This document shows positions 1-64,000 of a stretch of DNA of 64,000 nt, piece after piece (within the stretch, counting starts at the first letter, position 1; every line of letters begins with the position of its first letter). A program made the translations under genes and the position numbers. The DNA is taken from the NCBI GenBank assembly GCA_021731815.1, contig JAKFWO010000026.1, forward strand, positions 1-64,000, in the 5' to 3' direction. Under the pieces are notes generated by a model. The model saw only the letters and a list, made by a program, of their open reading frames with translations. It was not told the DNA's origin and ran no database searches. This DNA is from Hyphomonadaceae bacterium. Lineage in GTDB: Bacteria; Pseudomonadota; Alphaproteobacteria; Caulobacterales; Aquidulcibacteraceae.

Positions 1-109
1 GGGCGGCGAGGTCGATGCGCCCGCCGAAGCACCGCCTGGTTCCTCGCTTCCGGAACACGCTGCAAGGACACTACATAGAGTCAATGAAAGTATTGCCAAA
101 GCAAGTTGA
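1..109 (+). CDS. possible 3' end of a gene cut by the window edge
   Basis: The frame beginning at base 2 is open for 35 codons and stops at TGA 107-109. Its codons are GC-rich at third positions like the genes around it, up to about base 60, then become more AT-rich. The predicted tail is acidic and proline/alanine-rich and matches nothing I recognise. A chance open frame is possible because so little is visible; the frame choice is inference. Confidence 0.25.
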   Translation, partial: GGEVDAPAEAPPGSSLPEHAARTLHRVNESIAKAS

Positions 110-280
110 CGGGAATTTAGCCCCATTCCGAATTCCATGATTTTAACGCCGCCAAAATACCGATTTGATTCTTCCGGCCGCACACAAATACTTGCAGATT
201 TATTTGTATTTACACTTGATATTGGCTATTTGCTGCCTCTCGCAGAGGAGCAGATGAAGATAAAATGCGGGAGTGGGGCT

Positions 281-336
281 TTACTGTCAACGGATCGGTG
301 CCGCCCTCGCGGAAACGTGTTCCGTTTAGACAGTAA
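281..336. repeat. imperfect inverted repeat in AT-rich intergenic DNA
   Basis: TTACTGTC (281-288) pairs with GACAGTAA (329-336), and AACGGA just inside pairs with TCCGTT with two unpaired bases on the right side; a small CCGC/GCGG hairpin lies between. It sits in a 440-base gene-free, AT-richer stretch (110-548). Apart from this and the sppA terminator I see nothing else there. It is not a copy of the element at 28.2 and 62.1 kb. Confidence 0.4.
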
Positions 337-493
337 CCAGTCAATTTGTTGATATTGGTAGATTTTTCTAATCACCTCTGCGGTAATCGGTCTTTGAAAA
401 GGTCCATGAAGTAACACCGGAAATTGGCCCTTGGGCCTCATGGCTGACGCTTCCAGCCCGGCTGATCCCATCACTTCGTCGTTTCCATGCAAA

Positions 494-529
494 CAAAACC
501 CCCGGAAGCCTGGCTTCCGGGGGGTGTTT
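494..529 (-). terminator. rho-independent terminator of sppA
   Basis: Read on the minus strand, a GC-rich stem (CCCCCGGAAGCC / GGCTTCCGGGGG, tiny loop) is followed by TTTTGTTT. It lies about 20 bases beyond the sppA stop codon. The plus-strand side also ends in GTTTC, so weak bidirectional action is possible. Confidence 0.85.
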
Positions 530-548
530 CGTTGTGACGGGGAAATGT

Positions 549-2303
549 CTAGTGGACCGTCACATGTTCGACTGCCTGCACGCCGCGAGCCTCCCGGGCC
601 TCGCGCAGTCTGGTGATCGCCCGCGCTACCTGTTCGTCGCCGGCAAGGGCCGCGATGGTACGCGCCGCCCGGGCCGATTCCGTCGAGATGCCAAGAGCCT
701 CTTCCAGCCATTCCCCGAAGGGCTTGGCGCGCGGGAAGACCCGCAATTGCACTGCGTCCTTGTCGGCGATCTTCGCAAGTTTTTTGGCTTCCGCGATTGC
801 TTCGGTCAGCCCGCCAATCCCGTCGACCAGGCCAAGCTCCTTCGCCTGCGCCCCGGTCCAGACCCGGCCCTTGGCGATTTCGCGGACCCTGGCTTCCGGC
901 AGATTGCGGCCAGAAGCGACATTGGTGATGAAGCGGTCATAGATCCGTTGCATCGAGGCCATATAGGCAGTGCGCTGTTCGGGTGTAAACTTTTGCTCGC
1001 CCGAAAATGCACTGGCATAGGGGCCGCCGACCGAAACCAGTTCGGTATTGGCACCCACATATTCGTTGATCGCTTTCTCGACCACGATCTTGCCGCCGAG
1101 CACGCCGATCGAACCGGTGATCGTCGTCTCATTGGCGATGATCCTGTCGGCACCCATCGCAACCCAATAGCCACCCGAGGCCGCGACACCGCCCATCGAA
1201 ATCACCACCGGCTTGCCGGCCTTTTGCGCGCGTTCAACGGCACTCCAGATCTGGTCGGAAGCGGTGGCCGACCCACCAGGGCTGTCCACCCGGAAGACGA
1301 TCGCCTTCACATCCTTGTTCTTTGCGGCAAGGTCGATGGCTTCGGTCGTGTCATCCGAACGGATGGCCCCGTCATCGCCGAACAGGCCACCGCCACCCGC
1401 ACCGCCCGAGATGGCACCCATGCCACCGACCAGCGCAATGACCGGGCCTTTGCCTTCGTCATAGTCATAATCCGAGGTCTTCACCAGACGGGCCTTGGCC
1501 CCGGCCTTGTCGAGCGCAGCCTTTTCGGCATCCTCGGGCCAGCCCAAATGGTCGACCAGCTTGGCCGTCATCGCGTCCTTGGCCGAATAGGGGGCTTTGA
1601 GGAGCAGTTCCTTGAAGGCATCCGTCGTCATGCCACGGTCCTCGCCGGCCATGCGCGACAGGCCATCATAAAGGCCATTGAGCAAGGACAGGGTCGCTTC
1701 CTTGTGGGCGGGCGTGAAAGTGTTCTGGGTGAAGATATTGGCTGCATTCTTGTATTCGTGGAACTGGATAAAATCTGCTTCCGCCTTGTATTTTTCCAGG
1801 GCCCCGCCCAAAAAAAATGATTCTGAAGACAGGCCCGAGATCGCGAAATCGCCGCTTTCCTGCAGCCACAGAATATCGACCGCGCTCACGGCGGGATAGG
1901 AGGTCAGGCTCGCCCCGTCAAAGCTTTGGGCATGGGCGTAAACGAATTTGCCCGAGGCCCGGAAGCGCTTGATGGCGGCGCGCAATTCCTCGGCCTGGGC
2001 CGGCGACAGGCCAAATTCCGGGGCCCGCAGAAACAGGCCCTTCACATCGGAATCGGTTTGCGCCTGGGTGAGCTTGCGAACCACGTCGACCGTGGAATCG
2101 CCGCCGCTTAGTCCGGCAAGGCCCCCGGCAGCGCGCTGATCGGCGATCGTGCTGCGCAGATCGAGCGACAGGACGATCGGGCCCTTGACTTCCTTCGGCT
2201 TCGCAGATCCCGCGAGCACGATGACCAACAGGATCGGCAATCCGATCAGGAACAGCAACAGGCCGGAAAAAACGCCGGCAACGGTGATCAGAAACTGCTT
2301 CAC
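549..2303 (-). CDS. sppA: signal peptide peptidase SppA, 67K type
   Basis: Membrane-anchored serine protease of family S49 that degrades cleaved signal peptides. The 584-residue protein has the length of the double-domain (67 kDa) form. Residues about 5-32 form one transmembrane anchor. The amino half carries the expected catalytic lysine (about K185, in FHEYKNAA) and the carboxy half the nucleophile serine (about S376, in GGVAASGGYW), the Ser-Lys dyad being split between repeats as in E. coli SppA. Transcribed alone, with a strong terminator just downstream and a divergent AT-rich gap of about 200 bases on the other side of the start, shared with the comF stop. Identification is secure. Confidence 0.95.
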   Translation of the reverse strand: MKQFLITVAGVFSGLLLFLIGLPILLVIVLAGSAKPKEVKGPIVLSLDLRSTIADQRAAGGLAGLSGGDSTVDVVRKLTQAQTDSDVKGLFLRAPEFGLSPAQAEELRAAIKRFRASGKFVYAHAQSFDGASLTSYPAVSAVDILWLQESGDFAISGLSSESFFLGGALEKYKAEADFIQFHEYKNAANIFTQNTFTPAHKEATLSLLNGLYDGLSRMAGEDRGMTTDAFKELLLKAPYSAKDAMTAKLVDHLGWPEDAEKAALDKAGAKARLVKTSDYDYDEGKGPVIALVGGMGAISGGAGGGGLFGDDGAIRSDDTTEAIDLAAKNKDVKAIVFRVDSPGGSATASDQIWSAVERAQKAGKPVVISMGGVAASGGYWVAMGADRIIANETTITGSIGVLGGKIVVEKAINEYVGANTELVSVGGPYASAFSGEQKFTPEQRTAYMASMQRIYDRFITNVASGRNLPEARVREIAKGRVWTGAQAKELGLVDGIGGLTEAIAEAKKLAKIADKDAVQLRVFPRAKPFGEWLEEALGISTESARAARTIAALAGDEQVARAITRLREAREARGVQAVEHVTVH

Positions 2304-2510
2304 ATTCGACTCCTCTGGTCCGACGGCGTGAATTCCGTCAATTGGCCTCTATCCTGCGATCGATTTCGTGTCGAATCCAGGGCGTTTTTCCGACCGAAAG
2401 CGCGCATGTCACCGGGAAAAGCGCCGGGCGCGCGGTCACATTCTTATTCCTTATCGATAAATGATAAGATATGCAATCGCCAATCTGTCAATAGATGAGC
2501 GAAAGTTAAT

Positions 2511-3425
2511 TCAGCCGGACGCATCCAGATCGGGACGGGGTGGTTCGGTGAGGTATGGCTGGGCCGGTTTGGGACGGGCCGGTTTGGGAGGGGCCAATTT
2601 GGGACGGGCCAATTTGGGACGGGGACGCATGACGCGTGCCAAAGTCACCGCGCAGACCCGACGGGCTCCCGCCCGCTTCAGGACGCCGGCACAGGCTTCC
2701 AGCGTCGCGCCGGTGGTAAACACGTCGTCCACCAGCAGCACGGATTTGCCCTTGACGGCGAAGGCCTGCTGCCTGACACGAAAGGCCCCGGTGACATTAT
2801 CGCGGCGGCCGGCGGGGGTGAGCCCGGCCTGGCGGATCGTCGCGCGGCGGCGGATCAGCGCGTCATGGCGCACCGGCCGGTCGAGCCTCCGGCCCAAAGC
2901 GGCGGCGAGCAGCCCGGCCTGATTATAGCCGCGCCGCCACAGCCGGAATGGGTGCAGCGGCACCGGTATCAGGACATCCGGCAGGTCGGGCCCCGGGCCG
3001 CCTTGTGCCCCGGTCGCACTGATGGTGAGGGCGTTCGCCATCAGGGCTGCGAAGGTTGCAAGGCCATCGAGCCGCCCTGAATGTTTCAGTGCGAGCGGCA
3101 GGCCGCGCGAAGGCTCGTCATAAAAGAATACCGCGCGCGCATGGTCAAAGGCCGGCGGTGTGGCCACGCAGGACAGGCAGCGCGTATCGCCCGCCCATTC
3201 CTCGGGAGCGGTTGCAAAAACGAAGCCGCAGATCGCGCAAACGGGCTCTGTCACGAAAGTCAGGCGCGCCCAGGCCTCGGCATGGATCAGACCGGGCCGA
3301 TCGACAGGGTCATCGCCCAGCAGCGAGAGCGGGGGCCAGATCAGATGCGAGAGCCGGTGGAAAAAATGGCCTGACATCGGCGATGTGATGATCCGGTATG
3401 TTGGTTCCGGGGCGGGTTTCTGCAT
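2511..3425 (-). CDS. comF: ComF family phosphoribosyltransferase-like protein
   Basis: ComF-type protein linked in other bacteria to DNA uptake; the molecular reaction is not settled. A cysteine pair region near residues 60-85 (CAIC and CLSC) forms the usual zinc-ribbon, followed by the RRGYNQA region and a PRPP-binding loop (LLVDDVFTTGAT) typical of type I phosphoribosyltransferases. The protein (304 residues) is longer than usual because the carboxy end carries a lysine/arginine/proline tail of four five-residue repeats (PKLAR, PKLAP, PKPAR, PKPAQ) encoded by a 15-bp tandem array at 2561-2620. The opposite-strand neighbour is an NDUFAF5-like methyltransferase, a pairing often seen in alphaproteobacteria. 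The start could be the internal ATG about 17 codons later. Confidence 0.9.
   Translation of the reverse strand: MQKPAPEPTYRIITSPMSGHFFHRLSHLIWPPLSLLGDDPVDRPGLIHAEAWARLTFVTEPVCAICGFVFATAPEEWAGDTRCLSCVATPPAFDHARAVFFYDEPSRGLPLALKHSGRLDGLATFAALMANALTISATGAQGGPGPDLPDVLIPVPLHPFRLWRRGYNQAGLLAAALGRRLDRPVRHDALIRRRATIRQAGLTPAGRRDNVTGAFRVRQQAFAVKGKSVLLVDDVFTTGATLEACAGVLKRAGARRVCAVTLARVMRPRPKLARPKLAPPKPARPKPAQPYLTEPPRPDLDASG
2561..2620. repeat. 15-bp tandem repeat, 4 units, inside the comF 3' end
   Basis: Four direct units of GGGCC(GG/AA)TTTGGGA(C/G), two with GG and two with AA at the variable position. The length is a multiple of three, so the array adds five residues per unit to the ComF tail without changing frame. 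Confidence 0.9.
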
Positions 3426-3551
3426 GATCCGGCGGAGGGTGCGCCGGGTTTGGTAAATCCGTCAAGGGCGGGCGGTTCCTTCCGGGGCTGTCATGGCCGC
3501 CCGCGTGCCACCCGACCTTGTCACGCCCACGCCCCTGCGCCAGAAGCGCGC

Positions 3552-4418
3552 ATGGCCCGAATGGATCCTCCGTCACCTCCATTTATCTTCGACCGTGCGC
3601 TGATCGCCCGCCGCCGCGCCCGTTATGCGAGCCGGTTTGACGATCACGCCTTTCTGTTCGACCGCCAGATGGCCGATTTCGTCGAACGTCTGGGGGCGAT
3701 CCGCAAGGATTATCCGCGGGCGCTGATCATCAATGAATCCGGCCGGGCAAGCGCAATCCTGCGCGCCGATTCCGGGGTCGCCGCGCGGATCGGCGCGCTT
3801 GTCGTCTGCGATCTCGCCCCGAAGCTCGTGCGGCGGGTCGGTGGATCCGGTGCCCGGCCAGTCATTTGCGACCCTGAACGCCTGCCCTTCGCCCCGGCCA
3901 GTTTCGATCTGGTGCTCGCACCGCTCGCGTTGCACGGAGTGAATGATCTGCCCGGGGCGCTGACCACGATCCGCCACATGCTGCGTCCGGACGGGTTGTT
4001 TCTGGGCGGCATGTTCTGCGCGCCCAGCCTGCGCCCGTTGCGCCAGGCGCTCATCGCCGCGGAAAGTGCGCTGTCGGGCGGGGCGGGTCCGCGGGTGGCA
4101 CCTTTCGCCGACCTCGCCGACCTCGCGCAATTGATGCAAAGGGCGGGCTTTCGCTCGCCGGTCACCGATGAGGACCGGGTCAATGTGTCCTATGATTCGC
4201 TGATGAACCTGTTGCGTGATCTGCGCGGGATGGGCGAAGCGGCCGCCATGATCCACCGCACCCGACGGCCATTACATGTTACGGTGCTGGCTGAATGCGA
4301 GCGGATCCTGATGGTCAATCACGCGACCTCATCGGGAAATCCCGGGGCGGGGCAGAAAAATGCGCCCCGCTTTGTCATGCCCTTCCATCTGGCGACCTTG
4401 ACCGGCTGGGGCCCGTGA
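3552..4418 (+). CDS. class I SAM-dependent methyltransferase, NDUFAF5/BioC-like
   Basis: Predicted methyltransferase of about 288 residues. The core has the family layout: an opening FDRALIARRRARY segment like NDUFAF5 relatives, a SAM-binding region around LVVCDLA, DPERLPFAPASFDLVLAPLALH as motif II, and the terminal LTGWGP that ends most members. In mitochondria the relative hydroxylates an arginine of complex I; in bacteria the substrate is unknown. I chose ATG 3552; an ATG at 3561 fits equally well, while the open frame reaching back to 3450 has no family similarity. It is divergent from comF and ends 28 bases before the convergent lipoprotein gene. Confidence 0.85.
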   Translation: MARMDPPSPPFIFDRALIARRRARYASRFDDHAFLFDRQMADFVERLGAIRKDYPRALIINESGRASAILRADSGVAARIGALVVCDLAPKLVRRVGGSGARPVICDPERLPFAPASFDLVLAPLALHGVNDLPGALTTIRHMLRPDGLFLGGMFCAPSLRPLRQALIAAESALSGGAGPRVAPFADLADLAQLMQRAGFRSPVTDEDRVNVSYDSLMNLLRDLRGMGEAAAMIHRTRRPLHVTVLAECERILMVNHATSSGNPGAGQKNAPRFVMPFHLATLTGWGP

Positions 4419-4446
4419 TATCCGACCGGGCCCCGGCCTCGCTCGC

Positions 4447-5133
4447 TCAATTGGCCACGGATTTCAGCGTTCGGAAATCGTGAAGCGGCGGGTCGGTGCC
4501 GAAATCCACGGCCGCGACCTTTTCGTTCGATCCGGGAACGGGAAAAACTGCCCGCTGGCCAGCTTCGGAGGGGCCCCAGATTCCGCAGGGCATGGACGGA
4601 CCCTCCGCACTGCCATTGAGGAATTTGTCATAGAGCTGGCGCGCCTCGCCAGTGGGAACGAACACATAGCGGCCTTCGCCCGACGCTTCGAGCGCACAGG
4701 ATTCGGTGCCCACACCGGGCGAGGCGGCGCGCAAGGCCGGAAGTATCGCCTCGATCGGTTCATCGGCCGCTTTGGCAAAGATCTGCACCACGACATTGCG
4801 GACCCGTGTCCCGTCTTCAAGCACATCTTCGCGCAGAAAACCGGGCAGATTCTCGTCGGCGACAATATCCGATCTGGCGCAGGTGAAGCGCCAAATCGAG
4901 GTTTCGCCCGCGCGGATTTCGCCCCATTGGCAACCGGCATGGGTTTCCTTCAGCGAATCGGGTGGCACGGGGGCGGTGCTGTCGCTGATCCCGGCTTCGC
5001 TCTTTGCGTCGCTCCTGGCGGCATCGCGCGTGCCGCAGCCGGCGACCAGGCCCATGGAAAGAGAGAGCACCAGAACGGGTCCGAGGATCCGGGTTCCCAC
5101 CCATTTCTGCAAGCTTTCGTGAAATCTGCGCAT
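4447..5133 (-). CDS. hypothetical lipoprotein
   Basis: 228 residues with a type II signal peptide: basic start, hydrophobic stretch of about 15 residues, then lipobox GLVAGC with the cysteine near residue 33. The mature part has four more cysteines (in GCQWGE, FTCARS, ESCALE, MPCGIW), which could form two disulfides in the periplasm. No family recognised. It is transcribed alone; its leader carries two different short tandem arrays (5147-5219). Envelope localisation is inferred from the lipobox. Confidence 0.8.
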   Translation of the reverse strand: MRRFHESLQKWVGTRILGPVLVLSLSMGLVAGCGTRDAARSDAKSEAGISDSTAPVPPDSLKETHAGCQWGEIRAGETSIWRFTCARSDIVADENLPGFLREDVLEDGTRVRNVVVQIFAKAADEPIEAILPALRAASPGVGTESCALEASGEGRYVFVPTGEARQLYDKFLNGSAEGPSMPCGIWGPSEAGQRAVFPVPGSNEKVAAVDFGTDPPLHDFRTLKSVAN

Positions 5134-5146
5134 CGTGATCCCCCTT

Positions 5147-5219
5147 TGGCCCTGTTCTTCCTGGCCCTGTTCTTCCTGGCCCTGTTCTTCGTTCCGCCTG
5201 ATGTCCCGCCTGATGTCCC
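5147..5219. repeat. two adjacent tandem arrays upstream of the lipoprotein gene
   Basis: Three 15-bp units of TGGCCCTGTTCTTCC (5147-5191) are followed, after four bases, by two 12-bp units of GCCTGATGTCCC (5196-5219). They begin 13 bases before the lipoprotein start codon on the minus strand, so they lie in its leader. The gene-free stretch 5134-5529 holds these arrays and the one at 5424; nothing else is visible. Confidence 0.9.
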
Positions 5220-5423
5220 GCCGGAAGGCTCAGCCCGGGGGGCCCAGCCGCGAAGGCCTGGCAATCACCGGAACCGTCCAGGCACCCCATGATAACGGCC
5301 CGAACAGCGGGGTCAATTCCGGATTGGCCCAGGCCTCGCCCCTGATCTCGAGGAACGGTGCCGGCGGCAGGCGAAAACTTGACGCCTGACGCGGCTTGGC
5401 GCATTCCCGGAGGTCAATGGCTT

Positions 5424-5482
5424 GCCTTCCCTGTCTGCCTTCCCTGTCTGCCTTCCCTGTCTGCCTTCCCTGTCTGCCTTCC
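5424..5482. repeat. 13-bp tandem repeat, 4.5 units, ahead of the acyl-CoA dehydrogenase
   Basis: Direct units of GCCTTCCCTGTCT, perfectly conserved in four copies, then a partial copy. Because 13 is not a multiple of three the same short peptide appears in all three frames, which shows that it is not coding and supports placing the downstream start at 5530. Confidence 0.92.
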
Positions 5483-5529
5483 GCGTTTTTCCTGCCGCTT
5501 CATTTCATCCCGACCGATCGGAGCCTTTC

Positions 5530-7314
5530 ATGCCCGCTTATCATGTCCCCCTTCGCGAATTCCGCTTCGTGCTCAATGAAATGCTGGGGATCGAGCGCTT
5601 TTCCAACCTGCCCGGCTTTGCCGATGCGCCGCAAGACGTCGCCGACCAGATCCTCGAAGAGGGGGCAAAGCTCGCCCAGAATGTGCTGGTCCCGCTCAAC
5701 AAGATCGGCGATTCCGAGGGCTGCACCCGCCATCCCGATGGCTCGGTGACCACGCCCACCGGCTTCCGCGAGGCCTATCGGCAATTGGTGGATGGCGGCT
5801 GGCCATCCTTGTCCTCCGATCCGGATTTTGGCGGGCAGGGCCTGCCGCATGTGCTCAATCTCGCGTTCAACGAGATGGTGTCCTCGGCCAATATGGCATT
5901 CGGCATGTATCCGGGCCTCAGCCACGGGGCCTATTCGGCGATCCACAATCATGGTTCGGCCGAGCTGAAGGCAATCTACCTGCCGCGCCTTGTGTCGGGC
6001 GAATGGACCGGCACCATGAACCTGACCGAGCCCCATTGCGGTACGGATCTCGGCCTGCTGAAGACCAAGGCGGTGCCCCAGGCCGATGGCAGCTACCGGA
6101 TCAGCGGGCAGAAGATCTTCATTTCGGCAGGAGAGCATGATCTGGCCGAAAACATCATCCATCTGGTGCTGGCGCGCATTGAAGGGGCACCGGCCGGCGT
6201 CAAGGGCCTGTCGCTGTTCGTGTCGCCCAAATATCTGGTCAATCGCGATGGCTCGCCCGGCGCGAGGAACGGGGTGGTATGCGGATCGATCGAACACAAG
6301 ATGGGGATTCACGGCAATTCGACCTGCGTGCTCAATTATGACGACGCCGTGGGCTATCTGGTGGGCGAGGCCGGCCGCGGCCTCAATGCCATGTTCACCA
6401 TGATGAACGAGGCGCGCCTCGGCGTCGCCCTGCAAGGCTATTCCCAATCCGAGGCCGCCTATCAGAATGCGGTGATCTATGCGAAGGACCGGGTCCAGGG
6501 CCGTTCCCTGACCGGCACGAAAAGCCCGGAAAAATCGGCCGATCCGATCATCGTCCATCCCGATATCCGCCGCGTATTGATGGGCGCGCGCGCCTTTAAC
6601 GAGGCCGCCCGCGCCTTCACTTATTGGACGGCGCTCTATGGCGATCTCCAGCACAAATCGCCGGACGAAGCCCTGCGCCAGAAGGCCGGCGATTACATGG
6701 CCCTGATGACCCCGGTGCTGAAGGGCTATCTCACCGATCTCGGCTTTGCCCATGCGGTGGCCTGTCAGCAGGTCTATGGCGGCCATGGCTATATCGAGGA
6801 ATGGGGCATGAGCCAGTTCGTGCGCGATGCCCGCATCGCCATGATCTATGAAGGGGCCAATGGCGTTCAGGCGCTCGATCTGGTCGGGCGGAAGCTCGGC
6901 CAGAATGGCGGGCGCGCGATTCAGACCTTTTTTGCCGAGCTCGATGATTTTATCGCCGCCCATGAATCCGATGATGCGCTGAAACCTTTCATCGATGGCC
7001 TGCGCAGCGCCAAGGCCCGATTGCTCGACGCCACGGGCTGGCTGGTACAGAACGGGCTCGCCAATCCCGACGAGGCGGGTGCGGCCTCCACCGATTACCT
7101 CCATCTGTTCGGGCTGACGGCTTTTGCCTATATGTGGGCGATGATGGCCGAAAAAGCGCTTCAGAACCAGGGCAATGAGCCGGGTTTTTATGCGACGAAA
7201 CTCGCGACGGGGCGCTTCTTTCTGGCCCGGGTCCTGCCCGAAAGCGGCGCGTTGCTGGAAAAGATCAAGGCCGGCGGCGCGACCATCATGGCGCTCGAGG
7301 AAGCAGCGTTCTAG
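5530..7314 (+). CDS. acyl-CoA dehydrogenase, long DmdC-like family with C-terminal extension
   Basis: Flavin-dependent acyl-CoA dehydrogenase of about 594 residues, the length of the subfamily that includes 3-methylthiopropionyl-CoA dehydrogenase DmdC. It begins with PAYHVPLREFRFVLNE, typical of this subfamily, then shows the acyl-CoA dehydrogenase middle domain (MNLTEPHCGTDLGLLKTKA), the helical domain, the CQQVYGGHGYIEEWGMSQ signature and IYEGANGVQALDLVGRK. The substrate cannot be told from sequence: DMSP-derived methylthiopropionyl-CoA or ordinary fatty acyl-CoA are both possible. The start follows CGGAG at seven bases' spacing; the frame reaching back to 5422 runs through the non-coding 13-bp array. 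It is followed after three bases by sdhAF4. Confidence 0.9.
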   Translation: MPAYHVPLREFRFVLNEMLGIERFSNLPGFADAPQDVADQILEEGAKLAQNVLVPLNKIGDSEGCTRHPDGSVTTPTGFREAYRQLVDGGWPSLSSDPDFGGQGLPHVLNLAFNEMVSSANMAFGMYPGLSHGAYSAIHNHGSAELKAIYLPRLVSGEWTGTMNLTEPHCGTDLGLLKTKAVPQADGSYRISGQKIFISAGEHDLAENIIHLVLARIEGAPAGVKGLSLFVSPKYLVNRDGSPGARNGVVCGSIEHKMGIHGNSTCVLNYDDAVGYLVGEAGRGLNAMFTMMNEARLGVALQGYSQSEAAYQNAVIYAKDRVQGRSLTGTKSPEKSADPIIVHPDIRRVLMGARAFNEAARAFTYWTALYGDLQHKSPDEALRQKAGDYMALMTPVLKGYLTDLGFAHAVACQQVYGGHGYIEEWGMSQFVRDARIAMIYEGANGVQALDLVGRKLGQNGGRAIQTFFAELDDFIAAHESDDALKPFIDGLRSAKARLLDATGWLVQNGLANPDEAGAASTDYLHLFGLTAFAYMWAMMAEKALQNQGNEPGFYATKLATGRFFLARVLPESGALLEKIKAGGATIMALEEAAF

Positions 7315-7317
7315 GCC

Positions 7318-7599
7318 ATGGCGGGCAATGGGTCACATATCGGAGATGATGCAGACAGGACGGGGCATGGCTCCGTCCCGCAGGGCAGTTGCGATGTGAC
7401 GGGGCAGCTTCCGGCCGAGGACGCGGCGATCCGTGCCCGGCGGGCAAAAGCGGCGGCAGAAGCTCTGGCCGAAGCCGAGGCCCGCCGCCGCTTTCGCCCG
7501 CCGGGGGCACCGCTTCCGGCGGAACATGCGGGCCCGTCGGGCATCGAACCGACCTTGCATGGGGACTGGATGGTCAAGGGACGGGTGTCGGATTTCTGA
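7318..7599 (+). CDS. succinate dehydrogenase assembly factor 4 homologue (DUF1674)
   Basis: 93 residues; the conserved carboxy end GPSGIEPTLHGDWMVKGRVSDF matches the DUF1674/SDHAF4 signature (EPTRxGDWExKGRxxDF). In mitochondria and alphaproteobacteria this factor binds the flavinated SdhA subunit during complex II assembly. The amino-terminal 60 residues are alanine/arginine-rich and variable, as usual. The start codon lies three bases after the acyl-CoA dehydrogenase stop, so the two are co-translated or at least co-transcribed. Other flavoprotein neighbours make a role in flavoprotein maturation plausible; that link is inference. Confidence 0.85.
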   Translation: MAGNGSHIGDDADRTGHGSVPQGSCDVTGQLPAEDAAIRARRAKAAAEALAEAEARRRFRPPGAPLPAEHAGPSGIEPTLHGDWMVKGRVSDF

Positions 7600-7661
7600 G
7601 ACGGGGTGTTGGCGACGCGACACGAATATTTTCGTTCGCGAGTGGCCAATCAGATCTGGGC

Positions 7662-8000
7662 TTAGAGCTTCGGTGACCGGCTGGTCTTTTTCTTCGCCGG
7701 TCTCCGGGCGCGTGCCCGGCGGGCGGCGGCGAGCCCCATTTCACCCCAGGCCGACCGGGAAGCGGGATCCGTGGCCTCTGCCGGCATCGACCAATAACCC
7801 ATCGGTACTGGCTTGCCGTCGGAGGGGCGAATCCAGACAAAGGGCTGCGCGCCGGCTGCTTCGAAAGCGCCGCGGTTTTCATCATCGACCTTGAGGAAAA
7901 TCTGCCCCGCGATCCCCATGGCGAAAAAGTGATCGTCGCAATAAATCCCGACGCCGCCAAACATGTTCTGCGCGCGCGTCGGGCCGAAAGGGCTCATCAC
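7662..8000 (-). CDS. TfoX/Sxy N-terminal domain protein
   Basis: Small protein with the TfoX amino-terminal domain signature: FGPTRAQNMFGGVGIYCDDHFFA, then QIFLKVDDENRGAFEAAGAQPFVW, and a basic tail rich in Arg/Lys/Ala. TfoX relatives act in competence control in gammaproteobacteria; alphaproteobacterial ones are uncharacterised. Start problem: the first ATG or GTG candidates are GTG 8000 and ATG 7997, but the frame upstream encodes PAEIEAFLAV, which continues the family's usual first helix back to the stop at about 8064. No ATG, GTG or TTG is present there, so either a rare start (CTG or ATC) is used or the helix is lost. It follows phaZ on the same strand. Confidence 0.8.
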   Translation of the reverse strand: MMSPFGPTRAQNMFGGVGIYCDDHFFAMGIAGQIFLKVDDENRGAFEAAGAQPFVWIRPSDGKPVPMGYWSMPAEATDPASRSAWGEMGLAAARRARARRPAKKKTSRSPKL

Positions 8001-8063
8001 AGCCAGAAAGGCCTCGATTTCTGCGGGAAAATTGCCAGGTTTCGAGGCGCGGGGTGCCAGGAT

Positions 8064-9371
8064 TCAGGCTCCCGAGCGGGCGAATTGGTGGTCGGCCTCG
8101 CGGGCGGCGTCGAATCGGGCGCGCATGAACGCTTTCATGCGCGGTGCGATTTCCATGCGGAAGCGCCGTCCGTTGAACACGCCATAATGGCCGACGCCGG
8201 GCTGAACGTAATCGACGCGCATGGCGGCCGGAATGCCCGAGCACAGATCATGCGCCGCCTGGGTCTGGCCGATACCAGAAATGTCGTCCTTCTCGCCCTC
8301 GACCGTCATCAGGCCGATTTTTTCGATGGCCTGCAGATCCACCTTGCGCCCACGCCAGTAAAACCGGTCGGTGGCCAGATGGTGTTCCTGGAAAATGCGC
8401 TGGATGGTGGAGAGATAGAATTCCTCGGTCAGATCGAGGACTGCGAGATATTCATCATAGAATTCGCGGTGGCGCGAGGCTGAATCGCCATCGCCTTCCA
8501 CCAGATGGTTGAAGAATTCCCAATGGGCGTCGACATGACGTTCCCAATTGAGATTCATGAAACTCGCAAGCTGCACGAAGCCGGGATAGACGCGCCGCAG
8601 GGTCCCCGGCCAGGGAGCGGGCACGGTGTGGATCATATTGGAGCGGAACCAGTCGAAGGGCCGTTCCTCGGCCAGACGATTGGGGATGGTCGGCGAACAT
8701 CTGGTGTCGATGGGCGAGCCCATATAGGTCATGGTCGCCGGCAGATTGGGATTGTTCTCCTCGGCCATCAGCGCGATCGCGGCCAGCACCGGCGGTCCCG
8801 GCTGGCAGACGCTGACCACATGGGCATCCGGGCCCAGAAAGCCGAACATGGCGCGGATATAGGCGATGTAATCGTCGAGATCGAAGCGACCGTCCCAGAC
8901 CGGGCGCATCCGCGCATCGGCCCAATCGGTGACATAGACCTCATGATCGGGCAGAAATGCCGCCACCGTGCCGCGCAACAGGGTCGCGTAATGGCCAGAC
9001 AGCGGGGCGACGATCAGCACGCGTGGATCGGCGGCGAGGCCCCTGGTGCGCGTACCCGCGGCGCGGGCCTCGGCCAATTGGTTGGGATCACGCTCGAAAT
9101 GGATGAGGTCGCACCACACATCGCGCCAGGCGACGCGCGGTCGCACCGCGATATCGAGCCCGTTCAGGCTGGTATGAGGCAGATTCCATGCCGGTTTGCC
9201 GTAAAACCGGGTGACGGATTCGAACACATCCGACATGGCCGCGAGAGTGCGGGCACCGGGCGTTTCATTGACCGGGTTCCACGGGGCCCGCAAAGCCCAT
9301 GCATGGGTGCGGGCGAGCGCACGGGCGGGCCCGGCGGCGGCTCTTTGCATCTCATAAAGACCGTAAAGCAC
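8064..9371 (-). CDS. phaZ: intracellular polyhydroxyalkanoate depolymerase
   Basis: Hydrolyses stored poly-3-hydroxybutyrate granules in the cytoplasm. The protein starts LYGLYEMQRAA, the family's usual opening, and has about 435 residues. The lipase-box position reads VSVCQPGPPV with a cysteine nucleophile, as in this depolymerase class, and the C-terminal catalytic histidine region is VGHYGVFNGRRFR. I chose GTG 9371, preceded by AAAGGAC at suitable spacing; the longer frame to 9464 overlaps nothing conserved. The product implies that the organism stores PHA. It lies downstream of the Sco1 gene and upstream of the TfoX-like gene on the same strand. Confidence 0.92.
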   Translation of the reverse strand: MLYGLYEMQRAAAGPARALARTHAWALRAPWNPVNETPGARTLAAMSDVFESVTRFYGKPAWNLPHTSLNGLDIAVRPRVAWRDVWCDLIHFERDPNQLAEARAAGTRTRGLAADPRVLIVAPLSGHYATLLRGTVAAFLPDHEVYVTDWADARMRPVWDGRFDLDDYIAYIRAMFGFLGPDAHVVSVCQPGPPVLAAIALMAEENNPNLPATMTYMGSPIDTRCSPTIPNRLAEERPFDWFRSNMIHTVPAPWPGTLRRVYPGFVQLASFMNLNWERHVDAHWEFFNHLVEGDGDSASRHREFYDEYLAVLDLTEEFYLSTIQRIFQEHHLATDRFYWRGRKVDLQAIEKIGLMTVEGEKDDISGIGQTQAAHDLCSGIPAAMRVDYVQPGVGHYGVFNGRRFRMEIAPRMKAFMRARFDAAREADHQFARSGA

Positions 9372-9411
9372 TGTGTCGTCCTTTTCTGACGCCCTTGGCG
9401 ACTGAAATTCC

Positions 9412-10074
9412 TTACGTTTTCCCCCCGGCTTCCTGCAGCGATGCGCGCAGGCACCGCGCAACATCCTGAGGTTGATCCGAGGGTGTAAAGAAAGTCTTGA
9501 ACCGCCATTCGTGGTCGAGGAGATAAATCAGCGCGGTATGGTCGATAGTGTATTCGAGCCGGCTGTCGGGAAGTGGGGTTTTTCGATATGTCCCCGCGAA
9601 GGATTTCACGACTTCGTCAAGTTTTTCGGGGTCGATGCGTGCGCCGATCAGGCCTTTGGGGAAGCCATTCGAGCCGACATACCGCGCGAGTTCCGCCGGG
9701 CTGTCGCGCTCGGGATCCAGCGTAACCATCATGATATTGAGCGATTCGGCCGGGATTTTTTCGTCGGCCAGTACCTTGTCGATATATTGCAGAGTCAGCG
9801 GGCAGACATCAGGGCAGGAGGTGAAGCCGAAAAACAGCAGATTGGGCTTGCCCTTGAGGTCCTGCTCGCTGCGTGCGACATTGAGGTGATCCGTGAACCG
9901 GATCGGCCCACCAATACTGGCAGAAGACCGCGCCGAACAGATCAGCCCGCGCGCCCGGGGTCCGCCGGCCGCCGAAAAGTCGGGTTTCCCGGTTTGCATC
10001 AGCCAAAATGCGCCGGCACCCAGCAAAAGGCCGCACACGCCGGTCAGGGCTACCCATCGGGCAGAGCCATTCAT
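9412..10074 (-). CDS. SCO1/SenC family copper chaperone
   Basis: Membrane-anchored thioredoxin-fold protein that delivers copper to the CuA site of cytochrome c oxidase. One transmembrane segment at about residues 8-26 exports the domain. The copper ligands are present: C87 and C91 in TSCPDVCPLT and H179 in YTIDHTALIY. The total of 220 residues is normal. It is not beside cytochrome oxidase genes here. An upstream 87-codon frame ending in an ATGA overlap with its start was rejected because it begins inside the his terminator. Confidence 0.93.
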   Translation of the reverse strand: MNGSARWVALTGVCGLLLGAGAFWLMQTGKPDFSAAGGPRARGLICSARSSASIGGPIRFTDHLNVARSEQDLKGKPNLLFFGFTSCPDVCPLTLQYIDKVLADEKIPAESLNIMMVTLDPERDSPAELARYVGSNGFPKGLIGARIDPEKLDEVVKSFAGTYRKTPLPDSRLEYTIDHTALIYLLDHEWRFKTFFTPSDQPQDVARCLRASLQEAGGKT

Positions 10075-10310
10075 TCAAGGATCCCCGCGATCGTTCTTCC
10101 CCCGTCGCCGGGCAGAATGCGAAGCCAGACGCGTCTCGGCAAGCATCCTTTGCAGTCGCAGCAAAGGCCCGGCCGCAGAAACCGGATCATTCTGTCCAGG
10201 AAAATCCTTGCTCCGCCTTGGATGTGCTCCAACAGCACCGGCCTGCGCATGGGCGCGCAATTCGACGACGATCCGGGCGTGCAGGCAAAGCAGGGCCAGA
10301 ATTCAGTCAA
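10075..10310. other. gene-free leader of the Sco1 gene
   Basis: About 235 bases between the Sco1 start and the his operon terminator. An open frame crosses it on the minus strand, but its first codons are the terminator stem itself and the peptide is rich in Cys, Arg and Pro without a recognisable pattern. I see no repeat or clear promoter. Confidence 0.4.
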
Positions 10311-10340
10311 CAAAAAGGGCGTGACCTTGGCCACGCCCTG
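10311..10340 (-). terminator. rho-independent terminator of the his operon
   Basis: On the minus strand AGGGCGTG, eight loop bases, CACGCCCT, then TTTTTG. It lies about 180 bases past the hisG stop; the stretch 10341-10518 between them shows no gene. Confidence 0.8.
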
Positions 10341-10518
10341 AAATCTCTTGTTTTTCTGGATTATGCGAGACGTTTCCTCCCAGAACCGTCACAGGCTATT
10401 TCCATTCGGAATTCTATTCTTTCACGCGTTTTGCAAAGCGTGCGCGTATCGAGCCCGTTCCGCATCCAACCTCCTTGTCACTTTAATGTCAAGGTTTGGG
10501 GAAAAGATTGAACGCAGT

Positions 10519-11568
10519 TTAGGCAGTCGCGCCGGAAAACCGGGCAACGGTACCAATTCGCTGCGCAAACAGGTCAAATCGGGGGGAAATCTCGTCCCGC
10601 CAGTCCTGCAAGCGGGCAATGATGGCGGGCGCGCCTTGCCGGGTGGCGAGTGCGGAACTTGCCCGCCGGACATCTTCCTCCGCCCCCGCGAGTCCGAATT
10701 CCCCGAAAGGCACGAGGCTGAATTCGGCGCAGAGCGCCTCGCGCGCGGCGGGGCTCAGGGCCGCGCCGGGTGCGAGCAGCAAGCGCGCTTCGGCCCGGCC
10801 CCGGGCGCGCGCCTCGAACCGGAGGACAAGCTCGCGGGCAAGGGCCAGCGTCGATTCGCTCCATTCCGCGCGCATGGACAGCGCCAGTTGCGCCTGCGAT
10901 TGCAGGATCAACCCGTCACCCAGCGGCCGGAGATGGTTGTCGGCCAAAGTCGCACCGCTGGTCGTGATGTCGATGATGAATTCGGCGGCACCCGCGGCCG
11001 GCGCGCCTTCGGTCGCCCCGAGGCTTGGGGTGAAACGGCAATTGCCCACACCATGCGAGGCAAAGAACCGGCGGGCGAGATTGGGATATTTGGTGGCTCC
11101 CCGCATTCGCTTTCCGCTGCGCTGACGGAAGGCCGCCGCGGCATCGTCGAGATCGGCCATGGTCACGACATCGATCCAGGCCATGCTCACGGCCACGATG
11201 AGATCCGCCCGCCCGAAGCCGAGGCCATGGGCGAGAAAGACCCGATCCGCCAGAATTATCCCGGCGGAAATGGGTTTGACATCTTCCCCGCCTGCCGGGA
11301 TCACGGCCGATGCCATCAGGGGCTCGCTCGCCTCGCGCAGCAGATCCTCCCCGACGATCCCCGCATGAACGGCACCCGACAGAATGGCTTCGGCGATCTC
11401 TTGCGACGAAAGGAGCTGAAGCTCGATATCCGGCATGGCAGGAATGATGGCGCGATAGGCGCGCTCGCCACCGATGCGGCGGATGGGAAGCCCGATTTCG
11501 GAGAGATGGGCGGCCGCATCCTCCTGCAATCTTCCCTTGGACGGCAATGCGAGGATGAAATTGCTCAA
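10519..11568 (-). CDS. hisG: ATP phosphoribosyltransferase, catalytic subunit
   Basis: First enzyme of histidine synthesis, joining ATP and PRPP. It opens with FILALPSKGRLQEDA and has the PRPP-site-like ITTSGATLADNHLRP segment near residues 200-215. At 349 residues it is longer than the 200-230-residue short form; a helical, alanine-rich C-terminal part of about 110 residues is added, as in alphaproteobacterial HisG partners of HisZ. The ATG overlaps the hisZ stop by four bases (ATGA), so translation is probably coupled. It is the last gene of hisS-hisZ-hisG. Confidence 0.95.
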   Translation of the reverse strand: MSNFILALPSKGRLQEDAAAHLSEIGLPIRRIGGERAYRAIIPAMPDIELQLLSSQEIAEAILSGAVHAGIVGEDLLREASEPLMASAVIPAGGEDVKPISAGIILADRVFLAHGLGFGRADLIVAVSMAWIDVVTMADLDDAAAAFRQRSGKRMRGATKYPNLARRFFASHGVGNCRFTPSLGATEGAPAAGAAEFIIDITTSGATLADNHLRPLGDGLILQSQAQLALSMRAEWSESTLALARELVLRFEARARGRAEARLLLAPGAALSPAAREALCAEFSLVPFGEFGLAGAEEDVRRASSALATRQGAPAIIARLQDWRDEISPRFDLFAQRIGTVARFSGATA

Positions 11569-12692
11569 GATCCCGGCTCCGCAACCGTGAGCCCAAGGCG
11601 GTCGGGGCGAAGCGCAAAGCCTGCCGCTTTCGCGTGTCGCGCGCCATTCGAGAGGTGTCCGATCAATTGATCATAGCGTCCGCCGCCGCCAATGGAGACC
11701 ATTGCCCCGTCAGTGCCGGTGGCGGAAGTGAAGGCGAAGACCATTCCGTCGTAATAATCAAACGCCCCGCCGGATTTCGTGGAAAACACCATTTCCCGTT
11801 CTTTCGCTCCACAGGACGTCAGAAGCTCTTCTGCACCGAGACAAAAGGCCCGCGTGCGGGCAAGCGCTTCTTCCACGCGCCGGGCGCCCGGAACCAAAAA
11901 TGCGGCCTGTTGAAGAATCGGCTCGAACGGGCCGCGCAGTGAAAAGAACGTGCTGAGGACCGCAGCGATCTCGCGCGGCAGTGGGTCATTGGCCCCGCGG
12001 GTGGCGGCGCGGGCAATGATTTCAGCTTGTGTCCGCCCGGCGAGCGGTGCGCCGGCCTGCGCCTCGAAAGCAAGGCCGGCTTCGTCGAGGGTGCGGGCAG
12101 GCAGGGGAGCATCCGCAGCCCTGATCCCGGCACGCAACAGATCGGTGAGGGCCGTGGGGCGCCCCAGACGACGGCTCAGGCGTCCGCGCCAATCGGCGCT
12201 CAGTGGAAGATCGGCGATCAGCGCGGACAGAAGCGCCATGTCGGAAATCTGCACCCGCAATTTCACCGCCCCGCCGGCCATGGCCCCGGCCAATGCGCGC
12301 GCAAACAAATCGAGGTCCTCGGTAACATCCCCGCTGCCATTAAAGATTTCCCGCCCGATCTGGGCAAATTCCTCGGGTGCGCGTGATTCGAGCCCGAGGC
12401 GGAAAGCGGGCCCCTCATAGGCGACGCTGTGACCCGCCCCGGTGTCCGGCGCGGCCGCAAAAGCGAGCGCGGCGGGCAGCGTCAGATCGGGACGCAGGCA
12501 CAGACCATGGTCCTCGGAATCCTGGTGATTGGTGCGCACAAACAGCAGGCGCGGGCCGATATTCTCGCCCAGCAGGTCGAGGACGGTCTCGAAGGGCATG
12601 AGCAAAGGCGGGGAAATGGCGCGCGCATCCGCAAAGATGCTGGCGCGCAGCCGCTGGCGGCGCCCGGCGAGCATGACTTTGTCTGCGCTCAC
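11565..12692 (-). CDS. hisZ: ATP phosphoribosyltransferase regulatory subunit
   Basis: Histidyl-tRNA-synthetase-like protein without aminoacylation role that forms the allosteric hetero-octamer with HisG. It has the class II synthetase fold signs: LRPDLTLPAALAFAA in motif 2 position and SIGGGGRYDQLIGHL near the end, but lacks the full HisS anticodon-binding domain. I chose GTG 12692, which overlaps the hisS stop as GTGA; the ATG six codons later is an alternative. The frame further upstream lies wholly within hisS. About 375 residues. Confidence 0.93.
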   Translation of the reverse strand: MSADKVMLAGRRQRLRASIFADARAISPPLLMPFETVLDLLGENIGPRLLFVRTNHQDSEDHGLCLRPDLTLPAALAFAAAPDTGAGHSVAYEGPAFRLGLESRAPEEFAQIGREIFNGSGDVTEDLDLFARALAGAMAGGAVKLRVQISDMALLSALIADLPLSADWRGRLSRRLGRPTALTDLLRAGIRAADAPLPARTLDEAGLAFEAQAGAPLAGRTQAEIIARAATRGANDPLPREIAAVLSTFFSLRGPFEPILQQAAFLVPGARRVEEALARTRAFCLGAEELLTSCGAKEREMVFSTKSGGAFDYYDGMVFAFTSATGTDGAMVSIGGGGRYDQLIGHLSNGARHAKAAGFALRPDRLGLTVAEPGS

Positions 12693-14215
12693 CTTGCCGG
12701 GCTCCGCCCGAGAATTGCCAGCGCTGCCTCCGCCCATTGCGCCTCGGGCACCTCGAATTGCCCGGGACGCTCACTGCGCCATGCCGCATGGTCGGTCATT
12801 TCCCGTGCCTTTTGCGCCCCGAGCTTGAGATCTTTCAGCGTGACGATTCCCTGCGCGGCTTCGTTGGAACCGACGATCACGGCCAGAGGGGAAGCGCGAC
12901 GATCGGCATATTTCATCTGCGCCTTCATGCCCGCACTGCCCAGATAGACTTCGGCGGCGGCACCGCAGGCGCGCAATTCGGCGGCCATGGCAAAATAGCG
13001 GCCGGTCAGGCCCGGTTCGAGCGCGAGAATGACCACCGGCCCATCGCTTCCTGCCGTTTCACCGGCCTGATCGAGCGCTGCGAGTGCGGCCGCCAGCCGG
13101 GAGACGCCGATTGAAAAGCCGGTCGCGGGAACCGGTTCGCCGCGAAAGCGGCTGACCAGATCGTCATATCGCCCGCCGCCGCCCACCGCACCAAAGCGTT
13201 GGGGCGCGCCGGATTCACCCGCAATGGCGAAAGTCAGCTCGGCTTCCAATATTGGCCCGGTGTAATATTCGAGACCGCGCACCACACTCGAATTAAAGGT
13301 CACCCGGTCGGTCGCGATGGCGAGCCCGGTGAGCACTTCATCGATACGCATGAGTTCCCGCAAACCCTCCGCCCCGGCATGGGGACCCACCAGCGGCGCA
13401 AGTTCGGCAAGTGCCGCGCCGCGATCGGCCGCCCCCGTGCCGGCCCGCAGAAATCCAAGCACCTGTTCGGCCGATTCCCGCGACAGTCCAGCCCCGGGTG
13501 AAAAATCGCCGGATTCATCGCGGCGCCCGGCCATCAGCAGATCGGCGACGCCCGTTTCGCCAAGCCGGTCGAGCTTGTCCATGGCACGCAGCACGATGAG
13601 CCTGGCCTTGTCCGCCGCGGGTCCCGAATCCAGTCCCAAATCGGCCATCAGCCCGTTGAGCAATTTCCGGTTGGACAATTTGACGACATAATCGCCGCGT
13701 GTGATTCCCACCGCCTCGATCGCCGCGCACGCCATGGCGGCCATTTCGGCATCGGCTGCGGCATCCGCCACACCGACCGAATCGGCATCGCATTGCAGGA
13801 ATTCGCGGAACCGCCCGGGCCCCGGCTTTTCATTGCGAAAGACCGGACCGAAGGCATAGCGCCGAAACGGCCGCGGCAGGCGGTCGAAATGCTCGGCCAC
13901 GAAGCGCGCGAGCGGCGCGGTGAGGTCGTAACGCAGCGCAATCCACTGGCCGTCATCGTCCTCGAGGCTGAACACGCCCTCATTGGGGCGGTCCTGATCG
14001 GGCAGGAATTTGCCGAGCGCGTCGGCATATTCGAACAGCCCCGTTTCCAGCCGCTCAAATCCCCAGCTGGAATAGACCGCAGCGATCCGTTCCAGCAGGC
14101 GGGTTTCGGCGGTCAGGGCGTCGAAACGCCGATCGGGAAAGCCGCGCGGCTTGCGGGCCTGGGGGCGGAATCCGGGTGCGGGAGCGGATGGAGAAACAGG
14201 CGATTCGTTGGTCAT
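12689..14215 (-). CDS. hisS: histidine--tRNA ligase
   Basis: Class II aminoacyl-tRNA synthetase, 508 residues. Visible signatures are motif 2 (YAFGPVFRNEKPGPGRFREF), the histidine A motif region (VVRGLEYYTGPILEAE) and motif 3 (GGGRYDDLVSRF, then ATGFSIGVSRL). The C-terminal anticodon-binding domain begins near residue 400. The amino end has a proline/serine-rich stretch of about 25 residues before the HisS core, which may mean that the true start is the later GFRPQ region, though the ATG is reasonable. It heads the three-gene his operon, an arrangement common in alphaproteobacteria. Confidence 0.96.
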   Translation of the reverse strand: MTNESPVSPSAPAPGFRPQARKPRGFPDRRFDALTAETRLLERIAAVYSSWGFERLETGLFEYADALGKFLPDQDRPNEGVFSLEDDDGQWIALRYDLTAPLARFVAEHFDRLPRPFRRYAFGPVFRNEKPGPGRFREFLQCDADSVGVADAAADAEMAAMACAAIEAVGITRGDYVVKLSNRKLLNGLMADLGLDSGPAADKARLIVLRAMDKLDRLGETGVADLLMAGRRDESGDFSPGAGLSRESAEQVLGFLRAGTGAADRGAALAELAPLVGPHAGAEGLRELMRIDEVLTGLAIATDRVTFNSSVVRGLEYYTGPILEAELTFAIAGESGAPQRFGAVGGGGRYDDLVSRFRGEPVPATGFSIGVSRLAAALAALDQAGETAGSDGPVVILALEPGLTGRYFAMAAELRACGAAAEVYLGSAGMKAQMKYADRRASPLAVIVGSNEAAQGIVTLKDLKLGAQKAREMTDHAAWRSERPGQFEVPEAQWAEAALAILGRSPAR

Positions 14216-14330
14216 GGCACGCGCGAAAGCGAAGGATGTCGGATCGGATCATCGTTTGTCACGGAAGCGGAATCGGGTCAGCCTCGCGATTGCCCTCACA
14301 TCGGGCAATCGCGCTGAACAGCGGGCCTCC

Positions 14331-14804
14331 TCAATGATCGACCCGGTCGCGCTGCTGCTGACGATACAGGCCCACGAAATCGACAGGATCGATCATCAAT
14401 GGCGGATAGCCGCCTTCGCGCGTCACATCGGCGATGATCCGCCGCGCAAAGGGAAACAGCAGGCGCGGACAATCGACCAGCAGAATCGGCTCCATCTCCT
14501 CGGCCGGGATATTCTTGAGCTGGAACAGGCCTGAATAGACGAGCTCGGCGATGAACATTACCTCGGAATCGCGGGTGGCGCGCGCTTTCAGGGTGAGGTC
14601 GACCTCGAAAAAACCGTCGCCGGCCCCATGGGAATTGGCATTGACCTCGATGCCGAGATCAATGCTGGGCTCGGCAGCATCGGGCGGTGTCATTCTGTTG
14701 GCATCGGGGTTTTCGAAGCTCAGATCCTTGACGACCTGCGCGAGCACCCGCAATTGCGGCGCTTCCTGCGTTGCATCGGAACCGGAATGCGAAATATCCG
14801 TCAT
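14331..14804 (-). CDS. secB: protein-export chaperone SecB
   Basis: 157-residue tetrameric chaperone that holds preproteins unfolded and hands them to SecA. The family's strand and helix segments are clear: DLSFENP near residue 28, INVxANSHG-like VNANSHGAGDGFFEVDLTLKA, and the carboxy block DCPRLLFPFARRIIADVTREGG followed by PPLMIDPVDFVGLY. The acidic/polar N-terminal extension is usual. It is divergent from the Tim44-like gene, a classical alphaproteobacterial arrangement. Downstream about 115 bases separate it from hisS. Confidence 0.97.
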   Translation of the reverse strand: MTDISHSGSDATQEAPQLRVLAQVVKDLSFENPDANRMTPPDAAEPSIDLGIEVNANSHGAGDGFFEVDLTLKARATRDSEVMFIAELVYSGLFQLKNIPAEEMEPILLVDCPRLLFPFARRIIADVTREGGYPPLMIDPVDFVGLYRQQQRDRVDH

Positions 14805-15039
14805 GGGCGAGACCTTCGACTGGCGAACCTGCCTTCAACACATGGTTTGAAAATCATGGCTCAAGGCGCAATGGGGCTCGCTATCATGCCGATGTCAGGC
14901 GAGCAACGCTTGGCAGTCGACGGCGCGGTTATTTATCCTGTATGGTGTGTCGGGAACTGGTACCGGTTACGCGCGCGGCACGGGAATTGCCGGGGAAGGG
15001 CCGGAACCGGCTCTGCGGCACAGAATATGGAAAACCTGG

Positions 15040-15651
15040 ATGAACTGGCTGGAAATTTCGATTTACGCGGGCGTCGCACTGTTTCTGGTGCTCCAGCTTG
15101 TCCGGGTGCTCGGTCGCAAGGAAGGGCATATGGGCCACGGCCAATCTTTGGAACCCCGCCCTGCCGAGCCCGCCATGCGGTCGGCCGGCCCCGCGGATTC
15201 GGGCCGCGGGGAAGCCGAGGCCCCGCGCTTCACTGGCCCGGCCGGCTACAAATTGCGCCGCGTCTATGAGGCGGATAACAGCTTCGACCCCCAACATTTT
15301 CTCGATGGCGCGAAGGCCGCCCATGCGATGATCATCCAGGCCTTTGCCGATGGGGATCGGGACATGCTCGCGGGGCTGCTCCAGCCTTCGGTGCTGGAAC
15401 TCTATGAAACCGCGATCGACGAACGGCAGCCCGGGGAGTTTCCGCCGCGCCTGCAACGTCTGAAACATGCCGAAATCCGCGACGCCGAAGTGCGCGAAAA
15501 TCTCGGCAGCGTTTCGGTCAGTTTTGAAGCGGAGCTCGCCATCGGTGAAGGCGATCTGCGCGCCAGCCATGAATTATGGACCTTTGAACGCGCACTCGAC
15601 AGCCAATCGCCGAATTGGCTGCTGGCAGCGGTCGCCCCGATCGAGGCCTGA
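15040..15651 (+). CDS. Tim44/TimA-like membrane-associated protein
   Basis: 203 residues: one N-terminal transmembrane segment (residues 3-20, WLEISIYAGVALFLVLQL), a proline-rich linker of about 50 residues, and a Tim44-like domain from about residue 85 (FDPQHFLDGAKAAHAMIIQAFADGD ... LLQPSVLELYETAIDER). Alphaproteobacterial TimA-type proteins are ancestral relatives of the mitochondrial import motor tether. I chose ATG 15040 because it places the transmembrane helix at the start; the frame to 14947 adds an unrelated segment. Elsewhere mltA and smr often follow this gene; here murB follows after eight bases and mltA is 38 kb away. Confidence 0.9.
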   Translation: MNWLEISIYAGVALFLVLQLVRVLGRKEGHMGHGQSLEPRPAEPAMRSAGPADSGRGEAEAPRFTGPAGYKLRRVYEADNSFDPQHFLDGAKAAHAMIIQAFADGDRDMLAGLLQPSVLELYETAIDERQPGEFPPRLQRLKHAEIRDAEVRENLGSVSVSFEAELAIGEGDLRASHELWTFERALDSQSPNWLLAAVAPIEA

Positions 15652-15659
15652 GGCACCCG

Positions 15660-16655
15660 GTGTCCGACCATCAGCGGGATCGGGGCCCGCCGGCATCCAC
15701 GGATCTCCCGCCCGGCTGGCAGCGGGCTTTGCCCCCGGTGCGCGGGTCGCTGTCGTTTGGCGAGCGTCTTGCGCCCTTCACCTGGTTCCGGGTGGGCGGG
15801 CCGGCCGATGTGCTGTTCCTGCCGGCGGACGAGGCCGATCTTGCGCAATTCCTCTCGGGGCTTCCGGTGGAAATTCCGGTCACTGTGCTGGGCGTGGGCT
15901 CCAATGTCATCCTCCGCGACGGGGGGGTGGCGGGTGTGGTGATCCGGCTGGCGGGCAGGGCCTTTGCCGCGATCGAGGCCCACGGCGTGGAAATCCGCGC
16001 GGGGGCCGGGGCGCTCGATTCCCGGATTGCGCAGGCCGCGGCACAGGCCGGGATCGGGGGGCTCGAATTTCTTACCGGCGTGCCGGGCGCGCTGGGTGGC
16101 GCACTGGCCATGAATGCCGGATGTTACGGGCGGGAACTCAAGGACATTTGCGCGAGCGTTACCGCAATCGCGCGGGATGGCACGCGCCACGTTCTGGATG
16201 CCGCCGGGATGGGCTTTGCCTATCGCCGCAACGCGGCCCCGCCCGGGCTCATTTTCACCGGGGCAATGCTGGCGGGACATTCGGATTCCCCGGCGGCGAT
16301 CACTGCCCGCATGGCTGCGATCTCGGCCCGGCGCCGGAATTCCCAGCCGATTCGCGAGAAAACCGGCGGCTCAACCTTCAAAAACCCCGATCCTGAAATG
16401 TCTGGCGGACGCTCGGCATGGGCCTGCGTGGACGCGGCGGGCATGCGCGGTGCAAGGCTGGGTGATGCGCAGGTCAGCGAAGTGCACGCCAATTTTCTCA
16501 TCAATCGCGGTGAGGCCAGCGCGGAAGACATCGAAGCACTTGGCGAGCGGGTGATCGCCAATGTGCGCGAAAAGCTCGGCGTGACGCTGGAATGGGAGAT
16601 CAAGCGGATCGGCCGGCGGGTTCCGGCGCACCGAGACCGGGCTCCATCTTTCTGA
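15660..16655 (+). CDS. murB: UDP-N-acetylenolpyruvoylglucosamine reductase
   Basis: Flavoenzyme of cytoplasmic peptidoglycan precursor synthesis, 331 residues. FAD-site segments are plain (TWFRVGGPADVLFLP, VLGVGSNVILRDGG, LEFLTGVPGALGGALAMNAG), as are the catalytic serine context GGSTFKNP and the terminal EVHANFLIN block. The short type I/II architecture ends soon after. The start GTG 15660 lies eight bases after the Tim44-like stop. MurB is usually in the dcw cluster between murC and ddl in alphaproteobacteria; here it stands apart, tied to a Tim44-like gene. Confidence 0.95.
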   Translation: MSDHQRDRGPPASTDLPPGWQRALPPVRGSLSFGERLAPFTWFRVGGPADVLFLPADEADLAQFLSGLPVEIPVTVLGVGSNVILRDGGVAGVVIRLAGRAFAAIEAHGVEIRAGAGALDSRIAQAAAQAGIGGLEFLTGVPGALGGALAMNAGCYGRELKDICASVTAIARDGTRHVLDAAGMGFAYRRNAAPPGLIFTGAMLAGHSDSPAAITARMAAISARRRNSQPIREKTGGSTFKNPDPEMSGGRSAWACVDAAGMRGARLGDAQVSEVHANFLINRGEASAEDIEALGERVIANVREKLGVTLEWEIKRIGRRVPAHRDRAPSF

Positions 16656-16672
16656 ACGCGCCCGCTTGCCGC

Positions 16673-18970
16673 CTATTTCCTTGACAGAACCAGGACTTTT
16701 GCCCCGGCGGGTGGGGCTCCGGGGTCGAGATCGGCGCGGATTTCCACGCCTTCGCCCGCCGCCCATTTCCCCGCAAAATTGCGATAAAAGGGCGAGCGGA
16801 TATGCCCTGACTGGCCAGGCGCAATCATGAAGCGCGAGCGGTTCAGATCGCCCAGATCATAGATTGCGCGGAATCCCGGCCCGAAATCGCTGTGGAAATC
16901 GAGCTTCGTCTCGCCCCGCACCGAGAAGTGGGTGGCGAAGGGGGCATCGGCGTCACCACCCACCGGCTGGCGCACCGAATAATATTTCCCGAGCAAAGGC
17001 AGCCGCGACAAAAACGGGTGGGTAAAGCGCAATTCATGCGCTTCGCCCCAGGTCAGCTCCGGCGGAACCGCGATGGCGGCAGCCTTGTCGAGCGCCATAC
17101 CGAGCAAAATCGGGCAATCCTCGGCGGCCGGCGTTCCGATATCGTCGCACCAGGCGTCGGAAACTCCCTCGGCCAGGACATTATCGATGAAATCCTCATT
17201 GATTGAGGCGATCTGTGGTGTCTTCAGCTCATCCCCATAAAGCGCCTGGGCGAGTTCCCGGTAGAAAAGGGCGTACAGCAACGGCTCCTGTCGCTCCGCC
17301 GCCATCGCGCCGTCCCAGGCGTTCAGGCGCTCGAGCAATGCCTTGCCGGCCGGGCTTTGGGGCAGGGCGCTGCGCAGGGCAATCAGCCCGCGCAAAGTGG
17401 TTGCCGGGGTCACATCGCGCTGGATCGCGGCAAAGCTTTCCAGATCGTGGCGCTGGTTTTGGGCAAGCAAATCATTGATCCGCGCCGCGCGCCAGGGCGA
17501 GAACGGGCCGGTCAATTTATCATTGGTCGTCTGGCGGTTATTGGCATTCAGCACAAAGCCCGCCGCGGGATTGACCAAAAACGGGCGCTCGGTCTCCGGC
17601 AGATCACCGATCCACAGCCCGGCGGAATCGCGCGCCGGCAGCGCCCCCGACACGGCAAAGCCGATATCGCCATTGTCGAGGGCGATGGTGAGATTGAGCG
17701 CCGGCGCGCGCATAAGCTGTGCGGCCTTGCGTACATCTTCGCCGCTTTTGGCAAATTGCAGGGCGAGCATTGCCTCCATCGGGCGGTTGGCACGGTCGGC
17801 CGCCGCGCTCTTGACCGCGAAATTCCCCCCGGTGAACAAAGCCGCCGAGCGGGTCCAGGCCGGTTCGGCGATCGGCCCATGGGCGCTGTCGCGGAAAATG
17901 ATTTCCTTTTGGCGTGCACCCAACAGGGTGCGGACCCGGATGGTCTCGCGGCGTTCGGTCGATGCCGCCGCTTCGCCTTCTGACAATTTGCGGATATCGA
18001 GCGCGTCGATCGTGCCATTGGTGATCGCCCAGGCGGCATGCGGCCCGCGTCCCATCACGATGAGCGGCGTGCCGGGCAGGGAAGCACCGACCACATCGCC
18101 CTCCGGAAGCTTGAGATGGGCGAGGTAGAAGGTCGCCGGCGCGCCGAGCCCCACATGGGGATCCCCCGCCAGCAAGGGCTTGCCGGTGGCGCTGCGCGCA
18201 CCTGACACCGCAAAGGCATTGGAGCCCGGATTGGGCCCGGCTTTGGCGACCGGCAGGGCGGGTCCGATGCCGGTCGGGTTCGCGTCAACACCCGAACCCG
18301 GCGCGAGGGTCAGCGGTGCCCATTCCGGATAGGCCGGAAAAAATTCCGCAAATTGCGCCGGGCTCAGCACATTGTTCAGGCGTGCGGCGGCGAAATCCTC
18401 GCGCAGGCCGATCACCTGATCGACCACCAGGCCAAGCCCGCAAGCGAGGCTGTCCTCGATCGTCCATGGTGCAGGCCGGGTGAACAATAGCGCATATTCG
18501 GGCGCAATTGGCCCCTTCGCGAGGGCGGCATTGACGCCCGCAGCATAGGCTTCCAGCGCCTTGCGCAGATTTTCGGGCAGGGTTTCGCGCTGGGCGGCGA
18601 TGATTGCCTCCCAATTCATGGCGCGGGCCTCGGCATCGACGGTCAGCGTCAGGTCGCCCACCAGTTCCGACAGCCGGCCGCGAATGGCGCGGCGGGCCAG
18701 ATCCATGAAGAAAAAGCGGTCCTGCGCCTGGGCAAAGCCCATGCCGAAATAGACGGCCTCGGCGCTCTCGCCATAAATATGCGGTATGCCGTTGGTGTCC
18801 CGCAGGATTTTTACCTCCCCCGGCGCGGATGCGAGCGTGGTTTCCCCCGATATCTTCGGCAGCGAGAACCAGTAGCGCCCACCGATCCACAGCCCCAGCC
18901 CGACAATGATGACCACCAGCGCCAAAAGGCCGCGCAGCGCCCAGATGAGCAGAGGTTTCAGCACATTCAT
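16673..18970 (-). CDS. penicillin acylase family N-terminal-nucleophile hydrolase
   Basis: 765-residue Ntn hydrolase of the penicillin/acyl-homoserine-lactone acylase family, made as a precursor that cuts itself into alpha and beta chains. A signal-anchor lies at residues 5-30. The predicted nucleophile and cleavage site is Ser250 in PNPGSNAFAVSG, followed by LLAGDPHVGL, which matches the family's GSNNWAVSG...LANDPH pattern. Substrate unknown: beta-lactams, N-acyl-homoserine lactones (quorum quenching) and other amides are all family substrates. ATG 18970 is chosen to place the hydrophobic segment at the start; the stop is 18 bases from the convergent murB stop. Confidence 0.9.
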   Translation of the reverse strand: MNVLKPLLIWALRGLLALVVIIVGLGLWIGGRYWFSLPKISGETTLASAPGEVKILRDTNGIPHIYGESAEAVYFGMGFAQAQDRFFFMDLARRAIRGRLSELVGDLTLTVDAEARAMNWEAIIAAQRETLPENLRKALEAYAAGVNAALAKGPIAPEYALLFTRPAPWTIEDSLACGLGLVVDQVIGLREDFAAARLNNVLSPAQFAEFFPAYPEWAPLTLAPGSGVDANPTGIGPALPVAKAGPNPGSNAFAVSGARSATGKPLLAGDPHVGLGAPATFYLAHLKLPEGDVVGASLPGTPLIVMGRGPHAAWAITNGTIDALDIRKLSEGEAAASTERRETIRVRTLLGARQKEIIFRDSAHGPIAEPAWTRSAALFTGGNFAVKSAAADRANRPMEAMLALQFAKSGEDVRKAAQLMRAPALNLTIALDNGDIGFAVSGALPARDSAGLWIGDLPETERPFLVNPAAGFVLNANNRQTTNDKLTGPFSPWRAARINDLLAQNQRHDLESFAAIQRDVTPATTLRGLIALRSALPQSPAGKALLERLNAWDGAMAAERQEPLLYALFYRELAQALYGDELKTPQIASINEDFIDNVLAEGVSDAWCDDIGTPAAEDCPILLGMALDKAAAIAVPPELTWGEAHELRFTHPFLSRLPLLGKYYSVRQPVGGDADAPFATHFSVRGETKLDFHSDFGPGFRAIYDLGDLNRSRFMIAPGQSGHIRSPFYRNFAGKWAAGEGVEIRADLDPGAPPAGAKVLVLSRK

Positions 18971-19235
18971 GATCTGGCCCTGCCTTGTTTCGGTGCGACG
19001 CTCGCGGTGCGGCCGCAAATCCGCATGATCCTATCGGCTCGTGCATGAACCGCAAGGCCAGCCGGGGCATTTTCCGATCTGGGGGGGGCCAATTTCCTGT
19101 CGGCGATTTAACTTTACCACGACATGCAGATTATGTTTATCGTTCCTCGATAATTTACTGCGCCCAGCGAGGTGGGGTGCCGCGTGCGCCGAACGCTTGG
19201 CCAGAACCATTCGCGAACCCCACGGAGAAAGATCC

Positions 19236-20144
19236 ATGCCCGTCCGACCCAACCATGCCCTTGCCGCGATGATTCTCGGCGGAACGGCGGCTGTGGCGCT
19301 TGCGCCGCTTGCCATGGCGCAAGCCCCGTCCACCGGCCCGAAACTGGTGATCGAGGACGCGATCGGCCGTTTCGTGATCGAGCGCGCGCGCGGCAATCAG
19401 GTGGGCGTGACCATTGGTCAGCCGGGGTCGGGGGCCCGGGATCTCCCGGTCGTGAGGGCCTTCGTTCGCGATGGCGTGACCTATATCGCCAGCGAAGAAG
19501 CTGTGCGCCGGCGGAGCACCAATTGCCGGACGAGCGGAGCCTCGCCGGCGGTCCGGATCGACCGCGGCTCATGGATCAATCTCGCGGATCTTCCGCTGAT
19601 CCGCATCACGGCACCTGAAAATGTGGTCCTCGTGTTCAGCGATTCGATCGGCCCCTTGCGCGCGGGCGCGCTCGGGGAAGCCAATGTGTCGCTGGATGCG
19701 TGTTTCGATGTGGAAATTGGCAATGTCGCCGGCAAACTCAATGGTGAAATCGCGGGCTCGGGCAATTTCACCGCCGGAAATGCGGGTGCGCTGGATTTCG
19801 GGATTGCGGGTTCCGGCACCGCGGTGTTCGGGAATATTGCCGGCCGCACGGAGGTCGAAATCGCCGGCTCAGGCGATGTACGTATCGGCGCGGTCAATGA
19901 TGCGACCGCAGTCGAGATCGCCGGCTCGGGCAATGTCAACATTCTGGGCGGGCGCGCCAGCGCCTTTTCGGTAAGCATCGCGGGCTCGGGCGAAGTGCGC
20001 TTTGCGGGTGCCGCACAAGCGGTCTCGGTGGAAATTGCGGGCGCCGGCGATGTCGATATTGCGTCCGCCACCGGGCCCATTGCGGTTGAAAAATTCGGCT
20101 CTGGAAATGTCACGATCGCCGGCCAGCCATGGCGGAAGCAATAG
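19236..20144 (+). CDS. secreted beta-repeat protein, GIN/DUF2807-like adhesin head
   Basis: 302 residues with a signal peptide (cleavage after AMAQA, about residue 29). From about residue 165 the sequence is a run of about eight short repeats on the pattern VEIAGSGNVxxG, spaced roughly 19 residues apart, ending in the same motif. This looks like the putative auto-transporter adhesin head GIN domain (DUF2807), a beta-helix found in periplasmic or surface proteins. Two cysteines lie in the non-repeat part. The start follows ACGGAG at good spacing. Upstream 19019-19235 holds an eight-G run and AT-rich promoter-like DNA but no gene. Confidence 0.75.
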   Translation: MPVRPNHALAAMILGGTAAVALAPLAMAQAPSTGPKLVIEDAIGRFVIERARGNQVGVTIGQPGSGARDLPVVRAFVRDGVTYIASEEAVRRRSTNCRTSGASPAVRIDRGSWINLADLPLIRITAPENVVLVFSDSIGPLRAGALGEANVSLDACFDVEIGNVAGKLNGEIAGSGNFTAGNAGALDFGIAGSGTAVFGNIAGRTEVEIAGSGDVRIGAVNDATAVEIAGSGNVNILGGRASAFSVSIAGSGEVRFAGAAQAVSVEIAGAGDVDIASATGPIAVEKFGSGNVTIAGQPWRKQ

Positions 20145-20207
20145 ACCTGCCGCGGCCTTACGATCGCCACCCGGCAAATCGAAGCAATAGCCGGGGTCCG
20201 GCGGGTG

Positions 20208-21107
20208 CTATTTCACGCCCGCCGCCTCGAAAAACGCGAATAATCGGGTCATGCCGTCCTGGGCGGCGCTCGCATTAAAACCGGGGCGGTAATCTGCGTG
20301 GAAGCCGTGTTCCGTACCCGGATAGACGATGATATTTGAGCGCCGGGCAGCGCTTTTGGCCGGCGCGGCTTCGAGTTTGGCGCGCATGGCATCGACATCC
20401 TTTTGCGGAATCCCGCGGTCATTGCTGGCGTAAAGGCCGAGCACCGGCGCGCCGAGCCGGGCGACAAGGTCGATCGGAAAGGCTTCGGATGCACCGGCCC
20501 CACCCGCCAGGCGCCCATACCACGCCGCACCCGCCTTGATGTCCGGATTGGCGGCAGCGGCGTGCCACACCACCCGGCCACCCCAGCAAAAGCCGGTGAT
20601 TCCGATGCGGCCGGCATCGGCGAAGGACTGGAGCGCCAGCCACTCGGTCGTCGCCTTGACGTCGCCCATCACCTGCTCGATCCCCGCGGTCGCTACGATC
20701 TTGCGGATCTCGGTGAAATCGGTGAGCTTTGAGGGATCGCCGGCGCGCGCGAAAAAGGCCGGCGCAATCGCGACAAAGCCCTTTTTGGCAAAGCGCCGGC
20801 ACACATCCTTGATATAGGCATGGATACCGAAAATCTCGTTGACCACGATGATGACGGGCTTTCTCCCGGATCCTTCCGGACGCGCGACATAAGCCGGCAG
20901 GTCGAAATCACCGGATTTGAAACCCGGCTCGCTGATCACGAGGCCGGTGGCGTCGGTTTCGATGGCCGCGGCATTGACCGGACGGATGGCCGCCGCATAG
21001 CCAAGCGTGAAAATCCCGGTGGCCAGCGCCGCGCGGCGGGAAAGATCGCCCAATTCCGCAGGGCCTTCCGGGGTCGCCAGCGGCAAGCCGGTTGAAGAAT
21101 CCGCCAT
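20208..21107 (-). CDS. dienelactone hydrolase family protein with twin-arginine-like leader
   Basis: Alpha/beta hydrolase of 299 residues. The catalytic triad of the dienelactone hydrolase family is in place: Cys174 in GFCWGGR, Asp230 in YASNDRGIP and His267 in TEHGFH. The amino end has LSRRAALATGIFTLG and ends APVNAAA-like, resembling a Tat or Sec export signal, so the enzyme may act in the periplasm. Substrate unknown. A degenerate tandem array (21119-21166) fills its leader. Confidence 0.87.
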   Translation of the reverse strand: MADSSTGLPLATPEGPAELGDLSRRAALATGIFTLGYAAAIRPVNAAAIETDATGLVISEPGFKSGDFDLPAYVARPEGSGRKPVIIVVNEIFGIHAYIKDVCRRFAKKGFVAIAPAFFARAGDPSKLTDFTEIRKIVATAGIEQVMGDVKATTEWLALQSFADAGRIGITGFCWGGRVVWHAAAANPDIKAGAAWYGRLAGGAGASEAFPIDLVARLGAPVLGLYASNDRGIPQKDVDAMRAKLEAAPAKSAARRSNIIVYPGTEHGFHADYRPGFNASAAQDGMTRLFAFFEAAGVK

Positions 21108-21118
21108 TTTGATCTCCC

Positions 21119-21166
21119 TCTTTTCCGGTCCTGTTTTCCGGTTCTGATTTCTGTTTTCTGATTTCG
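21119..21166. repeat. degenerate tandem repeat in the dienelactone hydrolase leader
   Basis: Repeated CTGTTTTCCGGTT / CTGATTT / CTGTTTTCTGATTT words, pyrimidine-rich on the plus strand, so purine-rich in the mRNA leader of the minus-strand gene. Copies are imperfect, suggesting an older array. Confidence 0.65.
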
Positions 21167-21188
21167 ACCGAGGTCCTGCACGTCCCGA

Positions 21189-21770
21189 TCAGCCTGCTGA
21201 ATCGAAGGCCCGCCGCAGCACCTGCTTCACTTCGTCATCCAGTTCGGCGGCCCCCGCCAGTGAAACCGCATAATTGCACATGCCACCCGGTCTTTGCGCG
21301 ACGATTTTCGGGCTCGTCACATCATCCTTGAGATTGATCCCGAGCTCGAAGCGGTCATTGGTTTTCGGTCCAGCCATTGCGAATTGCTTCCTGCGCCGCA
21401 GCGACACATAGCCCTTTTTAGGCGCGATTTCGAATTCGCCATAGCCCGAAATCACCGCCATCAACGCATCGTGAATGGGCCTTTGATGCGCCTTCCTGCC
21501 GGAATAGATTTCGGCGAGGATGGCTTCCATGTCCTTGCCTTCGGCGGCACTCGCCCCATCGGTCCCGCGCGCGACATGGGTGAGCGCATTGGCATCGCCG
21601 GCCCCAAGGCCGAAAGTCGCGATGAGCCAGTCCTTGATCCCGCCATGCGTGTCCTTGCCGCTGCCCGCAATCGCGGCCGACAATTCCGCGAGGCTGCGGC
21701 CGGTCTTTTTCTCGATATTGGCGATCTGGGTTTGGGTTGCGGGATCAAGGCCGGTTTTCAACTGCGCCAT
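21189..21770 (-). CDS. DUF4287 and DUF5655 domain protein
   Basis: 193 residues. The amino half carries the DUF4287 pattern: KKTGRSLAELSAAIAGSGKDTHGGIKDWL and GLGAGDANALTHVA. The carboxy half (from about residue 95, HDALMAVISGYGEFEIAPKKGYVSLRRRKQFAM) matches DUF5655, which often follows it. No biochemical function is known to me. Probably cytoplasmic, with no signal or membrane segment. Its leader has an 11-bp array. Confidence 0.8.
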   Translation of the reverse strand: MAQLKTGLDPATQTQIANIEKKTGRSLAELSAAIAGSGKDTHGGIKDWLIATFGLGAGDANALTHVARGTDGASAAEGKDMEAILAEIYSGRKAHQRPIHDALMAVISGYGEFEIAPKKGYVSLRRRKQFAMAGPKTNDRFELGINLKDDVTSPKIVAQRPGGMCNYAVSLAGAAELDDEVKQVLRRAFDSAG

Positions 21771-21783
21771 GGCGTATGTCCTC

Positions 21784-21816
21784 CCTGTTTCCGGCCTGTT
21801 TCTGGCCTGTTTCCGG
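21784..21816. repeat. 11-bp tandem repeat, 3 units, ahead of the DUF4287 gene
   Basis: Three direct units of CCTGTTTC(C/T)GG, starting 13 bases upstream of the start codon on the minus strand. The unit is not a multiple of three and the array is not coding. Confidence 0.88.
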
Positions 21817-21964
21817 CCCCTGGCCCGCCTGGATCCGTGTCGTCCTGCGATGGAGGTCGCGGGCGAATTCTAGCGCTTTTTGCCAGCCGCGTGCAAATCC
21901 TGCTTGGCCATCATCCGCGCGGGCTTTACCGAGAGGTGCAATCCCGTGAATGAAAGGCTTCGCC

Positions 21965-23131
21965 ATGACGCGCAATTCCCTGCCCGAGCTTGATTTCGAT
22001 CTCGGCGAAAATGCCGAAGCCATCCGCGAGGCGACCTCGCGTTTTGCCCAGGAACGGATCGCGCCACGCGCGGACGAAATCGACCGCAGCAATGAATTTC
22101 CCCGCGATCTGTGGCCGGAAATGGGCGCGCTCGGCCTGCACGGGATCACGGTGGAGGAGGAATTTGGCGGGCTCGGCATGGGCTATGTCGAGCATGTGGT
22201 GGCGATGGAGGAAGTGAGCCGCGCTTCGGCCTCGGTCGGGCTGTCATATGGCGCGCATTCCAATCTGTGCATCAACCAGATCCGGCGCTGGGCGAGCCCT
22301 GAGCAAAAGCGCAGATATCTGCCCAAACTCATTTCGGGCGAGCATCTGGGATCGCTCGCCATGTCGGAAGCCGGCGCGGGCTCGGATGTGGTGTCCATGC
22401 GGCTGCGGGCCGAGAAAAAGGGCGACCGCTTCGTGCTCAATGGCACGAAATTCTGGATCACCAATTCCACCGGGGCGGATACGCTTGTGGTCTATGGCCG
22501 GACGGAGCCCGATGCCGGGCCGCGCGGGATCACCGCCTTTCTGGTCGAGCGCGGCATGAAGGGATTTTCGGTGTCTCCCAAGCTCGACAAGATGGGGATG
22601 CGGGGCTCCGACACCGCGGAACTGGTGTTTGAGGAATGCGAGATCCCCGAAGACAATGTCATGGGCCCGCTCAATGAGGGGGTGAACGTGCTGATGAGCG
22701 GTCTCGATTACGAGCGTGCAGTGCTGGCCGGCGGCCCGCTCGGGATCCTGCGGGCGGCGCTCGACCTCGCAGCGCCATATGCGCGCGAGCGGCGGCAATT
22801 CGGGCGGGCGATCGGGGAATTCCAGCTCATTCAGGCGAAGCTCGCCGACATGTATGTCGCGCTGTCTTCGGCGCGGGCCTATGTCTATGCGGTGGCGCGC
22901 GCCTGCGACAAAACTGGTGCCGCGCGCAAGGACGCGGCCGGCGCAATCCTTTATGCCAGCGAGAGTGCGGTGAAGGCGGCGCTCGAGACCATCCAGATTC
23001 TGGGCGGCAATGGCTATGTCAATGATTACCCGGCCGCGCGGCTCCTGCGCGACGCCAAGCTCTACGATATCGGGGCGGGGACCAATGAGATCCGCCGCTT
23101 CCTCATCGGGCGGGAGCTGATGGCGCAATAA
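21965..23131 (+). CDS. ivd: isovaleryl-CoA dehydrogenase-like acyl-CoA dehydrogenase
   Basis: 388-residue flavoprotein converting isovaleryl-CoA to 3-methylcrotonyl-CoA in leucine breakdown. It has the signature [13 protein letters not shown], the strongly isovaleryl-type opening [39 protein letters not shown]-like region, the catalytic glutamate at about E250 in [12 protein letters not shown], the position typical of isovaleryl rather than short-chain dehydrogenases, and the [10 protein letters not shown] end. The start ATG 21965 is preferred to 21950. The usual partners (methylcrotonyl-CoA carboxylase, hydroxymethylglutaryl-CoA lyase) are not next to it; a restriction-modification pair follows, convergent. 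Confidence 0.88.
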
Positions 23132-23195
23132 CGCGCAGCATTACCGGATATCGCCTTTTGCAGTTTTTGTCCTATGCGCCAACGAAAAGATGAAT

Positions 23196-23939
23196 TCAGG
23201 CGGGCTTTGAGCGCGCGACGCGACCCTCATCTGCCCCGTGTTCGAATAACAAATCACCGGTTTTCGTGGACATGCTATGATTGGAGTATGTTTTCCATCG
23301 CGGGTAATAATCATCATCGGCTTCGTTCCCCCACAACGTCCAGTTTCTTCTGGTTCCGCGCGCAAATAACTCCAGATATGGCCCTGGACTACACGCTTCA
23401 ATAATTGGAAATATTTCGTCCGGTTTTCGTGAATGCTCCCGCTTTCGGGAGGAAAGCAGATTGACCTGGGTGCGCCCGGGGGCCAGGGTGCGTGCATTCT
23501 TGCCACGAACGCCGAATAGCAATATTTCTGTTACGTTACGGAAGTAAAATCCGACGCCCCGTCCATCCGAGCCGCCGTCCTTTCTTACTTTATGCCAAAC
23601 AATATTCGCTTTGTAATTGAACCCCCAGCGCTCCATGACTTTCAATCCGTCGGGGAGAAGAGCGTTCGGAACCCATAGATAAAGATGCGCTGTTTCGTTC
23701 GCCACCTGTTCGACAGGAAGCAGGCATATTTCCTCAAGATCAAGAGTTTGGTATCGTTGAAGACGTCGGTGTTCTGGTGCCATTTTCCCGGTTCGGTTCT
23801 GGAATTGCCAGGGTGGGTCCGCCAATATCGTCGAAAATCGATCTTCGCCAGTGAACGATAATAGAGACTCAGCTGGACCCGTCATCGCGCGGGGAATGTG
23901 AACGTGAGTCTTCTGCATCGGCCGGCCCGCTTTCTCCAT
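23196..23939 (-). CDS. MT-A70 family DNA adenine methyltransferase
   Basis: About 247 residues. The catalytic DPPW motif (residues 41-44 from this start, ILADPPWQFQNR) and the later SAM-binding LELFARGTRRNWTLWGNE block define an MT-A70-type N6-adenine methyltransferase. Being the immediate partner of a BglII-like nuclease, it most likely protects that enzyme's site. The start is uncertain: ATG 23939, 23918 or 23885 all precede the conserved core; all overlap the 3' end of the nuclease gene, so the two are translated from one message in different frames. Base composition is clearly more AT-rich than the flanks, suggesting acquisition by transfer. Confidence 0.9.
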   Translation of the reverse strand: MEKAGRPMQKTHVHIPRAMTGPAESLLSFTGEDRFSTILADPPWQFQNRTGKMAPEHRRLQRYQTLDLEEICLLPVEQVANETAHLYLWVPNALLPDGLKVMERWGFNYKANIVWHKVRKDGGSDGRGVGFYFRNVTEILLFGVRGKNARTLAPGRTQVNLLSSRKREHSRKPDEIFPIIEACSPGPYLELFARGTRRNWTLWGNEADDDYYPRWKTYSNHSMSTKTGDLLFEHGADEGRVARSKPA

Positions 23940-24531
23940 GTATATCTTCAATATAAAGATTCTTGGTGATTCCAAAGACCAGGATGGGGCAACCGCCGCC
24001 GCCGCCGCCATTCACGCGGCGAAGCAGACGCTCCATATGCGTGGTCGAGCTACCATAACTCGATCCACGTCCCAAGGCGTCAAAAATTTGCTGCAAATGG
24101 TCGGCACGGGTGATGATCAGTCCGGCATCGATGACACGAAGATCAAATAATAACCTGAAATTGTTCAGATCTCGGTCGAAAAACGGATCTTTGTTGTTCC
24201 ATTCGACCTCCAGCGCAACTCGATTTTTGAAACAATCGACTTTGTGCGTCGGGGAGGGAGTCGACTTGCCGTCAACAACGATCTCCGTGACAAATTCCTT
24301 CTCTTTCCATCCGGCCCGTTTTAGCGGCACCTCGACCCGCTCAACAATAAGGGATCTTCGGCCGCCTGGAATCATGATTTCGCTTCGCAGAAGCCGAAAT
24401 GATCGGAGTGCGTGGTGAATTTCCGCCCACTCGACAGGATTGGCCGTCGCCAGAATGCCGGCAGCGTTTCGCCACTCTGCAACTTCGTAGAGGGCGCGTA
24501 TGTCATGTGGAATGAGGTGTGTGGTGACCAT
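23869..24531 (-). CDS. BglII-like type II restriction endonuclease
   Basis: 220 residues, nearly BglII's 223. The segment around residues 97-110 reads HKVDCFKNRVALEVEW: Asp99 and Glu108 are nine apart as are the metal ligands D84/E93 of BglII, and Glu110 takes the place of Gln95. Following text (NNKDPFFDRDLNNFRLLFDL) is typical of the Endonuc-BglII family. A glycine run (GGGGGGCP) precedes the C-terminal strand. I chose ATG 24531 because the frame beyond it overlaps erpA. The recognition sequence cannot be read; BglII relatives cut around GATC cores. Together with the downstream methylase it forms a compact type II system, AT-richer than its surroundings. Confidence 0.82.
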   Translation of the reverse strand: MVTTHLIPHDIRALYEVAEWRNAAGILATANPVEWAEIHHALRSFRLLRSEIMIPGGRRSLIVERVEVPLKRAGWKEKEFVTEIVVDGKSTPSPTHKVDCFKNRVALEVEWNNKDPFFDRDLNNFRLLFDLRVIDAGLIITRADHLQQIFDALGRGSSYGSSTTHMERLLRRVNGGGGGGCPILVFGITKNLYIEDIHGESGPADAEDSRSHSPRDDGSS

Positions 24532-24595
24532 GAACCAATTTTCTGCCGAGCCAAAAATCGCTTGCTTATCGCAGATTTTAACAAATTGTCCGCGC

Positions 24596-24964
24596 TTACA
24601 CCGAAAAGCTCGTCCCGCAGCCGCAGCTTGATTTGGCATTGGGATTGAGCACGACGAGGCGGGCACCCAGCAATTCCTCGGTGTAATCCACCACCGATCC
24701 CCGGAGGAATTCGAGCGACACCGGGTCGATCACGATCTGCGCGCCAGCCTCGCCCAGCAGGAAATCATCGGGGGCCGCTTCCGCCACAAAGTCGAATTCA
24801 TATTGAAAACCGGAACAGCCGCCGCCATTGACTGCCAGCCGCAGGATCCGGGTCTCCGGCTCCTTGGCGAGGATGTTACGGATGCGCCGTGCGGCGCGCT
24901 CGGTCATGCTCAGCGCCACCGGTATTGGGGGCTGTGGAGCGTCGGATAATGCGCTGTCATGCAT
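24596..24964 (-). CDS. erpA: HesB/IscA family iron-sulfur carrier
   Basis: 122-residue A-type carrier that receives Fe-S clusters and passes them to apoproteins. The three conserved cysteines are present: one in NGGGCSGFQYEF and two in the terminal CGCGTSFSV. Length and spacing fit ErpA/IscA. About 15 extra residues precede the usual TERAARRI start, so a later ATG is possible. Divergent from dgt, a pairing common in alphaproteobacteria. The restriction-modification pair begins about 65 bases downstream, in an AT-rich gap. Confidence 0.9.
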   Translation of the reverse strand: MHDSALSDAPQPPIPVALSMTERAARRIRNILAKEPETRILRLAVNGGGCSGFQYEFDFVAEAAPDDFLLGEAGAQIVIDPVSLEFLRGSVVDYTEELLGARLVVLNPNAKSSCGCGTSFSV

Positions 24965-25090
24965 CGGTTCTGTCCAGAAAGGGGCCAATCGAGGCGCAAA
25001 ACCCGATGGCGGCTTTTGCTGATCTCCCTTTATATAGCCTGCGCCGGTGAATCGGCAATTGCCGGCGAAACAATCAGGAGGGAATCGCGC

Positions 25091-26338
25091 ATGGCGAAGC
25101 GGGGGGATCGATTGGAAGCTGTGGCGAAAACAGCGGCGGAAGCCCGGTCGGGCGCTTTTCGGGAACCGGGGCCTGCCGCGTTTCGCACCGATTGGCGCGA
25201 CAGCCGCGGTCGCCGGTTTCCGGAATCCGAAAGCCCCGCCCGTACCCCCTTCCAGCGCGACCGCGACCGCGTGGTGCATGCCAGCGCCTTCCGCCGGCTC
25301 AAGGGCAAGACCCAGGTCTTCTTGGCTCATGAGGGTGATCATTACCGCACGCGGCTCACCCATTCGCTGGAAGTGTCGCAGATCGCGCGATCGGTGGCCC
25401 GCCGGCTCGGGCTCGACGAGGATCTGGCCGAATGCCTCGCGCTTGCCCATGATGTCGGCCACCCGCCCTTCGGCCATGCGGGGGAGGATGCGCTCGACGA
25501 AGCCATGCGCGATTTCGGCGGCTTCGATCACAATGCCCAGACCCTGAAGGCGCTGACCCTGCTCGAAATCCGCTATCCGCGCTTTGATGGGCTCAATCTT
25601 TGCTGGGAGACGCTGGAAGGTCTCGTCAAACATAATGGCCCGCTGCGCGGCTCGCTGGCGGCGGCGAAATATCAGCGCAAGAATCTGCCGGATTACATCG
25701 TGGCGTTTGATGCGGAATTTGGTCTGGGGCTCGACAGCTTTGCGGGACCCGAGGCCCAGATCGCGGCACTGGCCGATGACATCGCCTATAACAATCACGA
25801 CATCGATGATGGCTTGCGGGCTGGCCTGTTTGCGGTGGGCGACCTCGCCGAACTGCCTTTGGTCGGACCGGTTTTCGCCGAAACCGGTGCCGAATTCCCC
25901 GATATCGCGCCCGAACGGGTGATTGCCGAGGCCATTCGCCGCTTGATCGGGATCCGGGTCGATGATCTCGTTGCGGAATCGGCGCGGCGGGCGGCTCAGT
26001 TCTCGCCCGGCAGCGCGGATGAGGTACGGGCGCTTCCCGAACCCCTGATCGCCTTTTCCCCGGCAATGCACGCCCATGAGCAGGAATTGCGGCGGTTTCT
26101 GTTCACGCGCATGTATCGGCACTGGAAGGTCAACCGGATGATGAGCCGCGCGCGGCGCGTGGTGCGGGAATTGTTCGGGCTTTTGCTCGCCGAGCCCGAT
26201 CTCTTGCCGCCGCGCTGGGCCGCGCGGACCTCGGGCGCAGGCGCTCAGCAGACCGCCGCCACGGTCTGCGATTATATCGCGGGCATGACCGATGCCTTCT
26301 GCCTGTCCGAGCACAAGCGCCTGCTCCATCCTGACTGA
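25091..26338 (+). CDS. dgt: deoxyguanosinetriphosphate triphosphohydrolase-like protein
   Basis: HD-domain enzyme that hydrolyses dNTPs to deoxynucleoside and triphosphate. Metal-binding residues are visible in TRLTHSLEVSQIAR (H) and ALAHDVGHPPFGHAGE (HD), with the later D in ALADDIAYNNHDIDDGL. Total 415 residues, normal for the type 2 subfamily. The ATG 25091 follows CAGGAGGG at good spacing. A TATATAG box about 50 bases upstream may be its -10 element in the shared erpA/dgt promoter region. Confidence 0.93.
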   Translation: MAKRGDRLEAVAKTAAEARSGAFREPGPAAFRTDWRDSRGRRFPESESPARTPFQRDRDRVVHASAFRRLKGKTQVFLAHEGDHYRTRLTHSLEVSQIARSVARRLGLDEDLAECLALAHDVGHPPFGHAGEDALDEAMRDFGGFDHNAQTLKALTLLEIRYPRFDGLNLCWETLEGLVKHNGPLRGSLAAAKYQRKNLPDYIVAFDAEFGLGLDSFAGPEAQIAALADDIAYNNHDIDDGLRAGLFAVGDLAELPLVGPVFAETGAEFPDIAPERVIAEAIRRLIGIRVDDLVAESARRAAQFSPGSADEVRALPEPLIAFSPAMHAHEQELRRFLFTRMYRHWKVNRMMSRARRVVRELFGLLLAEPDLLPPRWAARTSGAGAQQTAATVCDYIAGMTDAFCLSEHKRLLHPD

Positions 26339-26464
26339 GAAATCCCCGATTGATCTGCTTAAATTTTGGTGAGGGCTGCGCGGACATGCTTTTGCCGTGT
26401 TAGGCTGCTTCATTGCGACCGCGGGTCTCTATTCGACCCCGGTGGAAAGCAGTTTGGAATTTTC

Positions 26465-27940
26465 ATGAAACGTGTCATCCGGGCGACAATCCTCGGTGCG
26501 GTGCTCGCGGCGGGCGGCCTTGCGGCATCGGGCGCGGGGCCTTCGGCTTTTGCCCAGGGGGCGATCCGCGACACCGAAATTGAAGCCGTGATGCGCCGCT
26601 ATTCCGACCCCTTGTTCACGGCCGCCGGGCTCAATGCGAAGGATGTCGAGATCATTCTGATCGGCGACCGGTCGATCAATGCCTTCGCAACCCTTGGCCC
26701 CCTGATGGGCATCCATACCGGCCTGATCAATGAGGCTGAGTTTCCCAATGAAATCAAGGGTGTTATCGCGCATGAAACCGGCCATATCGCGGGCGGCCAT
26801 GCCGTTCGCAGCGGCGAGGGATCGGGCGCTGCGACCGCGACCACGCTGATCGCGCTCGGGCTCGGCATTCTGGCGATCGCGGCGGGCGCGCCCGATGCCG
26901 GTGCGGCGCTCATCGCTTCGGGTCCGCAATTCGGGCAATTGAGCTATCTCGGCTATAGCCGCGAACAGGAAAGCCGTGCCGACCAGGCAGGTGCCGGATT
27001 TCTCGAAACAACCAGCCAGTCGGGCAAGGGGCTTGTCCGCTTCTTCGAGCGGTTCCGTTACCAGGAATCGCTGTCCAGCGCCCGGCGCTTCCCCTATTTC
27101 CGCTCCCACCCCCTGTCGAGCGACCGGGTCGATGCGCTCACTCAGCGGGTCGAGCGTTCGCCCTTTTTCCCGGTCGAGGACAGCGAGGAAGAGATCGCCG
27201 AATTGCATATGGTGCAGGCCAAATTGCACGGCTTTCTCGATAGCCCGCAAGAGACCTATAATCGCTACCCGATCAAGAACCAGAGCCTGCCGGCCCGTTA
27301 TGCACGCGCCATCGCCGATTACCGGATTCCCGAAACCAGACTGGCATTGGCCAAGGTGGAGGAACTGATTACCGGGCAACCCGACAATCCCTATTTTTAT
27401 GAATTGAAGGGCCAGATCCTGTTCGAAGCCGGGCGCACCGAGGAATCGATCGCGCCCCATCGCCGCGCCCTTGATTTGCACAAGGATGCGCCGCTGCTCA
27501 TGATCAATCTCGCGCGTTCGCTGCTGGCGACCGAGGAGCGACCGAAGATCGACGAAGCGCTTACCCTGCTCAACCGCGCGCTCCAGTTCGAGCCCGATAA
27601 CGCCTTTGCCTGGGAACAATTGGCCATCGCCCATGACCGGCGGGGCGAGATCGCCATGGCCAAACTCGCCACGGCTGAACAGGCCTTTTACCTCCGCGCT
27701 TATCCGCGGGCCTTCCAGTTTGCCGAGAGCGCGCGCCGCGAACTCAAGCCCGGCACGGTCGCCTTTCGTCGGGCGGCCGACATTGTGGTCGCCACCCGTC
27801 CGCGCGGCCGCAACGGGGCTCCGGTTTTCCCGGAGGCCGAGCGCCGCCCGCGCGAGGACCGCCGGGGCCCGCCTTCCAACGAGGAAGCACCGAAACCCGT
27901 ACCGGCGCCCGAGCCCGAACCGGTGCCCGAAGCGGGGTGA
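26465..27940 (+). CDS. M48 family metalloprotease with TPR repeats, BepA-like
   Basis: 491-residue periplasmic zinc protease and chaperone. A signal peptide (residues 1-31, ending SAFAQ) is followed by the M48 domain with HETGH as zinc site and the third ligand glutamate in REQESRADQAG. TPR-like helices follow from about residue 270 (NPYFYELKGQILFEAGRTEESIAPHRRAL and similar). BepA relatives check assembly of outer membrane proteins such as LptD. The last 45 residues are a charged, proline-rich tail ending in PxPxPEPEP, longer than usual and probably disordered. Monocistronic; convergent with fliX across a 511-base gap holding two repeat elements. Confidence 0.9.
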   Translation: MKRVIRATILGAVLAAGGLAASGAGPSAFAQGAIRDTEIEAVMRRYSDPLFTAAGLNAKDVEIILIGDRSINAFATLGPLMGIHTGLINEAEFPNEIKGVIAHETGHIAGGHAVRSGEGSGAATATTLIALGLGILAIAAGAPDAGAALIASGPQFGQLSYLGYSREQESRADQAGAGFLETTSQSGKGLVRFFERFRYQESLSSARRFPYFRSHPLSSDRVDALTQRVERSPFFPVEDSEEEIAELHMVQAKLHGFLDSPQETYNRYPIKNQSLPARYARAIADYRIPETRLALAKVEELITGQPDNPYFYELKGQILFEAGRTEESIAPHRRALDLHKDAPLLMINLARSLLATEERPKIDEALTLLNRALQFEPDNAFAWEQLAIAHDRRGEIAMAKLATAEQAFYLRAYPRAFQFAESARRELKPGTVAFRRAADIVVATRPRGRNGAPVFPEAERRPREDRRGPPSNEEAPKPVPAPEPEPVPEAG

Positions 27941-28073
27941 GCGCGGACCGGGGAAGTGAAATGGGCATCTTTGTCTGCGATGCCGGTGCCAGCGTGTCGC
28001 AACCCGCCCTGGCGCATTTTCAAGGAAATCCCAGCCGAATGTCTGAATTGAAAATGCCCGGATTCAATAATTT

Positions 28074-28122
28074 GGAGCGCGTTCAGGCGAAAACCGGACT
28101 CCACTTTTTCTGAAGCCGCTCC
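28074..28122. repeat. alphaproteobacterial palindromic repeat
   Basis: GGAGCG at the left end pairs with CGCTCC at the right, around a core AAAACCGG...CCACTTTTT. The core resembles the widespread alphaproteobacterial intergenic palindrome with AAAACCGG and CCACTTTT words inside GGAGCATGATC arms. A second diverged copy is at 40782-40828. It lies 60 bases before the larger structured element. Confidence 0.7.
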
Positions 28123-28181
28123 AGCTGTGAGCTTTCAGCAGGTTGTACCAGCCGCGCGATCGGCCCGCCGATTTAGCGGCA

Positions 28182-28351
28182 GTGACGTTTCGTCCCACGG
28201 ACGGAGCAACCCTTTGTTCTCATGGAGGCATTTTTGCGCATCGTTTGAGATCGTCAAGGATATACCGCGAAGCGGCGCACCTTCGGTGCGTCCTTGACGA
28301 TCTCAAACGATGCGCTATTATTCTACCATGAAAACAATGTCTTAGCCTAAC
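28182..28351. repeat. dispersed structured element, full copy 1
   Basis: Nested inverted repeats. Outer stem TTGTTCTCATGG (28214-28225) with CCATGAAAACAA (28326-28337); ten unpaired bases on each side; then a perfect 25-bp stem 28236-28260 with 28291-28315 enclosing two small hairpins (CCGC/GCGG and GCAC/GTGC). Left flank has CGTCC/GGACG. The framework matches the copy at 62.1 kb almost base for base, but the 14-bp arm segments 28239-28252 and 28299-28312 differ completely while remaining complementary. It lies between convergent genes. No open frame in it is credible. The rest of 27941-28451 shows only the small palindrome at 28074. Confidence 0.88.
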
Positions 28352-28451
28352 AAATATGCGTCTGGATTCCTGTGTAGATGCTGATTCATTGCAGTTTTTC
28401 CTCGCACTTCCGCGTATCATCGAGCCCGGACAACCTGTTGAAAGCCCACAT

Positions 28452-28904
28452 CTAGCCGCGCTTTGCCTGTGACTGGATGCGTTCGAGCTTGGCGAGTTCC
28501 ACTTCCGCGCGCTGTTCGATGCTGGAGAGCAAGGCGGCGAGCCGCGGATCCTCGTATTCCTCGACCCGGTCGGCCAATGCGCGTTTGAGCCGATGAATGG
28601 CACCGGCGCTGATCCGGCCATTCAGGATGTCGGCCTTGAGCGCATCGAGCCCGTCCAGCAATTCACCCCCGCGATTGACCGCGCGCCGGCGGCGCTCCAG
28701 CGGATTGTCGATTAATTGCAGGGCGAGCAGCGTGTCGACATTGGCCGCAGCGGCGCTGGCCTGGGCGCCGGCGCTTTCGCGGGTGCCGCCTGCGGCCTCG
28801 GCTCCGTCCGGGGAGTCAAGGATCTGGAACCCGTTCTCGCCGGCGCGCCGCACTGCCTTGGTGGGCCTCGCCGGCGGCGGCGGGGCGGTGGGGTCAATTC
28901 GCAT
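28452..28904 (-). CDS. fliX: class II flagellar assembly regulator FliX
   Basis: 150 residues. FliX couples flagellar assembly progress to FlbD/sigma-54-dependent late flagellar transcription in Caulobacter-like bacteria. The family pattern is visible: MRIDP start, proline-rich N-terminal part, LLALQLIDNPLERRRRAVNRGGELLDGLDALKADIL-like helix and the terminal DPRLAALLSSIEQRAEVELAKLE. A CtrA-like box lies 79 bases upstream. Usual neighbours (flgI, flgH, dksA) are absent from this window, so the gene stands alone here. rpoN, whose product acts in the same pathway, is 16 kb away. Confidence 0.88.
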   Translation of the reverse strand: MRIDPTAPPPPARPTKAVRRAGENGFQILDSPDGAEAAGGTRESAGAQASAAAANVDTLLALQLIDNPLERRRRAVNRGGELLDGLDALKADILNGRISAGAIHRLKRALADRVEEYEDPRLAALLSSIEQRAEVELAKLERIQSQAKRG

Positions 28905-28982
28905 CTGGTCGCATCTGCGCCTCTTGAGCGGGAGTTCCGGGGACCCGGAAGTCCCGACTGAGCCAGACTTTCCCCTGAGTCT

Positions 28983-28998
28983 GTTAGCAAAAAGTTAA
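28983..28998 (-). promoter_or_regulatory. CtrA-like box upstream of fliX
   Basis: On the minus strand TTAA, seven bases, CTAAC: seven of eight core bases of the TTAA-N7-TTAA CtrA consensus, 79 bases before the fliX start codon. Caulobacter fliX is CtrA-controlled, which makes this plausible; the match alone is weak. Confidence 0.45.
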
Positions 28999-29045
28999 CA
29001 ATTCGGGTTCAGGCGCGACCGATGCGGAACCCAAGGGAGCCGGCG

Positions 29046-29516
29046 CTATCCCCGGTCGCGCATCAGCCGGGCCTGGTCGCGTTTCCAGTCCTTTTCCTTT
29101 TCCGAGGCGCGCTTGTCGGGTGCCTTCTTGCCATGCGCCAGCCCGATTTCGATCTTGGCGATCCCGCGGGCATTGAAAAAGATCCGGAGCGGAATGATGG
29201 TGCGGCCCTCGCGTTCGACCGCGCCCTTGAGCCGGTTGATCTGCTTGCGGTGCAACAATAATTGCCGCGGCCGCTTGGGGGCGTGGTTGAATTGCGCGGC
29301 CGGCGGATATTCCGCAATATTGGCATTGATCAGCATCATTCCCGGGCCTTCCGGCCGGGCATAGGATTCCGCGATCGTGGCTCTGCCCGCGCGCAGGCTC
29401 TTGACCTCGGTGCCGGTCAGCACGATCCCGGCTTCAAACACGTCTTCGATGATGTAATCGAAGCGCGCGCGGCGGTTCTCGGCGATGAGGCGGATTTCAT
29501 TGGCGGGTTTGCTCAT
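29046..29516 (-). CDS. smpB: SsrA-binding protein SmpB
   Basis: 156-residue partner of tmRNA in rescue of stalled ribosomes. Signature segments: [32 protein letters not shown] near the start, [19 protein letters not shown], then the basic region [24 protein letters not shown] and the lysine-rich C-terminal tail ([28 protein letters not shown]). Its ATG overlaps the dapA stop (ATGA), so it is translationally coupled to dapA. I did not find tmRNA itself. Confidence 0.97.
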
Positions 29517-30400
29517 GCCTTTTCGGCACCTCCGTCGTTCAGCCGAAGAAGTGCGGCGCTGATTTCGGCGCGGGCGCGGGCATGGGCATCGACCAGCGGC
29601 AGGCGTAATTCTGCATTGATGCGGCCCATTTCGGCCAGTGCGAATTTGGCCGGGGCGGGGCTCGCATCGGCAAACAACGCGCGATGCAGGGGGGCTAGCC
29701 GCTGATTGACCGCGCGCGCCGCGACAAAATCACCTTTTGCCGCCAATTGGCACATCCTCGCCATTTCGCCCGGCGCGACATTCGACGTGACCGAAATCAC
29801 ACCATCCCCGCCATGGGCGAAAAAGCCGAGCGCAGAGGAATCATCGCCGGAGATCAGCCGAAATTCCGGGCTGCAACGGTCGCGCAACCATGCGACCCGA
29901 CCGAGATCTCCCGTGGCTTCCTTGATGCCGACAATATTTGGATGGGCGGCCAATTCCGCGACGGTTTCGACACTCATGTCGATCCCGGTCCGGGTCGGCA
30001 CATTATAGAGCACGATCGGTAATTCCACCGAATCCGCGGCCGCCCGGTAATGGGCAAGCAGGCCGGCCTGACCGGGCCGGTTGTAAAAAGGCGTGACCAC
30101 GAGACCGCCATGCGCCCCCAGAATCTTCGCCTCCCTGAGCAGGCCGATGACCTTGCGCGTATCGGCACCGCCGGCCCCGGCCAGTACCGGAACCCGGCCA
30201 TGCGCGGTGGCAATTGCACAGGCGATCAATGCGATATGCTCGGCCTCGGTCAGGGTCGCGGCCTCGCCCGTCGTGCCACAGGGCACAAGCCCGTCGACGC
30301 CTTCGGCAATCTGCCATTCGATCAGCCTGGCAAAAGCATCAAGATCGGGCGCGCCATTCCGAAATGGAGTGACAATTGCGGTGTAGCAGCCTGAAAACAT
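29513..30400 (-). CDS. dapA: 4-hydroxy-tetrahydrodipicolinate synthase
   Basis: Condenses pyruvate and aspartate semialdehyde in the lysine/diaminopimelate pathway. 295 residues with [10 protein letters not shown] start, [17 protein letters not shown], the catalytic tyrosine in LYNVPTRTG and the Schiff-base lysine in [10 protein letters not shown]. The dapA-smpB order is standard in alphaproteobacteria. Upstream lies an unusual 450-base hairpin-rich stretch before the next gene, a LysE-family exporter on the same strand. Confidence 0.96.
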
Positions 30401-30850
30401 TCGTACTCTCGAATCATTATGGTCCCGGTCGGTGGTTCATGCATCGTCGTTGGATATGAGGAACGGGGTCACCCGATGCAGTCTGCACCATATTCTTCGT
30501 TACCCGAAATTCGGGGCCTGCACCATCTGGTGCAGGTGGCTTTCAAGGGGGCCGTCAACTGACGGCGCAATGACGCGCCGGGAACTCCGCTTCTGTCACA
30601 GTCTTGTGACGTTCCGTGTAGGGAGTGTGGCTTCAAAAAATGTGGAATGGGCCCCAGATAGAGCGAGCAGGACGACGTGCAGAGTGATCGGCGCGGTCCT
30701 GCCTGAGAACAGGCTGCCGCTTGCGTCCCCCCCCACCCAGCCGGCGGCACCGCCTGGCGCCGTCGAGCACTGTCCCCGCTCGACGGCGCATCTTGGGCCC
30801 GCCTGTCCCTTATGTCAGCTATCCCCGGTGTCGATCCGCCCTCAGGTCGA
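30401..30850. other. hairpin-rich gene-free stretch upstream of dapA
   Basis: 450 bases without a credible gene. Perfect small hairpins follow one another: CCTGCACC/GGTGCAGG with loop ATCT (30517-30536), GCCGTC/GACGGC (30551-30566), overlapping GGCGC/GCGCC (30564-30579), GTCACA/TGTGAC with loop GTCT (30595-30610), GCCTG/CAGGC (30701-30714) and a 12-bp GC-rich stem 30757-30768 with 30778-30789. This is more than I would expect for a spacer and suggests one or more structured RNAs or a dapA leader. It matches none of tmRNA, RNase P, SRP or 6S RNA signatures that I know. The strand is undecided. Confidence 0.45.
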
Positions 30851-31489
30851 TTAACCCTGAATCCGGGTTGCGACCATCAGGCCCGATCCGATCAATAACA
30901 GCCCGACCAGCGCCATGAATCCACGCCGAAACGCGCGGTTGTGTAATTGCGCGCCCAATGCCCCGCCCGCCAGCGCATAGGCCGAGAGAACCATGAAATC
31001 GATCCCGATGGCCACTGCTCCCAAAACGGCCATCTGGCCGGTGGTCGGAGCCCGCGGGTCGATGAAGGGGGGCAGGATCACCACGAAAAACAACAAGGCC
31101 TTGGGATTGAAAAGCTGGACCATGAGCCCGTCGCGGAACGCGATTCCACGCCCCGCAGGGCGGGCGCCCGACGCGTCGCCTTCGCCCTTCCAGGCGGAGA
31201 GCAAAGCGCGCGCGCCGAGCCAGAAGATGTAAATCACCCCGAGCCAGGCCATGACCCGGAATGCAAGAGGCCAGGCCTTGATCAGCGTGCCGAGCCCGAG
31301 GGCTGCGCCGATGAACCAGATCGTGCTCGCGATGCTGATCCCGGCAATGCCCGACAGCCCCGCGCGTGGTCCATGCGCCATGCCGGTTGCGATCGCGAAC
31401 AGAACGGCGGGGCCCGGTGCCACGGCAAAGCCCGTCGTCAGAACCACGAAGGACCCGAGCCGGGCTCCATCGACTGGCCATGCGGCCAT
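30851..31489 (-). CDS. LysE/RhtB family amino-acid exporter
   Basis: About 212 residues with six predicted transmembrane helices. The first helix carries FAVAPGPAVLFAIATG, the family's PGP motif, and the fourth region has LFNPKALLFFVVILPPF, the NPK motif. Substrate unknown; relatives export lysine, arginine, threonine or homoserine lactone. It lies upstream of dapA on the same strand but 450 bases away. The start is uncertain: ATG 31489 places PGP at residue 25 as in relatives, whereas ATG 31570 would add a stretch encoded partly by a 15-bp tandem array, which I take as leader. Confidence 0.85.
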   Translation of the reverse strand: MAAWPVDGARLGSFVVLTTGFAVAPGPAVLFAIATGMAHGPRAGLSGIAGISIASTIWFIGAALGLGTLIKAWPLAFRVMAWLGVIYIFWLGARALLSAWKGEGDASGARPAGRGIAFRDGLMVQLFNPKALLFFVVILPPFIDPRAPTTGQMAVLGAVAIGIDFMVLSAYALAGGALGAQLHNRAFRRGFMALVGLLLIGSGLMVATRIQG

Positions 31490-31517
31490 CCAGGGGGGCG
31501 CGGATTCCGGGCCCGGC

Positions 31518-31552
31518 GAAATCTGGCCCAGGGAAATCTGGCTCAGGGAAAT
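31518..31552. repeat. 15-bp tandem repeat upstream of the LysE-family gene
   Basis: Two full units of GAAATCTGGC(C/T)CAGG and the first five bases of a third, 29 bases upstream of the chosen start codon. In the longer reading it would encode an ISLSQISLGQ-like stretch. Confidence 0.8.
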
Positions 31553-31725
31553 GAGGGCGGAAAGGTCCATGGGCCACGGATAGCGGCACCAACCCTGCTT
31601 GCAAGGCGACATTGCATTTCGCTTCACTTTGTTCCCGGTCTTGCCGGGGATTGGCCTCAATTGCATGTCGAACGAAATTGCCCCTCGGGGACCCGGGACA
31701 AATTAAGGCAAAACAATCAAGCCTG

Positions 31726-31740
31726 TTAACGATGCCTTAG
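31726..31740 (+). promoter_or_regulatory. CtrA-like box upstream of the pilus operon
   Basis: TTAA, seven bases, TTAG: seven of eight core bases of TTAA-N7-TTAA, about 75 bases ahead of the cpaB start in the 330-base gap after the exporter gene. Pilus genes are CtrA targets in Caulobacter. Weak alone. Confidence 0.35.
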
Positions 31741-31814
31741 AAGAATGCGTGGTTTTCTGCCGATGGAAATTACCATCTTCCCTCGTCGAGGGAATCAGCA
31801 GGAATGGTCCACCC

Positions 31815-32654
31815 GTGCCCAGACGCCTCGTAGTTCTCCTGATCCTTGCGCTGCTGGCCGTTGGCGTCGCTTATATGGCCAACCAGGCGCTCAGCGGGAA
31901 AAAAGGCCCGGTCTCGCTGCCCGGGAAGCCCTCGGCCGCGGTCGAGACCGGCCCGAAAATTCTCGTCGCCAAGCGCGCCATCGCCTATGGGCAGCGGGCG
32001 CTTGCCGAGGATTTTGCATGGGCCGACTGGCCGAAAGCCGGGCTCAATGCGCGCTTTTTGACGGAAGCAGCGGCGCGCGAAGCCCCCACCGAACTGGTCG
32101 GTCAGGTCGCAAAGGTCGATATCGGAATTGGCGATCCGATCGTGCGTGACCGCTTCGTTGCCCCGGAAAGTGGTGGCGTGGTCGCAGCCCTGCTCGCGCC
32201 CGGAATGCGGGCCTTTGCGATTTCGATTGATGAGGAGCGCGGCGTGGGCGGTCTGATCCAGCCGCTCGACCGCGTGGATGTGCTGGTGTCGCGCGAGATC
32301 GAGATCGTCAGCAATGGGGACGGCGGTCGACGTAATGAGGTCGTCTCCGAGGTCCTGATCGAAAATGTCAAGGTGCTGGCAATGGACCAGCAGATTGCGC
32401 CTGACCCGGAAGCGCCCGGTATCAAGGGCGATACCGCGACACTCGAGGTAACCCCTGAACAGGCGTTGCTGCTGCAGAAAGCCGCGAGTGCCGGAACCCT
32501 CAGCCTGCTCAGCCGGTCCATCGCCGATGCGCGCGGGACCCCTGACGCAAAGCCACGGACCCGAACGACCAACCTCTCGAAAACCGTGGGCGTGCGTGAA
32601 GGTGTCGTCATTTTCCGCGGCGACCAGCAAAGCGTTGAAACCGGAGCGAAATAG
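31815..32654 (+). CDS. cpaB: Flp pilus assembly protein CpaB
   Basis: 279 residues, one N-terminal membrane helix (residues 5-25), then the SAF domain (KILVAKRAIAYGQRALAEDFAW) and the RcpC/CpaB region (IDEERGVGGLIQPLDRVDVLV ... TATLEVTPEQALLLQKAASAGTLSLLSR). CpaB is an inner-membrane-associated factor linked to secretin function in Tad pili. GTG 31815 is chosen because it places the helix at the start. First gene of a seven-gene run on one strand; no pilin (flp) or prepilin peptidase (cpaA) precedes it. Confidence 0.93.
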   Translation: MPRRLVVLLILALLAVGVAYMANQALSGKKGPVSLPGKPSAAVETGPKILVAKRAIAYGQRALAEDFAWADWPKAGLNARFLTEAAAREAPTELVGQVAKVDIGIGDPIVRDRFVAPESGGVVAALLAPGMRAFAISIDEERGVGGLIQPLDRVDVLVSREIEIVSNGDGGRRNEVVSEVLIENVKVLAMDQQIAPDPEAPGIKGDTATLEVTPEQALLLQKAASAGTLSLLSRSIADARGTPDAKPRTRTTNLSKTVGVREGVVIFRGDQQSVETGAK

Positions 32655-32659
32655 CCCCC

Positions 32660-34189
32660 ATGTCCCATTCCCGGTCCCATTCCCGGTCCCATCCTCGCCT
32701 GGTTGCCAAAGCGGGCCGCCCGATGCGGCTTATGGCCCTGAGTTCGGCGGCCTTGTGTTCCGCCGCAGTGCTGGTCATGTCTCCGGCGGCAAATCTCCAT
32801 GCGCAATCCGTTCCGGCGGAGGGTCCGATCCTTGTCAAGATCGAAGCCGCCGGCGAGGGCGCTGACGCGCAGACATTGACTCTGCCGCTCAACAAAACCG
32901 CCTTCATCGAATTGCCGGTGGAGGCGCGCGATGTCGTGGTGGGCAATCCCGCCATCGCCGAGGCCGTGATGCGCACCACGCGCAAGGCGTTCATCCTCGG
33001 CCTGACCGCCGGCGAGACCACGGCCGTGTTTTTTGATGCCGATGGCCGCAAGATCCTCGATCTCAATGTGCGCATCGGTCGTGATGTGACCAGCCTGCGC
33101 AATCTCATCCAGCAATTTGCCCCCGGTGCACGGGTGCGGCTCGAACCGCTCGGCGAAAGCCTGATTATCGCTGGCACCGCGCCCAATGCGGCCGATGCCG
33201 ACAAGATCATTTCCATCGCGCGGCGCTTTGTCAGCGACCCGACCCAGATCGTCAATCTGCTCTCCATCGAAGGCAAGGACCAGGTACTGCTCAAGGTCCG
33301 CATCGTCGAGATGCAGCGCACCGTGCTGAAGCAATTGGGTGTGAATGCTTCGGCCTTGCTCAACAGTGCCGGCCAGACCGTGCTGACGCTGTCGACCGCC
33401 AACGCCTTTTCTGTCGCCGGTTCGGCGCTGGGCGGCCTTGCGGGCAATGTGTCCAATACGACCAGCAACCGCACGATTGGCGGACAGATTCAGGCCTTTG
33501 AGCGCGCGGGGATCGTGCGCACGCTGGCCGAACCCAATCTCACGGCAATTTCAGGAGAATCCGCAACCTTTCTCGCGGGCGGTGAATTTCCGGTACCTGT
33601 GGCGCAGAGCGAAAACGGCCAGATCTCGACCGAATTCCGGCCTTTCGGCGTAGGTCTTGGCTTTACTCCGGTGGTGCTGAGCGAGGGGCGGATCTCGCTG
33701 CGGCTGAACACCGAAGTTTCCGAATTGACCTCGGAAGGCTCGTTTCAGACGCCCTCGGTGCCGATCATCACCAATGGGGTGGTGGTTGGACAGATTCCCG
33801 GCTTGTCGATTCCGGCATTGTCGGTGCGGCGCGCCCAGACCACCGTGGAATTGCCGTCCGGCGGCACGATGATGGTGGCTGGCCTCATCCAGGAAAATAC
33901 CCGCCATGCACTGGAGGGGATTCCCGGGGCCAAGGATATTCCCGTGTTCGGTGCTCTGTTCCGGTCGAAGGATTTCGAAAACAGCGAGACGGAACTGGTG
34001 ATCATCGTGACGCCGATCCTCGTCGACCCGATCACGGGAGGGGAATCGCGCACGCCGACTGACGGGTTCAGGGCCGCCGGCGATTTCCAGAGCGTGTTTC
34101 TGGGCCGCATCAACGAATTATATCGCGCACCGACCGCGGATGTCGGCGCGCGGACTTTTTCCGGTCCGTTAGGGTTTTCGTCGGAATAA
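32660..34189 (+). CDS. cpaC: Flp/Tad pilus outer-membrane secretin CpaC
   Basis: 509 residues forming the outer-membrane channel of the Tad pilus. It has the N-terminal BON-like/pilus secretin N domain (LTLPLNKTAFIELPVEARDVVVGNPAIAEAV), then the secretin core (LAEPNLTAISGESATFLAGGEFPVPV, and GGTMMVAGLIQEN...IPVFGALFRSKDFENSETELVIIVTPILV). The start ATG is immediately followed by a 12-bp array encoding SHSR repeats; an ATG 21 codons later would start directly at the hydrophobic signal (RLMALSSAALCSAAVLVMS) and may be the real one. It follows cpaB after five bases. Confidence 0.94.
   Translation: MSHSRSHSRSHPRLVAKAGRPMRLMALSSAALCSAAVLVMSPAANLHAQSVPAEGPILVKIEAAGEGADAQTLTLPLNKTAFIELPVEARDVVVGNPAIAEAVMRTTRKAFILGLTAGETTAVFFDADGRKILDLNVRIGRDVTSLRNLIQQFAPGARVRLEPLGESLIIAGTAPNAADADKIISIARRFVSDPTQIVNLLSIEGKDQVLLKVRIVEMQRTVLKQLGVNASALLNSAGQTVLTLSTANAFSVAGSALGGLAGNVSNTTSNRTIGGQIQAFERAGIVRTLAEPNLTAISGESATFLAGGEFPVPVAQSENGQISTEFRPFGVGLGFTPVVLSEGRISLRLNTEVSELTSEGSFQTPSVPIITNGVVVGQIPGLSIPALSVRRAQTTVELPSGGTMMVAGLIQENTRHALEGIPGAKDIPVFGALFRSKDFENSETELVIIVTPILVDPITGGESRTPTDGFRAAGDFQSVFLGRINELYRAPTADVGARTFSGPLGFSSE
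32663..32694. repeat. 12-bp tandem repeat at the cpaC start codon
   Basis: Two full units of TCCCATTCCCGG plus eight bases of a third, beginning at the first base after the ATG. The unit is a multiple of three and would encode SHSR repeats if ATG 32660 is used. Confidence 0.85.
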
Positions 34190-34230
34190 CGGGTTTCAGA
34201 AACACCTCTGCTGCGGGTGGCATTGGTTCC

Positions 34231-34293
34231 GGCGACAAGGGCCGGCGACAAGGGCCAGACATAAGGGCCGGCCATAAGGGCCAGACATAAGGG
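34231..34293. repeat. 13-bp tandem repeat, 5 units, ahead of cpaD
   Basis: Units of (GGCGACA, AGACATA or GGCCATA)+AGGGCC, directly repeated; the last lacks two bases. The array separates cpaC from cpaD and ends 12 bases before the cpaD start, so its GGGAG end may contribute the ribosome binding site. Confidence 0.88.
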
Positions 34294-34304
34294 AGTGCAC
34301 GATC

Positions 34305-34979
34305 ATGGTGACGAAATTTATGCTGTCCATCGGGGCGGCCTGCGCTTTGGCCGGATGCGCCAGCGGAACGGCGACCCAGGCCCAGCGCGGACCAACGCCG
34401 CTCGACGCCTTCGCTCCCCGCGTGGTGGAGGTCGAGGAGCGTCGCGCCATTTTGACCATTGGTGCCGGCGATACGATTTCCCCGGCCGATGATCGCGCGA
34501 TCGACGGGATGACCGCGCTTTATCGGACGGTCGGGCAGGGTCCGATCATCGTCGCGGTCCCCGATTCGCTCGGCAAGGAAGACCCGCTTGTCCGGCAGGT
34601 GGCGGACGCAATCTATGATGGCGGTGTGGCGCGTCACGACATCCTGTTTGCGCCTTATACGCCCGGTCCGCAGCAAAAGAACGAAATCGTCGTCGGCTTC
34701 AAGCGTTTTGAGGCCGTCGCCCAGCCCTGCCCCTCGCTTGGCAGTGTGGATCTGTCCCGGACGCTCGGGAAATCCGGTCTGCCGAATCTGGGCTGCGTGG
34801 TGAATTCCAATATTGCGGCCATGGCTGTCAATGCGGCGGATCTGGTCGGCCCGCGTGCCCAGGGTCCGTCCAGCGCGGACCGCCGGCAACGGGTGATCGA
34901 GGGCTACAAGCAGGGTCAGCCGACCCAGACGCCCCGCGGCCCCGGCGAAACTGTCACCCTTTCAGATGCGGTAAACTGA
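34305..34979 (+). CDS. cpaD: Flp pilus assembly lipoprotein CpaD
   Basis: 224 residues with a short lipoprotein signal (lipobox ALAGC, cysteine at about residue 18). The CpaD family pattern appears as HPIxI-like LTIGAGDTISPADD, FAPYTPG, CPSLG and NLGCVVNSNIAAMAVNAADLVGPR. Periplasmic or outer-membrane accessory protein of the pilus secretin. The terminal QGQPTQTPRGPGETV stretch is typical. It ends one base before the cpaE start. Confidence 0.9.
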   Translation: MVTKFMLSIGAACALAGCASGTATQAQRGPTPLDAFAPRVVEVEERRAILTIGAGDTISPADDRAIDGMTALYRTVGQGPIIVAVPDSLGKEDPLVRQVADAIYDGGVARHDILFAPYTPGPQQKNEIVVGFKRFEAVAQPCPSLGSVDLSRTLGKSGLPNLGCVVNSNIAAMAVNAADLVGPRAQGPSSADRRQRVIEGYKQGQPTQTPRGPGETVTLSDAVN

Positions 34980-34980
34980 C

Positions 34981-36384
34981 ATGCGGACGCCCGAGCCCCC
35001 CAACAGCGATTTTTTTGACCTTGATGAGGACGATGGTGGTGTGGGCTCCGCACCGCCAAAGGCGCGCGCCGGCCAGCCGCATGGCATGATGGACGCGCCG
35101 CCGCCGCCACGGCCGATGGCCATGGGACATCACGGTACAGCCCCCGGCTTTGGGGAAGACGACGCCGATCGCGATGATGCGCATCTCGACCAACCAGTGC
35201 CGCGGATCACGATCCATGTGTTCTGTGAGCGCGCCGACACCCGGCAGGTCATTCATGCCGCTTCCCTCGACCGGCGGCTCGCCAAGGCCCATGTCACCTT
35301 TTTCGATGGCGGCGTGGCCAATGCCTGGCAAGCCTATGAGAATGTGGCCAGCCCCAGCCTGATCATTCTCGAATCGCGATCGACGCGCACGGAATTGCTG
35401 CGTGATCTCGAAACGCTGTCCAAATATTGCGACGAAGGCACCAAGGTCATGGTCATTGGCGCGACCAATGACATCAAGCTCTATCGCGAGCTGGTCAAGC
35501 TGGGTGTCAGTGAATATCTGGTCGCCCCGTTCAAAACGCTCGGGCTGATCCGCACGATCGCCGGGCTGTATGCCGATCCGGACCAGCCGTTTTATGGCAA
35601 GATGATCAGCGTGATCGGGGCTCGCGGTGGGGTAGGCGCATCGACGATCGCCCACAATCTTGCCTGGACCCTTGCCGAGCGCATTCACAGTTCGACGACG
35701 CTGGTCGATCTCGACCTGTCCTTCGGCACAACGGCGCTGGATTTCAACCAGGACCCCAATAGCGGAATCGCCGATGCCCTGGTGTCGCCCGAGCGCGCGG
35801 ATGATTCGGTGCTCGACCGGTTGCTGACGCGCGCGACCGAGCGGCTGGGGGTCTATCTCGCCCCCGCAACCCTCGACCGGGAATATGATCTGGGTGCCCA
35901 GAATTATGAGCTGGTGCTCGAACGGGTGCGGCGGGGGGCCCCCTTTGTCGTCGTCGACCTGCCCCATATCTGGTCGGCCTGGGTCCGGCAAACCCTGCTT
36001 GCTTCCGACGAGGTGGTGCTGGTGTGCACGCCGGATCTGGCGTCACTGCGCAATGGCAAAAATCTCTATGACCTTGTCCGCAATGCGCGCCCGAACGATA
36101 CGCCGCCCCGGGTGATCCTCAATATGGTGGGTGCTCCCAAGCGTCCCGAGGTTCCCCTGAAGGAATTCAGCGACGCTCTCGGTGTCGCACCAGCCATTGT
36201 GCTGCCTTATGACGCGGCTTTGTTCGGAACTGCCGCCAATAACGGGCAGATGCTCTATCAGGTCCAGCCGCAAAGCCGTGGTGCCATCGCCATGGATTCT
36301 CTGGGCTCGGCGATTGCCGGCAGGGCACCGGTTACCAAAAAGACGGGAATGCTCACACGAATTCTGGGAAGCAAGCGCGCCTGA
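34981..36384 (+). CDS. cpaE: Tad pilus localisation ATPase CpaE (TadZ)
   Basis: 467 residues: proline-rich disordered N-terminal part, a receiver-like atypical domain (about residues 75-200, ITIHVFCERADT ... SEYLVAPFKT), then a MinD/ParA-like ATPase domain. The P-loop reads GARGGVGASTIAHNLAW, the deviant form without the usual signature lysine before the serine, as in alphaproteobacterial CpaE. CpaE places the pilus machine at a pole. TGA of cpaD precedes by one base. Confidence 0.93.
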   Translation: MRTPEPPNSDFFDLDEDDGGVGSAPPKARAGQPHGMMDAPPPPRPMAMGHHGTAPGFGEDDADRDDAHLDQPVPRITIHVFCERADTRQVIHAASLDRRLAKAHVTFFDGGVANAWQAYENVASPSLIILESRSTRTELLRDLETLSKYCDEGTKVMVIGATNDIKLYRELVKLGVSEYLVAPFKTLGLIRTIAGLYADPDQPFYGKMISVIGARGGVGASTIAHNLAWTLAERIHSSTTLVDLDLSFGTTALDFNQDPNSGIADALVSPERADDSVLDRLLTRATERLGVYLAPATLDREYDLGAQNYELVLERVRRGAPFVVVDLPHIWSAWVRQTLLASDEVVLVCTPDLASLRNGKNLYDLVRNARPNDTPPRVILNMVGAPKRPEVPLKEFSDALGVAPAIVLPYDAALFGTAANNGQMLYQVQPQSRGAIAMDSLGSAIAGRAPVTKKTGMLTRILGSKRA

Positions 36385-36413
36385 ATCTCCGGCGCAGGTT
36401 CGAGGCGTAAGAC

Positions 36414-37886
36414 ATGTTTGGCAAACGCGGCGCTGGTGATCCATCCGGCGGTACGACCCGTCCCGGCGGAATTCCCGCCGCTGCCCCGGGCGTTGGTGCC
36501 CCCGTGGCGCAAACCCCGCCTCCCCCGCGGGCGGAAGCGCCGCCGCGTCCGGAATCCTTGCCCCGGGGGGCCCAGGTGCCGGTGCCCGAAGCGGTCATCG
36601 AACGCCGCAATGATGATTATTACCGGGTCAAGACCACCATCTTCAATGCACTGATCGACACGATCGATCTGGGGCAATTGGCGCAACTCGACGCTGAAAG
36701 CGCGCGCGAGGAAATCCGCGACATCGTGATCGAGATCATTTCGATCAAGAACGTGGTCATGACCATTTCCGAGCAGGAGGCGCTGCTCGAGGACATCTGC
36801 AACGATATTCTGGGCTATGGGCCGCTCGAACCGCTTCTGGCGCGCGACGACATCGCCGATATCATGGTCAACGGCCCGTCCAACGTGTTCATCGAAGTCG
36901 CGGGCAAGGTGCAGAAGACCAGCATCCGCTTCCGCGACAATTCCCAGCTGATGAATATCTGCCAGCGTATCGTCAGCCAGGTCGGCCGGCGTGTCGATGA
37001 ATCCTCGCCGATCTGCGATGCGCGTCTGCCTGATGGCTCGCGGGTCAATGTCATCGCACCGCCACTGGCCCTTGACGGCCCCACGCTCACCATCCGCAAA
37101 TTCAAAAAGGACAAATTGCGGATGGCGGACCTCGTCAAATTCGGCTCGATCTCGCCTGCGGGCGCGCGAATCCTGAGCGTGATCGGCCATTGTCGGGCCA
37201 ATATCCTGATCTCGGGCGGAACGGGTTCGGGGAAAACCACGCTGCTCAACTGCCTCACCGCCTTCATCGAGACCGATGAGCGTGTCATCACCTGCGAAGA
37301 CGCTGCCGAGCTGCAATTGCAGCAGCCGCATGTCGTGCGGCTGGAGACGCGGCCGCCCAATCTCGAAGGATCCGGTCAGGTCACCATGCGTGATCTCGTG
37401 CGGAACTGCCTGCGGATGCGCCCCGAACGGATCATCGTCGGCGAAGTCCGGGGGCCGGAAGCCTTCGATCTTTTGCAGGCCATGAATACCGGCCATGACG
37501 GTTCCATGGGCACGCTGCACGCCAACAGCCCGCGCGAAGCATTGTCGCGTCTTGAATCCATGATCACCATGGGCGGGTTCAGCCTGCCATCGCGGACCAT
37601 CCGGGAAATGATCGTCGGCTCGATCGATGTGGTGGTTCAGGCCTCGCGCCTGCGGGATGGCTCGCGCAAGATCATCAATATCACCGAAGTGGTTGGGCTC
37701 GAGGGCGATGTGATCATCACCCAGGACATCATGAATTTCGAGATCCAGGGTGAAGATGCGAATGGCAAGATCACCGGCCGCCATCGTTCGACCGGAATCG
37801 GCCGGCCGCGCTTCTGGGAGCGCGCGCGTTATTTCAATCTCGAGCGCGAGCTTGCAGAGGCGCTGGACGAGGCGGAGGGACGCTGA
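36414..37886 (+). CDS. cpaF: Tad pilus secretion ATPase CpaF (TadA)
   Basis: 490-residue hexameric ATPase that powers pilus assembly and probably retraction. Walker A is [14 protein letters not shown], the Asp box [18 protein letters not shown], Walker [17 protein letters not shown], His box [14 protein letters not shown]. An N-terminal proline/glycine-rich stretch of about 60 residues precedes the conserved part. It overlaps tadB by one base (TGATG). Confidence 0.95.
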
Positions 37887-38893
37887 TGGCTGCGATCATG
37901 CCGCTGCTGCTGCCGGCCGGGATCATCTTCCTGATCCTTGTGCTGATCGTCATGCTTTTGGGCGGCGAAGGCCCGTCCTCAAAGCGTATGAAGGCTGCGG
38001 CCGGCGCGGATGCCGGCGGCGGGAAACGGCTGTCGCGTGCCGATGGCGCGACGGCCAACCGCCGAAAGCAGGTGCAGGACAATCTGAAAAACCTGTCCGC
38101 CGATCAACGCGCCTCGCGCCGGCGCCTTGCCACGACAGGCGCGCGCCTCGGTCAGGCGGGGTTGTCGATCGGTCCCCTGACCTTCTGGATCGGGTCGCTG
38201 GCCTTTGGCGGCGTTTTGACCATTCTGGTGTTTATTTCGGGTTTTGAGGTCACCCTCATTCCCTTTTCGCGTTATCTGATCGTGGCAGGGGTGGCGGTCA
38301 TCGGCATGTTTGGCCTGCCGCGCTGGATCGTCGACAATTTGATCTCCGGTCGGCAGAAAAAGTTCACCGCGCAATTTACCGACGCGCTCGAAGTCATGGT
38401 GCGCGGGATCCGTTCGGGCCTGCTACTCGGGGAATGTTTGCAGATCGTGGCGCGCGAGAGCCAGGAACCGCTGCGCAGCGAGTTTCTCGGCCTTACCGAC
38501 AACATGTCCATGGGGGCGACCGTGGATACGGCAATCGGCCGGCTTTACACGCGTATGCCCTTGCCGGAGGTGAATTTCTTCCAGATCGTTTTGGCCATCC
38601 AGGCCCGGGGCGGGGGCAATCTGACCGAAGCGCTGGCCAATCTGGCGGGTGTGTTGCGGGCGCGGCGGCTGATGAAGGAAAAGATCAAGGCGTTGTCGAG
38701 CGAGGCGATTGCCTCGGCCAGCATCATTGGTTGTCTGCCGCCGGGGGTCATGATTCTCGTATATATGAGCACACCGAAATATATCACCCTGCTGTTTACC
38801 ACAGCGCTCGGGAATCTCTATCTGGTGATAGGTGCTGTCACCATGAGTTGCGGGATTTTCGTCATGAAAAAAATGGTCAGTTTCAAGTTCTGA
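37886..38893 (+). CDS. tadB: Flp pilus inner-membrane platform protein TadB
   Basis: 335 residues of the type II secretion F domain family. An N-terminal transmembrane helix, a cytoplasmic polar stretch, two helices (about 100-145), then the F domain (TDALEVMVRGIRSGLLLGECLQIVARES ... EVNFFQIVLAIQARGGGNLTEAL) and two C-terminal helices. Forms the platform with TadC. Starts on the last base of cpaF's stop. Confidence 0.93.
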   Translation: MAAIMPLLLPAGIIFLILVLIVMLLGGEGPSSKRMKAAAGADAGGGKRLSRADGATANRRKQVQDNLKNLSADQRASRRRLATTGARLGQAGLSIGPLTFWIGSLAFGGVLTILVFISGFEVTLIPFSRYLIVAGVAVIGMFGLPRWIVDNLISGRQKKFTAQFTDALEVMVRGIRSGLLLGECLQIVARESQEPLRSEFLGLTDNMSMGATVDTAIGRLYTRMPLPEVNFFQIVLAIQARGGGNLTEALANLAGVLRARRLMKEKIKALSSEAIASASIIGCLPPGVMILVYMSTPKYITLLFTTALGNLYLVIGAVTMSCGIFVMKKMVSFKF

Positions 38894-38948
38894 AGTTTTT
38901 CCAATCCTCTGATATCGTTCTTTCAGAAGTTTTCCCCGGAAGCATGAA

Positions 38949-40154
38949 ATGAGCCTTGATCAAATTGCGTTCCTGTTCAGCGATCCCGGTGTCCTCGCGG
39001 CGATCGGGGTGGGATTCGTCTTTCTGATCGCAGCATGGACCGTGGTCGCACCGATGATGCTGCGCGACCGCCTCGTCTCGCGCCTGAAAGCGGTGACCTC
39101 CCAGCGCGAGGAATTGCGGCGTGCCTCGCGTGAAGCCCTGGCCAAGGCCGATAACCGCTCCATCCGCCGGAAGGATACCGGCATGATGGGCGATCTCGTC
39201 AAGAATCTGAACCTCAAATCCCTCCTCGAAGACCCCAATGTCGAACGCAAATTGTTGCAGGCCGGGTTCCGGGGGCCGGGGCCGCTGTCGACCTTCTATT
39301 TCTTTCGCTTTGCGCTTCCCTTTGCGGGTGCGGTTCTTGCGCTGATATTTGCGTTTTCACCGGCCAACAAGGAATTGCAGGACGTCCAGAAACTCGGGAT
39401 CGTCATTGTGGGCGTTGCCATCGGGTTCTATCTGCCCAATTTCTACATCGCCAATATCGCCCAGAAGCGCATGCAATCCATCATGGTGGCGTTTTCCGAC
39501 GCGCTCGACATGATGCTGATCTGTGTGGAATCCGGCATGTCGGTGGAATTGGCAGTTGCACGGGTGGCCGGAGAGATCGGCACAGCCTCAGTGGCGCTGG
39601 CCGAAGAACTGACGCTGACCAATGCAGAATTGTCCTATCTGCCCGAACGCCGCATGGCCTGGGAAAATCTCACCCAGCGCGTGAATCACCCCGGCGTGCG
39701 TTCGGTCGCACTCGCCATGCTGCAATCCGAGCGCTATGGCACGCCCGTGTCCTCGGCCCTGCGCACGCTCGCCAAGGAAAACCGCGAATTGCGGATGACC
39801 AATGCCGAGAAAAAGGCCGCAAGCCTGCCCGCAAAACTCACCGTGCCAATGATCGTGTTTTTTCTGCCGGTGCTGTTTCTGGTGATCCTCGGCCCGGCTT
39901 ATATCACCTACAAGCAGAGCGAGGACGATCGCAATAACGTCAATGGTTCGGCAGCTTCCACCGGGTCGTCAGAGGTCGCGAAAAGCGTTGCCGGCAATGG
40001 CAACCGGCGCCCGACCACCAACAGAAGTGTTGCCCGCAACAACAGTTCAAATGGTGCCAGCCGGGCGGGCAGCACGACGGGCAGCAATAACAGAAGCCGT
40101 AATTCTGCATCGCCGCCCCCTCGCCCTTCAGGACCGATCAACGACGTCGAGTGA
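38949..40154 (+). CDS. tadC: Flp pilus inner-membrane platform protein TadC with long polar tail
   Basis: 401 residues. Helix 10-30, two helices near 115-165, the F domain (ALDMMLICVESGMSVELAVARVAGEIG ... GVRSVALAMLQSERYGTPVSSALRTLA) and a last helix near residue 300. The final 75 residues are an Asn/Ser/Gly/Arg-rich run (NNSSNGASRAGSTTGSNNRS and similar) that relatives usually lack; it would face the cytoplasm or periplasm after the last helix. Last gene of the pilus run; tadD is not present. Confidence 0.92.
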   Translation: MSLDQIAFLFSDPGVLAAIGVGFVFLIAAWTVVAPMMLRDRLVSRLKAVTSQREELRRASREALAKADNRSIRRKDTGMMGDLVKNLNLKSLLEDPNVERKLLQAGFRGPGPLSTFYFFRFALPFAGAVLALIFAFSPANKELQDVQKLGIVIVGVAIGFYLPNFYIANIAQKRMQSIMVAFSDALDMMLICVESGMSVELAVARVAGEIGTASVALAEELTLTNAELSYLPERRMAWENLTQRVNHPGVRSVALAMLQSERYGTPVSSALRTLAKENRELRMTNAEKKAASLPAKLTVPMIVFFLPVLFLVILGPAYITYKQSEDDRNNVNGSAASTGSSEVAKSVAGNGNRRPTTNRSVARNNSSNGASRAGSTTGSNNRSRNSASPPPRPSGPINDVE

Positions 40155-40222
40155 TATCTGCGGATCCTTGAACGGGCCAGGGAATGCGGAACCGCCTCCG
40201 CAAGTCCCGAGGACAGTCCTGG

Positions 40223-40651
40223 TCATTTCTTCCTGGCAAACAGGGAATCGAGCGCGAGGCGGTCGTCGGATTTGAAAAGCAGCAGAATGATCGTCGCGAC
40301 AAACACGGTCGAGGACGGGAAGAACAGAGGATTGCGGGTTTCCTCGTTCAGCAGCCACAGACCCAGCGGATCGGCGAGATATTTCCAGATCGCGGCGGTC
40401 CCGAGCCCCAGCACGATGGCCTGAAGCGGATAGGCAAAGCGCCGGCCGAGCCCGAGAATGACGAGAAGACCGAGCGCGATCTGCGCGGCACCAAGCGGGG
40501 TTTGCAGGGCCCCGGCACTCAGAATATCGCCATAATAGGTTTTTGAGACCCTGATAGCGCTTTCGGGCGCACCGATCTTGATCGCGCCCCACATCACCAG
40601 CAGAATTCCGGTGGTGATGCGTAATGCCAGCAATGCCAGTGACTTCGCCAT
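40223..40651 (-). CDS. DoxX-like small membrane protein
   Basis: 142 residues with four predicted hydrophobic segments. The opening LALLALRITTGILLVMWGAIKIGAP and the later GLLVILGLGRRFAYPLQAIVLGLGTA fit DoxX-like proteins, sometimes linked to redox or sulfur metabolism; the function here is unknown. ATG 40651 is chosen because the frame to 40708 adds a polar stretch. Transcribed alone, toward tadC. Confidence 0.75.
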   Translation of the reverse strand: MAKSLALLALRITTGILLVMWGAIKIGAPESAIRVSKTYYGDILSAGALQTPLGAAQIALGLLVILGLGRRFAYPLQAIVLGLGTAAIWKYLADPLGLWLLNEETRNPLFFPSSTVFVATIILLLFKSDDRLALDSLFARKK

Positions 40652-40781
40652 GTCTCTCCCCCTTGTTATTGAATAATAATTTATCCGGATATCCTGACGG
40701 AGACTCAAGGGGAAGGCATCTCACAAAAACGTCACCGTCCCTGAACGTCACCAATTGCGCCCGTCATCGCGCGGGTTCGCC

Positions 40782-40828
40782 AGAGCCTGATCCTCAAAAC
40801 GGGCACCCACTTTTGGCGATCCGGCTCT
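40782..40828. repeat. alphaproteobacterial palindromic repeat, second copy
   Basis: AGAGCC pairs with GGCTCT around a TGATCCTCAAAAC/CCACTTTTGGCGATCC core. Related to the repeat at 28074 and to the common alphaproteobacterial GGAGCATGATC palindrome. It ends four bases from the DUF1963 stop codon and may serve as its terminator. Confidence 0.7.
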
Positions 40829-40831
40829 TGT

Positions 40832-41710
40832 TCAGCCGCTGAGTTCGGCCTGAAGGATGCTCTCTTCAAACCGTCTTTCGGCGAGCATGGCTTCCTCGAT
40901 CAGGAAGACCATCGTCAGCCCGTCATATGATGCGCCGAATGCCGCGCCCCTGAACCAGAGCAGCGAACGAAAACGCTGCCAGGCCTTGGGAAGCGTGGTG
41001 CCATCTGCAAACAGCGCGGCGCGGGCTTCAAAGCCCGGATCCGCGGCGGGGCCCCAGCCACCCAGCGCACCGACGATGTCGGGCGGCATGGGCAGGCGCG
41101 CCAGGGCCGTGGCAATTTTCCCGTTGTCCTTGACCCCTGCTTCGGCCCAGGCCGGATGCATGGCCGGCGGCAGGCCATGACCGGGCACGAAATTCAGCAG
41201 ACGGGGGGCGAGTGCGCATTCGGGCGGCAAATCCTCAGGAAAAGGGTGCTTGCGCAATCGCGATTCAGGCATGGGATCCCGCATCACCCGCCAATGGACC
41301 CGCTGCTCGGGGCGGGTGCCGGGGGGCTTTTCCGCAAGGTCGTAGAAAAACAGCAGCCTTCCCGATCCTGGCAAGGGCAGCGAACAGGCCTCCGCCAGGG
41401 GACGCAGGGCAGCCAGATCGAATTGCGCGAGAAAAGCCAGCGGCGCGCCGACATTGGGCAGACGCGGCCACGAAAAACCGCTCGCGACATCGATCCGCCC
41501 GCCGAGACGGGTCGCGCCCGGTTTCGGCCTGTCGGGCGGATCCTCGCATGCCTCGCCGGCGCGCAAAAACAGGGTGGGTCGCAGCAACAGGGCCGCTTTG
41601 GGGCCGAGCTCGGCGAGCACGGCACCCAACGCAGGGTCCATGCGCAGGTCCTCCGCTGCAAGCGGGCCAGCATGCGGGCTGAAATGCGGTGCAGAATCGG
41701 CACTGTTCAT
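40832..41710 (-). CDS. DUF1963 (YwqG-like) protein
   Basis: 292 residues. Pattern of the DUF1963 family: TRLGGRIDVASGFSWPRLPNVGAPLAFLAQFDLAAL early, GRLLFFYDL in the middle, then a variable part and the end FEESILQAELSG. Reported members are of unknown function. ATG 41710 is chosen because it leaves the 14-bp array out of the coding sequence. It faces the old yellow enzyme gene across a 245-base gap. Confidence 0.8.
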   Translation of the reverse strand: MNSADSAPHFSPHAGPLAAEDLRMDPALGAVLAELGPKAALLLRPTLFLRAGEACEDPPDRPKPGATRLGGRIDVASGFSWPRLPNVGAPLAFLAQFDLAALRPLAEACSLPLPGSGRLLFFYDLAEKPPGTRPEQRVHWRVMRDPMPESRLRKHPFPEDLPPECALAPRLLNFVPGHGLPPAMHPAWAEAGVKDNGKIATALARLPMPPDIVGALGGWGPAADPGFEARAALFADGTTLPKAWQRFRSLLWFRGAAFGASYDGLTMVFLIEEAMLAERRFEESILQAELSG

Positions 41711-41788
41711 GGCAGCCCAGGATAGCGCAAACCGCGGCAGCGAAACAGCCGGAATCCTGCAATGCGGGTGCAAGCCATGCGCGAGGGA

Positions 41789-41854
41789 CATGCAGGCACG
41801 GACATGCAGGCACGGACATGCAGGCACGGACATGCAGGCACGGACATGCAGGCA
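41789..41854. repeat. 14-bp tandem repeat, 4.7 units, in a divergent promoter region
   Basis: Four identical units of CATGCAGGCACGGA and ten bases of a fifth. The array lies between two divergent genes and could separate or contain their promoters. The unit length is not a multiple of three. Confidence 0.92.
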
Positions 41855-41955
41855 TTGTGCGGGCGGACAGGGCTTTGCGGCTTGAATCCGGGGACATGAC
41901 CCGCCAGATTGGGGAGGAATCTGCATCATCCCTCCCCGGAAAAATTGAGACACCC

Positions 41956-43095
41956 ATGAGCCTCGACATTCCCGCCCCTGCTGGCGCAGAGACCGCGCGC
42001 CTCGTCGCCCCCCTGTTTACTCCGTTCAAATCCGGCGCGATCGAGCTGAAGAACCGGCTGGCCATGGCTCCGATGACTCGCTCGCATAGCCCCGATGGCG
42101 TACCCGGACCCGAAGTCGCCGATTATTACCGCCGGCGCGCCGCCAATGATGTCGGGCTGCTGATCACCGAGGGCACGCCTCCGGCGCGTCCGGCCGCACA
42201 TAACGACCTCAATGTCCCGCATTTTTATGGCGCGGAAAGCCTCGCAGGCTGGGCGCGCGTCGTTGCGGGTGTGCATGCGGAGGGGGCGAGGATCTGGCCG
42301 CAAATCTGGCATGTCGGGGCCTTTCCCAACCGGCGCGCGCCGGAGATCCGGGGCCGGGTTGCGGAATCCCCTTCAGGTGTCTTTGCGCCGGGCAAGGCCT
42401 ATGGCCAGGCCATGGCTGCCGCCGATATCGATGCCACGATCAATGCCTATGCCGAGGCCGCGCGGGTGGCGCGCGAACTGGGCTTTGACGGCGTGGAGAT
42501 CCATGGTGCCCATGGCTATCTGATCGACCAGTTTTTCTGGTCGGGTGCCAATTCCCGCGGGGATGGCTATGATGGCGACATGGTCGCGCGCACGCGGTTT
42601 GCAGTTGAGATCATTGAGGCCGTCCGCGCGGCGACCGCGCCTGATTACCCGATCTGTTTTCGCTTCAGCCAATGGAAGCAGCAGGATTTTGCCGCGCGTC
42701 TGGCGCAGAGCCCCGAGGAACTGGGCGCGTTTCTCGCCCCGCTCGCAGCGGCGGGGGTGGATGTTTTCCATTGTTCGACCCGTCGCTTCTGGGAGCCGGA
42801 ATTCGAGGGTTCGCCCCTCAATCTCGCCGGCTGGACGAAGAAACTCACCGGCCTGCCGGTGATGACCGTGGGCTCGGTCGGTCTGTCGGGCGAGTTTGTT
42901 GCGGCCATGCGGGGCGAGGCCTCGCAGCCTTCCGGGCTCGATTCACTGATCGAGCGGCTGGAGGCCGGGGAATTCGACCTCGTGGCAGTCGGGCGCGCCC
43001 TGCTTCAGGACCCCGAATGGGCGCGCAAGGTCAAGGATGGCCGCCAGAACGAATTGCTGGCCTTCACGGCCGATGCGATGGGTGTTTATTACTGA
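41956..43095 (+). CDS. NADH:flavin oxidoreductase, old yellow enzyme family
   Basis: 379-residue FMN enzyme. FMN and substrate site segments: LFTPFKSGAIELKNRLAMAPMTRS at the start, GLLITEGTP, then the HGAHGYLIDQFF block and the C-terminal VGRALLQDPEWARKV. The proton-donor tyrosine is not in HxxYL form; the active-site pair is H...H(G)AHGYL as in many OYE. Substrates (enones, nitro compounds) cannot be told. It ends nine bases from the convergent ThiO-like gene. ATG 41956 is chosen because the earlier frame runs through the 14-bp array. Confidence 0.9.
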   Translation: MSLDIPAPAGAETARLVAPLFTPFKSGAIELKNRLAMAPMTRSHSPDGVPGPEVADYYRRRAANDVGLLITEGTPPARPAAHNDLNVPHFYGAESLAGWARVVAGVHAEGARIWPQIWHVGAFPNRRAPEIRGRVAESPSGVFAPGKAYGQAMAAADIDATINAYAEAARVARELGFDGVEIHGAHGYLIDQFFWSGANSRGDGYDGDMVARTRFAVEIIEAVRAATAPDYPICFRFSQWKQQDFAARLAQSPEELGAFLAPLAAAGVDVFHCSTRRFWEPEFEGSPLNLAGWTKKLTGLPVMTVGSVGLSGEFVAAMRGEASQPSGLDSLIERLEAGEFDLVAVGRALLQDPEWARKVKDGRQNELLAFTADAMGVYY

Positions 43096-43104
43096 GGCGC
43101 GGGC

Positions 43105-44211
43105 TCAATCGGGGTACGCCCGCAGGCCGAAACTTGCGGCCATGGCTGTGGCGATCCGCCGCGCAGTGAATGGCGCGAGCAGGAATCCGTTCCGGCCATG
43201 GCCGGCAGCCGCCCAGAGCCCCCGAATCCCGAGCGGGCCGATCTGCGGCACCCCGTCGCGTGCGCCCGCCCGCAAGCCTGCACGGCCATGAGCTGGCTTG
43301 AGCTGCGCAAGCCCCGGAGCCACGGCCACCAGCTTGGCATGCAATTGCGCGAGGATTGCCGGTTCGATCTCTGCATCCGTCCGGTCGGGTTCCATGCTTG
43401 CGCCCAGCAGCATCGTGCCATCGGACTTGGGGGCGAGATAGCCGCCCGGAAAGCGCAACACGGTGGCGAGACGCGGCGAAAGCGCGCCGAGCACCGCGAG
43501 CTGGCCCTTGATCGGGTAGATCGCCGCGAGCTCTGGAGCCAGATCGGCAAAATCCCGGCTGGCGGCCCCCGCGGCGATCAGCACCGCATCCGCCGCCCAA
43601 AATCCGTCCACCGGGTCATGGATTCCGGCGATTGCGCCAATTCGTTCCTCGATACGCAGCGCCCGCACCGCCGCCCATTCCCCGCCTTGCGCCGTAAAAT
43701 CCGCACGCAAGGCGGCCAGCGCCGCATTGGCGTGGATTTCAGCCTCGTCGGGAAGGAACAGGCCGATGGCATCGGCGGACGTCTTCAGCCGTCGGTCGAT
43801 ATTCCGTAAAGCCCCGGCTTCCTGCATCTGCGCGGCAAGGCCGTGCGCACCCGCACGCGCCGCCATTCGCGTGAAACGTTCTTCATCCGATCCCAAATGT
43901 CCGAGATGCAGGCAGCCGGCGCGCCGCCAGCCGATATCGCCGAGCTGCCTTCCCCATTCCGCCCACAGCCCAAGGCTTTCAATCCCGGCTGCGATCAGCG
44001 GGTCGGGAATATCCCCCGCCAGAAATTCGGAAACCGGCCCCAGAAGCCCGGCGGCGCTCGCCGATCCGCCCGGCAGGGATCCGGCCTGATCGTAAATCCG
44101 CACGCGGAAACCGGCGCGCAGCAATTCTCGGCCGCAAGCGCGCCCGATAATGCCCCCGCCAATGATCGCGACGCGCAAGGCAGGGGAGGTGGAATCGAGC
44201 TCGCTGGCCAA
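43105..44211 (-). CDS. thiO: FAD-dependent glycine oxidase-like protein
   Basis: 368 residues. A dinucleotide-binding VAIIGGGIIGRACGREL motif at residues 13-29, followed by ASAAAGLLGP as in ThiO, and the C-terminal KPAHGRAGLRAGARDGVPQIGP and GHGRNGFLLAP blocks of D-amino-acid/glycine oxidases. ThiO makes the imine used in thiazole synthesis for thiamine. Other thiamine genes are absent, so a different amine oxidase role is possible. Divergent from rpoN. Confidence 0.78.
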   Translation of the reverse strand: MASELDSTSPALRVAIIGGGIIGRACGRELLRAGFRVRIYDQAGSLPGGSASAAGLLGPVSEFLAGDIPDPLIAAGIESLGLWAEWGRQLGDIGWRRAGCLHLGHLGSDEERFTRMAARAGAHGLAAQMQEAGALRNIDRRLKTSADAIGLFLPDEAEIHANAALAALRADFTAQGGEWAAVRALRIEERIGAIAGIHDPVDGFWAADAVLIAAGAASRDFADLAPELAAIYPIKGQLAVLGALSPRLATVLRFPGGYLAPKSDGTMLLGASMEPDRTDAEIEPAILAQLHAKLVAVAPGLAQLKPAHGRAGLRAGARDGVPQIGPLGIRGLWAAAGHGRNGFLLAPFTARRIATAMAASFGLRAYPD

Positions 44212-44359
44212 GGAAATTCCTGTCGCTGGGGAGCGCGCGGCGGGGGCCGCGATCTGAAGGTTGCGCAGAGCGCTCCACCAAATATTTAACCTCCATCGCT
44301 AGGATGCGTGCTAGATATTTCTTCGGTACGGAACATTTTTTGCATCAGGGGTGAACGCG

Positions 44360-45904
44360 ATGGCCCTGGCCACGCAAAAGCTGGAGCTCAGGCAGGGTCA
44401 GGCCCTGGTCATGACGCCGCAATTGCAGCAGGCCATTCGCCTGCTGGCGCTGTCCAATGCCGAATTGACTGCCTTTGTGGAAGAAGAGCTCGAGCGCAAT
44501 CCCCTGCTGGAGCGCGACGCGCCCGAACGCGAAGCGCCGGAATCCGAAAGTGCCGACCGCGCGGCGGGGGCAGATGACGGGGCAGAGGCTTCCGGAAATG
44601 ATCCCGATGCGCCCGAACTCCATCTTTCGGGATTGGATGAGCCGGCCGCCGAAGCCGCCTTCGATTCGGATCCCGCCAATCTCTATAGCGAGGACAGCCC
44701 CTCCGAAATGCCGGCGGATGCGGCCGGTGCGATGGATTGGTCGCGCGCCGGCAGCGGCGGCAATGATATGTCGGACGATCATGATTTCGACTCCCATCTG
44801 ACCGCGGAAATCTCGCTGCGCGATCATCTGACCACGCAATTGACATTGGCCATTCCCGATCCGGTCGATCGGCTGATTGGCCTTTATCTCGTCGATCTGA
44901 CCGATGATGCGGGCTATTGCCGGGTCGATATCGCAGACACCGCCGCCCTTCTGGGAACCGGTTCTGACCATGTCCTGAAGGTGCTCAAATTGTGTCAGGG
45001 ATTTGAGCCGGCCGGGATCATGGCGCGCGATTTGCGCGAATGCCTTGCGCTCCAGCTCGAGGATCAGGGCAGGCTGGATCCTGAAATGGTGTTGCTGCTC
45101 GACCATCTCGAATTGCTCGGGCGCGGGGATATGGCGAAATTGCAGGCCATTCTCGATGTCGATCGCCGGACCTTGCAGGAACTGATCGCCGAATTGCGGA
45201 CGCTCAAGCCGAAACCGGGCGTCAATTATGGCGCGAGCACCACCCAGATCGCAGTGCCGGACGTGTTTGTGCGCGAGGGTGTGCACGGCGCGTGGATCGT
45301 TGAACTCAACAGCGATGCCATGCCGCGCGTATTGGTCAATAACCGCTATGTCGCCGAAGTCCAGGCCAAGGCGAAATCGGAATCCGACAAGGTCTATGTT
45401 CATGAGTGCGCGGCCAATGCTTCCTGGCTGGCCAAAAGCCTTGATCAGCGGGCGCGCACCATCCTCAAGGTGTCGCAGGAGATCGTGCGCCAGCAGGATG
45501 CCTTCCTCGCCAGGGGTGTGGCCTGGTTGAAGCCGCTTAATTTGCGCACCGTGGCCGCAGCGATCGACATGCATGAATCGACAGTGTCGCGCGTGACCAC
45601 AGCCAAATGGATGTCCACGCCGCGCGGTTTGTTCGAGCTCAAATATTTCTTCACGGTCTCAATCGCCTCCGCCGATGGCGGAGAGGCGCATTCTGCCGAG
45701 GCGGTGCGGCATCGCATCAAGGCGATGATCGATCAGGAAAATGCGCAGGAGGTGCTGTCTGACGATCGCATCGTCGAATTGCTGCGCGAGATGGGCATTG
45801 AAATCGCCCGCCGCACGGTGGCCAAATATCGCGAGGCCTTGCGGATTCCCTCCTCGCTTGAGCGCAAGCGCCGCCTCGCGGAAGACCGCCGCGGCGCGGC
45901 CTGA
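44360..45904 (+). CDS. rpoN: RNA polymerase sigma-54 factor
   Basis: About 514 residues. Region I is glutamine/leucine-rich (KLELRQGQALVMTPQLQQAIRLLALSNAELTAFVEEELERNPLLE), followed by an acidic stretch, a core-binding domain, HTH (ESTVSRVTTAKWM) and the terminal RpoN box ARRTVAKYRE. ATG 44360 is preferred to the upstream GTG 44351 because AGGGG lies at good spacing. Normally lptA/lptB precede and hpf or ptsN follow; neither is here, so the gene has been moved away from its usual cluster. Likely needed with FliX/FlbD for late flagellar genes. Confidence 0.96.
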   Translation: MALATQKLELRQGQALVMTPQLQQAIRLLALSNAELTAFVEEELERNPLLERDAPEREAPESESADRAAGADDGAEASGNDPDAPELHLSGLDEPAAEAAFDSDPANLYSEDSPSEMPADAAGAMDWSRAGSGGNDMSDDHDFDSHLTAEISLRDHLTTQLTLAIPDPVDRLIGLYLVDLTDDAGYCRVDIADTAALLGTGSDHVLKVLKLCQGFEPAGIMARDLRECLALQLEDQGRLDPEMVLLLDHLELLGRGDMAKLQAILDVDRRTLQELIAELRTLKPKPGVNYGASTTQIAVPDVFVREGVHGAWIVELNSDAMPRVLVNNRYVAEVQAKAKSESDKVYVHECAANASWLAKSLDQRARTILKVSQEIVRQQDAFLARGVAWLKPLNLRTVAAAIDMHESTVSRVTTAKWMSTPRGLFELKYFFTVSIASADGGEAHSAEAVRHRIKAMIDQENAQEVLSDDRIVELLREMGIEIARRTVAKYREALRIPSSLERKRRLAEDRRGAA

Positions 45905-45917
45905 GCCGGCATCCGGA

Positions 45918-47105
45918 TCAGGACGGCGCGGCTTCGAACGCAATCTCCACCCGCCGGTTGCAGGCCTGTCCCTCTGGCGTGTCATTGGAGCATTTTGGCT
46001 GCGCCGCACCCAATCCCGCGATGCTCAGCCGCTCGGGGCGCAGCCCCGCCGCGATCAGATAATCGCGCATTGAACCGGCCCGCCGTTCCGCAAGGGCGAG
46101 ATTGTCCTCGGGCGTGCCGCGATTGTCGGTGTGGCCGGCCACGGTCACGGAAAAACGTGCGCAACGCCGCGCAAAGGCCCCGAGCTGTTGCAGAAAGCGG
46201 GGATCGGGATTGGGCAAGGCCGCGGAATTCACATCGAAGCGCGATTTCTGCCCGCGCAACACGGCGGCAAAGGCCTCATTGCACTGTGCCACTCCCGGCC
46301 GCAGGCAGAGGGTCGGGGCATATTCGCCGAGAATCTCCTCATTCTCGACTGAAAAAGCGACGGCAAAGGGCGCGGGCGTGCCGGCAGCCGCAAGGCGTGC
46401 CTTTTCGAGCGCAGCGGAATCGGGGGCGCAGCCCTCCAATGCCGCCCGCCCGTCGATCAGCACGAATTCGGCTTCCGACAGATGCGACAGCGCCGAAATG
46501 CCGGCCTGGGCCGCTGCCGGCCAGGCCTGTGCCGGGCCCGAGGGCCCGCTATCGGCCTCGATCCTTGCCTCAACCTTTGCCGAAACCGGGCGGGCAAAGC
46601 CCGGAAAGACGTCCTCGGCATGGTCGTGGACGAGGCGCTCGGCGCGGGCATCGGGAGCCGGGCCTGACAATTCGAGCGCGCCGAAACGCTGGCGCACCGC
46701 GTGCCAGGGCGCATTTGCGCCGAGGATTTCCACCCGGTCGGTGATCCGTGTTACCCCGCCGCTGATTTCGCCACCGGCGCCCAAAGGCGCGGGGGTCGAG
46801 GTCATCACCGCCTTGAGCAAGGCGGCCTTGATTTCAGGATTGGGAACGGTTCCCGTCAGCACCGCCTTTTGTCCGTCCATCGCAATGCGCACATTTTTGA
46901 CCCCGAGCCGGGTCGTGGCGGCTTCGGCGCTTTGGGCAAGCAGGCGCTCGGCCCGGGAGAGATTGGCCGGCGATTGCGGGGCGAAGGCACCCCAGACCGC
47001 CAGTCCCAGAAATCCTGCGGTTCCGGCGAGAACCGCAATCCGGCTGCGATGTCGGGGCAGGGGCAAAGAATCGCCCCCGGGCCTGGAAGAAAGGAGATTG
47101 GACAT
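45918..47105 (-). CDS. OmpA family protein with BON-like domains
   Basis: 395 residues. N-terminal transmembrane anchor (about 20-42), then a BON-like region (RLGVKNVRIAMDGQKAVLTGTVPNPEIKAAL), a long variable part, and a C-terminal OmpA peptidoglycan-binding domain (FSVTVAGHTDNRGTPEDNLALAERRAGSMRDYL ... CNRRVEIAFE). It may tie an envelope structure to the wall. ATG 47105 is chosen since it places the anchor near the start. It converges on rpoN with a gap of 13 bases. Confidence 0.85.
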   Translation of the reverse strand: MSNLLSSRPGGDSLPLPRHRSRIAVLAGTAGFLGLAVWGAFAPQSPANLSRAERLLAQSAEAATTRLGVKNVRIAMDGQKAVLTGTVPNPEIKAALLKAVMTSTPAPLGAGGEISGGVTRITDRVEILGANAPWHAVRQRFGALELSGPAPDARAERLVHDHAEDVFPGFARPVSAKVEARIEADSGPSGPAQAWPAAAQAGISALSHLSEAEFVLIDGRAALEGCAPDSAALEKARLAAAGTPAPFAVAFSVENEEILGEYAPTLCLRPGVAQCNEAFAAVLRGQKSRFDVNSAALPNPDPRFLQQLGAFARRCARFSVTVAGHTDNRGTPEDNLALAERRAGSMRDYLIAAGLRPERLSIAGLGAAQPKCSNDTPEGQACNRRVEIAFEAAPS

Positions 47106-47322
47106 TGTGGATCCCGCGGCCGAATTACCGTGAAACGAATTTGCCCGTTTGGCGGCCCGGAGGCAAGAGCGCTCGCGGATGGGCGCGTGATGCGGCCAGA
47201 CAATGGAGAAACCCGGAGGCATCGCATTGTCCGAACCAAAGCGCGTTCGGGGCGATGGATCGCTTGACAATCGCGGGTCTGTAATTGCCTTATGCTGCCC
47301 TGGTGCTGCAGCGGAGGAATTG

Positions 47323-48267
47323 ATGAACCGGATCCGGAATTCGCTGAGCCTCGCTTCACTTCTGATCCTTGGCCCTGGATTGGCGCTCACGGTGCCATTC
47401 ACGCGCGCCTTTGCCCAGGAAGCGGGCCTGGCGGCGGCCAATGCCCCCGCCGCGCCTGCCCTCACTCCCGAAGATCGGGCGATCAAGGCGGCGGCCAATG
47501 CCCCCGCCGCGCCTGCCCTCACTCCCGAAGATCGGGCGATCAAGGCGGCGGCCAATGCCCCCGCCGCGTCTGCCCTCACTCCCGAAGATCGGGCGATCAA
47601 GGCGGCGGCCAATGCCAATGCCGCAAAACAACTGATTGTCCTTGCCGGCCTGACCGACATATTCGAAGCGCTGCCCGATCCGGAACAAATTCTGGCGGTT
47701 CATCCGGCCAGCGGCCTGGTCTGCCTGCTTCATCCGGGACGATTCGGAAAGGAAATATTCCTCGCTTCGGTGTGGGGGAAGCGGGGAGAGGATGTCGGCT
47801 GCCGCGCCCAGGGCGGTGCGAATGCGGAATTTACGGAAACCATTTTTGTAACCCGTCTTCCGAATGTTGAGCCGGCGTTCTGGTTTCTGGATGCGATCAA
47901 GCAGATCAAGACGACGTGGCGCCTTCATCGCAATCAGAAGGATTTGCCCGGTTTCAGGCTCGAAGAGGAATTCCCGGCCTCAATGGCGAATTTCAGGGCC
48001 CGCCCACCAGCCGGCACCAGTTTCATCGGGGTCAATCAGGGTGACCCGGCTTTTACGTCCGTTCGCGTGGCCGGTTTCGGTGACTGGAAATTCAAGCAGA
48101 GGCTTACGGCACCAATCGCTTCTGCCGCGGCGGCTTCTGATTATGGTCGGGAATCCTGGCAACAAACCATGCGCCTGCGCATGCGTTATTTCGAAGCCGC
48201 CACACCAGCGGTGATTTCACCCGGTTCAAATCCGTCCGACGCCAGTGCCGGAGACAAGCCCGGGTAA
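47323..48267 (+). CDS. secreted protein with three 19-residue tandem repeats
   Basis: 314 residues with a signal peptide (residues 1-31, FARAFAQ end). Residues 37-93 are three almost identical 19-residue repeats (AANAPAAPALTPEDRAIKA; the third has P to S), encoded by a 57-bp tandem array. The rest, from about residue 100, has four cysteines and the segments LIVLAGLTDIFEALPDPE and WQQTMRLRMRYFEA, which match nothing I recognise. GGAGG at ideal spacing marks the ATG. Periplasmic or secreted, function unknown. Confidence 0.8.
   Translation: MNRIRNSLSLASLLILGPGLALTVPFTRAFAQEAGLAAANAPAAPALTPEDRAIKAAANAPAAPALTPEDRAIKAAANAPAASALTPEDRAIKAAANANAAKQLIVLAGLTDIFEALPDPEQILAVHPASGLVCLLHPGRFGKEIFLASVWGKRGEDVGCRAQGGANAEFTETIFVTRLPNVEPAFWFLDAIKQIKTTWRLHRNQKDLPGFRLEEEFPASMANFRARPPAGTSFIGVNQGDPAFTSVRVAGFGDWKFKQRLTAPIASAAAASDYGRESWQQTMRLRMRYFEAATPAVISPGSNPSDASAGDKPG
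47431..47601. repeat. 57-bp tandem repeat, 3 units, in coding sequence
   Basis: Units 47431-47487, 47488-47544 and 47545-47601. The first two are identical and the third differs by one base (C to T). A partial fourth (GCGGCGGCCAATGCC) follows. The near identity shows recent duplication. Confidence 0.95.
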
Positions 48268-48318
48268 ACGCGCATCGGTGCTGGCGCGCAGCACACCGAA
48301 TCGTGCGAAGCTTTGCCG

Positions 48319-49671
48319 ATGCAAATCTCGCTCGACCTGCTCCATCTCATCCTCACGCTTGCTTTGGTGGTTCTCGTCGTGTTCGCCTTGCGCTGGCGTC
48401 GCGAAACCAATGCCGCCGGCCTCGCCCGTGCCGGGCTGACCGCCGAGCGTCAGATGGCCGAACTGCGCGAACAGGCGGCCCGTGAGGCCCTGGCCTCGGG
48501 CCTTTCCGAGCGCGATCAGCGGGTGGCCGAGCGTCTCGCCGAGCGTGAATCCGCGTTTGAAAAAGAACGCGCCGCCATCCTCGCCCTCAAAAAGGAGGCC
48601 GAGGAGCGCTTTCAGGCCATGGCGTCAGAGGCGCTCGCCCGCAATAACCGCCAATTCCTGTCGCTGGCCGAGGAAAGTCTGGCGCGGCGGCTGGAAACCG
48701 CGGATGGCGGCTTCAAGGCGCTGATGAGCCCCGTCGAGGACAGTTTCCGCCTGTTTCGCGAGAAGATCAGCGAGATCGAAAAGATCCGTTCCGAGGACCG
48801 CGCCGCCATGGTCGAACAGATGCGCGCGGTGGCCGAACAGATGAAGGACACCCAGGATTCCACGCGCCGGCTGGCTTTCGCGCTCAAGGCCAATCCCAAG
48901 ACGCGCGGCCGCTGGGGTGAGGAGCAATTGCGGAACATCCTTGAATTGTCCGGCCTGTCCAAATTCGCCGATTTCGACGAACAGGCCAGCGCCCGTACCG
49001 AGGAAGGACTGCTGCGCCCGGATGTGCGGGTGCGCCTGCCGGGCGGGCGGATTATCGTCATCGACTCAAAAGTCTCGCTCGATGCCTATCTCGACGGGGT
49101 TGACGCCGTCGACGAAAAGGACCGCGAGGCCGCCTTTGTGCGCCATGCCCGCCAGATCCGCACCCATATGGAGCAATTGGCCAGCAAGCAATATTGGCGA
49201 AATATCGAATCGGCGGTGGATTTCGTGGCCATGTTCGTGCCGGGCGAGAATTTCTTCGCCGCCGCCGCCGAGCGCGATGCCGAATTACTGTCGGCGGGGC
49301 TCGAACGCCGGGTGATGATCGTCACGCCGGTCACGCTGATGGCGCTGCTCAAGGCAGTGTCCTATGGCTGGCGCCAGGAGGAATCGGCGCTCAATGCCCG
49401 CGCCATCGCCGATCTCGGCCAGATGCTCTACGACCGGATGTCCAAAATGGGCGAATTACTGGGCAAGCTCGGGAGCCGGATCGAGGCCAGTGTCGAGGGC
49501 TATAACGAATTGGTCGGCTCGATCGAAACCAAGGTCATGCCGGGAGCGCGCAAATTCCTCGATTATGGCGCGGGCGGCTCGAAGGATCTGCCGGAGACGC
49601 GAGTCATTGAACAATCACCGCGCGCGTTGGCACCGGGCAAGGATCTGTTGCTGACCGCGAGCGGCGAATAA
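48319..49671 (+). CDS. rmuC: DNA recombination protein RmuC
   Basis: 450 residues: N-terminal membrane helix (residues 5-22), a long coiled-coil of Glu/Arg/Ala heptads (about 30-185), then the RmuC nuclease-like core (NPKTRGRWGEEQLRNILELSGL and IIVIDSKVSLDAYLD ... NFFAAAAERDAELLSAGLERRVMIVTPVTLMALL). RmuC limits inversion at short inverted repeats in E. coli, which is of interest in a genome rich in repeats. ATG 48319 is preferred to TTG 48313. It follows the repeat protein by about 50 bases. Confidence 0.92.
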   Translation: MQISLDLLHLILTLALVVLVVFALRWRRETNAAGLARAGLTAERQMAELREQAAREALASGLSERDQRVAERLAERESAFEKERAAILALKKEAEERFQAMASEALARNNRQFLSLAEESLARRLETADGGFKALMSPVEDSFRLFREKISEIEKIRSEDRAAMVEQMRAVAEQMKDTQDSTRRLAFALKANPKTRGRWGEEQLRNILELSGLSKFADFDEQASARTEEGLLRPDVRVRLPGGRIIVIDSKVSLDAYLDGVDAVDEKDREAAFVRHARQIRTHMEQLASKQYWRNIESAVDFVAMFVPGENFFAAAAERDAELLSAGLERRVMIVTPVTLMALLKAVSYGWRQEESALNARAIADLGQMLYDRMSKMGELLGKLGSRIEASVEGYNELVGSIETKVMPGARKFLDYGAGGSKDLPETRVIEQSPRALAPGKDLLLTASGE

Positions 49672-49734
49672 CGGGCGGGTCGTTCCGGCATCAGTACTCG
49701 TTCGGCCGGTATTTGTGGCGTTATCTCTGTCTGG

Positions 49735-51306
49735 TCAGAACAGCGAGCCCTGACCCTCTTCCTTCTTCGCTCTCGCGGGTTTTGGTGGCAAATCCGGGCC
49801 CGTGCGGGGTCTATGTGTTTCTGTCACCTTGTCACCGGCTTCCGGAGGCAGGATTTCCGCGCCTGCAATGCCGTCGGAAAAGCGGATTGCCACGCGCTCT
49901 CCGGGCACAAGGGCTGTTGCGCGTATCGCAAGTTCTCCATTGGCGCGGGTCACGAGGCTGTAACCGCGCGCCAGCACGCCGCGATGGGACAGGCTTTCCA
50001 GCAACTTCCCCTGGCTTTCCAGAACCCTGCTCCAATCCCCGATGATCCGCCTCATCGCGGGTTCGAGCCGTTCGCTGAGCGGTCCGAAGCGGTCGCGCCG
50101 CCGCTCGACCGAACGCAGCAGGCTTTGCCGCGTGCGTTCGCCCAGAAAATCCAGTTTTTCGCGCCGCCGGCCGAGGTCGTGACTGAGTGCCATTGGGTTG
50201 AGTCGTGATGCGATCCCCGCAAATGCGCTTTCATGTGCCCGCAGATTGGCCACCAGTGCGCGCGACAGGATGGCACTGGCGTGGTCGAGCCGCTGGGTCG
50301 GCTCGGCCAGCAAATGCCCGGCCGGGCGAAGGCGTCGGACGGCGGTGTCAAACCCCGTCCGCCGCATTTCCAGCAGGCGCTGAATGCCGGAATTCTGGCG
50401 GCCATCCAGATCCGCGAGCGTCGCCAATAATTCCATGCGCACCGGCACCGCCTTTTCTGCGGCACCCGTCGGCGTCGGGGCGCGCAGATCGGCCACGAAA
50501 TCGATGAGCGTCGTATCGGTCTCGTGCCCCACGGCCGAGATCAGCGGGATGGCGGAATCCGCCGCCGCGCGCACGACGATTTCCTCGTTGAATGCCCAAA
50601 GATCCTCGATCGAGCCTCCGCCGCGCGCCACGATCAGCAGATCCGGCCGCGGAACGGATCCGGCCGCCATGTTCGGGCTCTCCGGCGTCAGCGCATTGAA
50701 GCCCCGGATGGCGGCGGCGATCTGGCCGGCCGCTTTCTCGCCCTGCACCAGAACCGGCCAGACCAGCACGCGCACGGGAAAACGCTCGCGAAGGCGGTGG
50801 AGAATGTCACGGATCACCGCCCCATTTGGCGACGTGACCACCCCCACAATGCGCGGCAGAAACGGGATCGGGCGCTTGCGCTCGGCGGCGAACAGCCCCT
50901 CGGCCGCCAGCCGCTTGCGGCGCTCGTCGAGCAGCGCCATCAGCGCCCCCGCCCCGGCCGGCTCCATGCGATCGGCCACCAATTGATATTGCGAGCGCCC
51001 CGACCAGGTGGTGACGCGCCCTTCCACCACGACTTCGAGCCCCTCTTCGGGCCGGAATTTCAGCGCGCCCGCCGCCCCCTTCCACATGATGATCGATACG
51101 ACCGCCCCGGTATCCTTGAGATCGGCATAGAGATGCCCGGATTTCGCAATGGTCACCCGGCCGAGTTCGCCCCGCACCCGAACCCGGTCGAGCGCATTTT
51201 CCAGCACGCGCTTGACGGTCCCCGCCAGCTCGGACACCGAAATCTCGGGCAGATTGGAACCGGGTGGACCCGGTGCCGGGGGCGGGGATTCAATTTCAGG
51301 ATGCAT
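49735..51306 (-). CDS. xseA: exodeoxyribonuclease VII large subunit
   Basis: 523 residues. OB-fold N-terminal domain (ISVSELAGTVKRVLENALDRVRVRGELGR), catalytic region (IPFLPRIVGVVTSPNGAVIRDILHRLRERFPVRV, LIVARGGGSIEDLWAFNEE and ISAVGHETDTTLID), a long coiled-coil and a lysine-rich tail. It degrades single-stranded DNA with XseB, which is not in this window. The start ATG 51306 is first in frame after a short proline-rich leader peptide. Confidence 0.95.
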   Translation of the reverse strand: MHPEIESPPPAPGPPGSNLPEISVSELAGTVKRVLENALDRVRVRGELGRVTIAKSGHLYADLKDTGAVVSIIMWKGAAGALKFRPEEGLEVVVEGRVTTWSGRSQYQLVADRMEPAGAGALMALLDERRKRLAAEGLFAAERKRPIPFLPRIVGVVTSPNGAVIRDILHRLRERFPVRVLVWPVLVQGEKAAGQIAAAIRGFNALTPESPNMAAGSVPRPDLLIVARGGGSIEDLWAFNEEIVVRAAADSAIPLISAVGHETDTTLIDFVADLRAPTPTGAAEKAVPVRMELLATLADLDGRQNSGIQRLLEMRRTGFDTAVRRLRPAGHLLAEPTQRLDHASAILSRALVANLRAHESAFAGIASRLNPMALSHDLGRRREKLDFLGERTRQSLLRSVERRRDRFGPLSERLEPAMRRIIGDWSRVLESQGKLLESLSHRGVLARGYSLVTRANGELAIRATALVPGERVAIRFSDGIAGAEILPPEAGDKVTETHRPRTGPDLPPKPARAKKEEGQGSLF

Positions 51307-51410
51307 GACAGGAAAATGGGCAGGCTGAGCGGGTGCGGTGAAGGCGTTGGGGGTCTTGGGCTGGCGATCATGGCGACTTTGACGGCGATTCGCCAGCCGC
51401 TCTCATTGCC

Positions 51411-51464
51411 ATGTCTCAACAGGGTGTGTCATGTCTCAACAGGGTGTGTCATGCCTCAACCGGG
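51411..51464. repeat. 20-bp tandem repeat, 2.7 units
   Basis: Two identical units beginning ATGTCTCAACAGGG and a third partial, slightly diverged. It lies immediately left of the truncated structured element in the xseA-rnhA gap. Confidence 0.9.
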
Positions 51465-51466
51465 AA

Positions 51467-51549
51467 TTGGCGATTGCGCGACAGCCCGACTGCCCATGCG
51501 AGGTCAATATTCGTCCAACGGACAGGGCAATTCAGTGTTCTCGTGAAAG
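51467..51549. repeat. dispersed structured element, left half only (copy 3)
   Basis: The first 80 bases or so of the 62.1-kb element recur here in degenerate form: GGCGATTGCGCGACAG, then GGTCAAT-TTCGTCCAACGGAC, GGGCAATTCAGTGTTCTCGTGAAA, against GGCGATCGCGCGACAG, AGTCAATTTTCGTCCCGCGGACG, GAGCAATCCATTGTTCTCATGGAAA. The stem arms and right half are absent, so it is a fragment. Confidence 0.7.
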
Positions 51550-51583
51550 CAAAGCCTTGGCGTAACCAAAGCCGGGGGCAGGC

Positions 51584-51625
51584 GCGCCGGCCCCCGCGCT
51601 CACCGCGCCGGCCCCCGCGCTCACC
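51584..51625. repeat. 21-bp tandem duplication spanning the rnhA stop codon
   Basis: Two identical 21-bp units (GCGCCGGCCCCCGCGCTCACC). The right unit contains the rnhA stop codon TGA (complement of 51621-51623), so the left one is a copy of stop-codon-region sequence now lying 3' of the gene. Confidence 0.88.
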
Positions 51626-52088
51626 GGTCCCGGCGAATGGCGGCGCGGGCCAGCGCATCGGCGCGCTCATTCATGGGATCTCCGGCATGGCCCTTCACCC
51701 ATTTCCATTCGATGCGATGGCGGGCGGCCGCCGCCTCCAGCCGGCGCCACAGGTCCTCGTTCTTCACCGGAGATCGGTCGGCAGTCTTCCAGCCATTGGC
51801 CTTCCAGCGTTTGAGCCATTGGGTGATGCCGTTTTTGACATAGGATGAATCGGTGTGGAGGCGGATCGTGCAGGGCCGCGTCAGGGCCTCGAGTGCTGCG
51901 ATCGCGCCCCATAATTCCATGCGGTTATTGGTGGTCGGTGATTCGGCACCCGAAAGTTCCTTTTCCGTCGCGCCGAAGCGCAGCACCGCGCCCCAGCCGC
52001 CCGGGCCGGGATTGCCGCTGCACGCGCCATCGGTCCAGATCTCGACAATGGCCAGCGTGTCCCCCGAAGCTGTTTTGGCCTCATCCAT
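51621..52088 (-). CDS. rnhA: ribonuclease HI
   Basis: 155 residues. Catalytic residues lie in [20 protein letters not shown] (D), [18 protein letters not shown] (E), [20 protein letters not shown] (D) and the C-terminal [14 protein letters not shown] (H and D). Removes RNA in RNA-DNA hybrids. It follows thrB and a membrane-protein gene; thrB-rnhA proximity is common in alphaproteobacteria, and the inserted gene overlaps it by 8 bases. Its last codons lie in a 21-bp duplication. Confidence 0.96.
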
Positions 52089-52686
52089 GCGTGGCTTTCC
52101 TTCGCAGAAACAATCGCCGCGATCCGATGCGCAGCCGCCAGAAGATCAGCCCCGCCACAAGACCCCCAAGGATATATTCAGGGATTGCCACCGGGAGATT
52201 GCCGAACCCGGAAAGACCAAATCCGCCGCGATCCATCGCGTAAAAGGCCAGCAGGCAGACGAATCCGGCAGCCCCTCCCGCGAGCCCATAGAGTGCGGCA
52301 CCGAAAGCACCCGCAAGACGGACAGGGATCCGGCTGACCAGCGCATGAACCGGCAGGCCGATCACGAACATGACCGGTGGTCCCACGACCAGTCCGATCA
52401 GCGTCACGATCAGCGCCCCGGCCAGGAAACCGCCAAGGAGCACCAGGACGCCGGTCCCATCCCGATTCCCGCCAATACCCTCTGCCCAGACCAACAGATA
52501 GGCGGCCCAAAACCCGGCGATCGGTGCCAGGAGAAAGGCCGGCAGAATGCGCGCCCGGTCGCGACGCCATGCGCTATCGTCAGTGCCGCGATCCTCTGCG
52601 GTCGGGTCCTTCCTGCCCGGTCTTCCGAGGGCCCGGTCTTCCGTGGGCCCGGTCTTCCGATGGCCCATTTCACCCGTTCCAGCCAT
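52081..52686 (-). CDS. hypothetical membrane protein between thrB and rnhA
   Basis: About 201 residues with four to five hydrophobic segments ([82 protein letters not shown]) and a basic tail. No family is recognised. The amino-terminal 40 residues are hydrophilic and partly encoded by a 16-bp tandem array, so the start (ATG 52686, overlapping the thrB end by 17 bases) is uncertain. Overlaps rnhA by 8 bases, so it belongs to the thrB-rnhA operon. Confidence 0.7.
52617..52667. repeat. 16-bp tandem repeat, 3 units, near the start of the membrane-protein gene
   Basis: Three units of CCCGGTCTTCCG(AGGG, TGGG or ATGG). The unit is not a multiple of three, so each copy change shifts frame upstream of the conserved part; it may lie in the leader rather than coding sequence. 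Confidence 0.85.
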
Positions 52687-53686
52687 AGTCAGGGATCCCA
52701 TTTGCATCCGCCGGCCCGGACCCGACCCCCCGCGCGATGGCGAGATGGCAAGCCAGTTTCCGGGCATATTCGCCGGGGTCCTTTTCACGCACCAAAGCCC
52801 CCTGTGATTCCTGCCAATCCATGAGCCGGGTCAGGAAAAAGCGCAAGGCGGCACCCGCGGCGAGCAGCGGAAAGGCCGCGCATTCCGCGGGCAGCAGCGG
52901 CCGCACGCGGTGATAGGCCGCAAGCAGGGCCGCGCTCATCGACCGGTCCGGTTTCCCGGATGCATCCATCGCCCAGGCATTGAGCGCGATCGCCAGATCA
53001 TAAGCGAGGAAATCATTGCATGCGAAATAGAAATCGATGGCACCGGCAAAAGTGTTGTTGAGAAAAAACACATTGTCGGGGAAAAAATCGGCATGGATCG
53101 GCCCTGCCGGCAAGCAAGTCGGCCAATGCGCCAACAGCGCCAGCGCGCGGTCGAGTATTTCCGCCCAGCCGGGATCCAGTACCGATGCCTTGGACCGCAA
53201 TCGGGTTCCCATCTCCCGCCAGGCCATGGGGCCGAGTGCATTCGCCCGCTTCAGCGGATAATCCGCCGCCGCGAGGTGAAATTCCGCCAGCGCCCGGCCT
53301 GCTTCGGCGGCCTCGACCACATTCGGCCGCGCGACCGACAACCCGGGCAGGAAAGTGATGAGGGCAGCAGGCTTACCGTGAATCGCGCCGGTCAGCGCGC
53401 CGTCGCGTGCGGCCACGGGTTCGGCGCAGCGAAATCCCTTGGCCGCGACATGGCGCATCAGCCCCAGAAACCAGGGCAGATCGGCCGGGTCCACGCGCTT
53501 TTCGTACAGGGTGAGGATGAATCGCTGACGCGAAACCGGAATCGCGGTTTCATCGAAGGTCTCAACGTAGAAATTGGAATTCTCTACCCCTTCCGCGATG
53601 CCCTTGAAGGAGGTGGCGCGGCCGACATCGTAATGGCGGAGAAATTCGCGGACATCGTCAGCGCCAATCGGAGTGTAAACCGCCAT
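52670..53686 (-). CDS. thrB: homoserine kinase, aminoglycoside-phosphotransferase type
   Basis: 338 residues. Phosphorylates homoserine in threonine synthesis. This is the ThrB form related to aminoglycoside phosphotransferases: start AVYTPIGADDVREFLRHYDVGRATSFKGIAEGVENSNFYVET, catalytic HADFFPDNVFF, and IDFYFACNDFLAYDLA. ATG 53686 is chosen from the family's start AVYT. The upstream ispH often found in this operon is absent; mltA precedes it on the same strand after 32 bases. Confidence 0.93.
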   Translation of the reverse strand: MAVYTPIGADDVREFLRHYDVGRATSFKGIAEGVENSNFYVETFDETAIPVSRQRFILTLYEKRVDPADLPWFLGLMRHVAAKGFRCAEPVAARDGALTGAIHGKPAALITFLPGLSVARPNVVEAAEAGRALAEFHLAAADYPLKRANALGPMAWREMGTRLRSKASVLDPGWAEILDRALALLAHWPTCLPAGPIHADFFPDNVFFLNNTFAGAIDFYFACNDFLAYDLAIALNAWAMDASGKPDRSMSAALLAAYHRVRPLLPAECAAFPLLAAGAALRFFLTRLMDWQESQGALVREKDPGEYARKLACHLAIARGVGSGPADANGIPDYGWNG

Positions 53687-53718
53687 AGGATCAGTTTCCA
53701 GGCCCCGAAAAGACCCCC

Positions 53719-55062
53719 TCACCCCGCCCGCGGCACGGAATTTTGGGCTAGTGCGCCCAGCCCCTTCGGGAGTAATGTCCAGAAGCGGGGGTCGGCAGCG
53801 TTCTGGCGACCGGCGCGCGCCCCGGCCTCAGGCCCCGTTCCGTAAAACAAATCGGCTCGCAAGGGGCCTCGGCGAATGGCACCGCCCGTGTCCTGGGCGA
53901 CCACCAGCACATTCAGCGGCTGTTCGCCGCCACCCTCTTTGGGTCCGCGCGCGGAAATGAACAGGACCGTGCCATAGGGATGGAAGGCCGGATCGACCGC
54001 CGCACTGCCCATCGCTGTCAGTGGCACTCCTTGCGCACCCCGTGGCCCCAGCATTGGTTCGGTTACCGGCTCGAGGTCGAAAAAAATCACCGAAGGGTCG
54101 GTGTTGAGGATTTCGCGCACCAATGCGGGGGGGGAGCGGTCCATCCAGGCGCGAACGCCCGCAAAGGTCAGCTCGCCCGCCGCCACCAGCCCGCGATCGC
54201 GCAAGGCGATGAAGATCGAATTCCATTTGCGCCCATTGGGTGCCGAATAGGCGGCGCGCGACTGCGATCCATCCGGAAACATCAATCGGCCCGAGCCCTG
54301 GACCTGCAAATCATAGAGATCGGCCGGATGCGTATAAGCGATGGCGCGCAGCTCCCCGGGCAGGGCCGCGCGCTCGGGATAGGGCGCGACCGTCTGGCCC
54401 GTGACGCGGCCCCACAAGGTTCCGCGCAAATTCGTGTCCGGCCCGCTACCCAAAGCGCGGGCGAATTCTGACAGGTCGATACGCAGCAAATCCGCGGGCC
54501 GCGCGAGGATCGGCTCGGGAAAACCGGGCTCCGGAAATCGGCGGGCGGCGAAAACCGGCTCGTAATAGCCGGTGAGCTTTGCCTGCCCTCCCGTGCTTTC
54601 GACCGAGAAGACGTTGAAATTCTGCTCGAAAAAGCGGCGCGCCCCGGCCGGATCGGCAGAATCTGCCGCCGCGCAGGCCGGCAGCCAATCGGCGATAATC
54701 CCGCCATAAGGTGCATTCGCACCGAGCTTCGCATTGGGATCCCGCGCCCGCAGGCGCTGGCATGAGCGCTGAAACGCCCCAAGCGTGCGCGCCGCATCCG
54801 CCGATTGCCAGTCCGGCAGGTCATCGAAACGGGCAGCGCGCAAAGCGAAAGTGGGGCCCGAGGGAATCGCGGCGGGGGGAATGGGTGGCACCGGCGGGCT
54901 GACGCTCTGGGGTATCACGGGCGGCGTGACGGGTGCCGGCGTTTCGATGGTCTCGCATGATGCGAGCAGGAACCCCGCCGCGACGATGGCGAGACCGGCA
55001 CACAAAGGCCGCCGGATTCCCCGCGCCGATGGGGCTCTGTGATCCCGCTGTGCCTGTGTCAT
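53719..55062 (-). CDS. mltA: membrane-bound lytic murein transglycosylase A
   Basis: 447 residues with a lipoprotein signal (LLASC, cysteine about residue 36), a proline-rich linker, the MltA domain (AKLTGYYEPVFAARR, then LYDLQVQGSGRLMFPDG and FIALRDRGLV) and the C-terminal 3D domain holding the catalytic aspartate (LVVAQDTGGAIRRGPLRADLFYGTG). It cuts peptidoglycan to anhydromuropeptides. ATG 55062 is chosen since it gives the signal peptide. In related genomes mltA lies beside the Tim44-like and secB genes, here 38 kb away. Confidence 0.93.
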   Translation of the reverse strand: MTQAQRDHRAPSARGIRRPLCAGLAIVAAGFLLASCETIETPAPVTPPVIPQSVSPPVPPIPPAAIPSGPTFALRAARFDDLPDWQSADAARTLGAFQRSCQRLRARDPNAKLGANAPYGGIIADWLPACAAADSADPAGARRFFEQNFNVFSVESTGGQAKLTGYYEPVFAARRFPEPGFPEPILARPADLLRIDLSEFARALGSGPDTNLRGTLWGRVTGQTVAPYPERAALPGELRAIAYTHPADLYDLQVQGSGRLMFPDGSQSRAAYSAPNGRKWNSIFIALRDRGLVAAGELTFAGVRAWMDRSPPALVREILNTDPSVIFFDLEPVTEPMLGPRGAQGVPLTAMGSAAVDPAFHPYGTVLFISARGPKEGGGEQPLNVLVVAQDTGGAIRRGPLRADLFYGTGPEAGARAGRQNAADPRFWTLLPKGLGALAQNSVPRAG

Positions 55063-55132
55063 TCGAATCTTCTCCTTGCACGGGCTTTCTTCGGAGGCTG
55101 TACCTGCTTGGTCACACGAAGATCTAGCGCAG

Positions 55133-55154
55133 AAATATTCCTGTGGGAATATTT
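55133..55154. repeat. AT-rich perfect inverted repeat upstream of mltA
   Basis: AAATATTCC, four bases, GGAATATTT, 70 bases before the mltA start. A dyad of this sort may be an operator or a weak terminator; no U-tract follows on either strand. Confidence 0.4.
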
Positions 55155-55305
55155 TGCGAGGCGCGACGATCATGGCGATGCCCTTGTCGTTGGCTTTCCG
55201 CACCGGTGCTTCCGGGAACGGGATTTGTCCCGCGCGTCCGGCTTCCCCGGCGGGTGCAGGACTGAAGTATTTTAAGCCCCTGAACAGTGCCCCCCCTTAA
55301 CGGCG

Positions 55306-55342
55306 AACGCCCGACCGAACCGGAATGGTTCGATCGGGCGTT
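55306..55342 (-). terminator. terminator-like hairpin after the TonB receptor gene
   Basis: A 16-bp stem around GGAAT; read on the minus strand the one mismatch becomes a G-U pair, which fits RNA made from the receptor gene ending 66 bases upstream. No T-tract follows, so it may be an RNA-stabilising hairpin instead. The gap 55063-55407 otherwise holds only the small AT-rich dyad. Confidence 0.55.
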
Positions 55343-55407
55343 GCACGGGTTCCTGAATTCCGGAAGCGTTTCCTCAATCGAACATCTTGTTTCGATCGGT
55401 AAAACGA

Positions 55408-58400
55408 TCAGAACGCTGCTTTCAGGCGGACATAGGCCAGACGTCCGCGCGGGTCGGCCGTGCGGGGGTCGTAACCACCGCTGACAAACACTTCCGGCGG
55501 TTCGTTATTGGTGAGGTTGATCGCCCCGACCGAGAATGTGGTCGAACGTGTCCCGAACAACCCGCCTTCAAAGGTGTAGCTATATTGCAGGTCGAAAGTG
55601 GTGTGGCTGCTGATGCGGAAATTATCCACGCCGGTCGGGCAGGCCCGCGTGATCACATTGGCCGGGGTAAAATTGGCGCAGGTGGCGTCGTCGTCATAGC
55701 CATTGGTGTAGCGAATGAAACCCGCCACCGCGTGACCGCCCAGCGACCAGCCGACATTGATATTGCCGCGCAAATCGATGATCGGATCGGCGAAGGTCAG
55801 CGAATTTCGGCTGTTGACTGCGCTGAACCGCACGCCATTGGCATCGGGGATTTCGTAATTGAGGACATAGGTACCGTCGAAACCAACCTTGAACGCGCCC
55901 AGATTCTCGGAAACGAAAGTATATTCGCCAGAGAAATCAAGCCCGCTGGTGTCGATGAATCCCTCATTGGTATAGACCGTGGTCACCGTCTGCAAGGCAC
56001 CGGTAAAGGCATTGCGGGTGACCGAAGTGCCGGGTGGCAAGGTCTGGCCGGCCAAAGTCAACGCCACCACCTGATCTGCGTCAAATTCGGTGATCACATT
56101 GGTGAAGCTGAAATTGTAATAATCGAGGTTGAATTTCAGCCTCTTGATCGGCTCGGCCGAGAAGCCGACATTGAAGGCCCGGCTGTCTTCGTTCCCGAGT
56201 GTTTGCGAACCATTGGTGCGGATCGGGATGAAGGGCGCGCCGCGTGTCGCGGGATTGGGATCGACGACCGAATTGAGCGAGGTCTGGTTGCCGAAATTCT
56301 GGAACAAGGACGGAGCCCGGAAGGACGTGCCCCAGGATCCGCGGAAGCTCAGCCAATCCGTGGTGCGGTAGATGAGCGAGACCTTGGGATCGACCGTCGA
56401 CCCCGATGCCCCGCCATAGCCCTCATAACGGACGGCGGCGGACAGATCGATGCGGCTGGTGATCGGAACGGCGATTTCGCCAAATACCGCCACCACATCG
56501 CGATTGGAGTCGAAATCGGCTGTCGGTTCGGTTGCAAACAGGAAATTGCCGCGATTGGTGTTGTCGTCATAATCCTGCGACAGGCGCTCGTCGCGATATT
56601 GGAAGCCGAGAGCCACCCCGACCTTGCCGGCCGGCAGGTCGAACAGATCGCCGGTGACCACCGCATCGACCACGGTCAGATCGGTTTCCGCCGAAAAAGT
56701 GATCTCACCGGTGATGAAATCCAGCACCTCGCGCGAATTGGCGACCGGGATCTGGATCACGGCACCACCGGGCGTTGTGAAAGGCACGGTCGCGCCGGGG
56801 GCCCCGACGATCCCCGAACCGAAGGGATTATAGAACAGACAGCCATTCTGGCCGGGCGTATTGGCGGTGACATTGCAATTGAACCCGCCAAGACCGCTCA
56901 ATGCGAGAAAGGTCTCATTGGCCAGACCATCCGACACGCCGTCCAGCCGATAATCATTGGCCGCGCGGCTATAGGAAAGATCGAAGCTCCAGCTTTCGTT
57001 GAAATTGCCCTTGAGGCCCGCGACCACCCGGAACGTATCCGAGCTGATATTGGAATCATTGGGCGAGTCGGTGAAGAAATTGTCGATCTGCCCGGACCCG
57101 GGCGAACGGGTGATCAAGGCCGGAATAGCCTGGCCGAAGGTGTTGAAGGGATTGGTGCCGGCGATCGAGAAGGGCGTCACCACCGGGAAGTTGGAATTGC
57201 CGCGCAGATTGCGGTTCCGCGCATAGCCGAATTCGCCGTAAAAAGTGAGGTTCTCGTTGAATTCGTGCTCGACCGTCGTGAAGGCCTGGATCCGCGTGGT
57301 GCGCGGGATGACATTGAAAGTCGGCCCGAAATCATAGGAACAGGCCCCGAGCGGCGGAACCGGCGTCGATCCGGCCAGGGGTTGCCCCGGAATCAAGCTG
57401 ATGAGATCGCTCCGTGCCGCGGCTGCCTGACAGGCCGGGTCCGGCACGAAAGGCGAGCCGAAAGCGGCATTTCCGCCCAAAAACGCTGATAATTGCGCGC
57501 CGCCGACGGCCCCGAGGGTCGCACCCAAAGCCTGTTGCTGGGCGAGGGTGAGCGAGGTGGCGGTCCCCGTAAACCCGAACGGTGCCAAAGCCACCGGAAG
57601 GGCCCCGGCCAATACCAGATTGGTCAGGCCGTCGGCCGCGCCCAAGGGGTCGGCCCCGCCAGTCACCGCGACCGGCGAAAAGCCCGCGAAAGTACCCACA
57701 AGAAATTGCGGCAAGGTCGCGACGGTCGCGGCCCCGAGGGCCGGGATCAGGGCGGCGGAAGGCAATACCGGCAGCACGCGGTTTGCGGTCGGCAAGGCCA
57801 GATTGATCGGCACACCACCCGGACCGGGGATCGAGAAATTGAACAATGCGACATTCTGGTTATATGCCGCCTGATATTGCGCGAACAGGGCCGGATTATT
57901 GGCGGCAAAAGTGGCATTGGCCGAGGGCAGGACGAGATTGCCCGGCGCGGCCGTTTGCCGCGATTCCTGGAGGAAGAAGGGCGCATCGGCAAAGCGACCG
58001 CGCAGATCGCGCTCGCGCGTGGTCAGCGCGGTGCGGTCAAGATAATTGAACGCGGCAAGAATTTTCGTGCGATCGCCCCTGGAACCGAACAATGCCCCGA
58101 TCTGGGTGTCGGAGGCATCGAAATTGGCGGTCCGGAACTCGCCCTGCACTTCAAACCCGTCGAAATTCTTGCGGGTGATGAAATTGGCGACACCTGCGAC
58201 AGCATCCGAGCCGTAAAGCGAGGCCGCGCCGTCTTTCAGGATTTCGAGGCGGTCGATGGCGATGGTGGGTACAAGGCTCGCAGTATCGACAAAGGTCAGT
58301 CCGGTATCGGTCTGGGCGGCCGAGGAGACCTGCCGGCGACCGTTGAGCAGCACGAGGGTCGATTGCACGCCAAGCCCGCGGAGATTGATATTCTCCGTGC

Positions 58401-58713
58401 CGGTGGTGAGGTTCTGGGTAAACGCATCGGGATTGTTTTGCGCGCCCTGATTGGTGGGCAGCGTGAAGGTAAGGTCCGCGATCTGGTTCGCGCCGATGTC
58501 AGCAAGGCTTTCCGAGCCGATGACCGTGATGGGAGATGGCTGATCGAGCTGCGATTTCCGCCGGATGAATGAACCGGTGACGACGATCTCTTCGGTGGCC
58601 TCCGGTTCGACCTGATCGGCCGGGGCTTCCTGCGCCCAGGCGCTCGCCGAAACGAATGTAAAGAAAGAGGCACCCAACAGCAGGGCGCGCTTCACCGGAT
58701 GGGCGAAGGTCAT
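55408..58713 (-). CDS. TonB-dependent outer membrane receptor
   Basis: 1101 residues. Signal peptide (residues 1-28, SASAWAQ), TonB box ATEEIVVTGSFI near residue 40, plug domain (LRGLGVQSTLVLLNGRRQ, RLEILKDGAASLYGSDAVAGVANFITRK), then a large beta-barrel ending in LAYVRLKAAF with the terminal phenylalanine of outer membrane proteins. An Ala/Leu/Gly-rich hydrophobic segment (about 255-440) follows the plug, longer than in most relatives. Substrate unknown; no siderophore, sugar or vitamin gene lies adjacent. ATG 58713 is used. Confidence 0.93.
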   Translation of the reverse strand: MTFAHPVKRALLLGASFFTFVSASAWAQEAPADQVEPEATEEIVVTGSFIRRKSQLDQPSPITVIGSESLADIGANQIADLTFTLPTNQGAQNNPDAFTQNLTTGTENINLRGLGVQSTLVLLNGRRQVSSAAQTDTGLTFVDTASLVPTIAIDRLEILKDGAASLYGSDAVAGVANFITRKNFDGFEVQGEFRTANFDASDTQIGALFGSRGDRTKILAAFNYLDRTALTTRERDLRGRFADAPFFLQESRQTAAPGNLVLPSANATFAANNPALFAQYQAAYNQNVALFNFSIPGPGGVPINLALPTANRVLPVLPSAALIPALGAATVATLPQFLVGTFAGFSPVAVTGGADPLGAADGLTNLVLAGALPVALAPFGFTGTATSLTLAQQQALGATLGAVGGAQLSAFLGGNAAFGSPFVPDPACQAAAARSDLISLIPGQPLAGSTPVPPLGACSYDFGPTFNVIPRTTRIQAFTTVEHEFNENLTFYGEFGYARNRNLRGNSNFPVVTPFSIAGTNPFNTFGQAIPALITRSPGSGQIDNFFTDSPNDSNISSDTFRVVAGLKGNFNESWSFDLSYSRAANDYRLDGVSDGLANETFLALSGLGGFNCNVTANTPGQNGCLFYNPFGSGIVGAPGATVPFTTPGGAVIQIPVANSREVLDFITGEITFSAETDLTVVDAVVTGDLFDLPAGKVGVALGFQYRDERLSQDYDDNTNRGNFLFATEPTADFDSNRDVVAVFGEIAVPITSRIDLSAAVRYEGYGGASGSTVDPKVSLIYRTTDWLSFRGSWGTSFRAPSLFQNFGNQTSLNSVVDPNPATRGAPFIPIRTNGSQTLGNEDSRAFNVGFSAEPIKRLKFNLDYYNFSFTNVITEFDADQVVALTLAGQTLPPGTSVTRNAFTGALQTVTTVYTNEGFIDTSGLDFSGEYTFVSENLGAFKVGFDGTYVLNYEIPDANGVRFSAVNSRNSLTFADPIIDLRGNINVGWSLGGHAVAGFIRYTNGYDDDATCANFTPANVITRACPTGVDNFRISSHTTFDLQYSYTFEGGLFGTRSTTFSVGAINLTNNEPPEVFVSGGYDPRTADPRGRLAYVRLKAAF

Positions 58714-59143
58714 TGCTTTTCTCCCCTGAACCCCGGCCGAAATGGGCGGGGCGTGCAATCATCGCGTCTCTCTGCCGGTCGGATGGTTAATCACCGTCGG
58801 TGCGGACGCTTCCGGAGGCATAATGGACTCAAGAAAAGGTCATCTGTCAATGGCGAAGAATGACGAAATAGTGAGGCGGCCTGCGGTCAAGGGGAGATCG
58901 TGTCCCGGCTGCACCAGAGGATGGCCAGAGGCCGGGCAATTCCGGTGACAGGATGCCGGACATGTTTTGCATCCGGTCCGAAACTGCAAATTTCTGAACG
59001 AGACGTTTTTCCTGCCGAATGATTCCATTCGATGGGAAAAAGCTCTAGAAGAGACGCACGGCATTCAGTTTCCGACCGGGGCCGGGTATTGAAACAATAG
59101 CCCGTACTGCGGGGCCAGGTTCGACCGTGAAGGAATTCTGGGG
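58714..59143. other. divergent promoter region between the receptor and lptG
   Basis: 430 bases between two divergent genes. A 41-codon frame (58823-58948, containing CPGC) is preceded by GGAGG but the spacing is only four bases and the peptide matches nothing known, so I do not list it as a gene. No repeat element was found. Confidence 0.4.
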
Positions 59144-60256
59144 ATGTTTCTTGCTTCGACGCTTGGCCGTTATCTGATTGCACAGGTCTGTATCGGCCTG
59201 GCCATCGCGGCCGCCGCCATCGTCGGTGCAATCGTTCTCATCGACAGTGTGGAACAGGCGCGCGTCTTTGACGGAGAAATTTCGGCGCTGACTGCGTTCG
59301 GATTTTCGCTCTTGCGCTTGCCGGGCCTGATCGTGCAGACGGCCCCATTCATCGTGCTGTTTGGCGCGATTTTAGCCTATTCCGGCATCTCGCGGCGCGT
59401 CGAACTGCCGGTGATCCGGGCGTCGGGTATCTCTGCCTGGCAATTCCTCTCGCCGATCGTCTTGCTTGCCGGAGTGCTGGGCGTAATTGCAATGCTCGCT
59501 TTGGATCCGCTTTCAGTGGTCGCGAGCGAGAGATTTCTCGCGCTCAAAACCGCGGTCCTCGCCAAAAAGCCGGGCGGTCGTTCGATCGAGCCGGCCGGAA
59601 TCTGGCTCCGACAGGGCGACAGCGTTAGTCAGATCGTAATTCATGGCGCCGAAGCGCATCCCGAAACCCTGACCCTTACGAATGTCCGTATGTTCGTTTA
59701 CGAAAACCGGGCAGCTCCGGGTGCGGTGCCGGAATTCAAATTCGACCGACGCTTCGACGCGGCCGAAGCCGAACTCGGGCGCGGATTCTGGGAATTACGC
59801 GATGTCGTGGAGAATACGCCACCGCTTCCACCGGTCAAAAGGCCCCGGTTATCCATTCCTTCCGGGCTGCAACCAAACGCTATTCGTGACACCGTTCTCG
59901 ATGCCAGCCGGGTTTCATTATTCGCGCTGCCTGGTCTGATCGCCGAGACCGAGCGGCTCGGTTATACTGCCGACCGTTACAGGCTCAAATTCTATGGGCT
60001 TCTGTCGCAGCCAATTCTGCTCGTGGCGATGGGCGTGTTGGGGGGATTGTTTTCACTGCGTTCCACGCGCCAGGGTGGTGTGGCGCGATTGATCGGAATC
60101 GGTGTGCTCACCGGATTCATGACTTATTCCCTCGGAAATTTCGCCGTGGCCATGGCCTTGTCCAATTCCGCGCCTCCGTTCATCGCGGCTTTTTCACCCC
60201 CGCTCACCGCCTTGTTCGCAGCCCTGGCCATGGTCGCGATCCTCGAAGACGGATAA
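59144..60256 (+). CDS. lptG: LPS export ABC transporter permease LptG-like (YjgP/YjgQ family)
   Basis: 370 residues with six predicted transmembrane helices (three near 10-130, three near 285-365) and a central periplasmic beta domain. Opening ASTLGRYLIAQ and LSGISRRVELPVIRASGISAWQF-like cytoplasmic loop are typical of the LptF/LptG family; LPGLIVQTAPFIVLFGAILAY favours LptG. It forms with LptF and LptB the exporter that lifts LPS to the Lpt bridge. Neither lptF nor lptB is beside it, so assignment to LptG rather than LptF is moderate. Confidence 0.83.
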   Translation: MFLASTLGRYLIAQVCIGLAIAAAAIVGAIVLIDSVEQARVFDGEISALTAFGFSLLRLPGLIVQTAPFIVLFGAILAYSGISRRVELPVIRASGISAWQFLSPIVLLAGVLGVIAMLALDPLSVVASERFLALKTAVLAKKPGGRSIEPAGIWLRQGDSVSQIVIHGAEAHPETLTLTNVRMFVYENRAAPGAVPEFKFDRRFDAAEAELGRGFWELRDVVENTPPLPPVKRPRLSIPSGLQPNAIRDTVLDASRVSLFALPGLIAETERLGYTADRYRLKFYGLLSQPILLVAMGVLGGLFSLRSTRQGGVARLIGIGVLTGFMTYSLGNFAVAMALSNSAPPFIAAFSPPLTALFAALAMVAILEDG

Positions 60257-60370
60257 AGCGGCGTCCGCTTTCGGCTTTTCCGCCCGGTCGTCCCATCATT
60301 GCGCCCTGGCACTTGCCCTGCGCTCCGAAAATTGCGCGAATAATCTCCGCTTTCCTGTTATCCGAGGCCC

Positions 60371-61990
60371 ATGTCGATTCCTTCCGGCGATTCAGAAGCC
60401 CTTGCCCGCGTGCATTCCGCACGTCGGCGAACCTTTGCCATCATCTCCCATCCGGATGCAGGCAAAACCACGCTCACTGAAAACATCCTGCTGGCCGGCG
60501 GTGCCATAAGGCTGGCGGGCGAGGTGAAAGCCCGCGGCGAGACCCGCCGCACCACATCGGACTGGATGAAGATCGAACGCGAGCGCGGCATTTCCGTGAC
60601 CGCCTCGGTCATGACTTTCGAATTTGAAGGCAATGTGTTCAATCTGCTCGACACCCCCGGCCATGAGGATTTTTCCGAGGATACCTATCGCACCCTGACG
60701 GCGGCTGATTCGGCGATCATGGTGCTCGATGCGGCCAAGGGGATCGAACCGCGCACCCTGAAATTGTTCGAAGTGTGCCGGCTGCGCGACATCCCGATCA
60801 TCACTTTCGTCAACAAGATGGACCGGGAGGCGCTCGACCCGCTCGAACTCATCGATGAAGTCCAGTCCAAACTCCAGCTCGATGTCGCGCCGCTGATGTG
60901 GCCGGCCAGTTCCGGCCAGAGCTTCCGGGGCTGTGTGGATCTTCGGGCACAGGATTTTCTTGTCTTCCGCAAACCCGCCCATGATGATTCGACCAGTATT
61001 CAGGAAACCCGTGTCGCGCTGGATGACGCCGAATTTGCCAATCTGATGAGCGCAAGCGAGCGCGCGGAATTCGAGGAAGGGGCGGGCCTGGCACGCGACG
61101 GGCTGCCGGCATTCGACCTCGGATCCTATCGCGAGGGGCATCTGACGCCGATGCTGTTTGGCTCCGCGCTGCGGCGTTATGGGGTGCGCGAACTGATCCG
61201 CCTGATCGGCGAAATCGCACCCCCGCCACGGCCGCAAAAGGCGGAAGCGGCCGGCAAGCCGATCGTGCTGTCGGGCGCGGAGAAAGAAGTCTCGGGCTTT
61301 GTGTTCAAGATTCAGGCGAATATGGACCCCAATCACCGCGACCGCATCGCCTTTGTCCGGCTGGCGAGTGGGCGCTTCGCGCGCGGCATGCGGCTCCGGA
61401 CCCCGACCGGGCGGCAAATCAACATCCATAACCCATTGATGTTCATGGCCCAGGATCGGGAAATCGCCGAGGAGGCCTATGCCGGCGATGTGATCGGCGT
61501 GCCCAATTACGGTGTATTGCGGGTGGGCGATTCCCTGTCGGAAAGCGGTGTGATCCGCTTTCAGGGCATTCCCAATTTTGCCCCGGAAATCCTGCGCCGC
61601 GTGCGGGTTCGCGACCCGCTCAAGGCCAAGCATTTGCGGCGTGCCCTTGAAGGGCTGGCCGAAGAGGGCGTCACCCAATTGTTCAAGCCGGCTTTGGGGG
61701 CCGATCTCATTGTCGGCGCGGTCGGCCCGCTGCAATTCGAGGTGATGAGCGACCGCATGGCCAATGAATATAATCTCGAGGTCTTGTTTGAACCCGCCCC
61801 CTTTGCCAGTGCGCGCTGGCTGTCGGGCGAACGCGCCGACCTCGAGGCCTTCGCCGAGAAGAACCGCTCGGCCATGGCGGGGGACGTTGACGATGCGCCG
61901 GTTTTCCTCGCCAAAAACAGTTGGGAGATTTCCTACACAATGGAGAAAAACCCGAAAATCCGCTTCTCTGCGGTGAAGGAACGGCATTAG
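60371..61990 (+). CDS. prfC: peptide chain release factor 3
   Basis: 539-residue GTPase that recycles RF1 and RF2. G motifs: SHPDAGKTTLTEN (P-loop), DTPGHEDFSEDTYRTL (G3), FVNKMDREA (G4), and EF-G-like later domains (LASGRFARGMRLRTPTGRQINIHNP, VIGVPNYGVLRVGDSLSE). Full length. Starts 114 bases after lptG, ends about 350 bases before the putA stop; that gap holds a structured element. Confidence 0.97.
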   Translation: MSIPSGDSEALARVHSARRRTFAIISHPDAGKTTLTENILLAGGAIRLAGEVKARGETRRTTSDWMKIERERGISVTASVMTFEFEGNVFNLLDTPGHEDFSEDTYRTLTAADSAIMVLDAAKGIEPRTLKLFEVCRLRDIPIITFVNKMDREALDPLELIDEVQSKLQLDVAPLMWPASSGQSFRGCVDLRAQDFLVFRKPAHDDSTSIQETRVALDDAEFANLMSASERAEFEEGAGLARDGLPAFDLGSYREGHLTPMLFGSALRRYGVRELIRLIGEIAPPPRPQKAEAAGKPIVLSGAEKEVSGFVFKIQANMDPNHRDRIAFVRLASGRFARGMRLRTPTGRQINIHNPLMFMAQDREIAEEAYAGDVIGVPNYGVLRVGDSLSESGVIRFQGIPNFAPEILRRVRVRDPLKAKHLRRALEGLAEEGVTQLFKPALGADLIVGAVGPLQFEVMSDRMANEYNLEVLFEPAPFASARWLSGERADLEAFAEKNRSAMAGDVDDAPVFLAKNSWEISYTMEKNPKIRFSAVKERH

Positions 61991-62030
61991 GACGGGAATT
62001 TCCGGGTCGGATGTTATCTCTCAAATGAGT

Positions 62031-62239
62031 GTTGGCGATCGCGCGACAGTTCGTTCATCCACGCGCAGTCAATTTTCGTCCCGCGGACGGAGCAATCCAT
62101 TGTTCTCATGGAAACATTCTTGCGTTGACCGGCAATGTGTCAAGGCCAGAGCCGCTGCGCGGCGGCCCGAAGGGCCGGCCTTGACACATTTCCGGTCAAC
62201 GCTATCGTTCCACCATGAAAACAATGCCTTAATGTAACA
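62031..62239. repeat. dispersed structured element, full copy 2
   Basis: Outer stem CATTGTTCTCATGG (62098-62111) with CCATGAAAACAATG (62213-62226); ten unpaired bases each side; then GCG + 14-bp arm + GTCAAGG (62122-62145) with CCTTGAC + 14-bp arm + CGC (62179-62202), enclosing two GC-rich hairpins (GCCGC/GCGGC and GGCCC/GGGCC). The arms 62125-62138 and 62186-62199 match each other at 13 of 14 positions but share nothing with the arms of copy 1. It extends left by about 65 bases of sequence shared with copy 3. It lies between convergent prfC and putA. No gene in 62240-62339. Confidence 0.88.
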
Positions 62240-62339
62240 TTCGCCGTGAGCCGTTGCGCCCGCCCGCGACATGGGCAGTGATTCTTGTCGCACATTCGAA
62301 ACATTGCCCGGGCGAAAGCGACATGCTGAGCCTCAACAA

Positions 62340-64000
62340 TTACAGGTTCAAAAGCTCCGGATCGCCCCCCTGGGCCGCGATATTGACGGTCTGGCAGCGT
62401 TCGACGGCGAAGCGCGGGAGATAAAAGGGCCCTCCCGCTTTAGGACCGGTTCCGGAAAGACCCTCGCCGCCAAAGGGCTGTACGCCGACCATCGCCCCGA
62501 TCATCGAGCGATTGACATAATAATTCCCGGCCGGAACCGCCTCGCGCACCGCTTCGACAAAGCTGTCGAGCCGCGTATGCGCCCCCAGCGTCAGGCCAAA
62601 GCCCTTGGCAGCCAATTGCGTGCCCGGCCCGCGGAATGGCGCGCCGATATCGTCCGGGTCATAGCGCAAAATATGCAGGATCGGGCCGAACACTTCCTCA
62701 TTGATCAGCGAGAGGTCGGGGATTTCCGCCATGAGTGGCGGGAAGAAGCAGGAATCGGACGACGTTACCGGCGCGTCGCATTCGAACAGGATCTGCGCGC
62801 GTTCCGCCAGAAACGCCCGATGCCGGCGGAGCCTGTCCAGCGCGGCCTCGTCGATCACCGGGCCGATATCGGTCTCGGGCCGTGCCGGATCGCCCAGACG
62901 CAATTGCGCCATCGCGCCCTTGAGCATGGCGATGATCCCGTCCGCAGTCTCCTGCGGCAGGAACAGGATGCGCAGCGCCGAACAGCGTTGGCCGGCCGAA
63001 CCGAAGGCCGAGGCAATGACATCATCGCTCACCTGTTCCTTGAGCGCGGTAGTGTCGACAAACATGCCGTTGAGCCCGCCCGTTTCGGCGATCAGGGCGG
63101 CGATCGGCCCATCCTTGTCCGCCAGCAGGCGATTGATGGCCCGCGCGCTGGCGCTCGAACCCGTAAAGGCACAGCCGGCAATCTCGGGTCGCGCGAGGAT
63201 GATGCGGCCGGTCTCGGCCCCGCCGGGCAGCAGATGCAGCACATTTTCCGGGACCCCCGCCCGGTGGAGGAGTGCAACGGCCTCGCCCGCGATCAACGGG
63301 GTCTGGGGTGCCGGCTTGGCCAGCACGCAATTGCCGGCCGCAAGCGCGGCCGCCACCTGGCCCATGAAGATCGCCAGCGGGAAATTCCATGGGCTGACAC
63401 AGGCAAACACGCCGCGCCCATGCAGGGACAAATGATTGGTTTCGCCTGCCGGGCCGGGCAGACGTTCCGGGGCCGAAAACAGCCTTTCGGCCTCGCCGGC
63501 ATAAAAGCGCAGGAAATCGACCGCTTCCCGGATTTCGCCGATCGAATCCGCGAGCGTCTTGCCGGCTTCTAATGTCGCGAGCGCGAGGAAGCGCTGCGGC
63601 GCATCCTCCAGCAGATCGGCGGCGGCGCGCAGAATCTTGCCGCGATGTGCGCCACCCGCCCGGTCCCAGGCCGGCTGGGCGGCCTTGGCGGCACTGGCGG
63701 CGCGCGCAATGGCGGCCTCACTGGCCGGATGCACGATCCCGATTTTCAGGCTGCGATCATGGGGCGCGCGGATGGTGATCGCGTTGGCGTCGGCGGTTTC
63801 CAATTCATCGCCTTTCGCATGAAGGACCGGAGGGCTGGCGGCCCCAAAACCGGCGATGGCCTGGCGGAGAAACTCCACATCCCCGGCGGATGAAAGATCG
63901 CGCCCGCGCGAATTGCGGCGCCTCGCCCCGAACAAAGAGAGCGGGGCCGGGATACGCGGATGGCGCCCGGGTCCCGCTTCCAGCAACGTTTGCGGATCCT
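62340..64000 (-). CDS. putA: PutA C-terminal part, delta-1-pyrroline-5-carboxylate dehydrogenase (5' end outside window)
   Basis: The open frame runs off the right edge; visible are about 550 residues. It starts in DPQTLLEAGPGRHPRIPAPLSLFGARRRNS, the linker typical of bifunctional PutA between the proline dehydrogenase and P5C dehydrogenase domains. The aldehyde dehydrogenase core shows SPWNFPLAIFMGQVAAALAAGN, the glutamate in IAETGGLNGM and the catalytic cysteine in SAGQRCSALR, and ends with GAMVGVQPFGGEGLSGTGPKAGGP, the PutA hallmark. It oxidises glutamate semialdehyde to glutamate in proline use. A possible monofunctional reading is excluded by the linker. Confidence 0.92.
   Translation of the reverse strand, partial: DPQTLLEAGPGRHPRIPAPLSLFGARRRNSRGRDLSSAGDVEFLRQAIAGFGAASPPVLHAKGDELETADANAITIRAPHDRSLKIGIVHPASEAAIARAASAAKAAQPAWDRAGGAHRGKILRAAADLLEDAPQRFLALATLEAGKTLADSIGEIREAVDFLRFYAGEAERLFSAPERLPGPAGETNHLSLHGRGVFACVSPWNFPLAIFMGQVAAALAAGNCVLAKPAPQTPLIAGEAVALLHRAGVPENVLHLLPGGAETGRIILARPEIAGCAFTGSSASARAINRLLADKDGPIAALIAETGGLNGMFVDTTALKEQVSDDVIASAFGSAGQRCSALRILFLPQETADGIIAMLKGAMAQLRLGDPARPETDIGPVIDEAALDRLRRHRAFLAERAQILFECDAPVTSSDSCFFPPLMAEIPDLSLINEEVFGPILHILRYDPDDIGAPFRGPGTQLAAKGFGLTLGAHTRLDSFVEAVREAVPAGNYYVNRSMIGAMVGVQPFGGEGLSGTGPKAGGPFYLPRFAVERCQTVNIAAQGGDPELLNL

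What the first reader, a model, noticed from the sequence alone, without database searches (positions are those of the whole stretch)
62122..62202. Do the variable arms match other sequences?
Equal-length arms of unrelated sequence in a constant frame resemble a barcode or target-recognising segment. The arms (62125-62138, 28239-28252) might match a target site elsewhere on the chromosome, a phage or a plasmid, as a guide or homing segment would, or they might be random products of arm rewriting.
Basis: inference. Interest (0 to 1): 0.55.

Follow-up and report, generated by a model that had tools for sequence, protein, structure and literature searches.

The report
Variable arms are hairpin stems
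The two variable segments are the matching halves of a DNA hairpin inside a small, multi-copy mobile element; no target was found for them, but they change in step with each other and so may record how bacteria rewrite DNA palindromes.

Summary
The hairpins are real. Window copies 62065-62240 and 28179-28352 share a frame and a T-shaped tip; each carries a 14-bp arm paired with its partner. "Unrelated" fits only this pair (1 of 14 identical): twelve distinct arms from this genome average 0.44 identity against 0.284 +/- 0.014 for shuffled arms (0 of 10,000), so they descend from a common arm. In relative G018, 22 of 31 copies share one arm or near variants.

No targets were found. In the own genome, hits outside elements number 8 for real and 7 for reversed arms, at incomplete sensitivity. 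Window matches equal those of random window 14-mers. Arms fit their own flanks no better than others' (p = 0.37). The viral scan had no power.

Copy 28126-28450 is a MITE with terminal repeats, a 6-bp duplication, and ends shared with short IS481-type transposase remnants. Its core occurs across Alphaproteobacteria. Arm pairs covary (0.668 vs 0.140) without G-U preference; the core is inverted between orthologous Hyphomonas loci. Best reading: a palindrome kept complementary by template switching. Guide function is not supported; in-place rewriting is.

The parts
62065..62124 (+). left frame of copy A (ending TTGTTCTCATGGAAACATTCTTGCG)
   Evidence: 85% identical to 28179-28238; related copies elsewhere in the genome
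62125..62138 (+). left variable arm, copy A (TTGACCGGCAATGT)
   Evidence: pairs with 62186-62199, one mismatch
62139..62185 (+). core GTCAAGG...CCTTGAC with two small hairpins (T-shaped tip), copy A
62186..62199 (+). right variable arm, copy A
62200..62240 (+). right frame of copy A (starting CGCTATCGTTCCACCATGAAAACAATG)
   Evidence: 62200-62239 is 83% identical to 28313-28352
28126..28450 (+). complete 325-bp MITE, copy B
   Evidence: terminal inverted repeats at 28126-28146 and 28430-28450
28120..28125 (+). left copy of target duplication (TCCAGC)
   Evidence: differs by one base from 28451-28456
28451..28456 (+). right copy of target duplication (TCTAGC)
28239..28252 (+). left variable arm, copy B (CATCGTTTGAGATC)
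   Evidence: perfect complement at 28299-28312
28253..28298 (+). core GTCAAGG...CCTTGAC, copy B
28299..28312 (+). right variable arm, copy B
51500..51559 (+). remnant: left frame without the hairpin
   Evidence: 62% identity to the left frame; loss of the hairpin judged by eye from the sequence

Best explanation
The arms are the middle of the stem of a long DNA palindrome with a T-shaped tip. The palindrome sits in the centre of a small non-autonomous transposon (MITE) whose ends match those of an IS481-type element in the same genome. Shown: arms pair, arms of this genome share ancestry, arm pairs covary, and the core between the arms is found in both orientations, also at one orthologous locus. 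Inferred: during replication the strand folds back, the polymerase copies one arm from the other and returns. That keeps the arms complementary, can copy several changes at once and can invert the core. Pairing and probably stem length matter; the arm letters do not encode a target.
For: Covariation 0.668 against 0.140 shuffled over 31 hairpins. Pairs of copies within a genome, inner 16 arm pairs, as two-sided with both paired / one-sided / two-sided not both paired: own 207/39/29, 134-614 MAG 55/7/7, A3_364 MAG 47/11/11, Aquisalinus 23/4/2 (this follows largely from each arm being paired and does not by itself show one-step change). Mismatches show no wobble preference: G-T 9, A-C 11 of 496 cells in A1; 9 and 6 of 465 in G018. 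Orthologous pair L061/L075 (84.6% over 4.5 kb): 4 two-sided changes, three of them adjacent, and 1 one-sided, of 16. Core orientation: own 8 forward, 4 inverted of 12 (L013 weak); G018 long cores 10 one way, 6 the other, 5 unclear of 21; orthologous Hyphomonas loci 2 vs 4. Arms related and shared inside subfamilies. TIR, duplication and IS481-type remnants. Copies that lost the hairpin in part or whole (L005, L016, L022, by eye). Arm homogenisation plus spacer inversion is the published outcome of template switching (PMC8604942, abstract; PMC8794818, passages).
Against: Arm change is uneven. Own-genome pairs with left frames at least 80% identical average 0.855 in frame but 0.551 in arm (14 of 66 pairs), while 22 of 31 G018 copies keep one arm or near variants. 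Simple copying does not explain fast change. Core inversion could come from recombination between the arms, and arm sharing from recombination among copies. Selection on an RNA or on a protein-bound hairpin could also keep pairing. Three Hyphomonas orthologs show more one-sided (6) than two-sided (2) changes. In PMC8794818 compensatory change together with loop inversion was not enriched, and the authors call the evidence for maintenance of short stems circumstantial (passages). Copy A lacks clear terminal repeats. No mutation was watched happening.
Confidence: 0.7

Rival explanations
1. The arms are guide, homing or barcode segments that match target sites in the chromosome, phages or plasmids.
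For: Arms differ among copies in a constant frame. One exact 14-mer match of the L005 arm at window 49535-49548. Against letter-shuffled arms there is a mild excess in the window at up to three mismatches, 207 against 153 +/- 23, reversed arms 120; against dinucleotide shuffles 206 against 167 +/- 20, 5 of 200 as high.
Against: The excess vanishes against 12 random 14-mers of the window itself: 209 +/- 51 at up to three mismatches, and at least one exact match in 41 of 200 sets. 8 real vs 7 reversed hits outside elements. The exact match lies in a 452-aa reading frame. Flank test p = 0.37. Arms shared by copies at different places. No shared context in viral matches.
Confidence: 0.04
2. The hairpin is a structured RNA, for example in 3' untranslated regions, and selection on RNA pairing keeps the arms complementary.
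For: Strong covariation. Elements lie often between convergent genes: 11 of 18 classified, against 6 of 27 gaps in the window, by a simple codon-usage gene finder. Other hairpin repeats are transcribed in 3' UTRs (PMC5082802, passages).
Against: G-T and A-C mismatches equally rare, whereas an RNA tolerates G-U; the core lies in either orientation; no Rfam family at gathering score in the window or in 12 loci.
Confidence: 0.17
3. A protein, such as a transposase, binds the folded hairpin at the constant TTGCG and GTCAAGG blocks, and the arm is a spacer whose length but not sequence is constrained.
For: Blocks constant on either side of the arm and a usual length of 14; the core recurs across genera and frames; in Bradyrhizobium it lies about 0.3 kb after an IS110-type transposase gene.
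Against: No binding protein identified; core conservation across genera is partly built in by the search pattern. Compatible with the best explanation rather than exclusive of it.
Confidence: 0.3
4. A new arm is made at each transposition event.
For: L001 and L002 have left frames 92% and right frames 83% identical but arms only 50% identical.
Against: 22 of 31 G018 copies at different places share one arm or near variants; L006, L007, L016 and L018 share an arm family at different places; change is seen at a fixed orthologous locus.
Confidence: 0.05

Closest known systems
IS481-family MITEs
   Same: Terminal inverted repeats shared with IS481-type transposase remnants in the same genome; 6-bp target duplication containing CTAG or one change from it; at 325 bp too short to encode a transposase.
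   Different: Carries a central palindrome of about 25 bp with a T-shaped tip whose core also occurs in quite different frames in other genera. I recall no described MITE with this core; the paper searches named in Tried and rejected showed none.
Template-switch mutation at quasi-palindromes (PMC8604942 abstract; PMC8794818 passages)
   Same: Arms alike, several paired changes together, spacer inverted.
   Different: Reported there for yeast coding genes and for RNA genes; here in a dispersed bacterial repeat with many paralogs and some orthologs.
REP elements, including CGTC-tagged REPs common in Alphaproteobacteria (PMC3733652, passages)
   Same: Short palindromic repeats found in Alphaproteobacteria.
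   Different: CGTC REPs have 8-9 bp stems and 4-5 base loops and no associated transposase; here about 25 bp and a two-hairpin tip, inside a longer element with TIRs shared with IS481-type remnants.
Br-REP1/Br-REP2 of Bradyrhizobium (PMC5082802, passages)
   Same: Intergenic repeats with several palindromes, in Alphaproteobacteria.
   Different: The consensus sequences printed in the passages seen do not contain this core.
AAV inverted terminal repeat (recalled, no call)
   Same: T-shaped palindrome with flip and flop orientations of the tip.
   Different: Viral genome end with a replication role; no relation claimed.

Membership tests
MITE of the IS481 type | terminal inverted repeats | tested here: met
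   TGTGGGCTTTCAACAGGTTGT at both ends of the copies on C6 (window B), C9 and C18, up to 3 mismatches; 11 matches in the genome, 0 for the reversed pattern
MITE of the IS481 type | target duplication (NCTAGN for IS481, recalled) | tested here: met
   3 of 3 copies with both ends: TCTAGC/TCTAGC, GCTAGT/GCTAGT, TCCAGC/TCTAGC (one mismatch). A fourth full-length copy, L018, has degenerate ends and no clear duplication by eye
MITE of the IS481 type | same ends on a transposase gene in the genome | tested here: met
   repeat with 2 and 3 mismatches in front of IS481-type fragments in L207 and L211: NF033577 E 2.5e-10 and 6.7e-22 (40 and 78 bits, cut-off 224 for the whole protein); PF13011 36.6 and 34.8 bits, above its cut-off 22.2; reading frames of 98 and 161 aa
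MITE of the IS481 type | mobilised in trans | not testable with these tools
   needs a transposition assay
MITE of the IS481 type | copy A (62065-62240) also has clear ends | tested here: inconclusive
   only a degenerate left end by eye
Template-switch signature | arms changed together | tested here: met
   three Hyphomonas orthologs are an exception (2 two-sided, 6 one-sided)
Template-switch signature | spacer inversion in place | tested here: met
   loci syntenic on both sides: L059, L063 forward, L064, L072 inverted; L062 (about 230 bp aligned) and L066 (one flank) also inverted; recombination not excluded
CGTC REP | 8-9 bp stem, 4-5 base loop | tested here: not met
   about 25-bp stem with two-hairpin tip
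Guide or homing RNA (such as an IS110 bridge RNA) | variable segment matches target DNA | tested here: not met
   own-genome search found only 8 of 12 arms at their own places, plasmids not searched with arms
Integron attC site | R boxes and unpaired extrahelical bases (recalled) | not tested
   considered only by eye; stems are nearly perfect

The most novel reading that the evidence does not exclude
The T-shaped core with its arms is a portable palindrome module, carried by unrelated mobile frames across Alphaproteobacteria (IS481-type MITE ends here, beside an IS110-type gene in Bradyrhizobium, other frames in G018 and Hyphomicrobiales). A dedicated process acting on the folded tip flips the core and rewrites both arms together, so that arm sequence can change much faster than the frame while pairing is kept.
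Probability: 0.12. Interest if true: 0.75.

Novelty: new variant of a known kind. Interest (0 to 1): 0.45.

Why it matters
How paired stems stay paired while their sequence changes is an old question. Here many paralogs and some orthologs of one palindrome show paired arm changes and core inversions side by side, so the rate and step order of template switching in bacteria could be measured. It also warns against reading variable hairpin arms as guides.

Tried and rejected
Guide or homing reading: tested and dropped. Frame in relatives: 0 of 40 relatives match window 62065-62240 at E <= 1e-6, so no sister copy of these loci was available. An exact pattern of part of the left frame in viral contigs: none. 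The whole copy A in phage records: none; in plasmids: only 27% of it, the core, in 4 Bradyrhizobium elkanii records. Core 28250-28301 in plasmids: none. Rfam at gathering score: none in the window or in 12 loci. Model R1 in relatives: 13 of 41 genomes including the own; by eye the G035 and G007 matches are another hairpin, and those of G009, G010 and G022 are uncertain. Gene-based explanations were not pursued, since most copies lie between genes (of 23 copies, 18 classified, 4 unclassifiable, 1 overlapping a predicted gene).

Core orientation of the short G018 cores (5 and 2, 3 unclear of 10) was dropped from the argument, because both strands score alike for several of them.

Paper searches for an earlier description of this element; none seen in their listings, which cover only the held library.

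Full report
What is there. Two copies of a palindromic repeat lie at 62065-62240 and 28179-28352, with a remnant of the left frame at 51500-51559. In each the order is left frame, 14-bp arm, core GTCAAGG...CCTTGAC holding two small hairpins, complementary arm, right frame. As single-stranded DNA both fold into a stem with a T-shaped tip. A search of the own genome with copy A gave 43 matches at E <= 10, down to chance ones, and a covariance model gave 9 full hairpins at E < 1e-12 plus degenerate ones.

The arms are related. Twelve distinct arms picked by eye from the 23 copies that I printed (the 11 left out are named in the observation check) have mean pairwise identity 0.438, against 0.284 +/- 0.014 when letters are shuffled, 0 of 10,000 as high; without the first position 0.408 against 0.287. 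Copies L006, L007, L016 and L018 belong to one arm family; L007 has two changes in its left arm only, and L006 has both in both arms, as if one arm had been copied into the other, although recombination among copies could also do this. In relative G018 I took 31 copies from the rows; one search shows several more that I did not take. Of the 31, 22 carry the arm GCGCCCTAGGTTTTT or near variants and 9 carry others.

Do the arms match targets? In the own genome, 12 arms and their reversals were searched together. Twelve hits are the elements themselves. Of the rest, 8 cover at least 13 bases of a real arm and 7 of a reversed arm. The search found only 8 of 12 arms at their own places (40 of 48 candidates were scored), so it is not complete. 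In the window, outside the elements, 1 exact match was seen against 0.017 expected from letter shuffles; at up to two mismatches 18 against 13.2 +/- 4.5, at up to three 207 against 153 +/- 23, reversed arms 120. With dinucleotide shuffles the last is 206 against 167 +/- 20, 5 of 200 as high. Against sets of 12 random 14-mers taken from the window itself the arms are ordinary: 209 +/- 51 at up to three mismatches, and an exact match in 41 of 200 sets. The exact match, window 49535-49548, lies inside a 452-aa reading frame. In three other genomes 11 of 12 arms were found at their own elements (self judged by contig number and position); one further match below E 1 lies in a home genome (G043 C37, 15 of 17 arm bases, E 0.23), while the same arm hits a foreign genome at E 0.06 and reversed arms gave two matches below E 1. 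Best matches of 29 arms to their own flanks sum to 295, permuted 293.5 +/- 3.2, p = 0.37. Plasmids were tested only with the whole element and with one core, not with arms.

What the element is. Copy B is a 325-bp element, 28126-28450, with terminal inverted repeats and a 6-bp duplication with one mismatch; two further complete copies have perfect duplications containing CTAG. A fourth, L018, has degenerate ends. The same terminal repeat precedes short IS481-type transposase reading frames at two other places, which resemble ISRel2-like elements of Rhizobium plasmids (68.5-70.5% over 91% of the L211 fragment in the rows listed). That IS481 prefers NCTAGN is recalled. Copies lie often between convergent genes: 11 of 18 classified against 6 of 27 gaps in the window, by a simple codon-usage gene finder. 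Copy A lies between a release factor 3 gene and an aldehyde dehydrogenase gene, copy B between an M48 peptidase gene and fliX.

How wide it is. A pattern of the core alone found 39 stretches in genome contigs, in Bradyrhizobium, Hyphomicrobiales, Xanthobacteraceae, Aquisalinus, Hyphomonas or Hyphomonadaceae, and Thermopetrobacter records, with two records labelled Sulfopaludibacter that align with the Hyphomonas loci and look mis-binned. The pattern fixed the core but not the arms. Of the 39, 13 are Bradyrhizobium with imperfect arms, one is cut off at the arm (L066) and one pairs for only 8 bases (L048); the other 24 have complementary arms of about 16-19 bp with 0 to 5 mismatches (counted by eye). 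Frames differ between groups.

How it changes. Over 31 aligned hairpins the arm pairs covary strongly: score 0.668 against 0.140 in shuffles and about 0.1 when slid. G-T and A-C mismatches are equally rare (9 and 11 of 496 cells), which suggests a DNA-level rather than an RNA-level process. Two-sided paired differences exceed one-sided ones in four genomes, though that follows largely from each arm being paired. At an orthologous locus in Hyphomicrobiales MAGs (L061, L075) four of sixteen arm pairs changed on both sides and one on one side. Hyphomonas loci L059, L063, L064 and L072 are syntenic on both sides over 1.4-2.6 kb; the core is forward in L059 and L063 and inverted in L064 and L072. 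L062 (about 230 bp aligned) and L066 (one flank) are also inverted. In the own genome 8 of 12 cores are forward and 4 inverted; the L013 call is weak (5 vs 6 mismatches). In G018 long cores lie 10 one way and 6 the other, 5 unclear of 21. Arm homogenisation with spacer inversion is what template switching between inverted repeats gives (PMC8604942, abstract; PMC8794818, passages, where compensatory change together with loop inversion was not enriched). What remains unexplained is the tempo: arms of some close copies differ far more than their left frames, yet are nearly constant in most G018 copies.

Verdict. The arms are stem segments of a palindrome in a MITE, not guides as far as tested. 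The mechanism of joint change is most likely template switching; a structural or protein-binding constraint on the stem may act as well.

Noticed in passing
G018 contigs C7 and C8 (loci L120-L150): In relative G018, 30 of the 31 copies taken lie on two contigs of 536 and 450 kb in a genome of about 2.6 Mb; a DNA search adds one on C4 and weak ones on C6 (candidates only partly scored).
   Followed up: partly
L045:2712-4241: In Bradyrhizobium the hairpin lies about 0.3 kb downstream of an IS110-family transposase gene (PF02371, E 7.6e-15) in a repeated unit of about 3 kb. IS110 elements are known to target structured repeats (recalled).
   Followed up: partly
L208:1500-1920: One B-type copy is interrupted inside its palindrome by an inserted sequence that looks like an IS3-type element (family not tested).
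   Followed up: no
L006:1321-1431 and similar: A second intergenic repeat of roughly 110 bp (GAGCATTTTCAAGGAAATCC...) adjoins several of the elements.
   Followed up: no
window 51400-51460: Tandem copies of TGTCATGTCTCAACAGGGTG, resembling the element's end, beside the remnant at 51500.
   Followed up: no
L044, L048, L061, L050: In several genomes a second long hairpin lies beside the T-tipped one, conserved or variable by genome.
   Followed up: no
L103, L105: A different hairpin (CCTCATCCTGAGC...GTCGAAGGATGA) is picked up by the model in two relatives.
   Followed up: no
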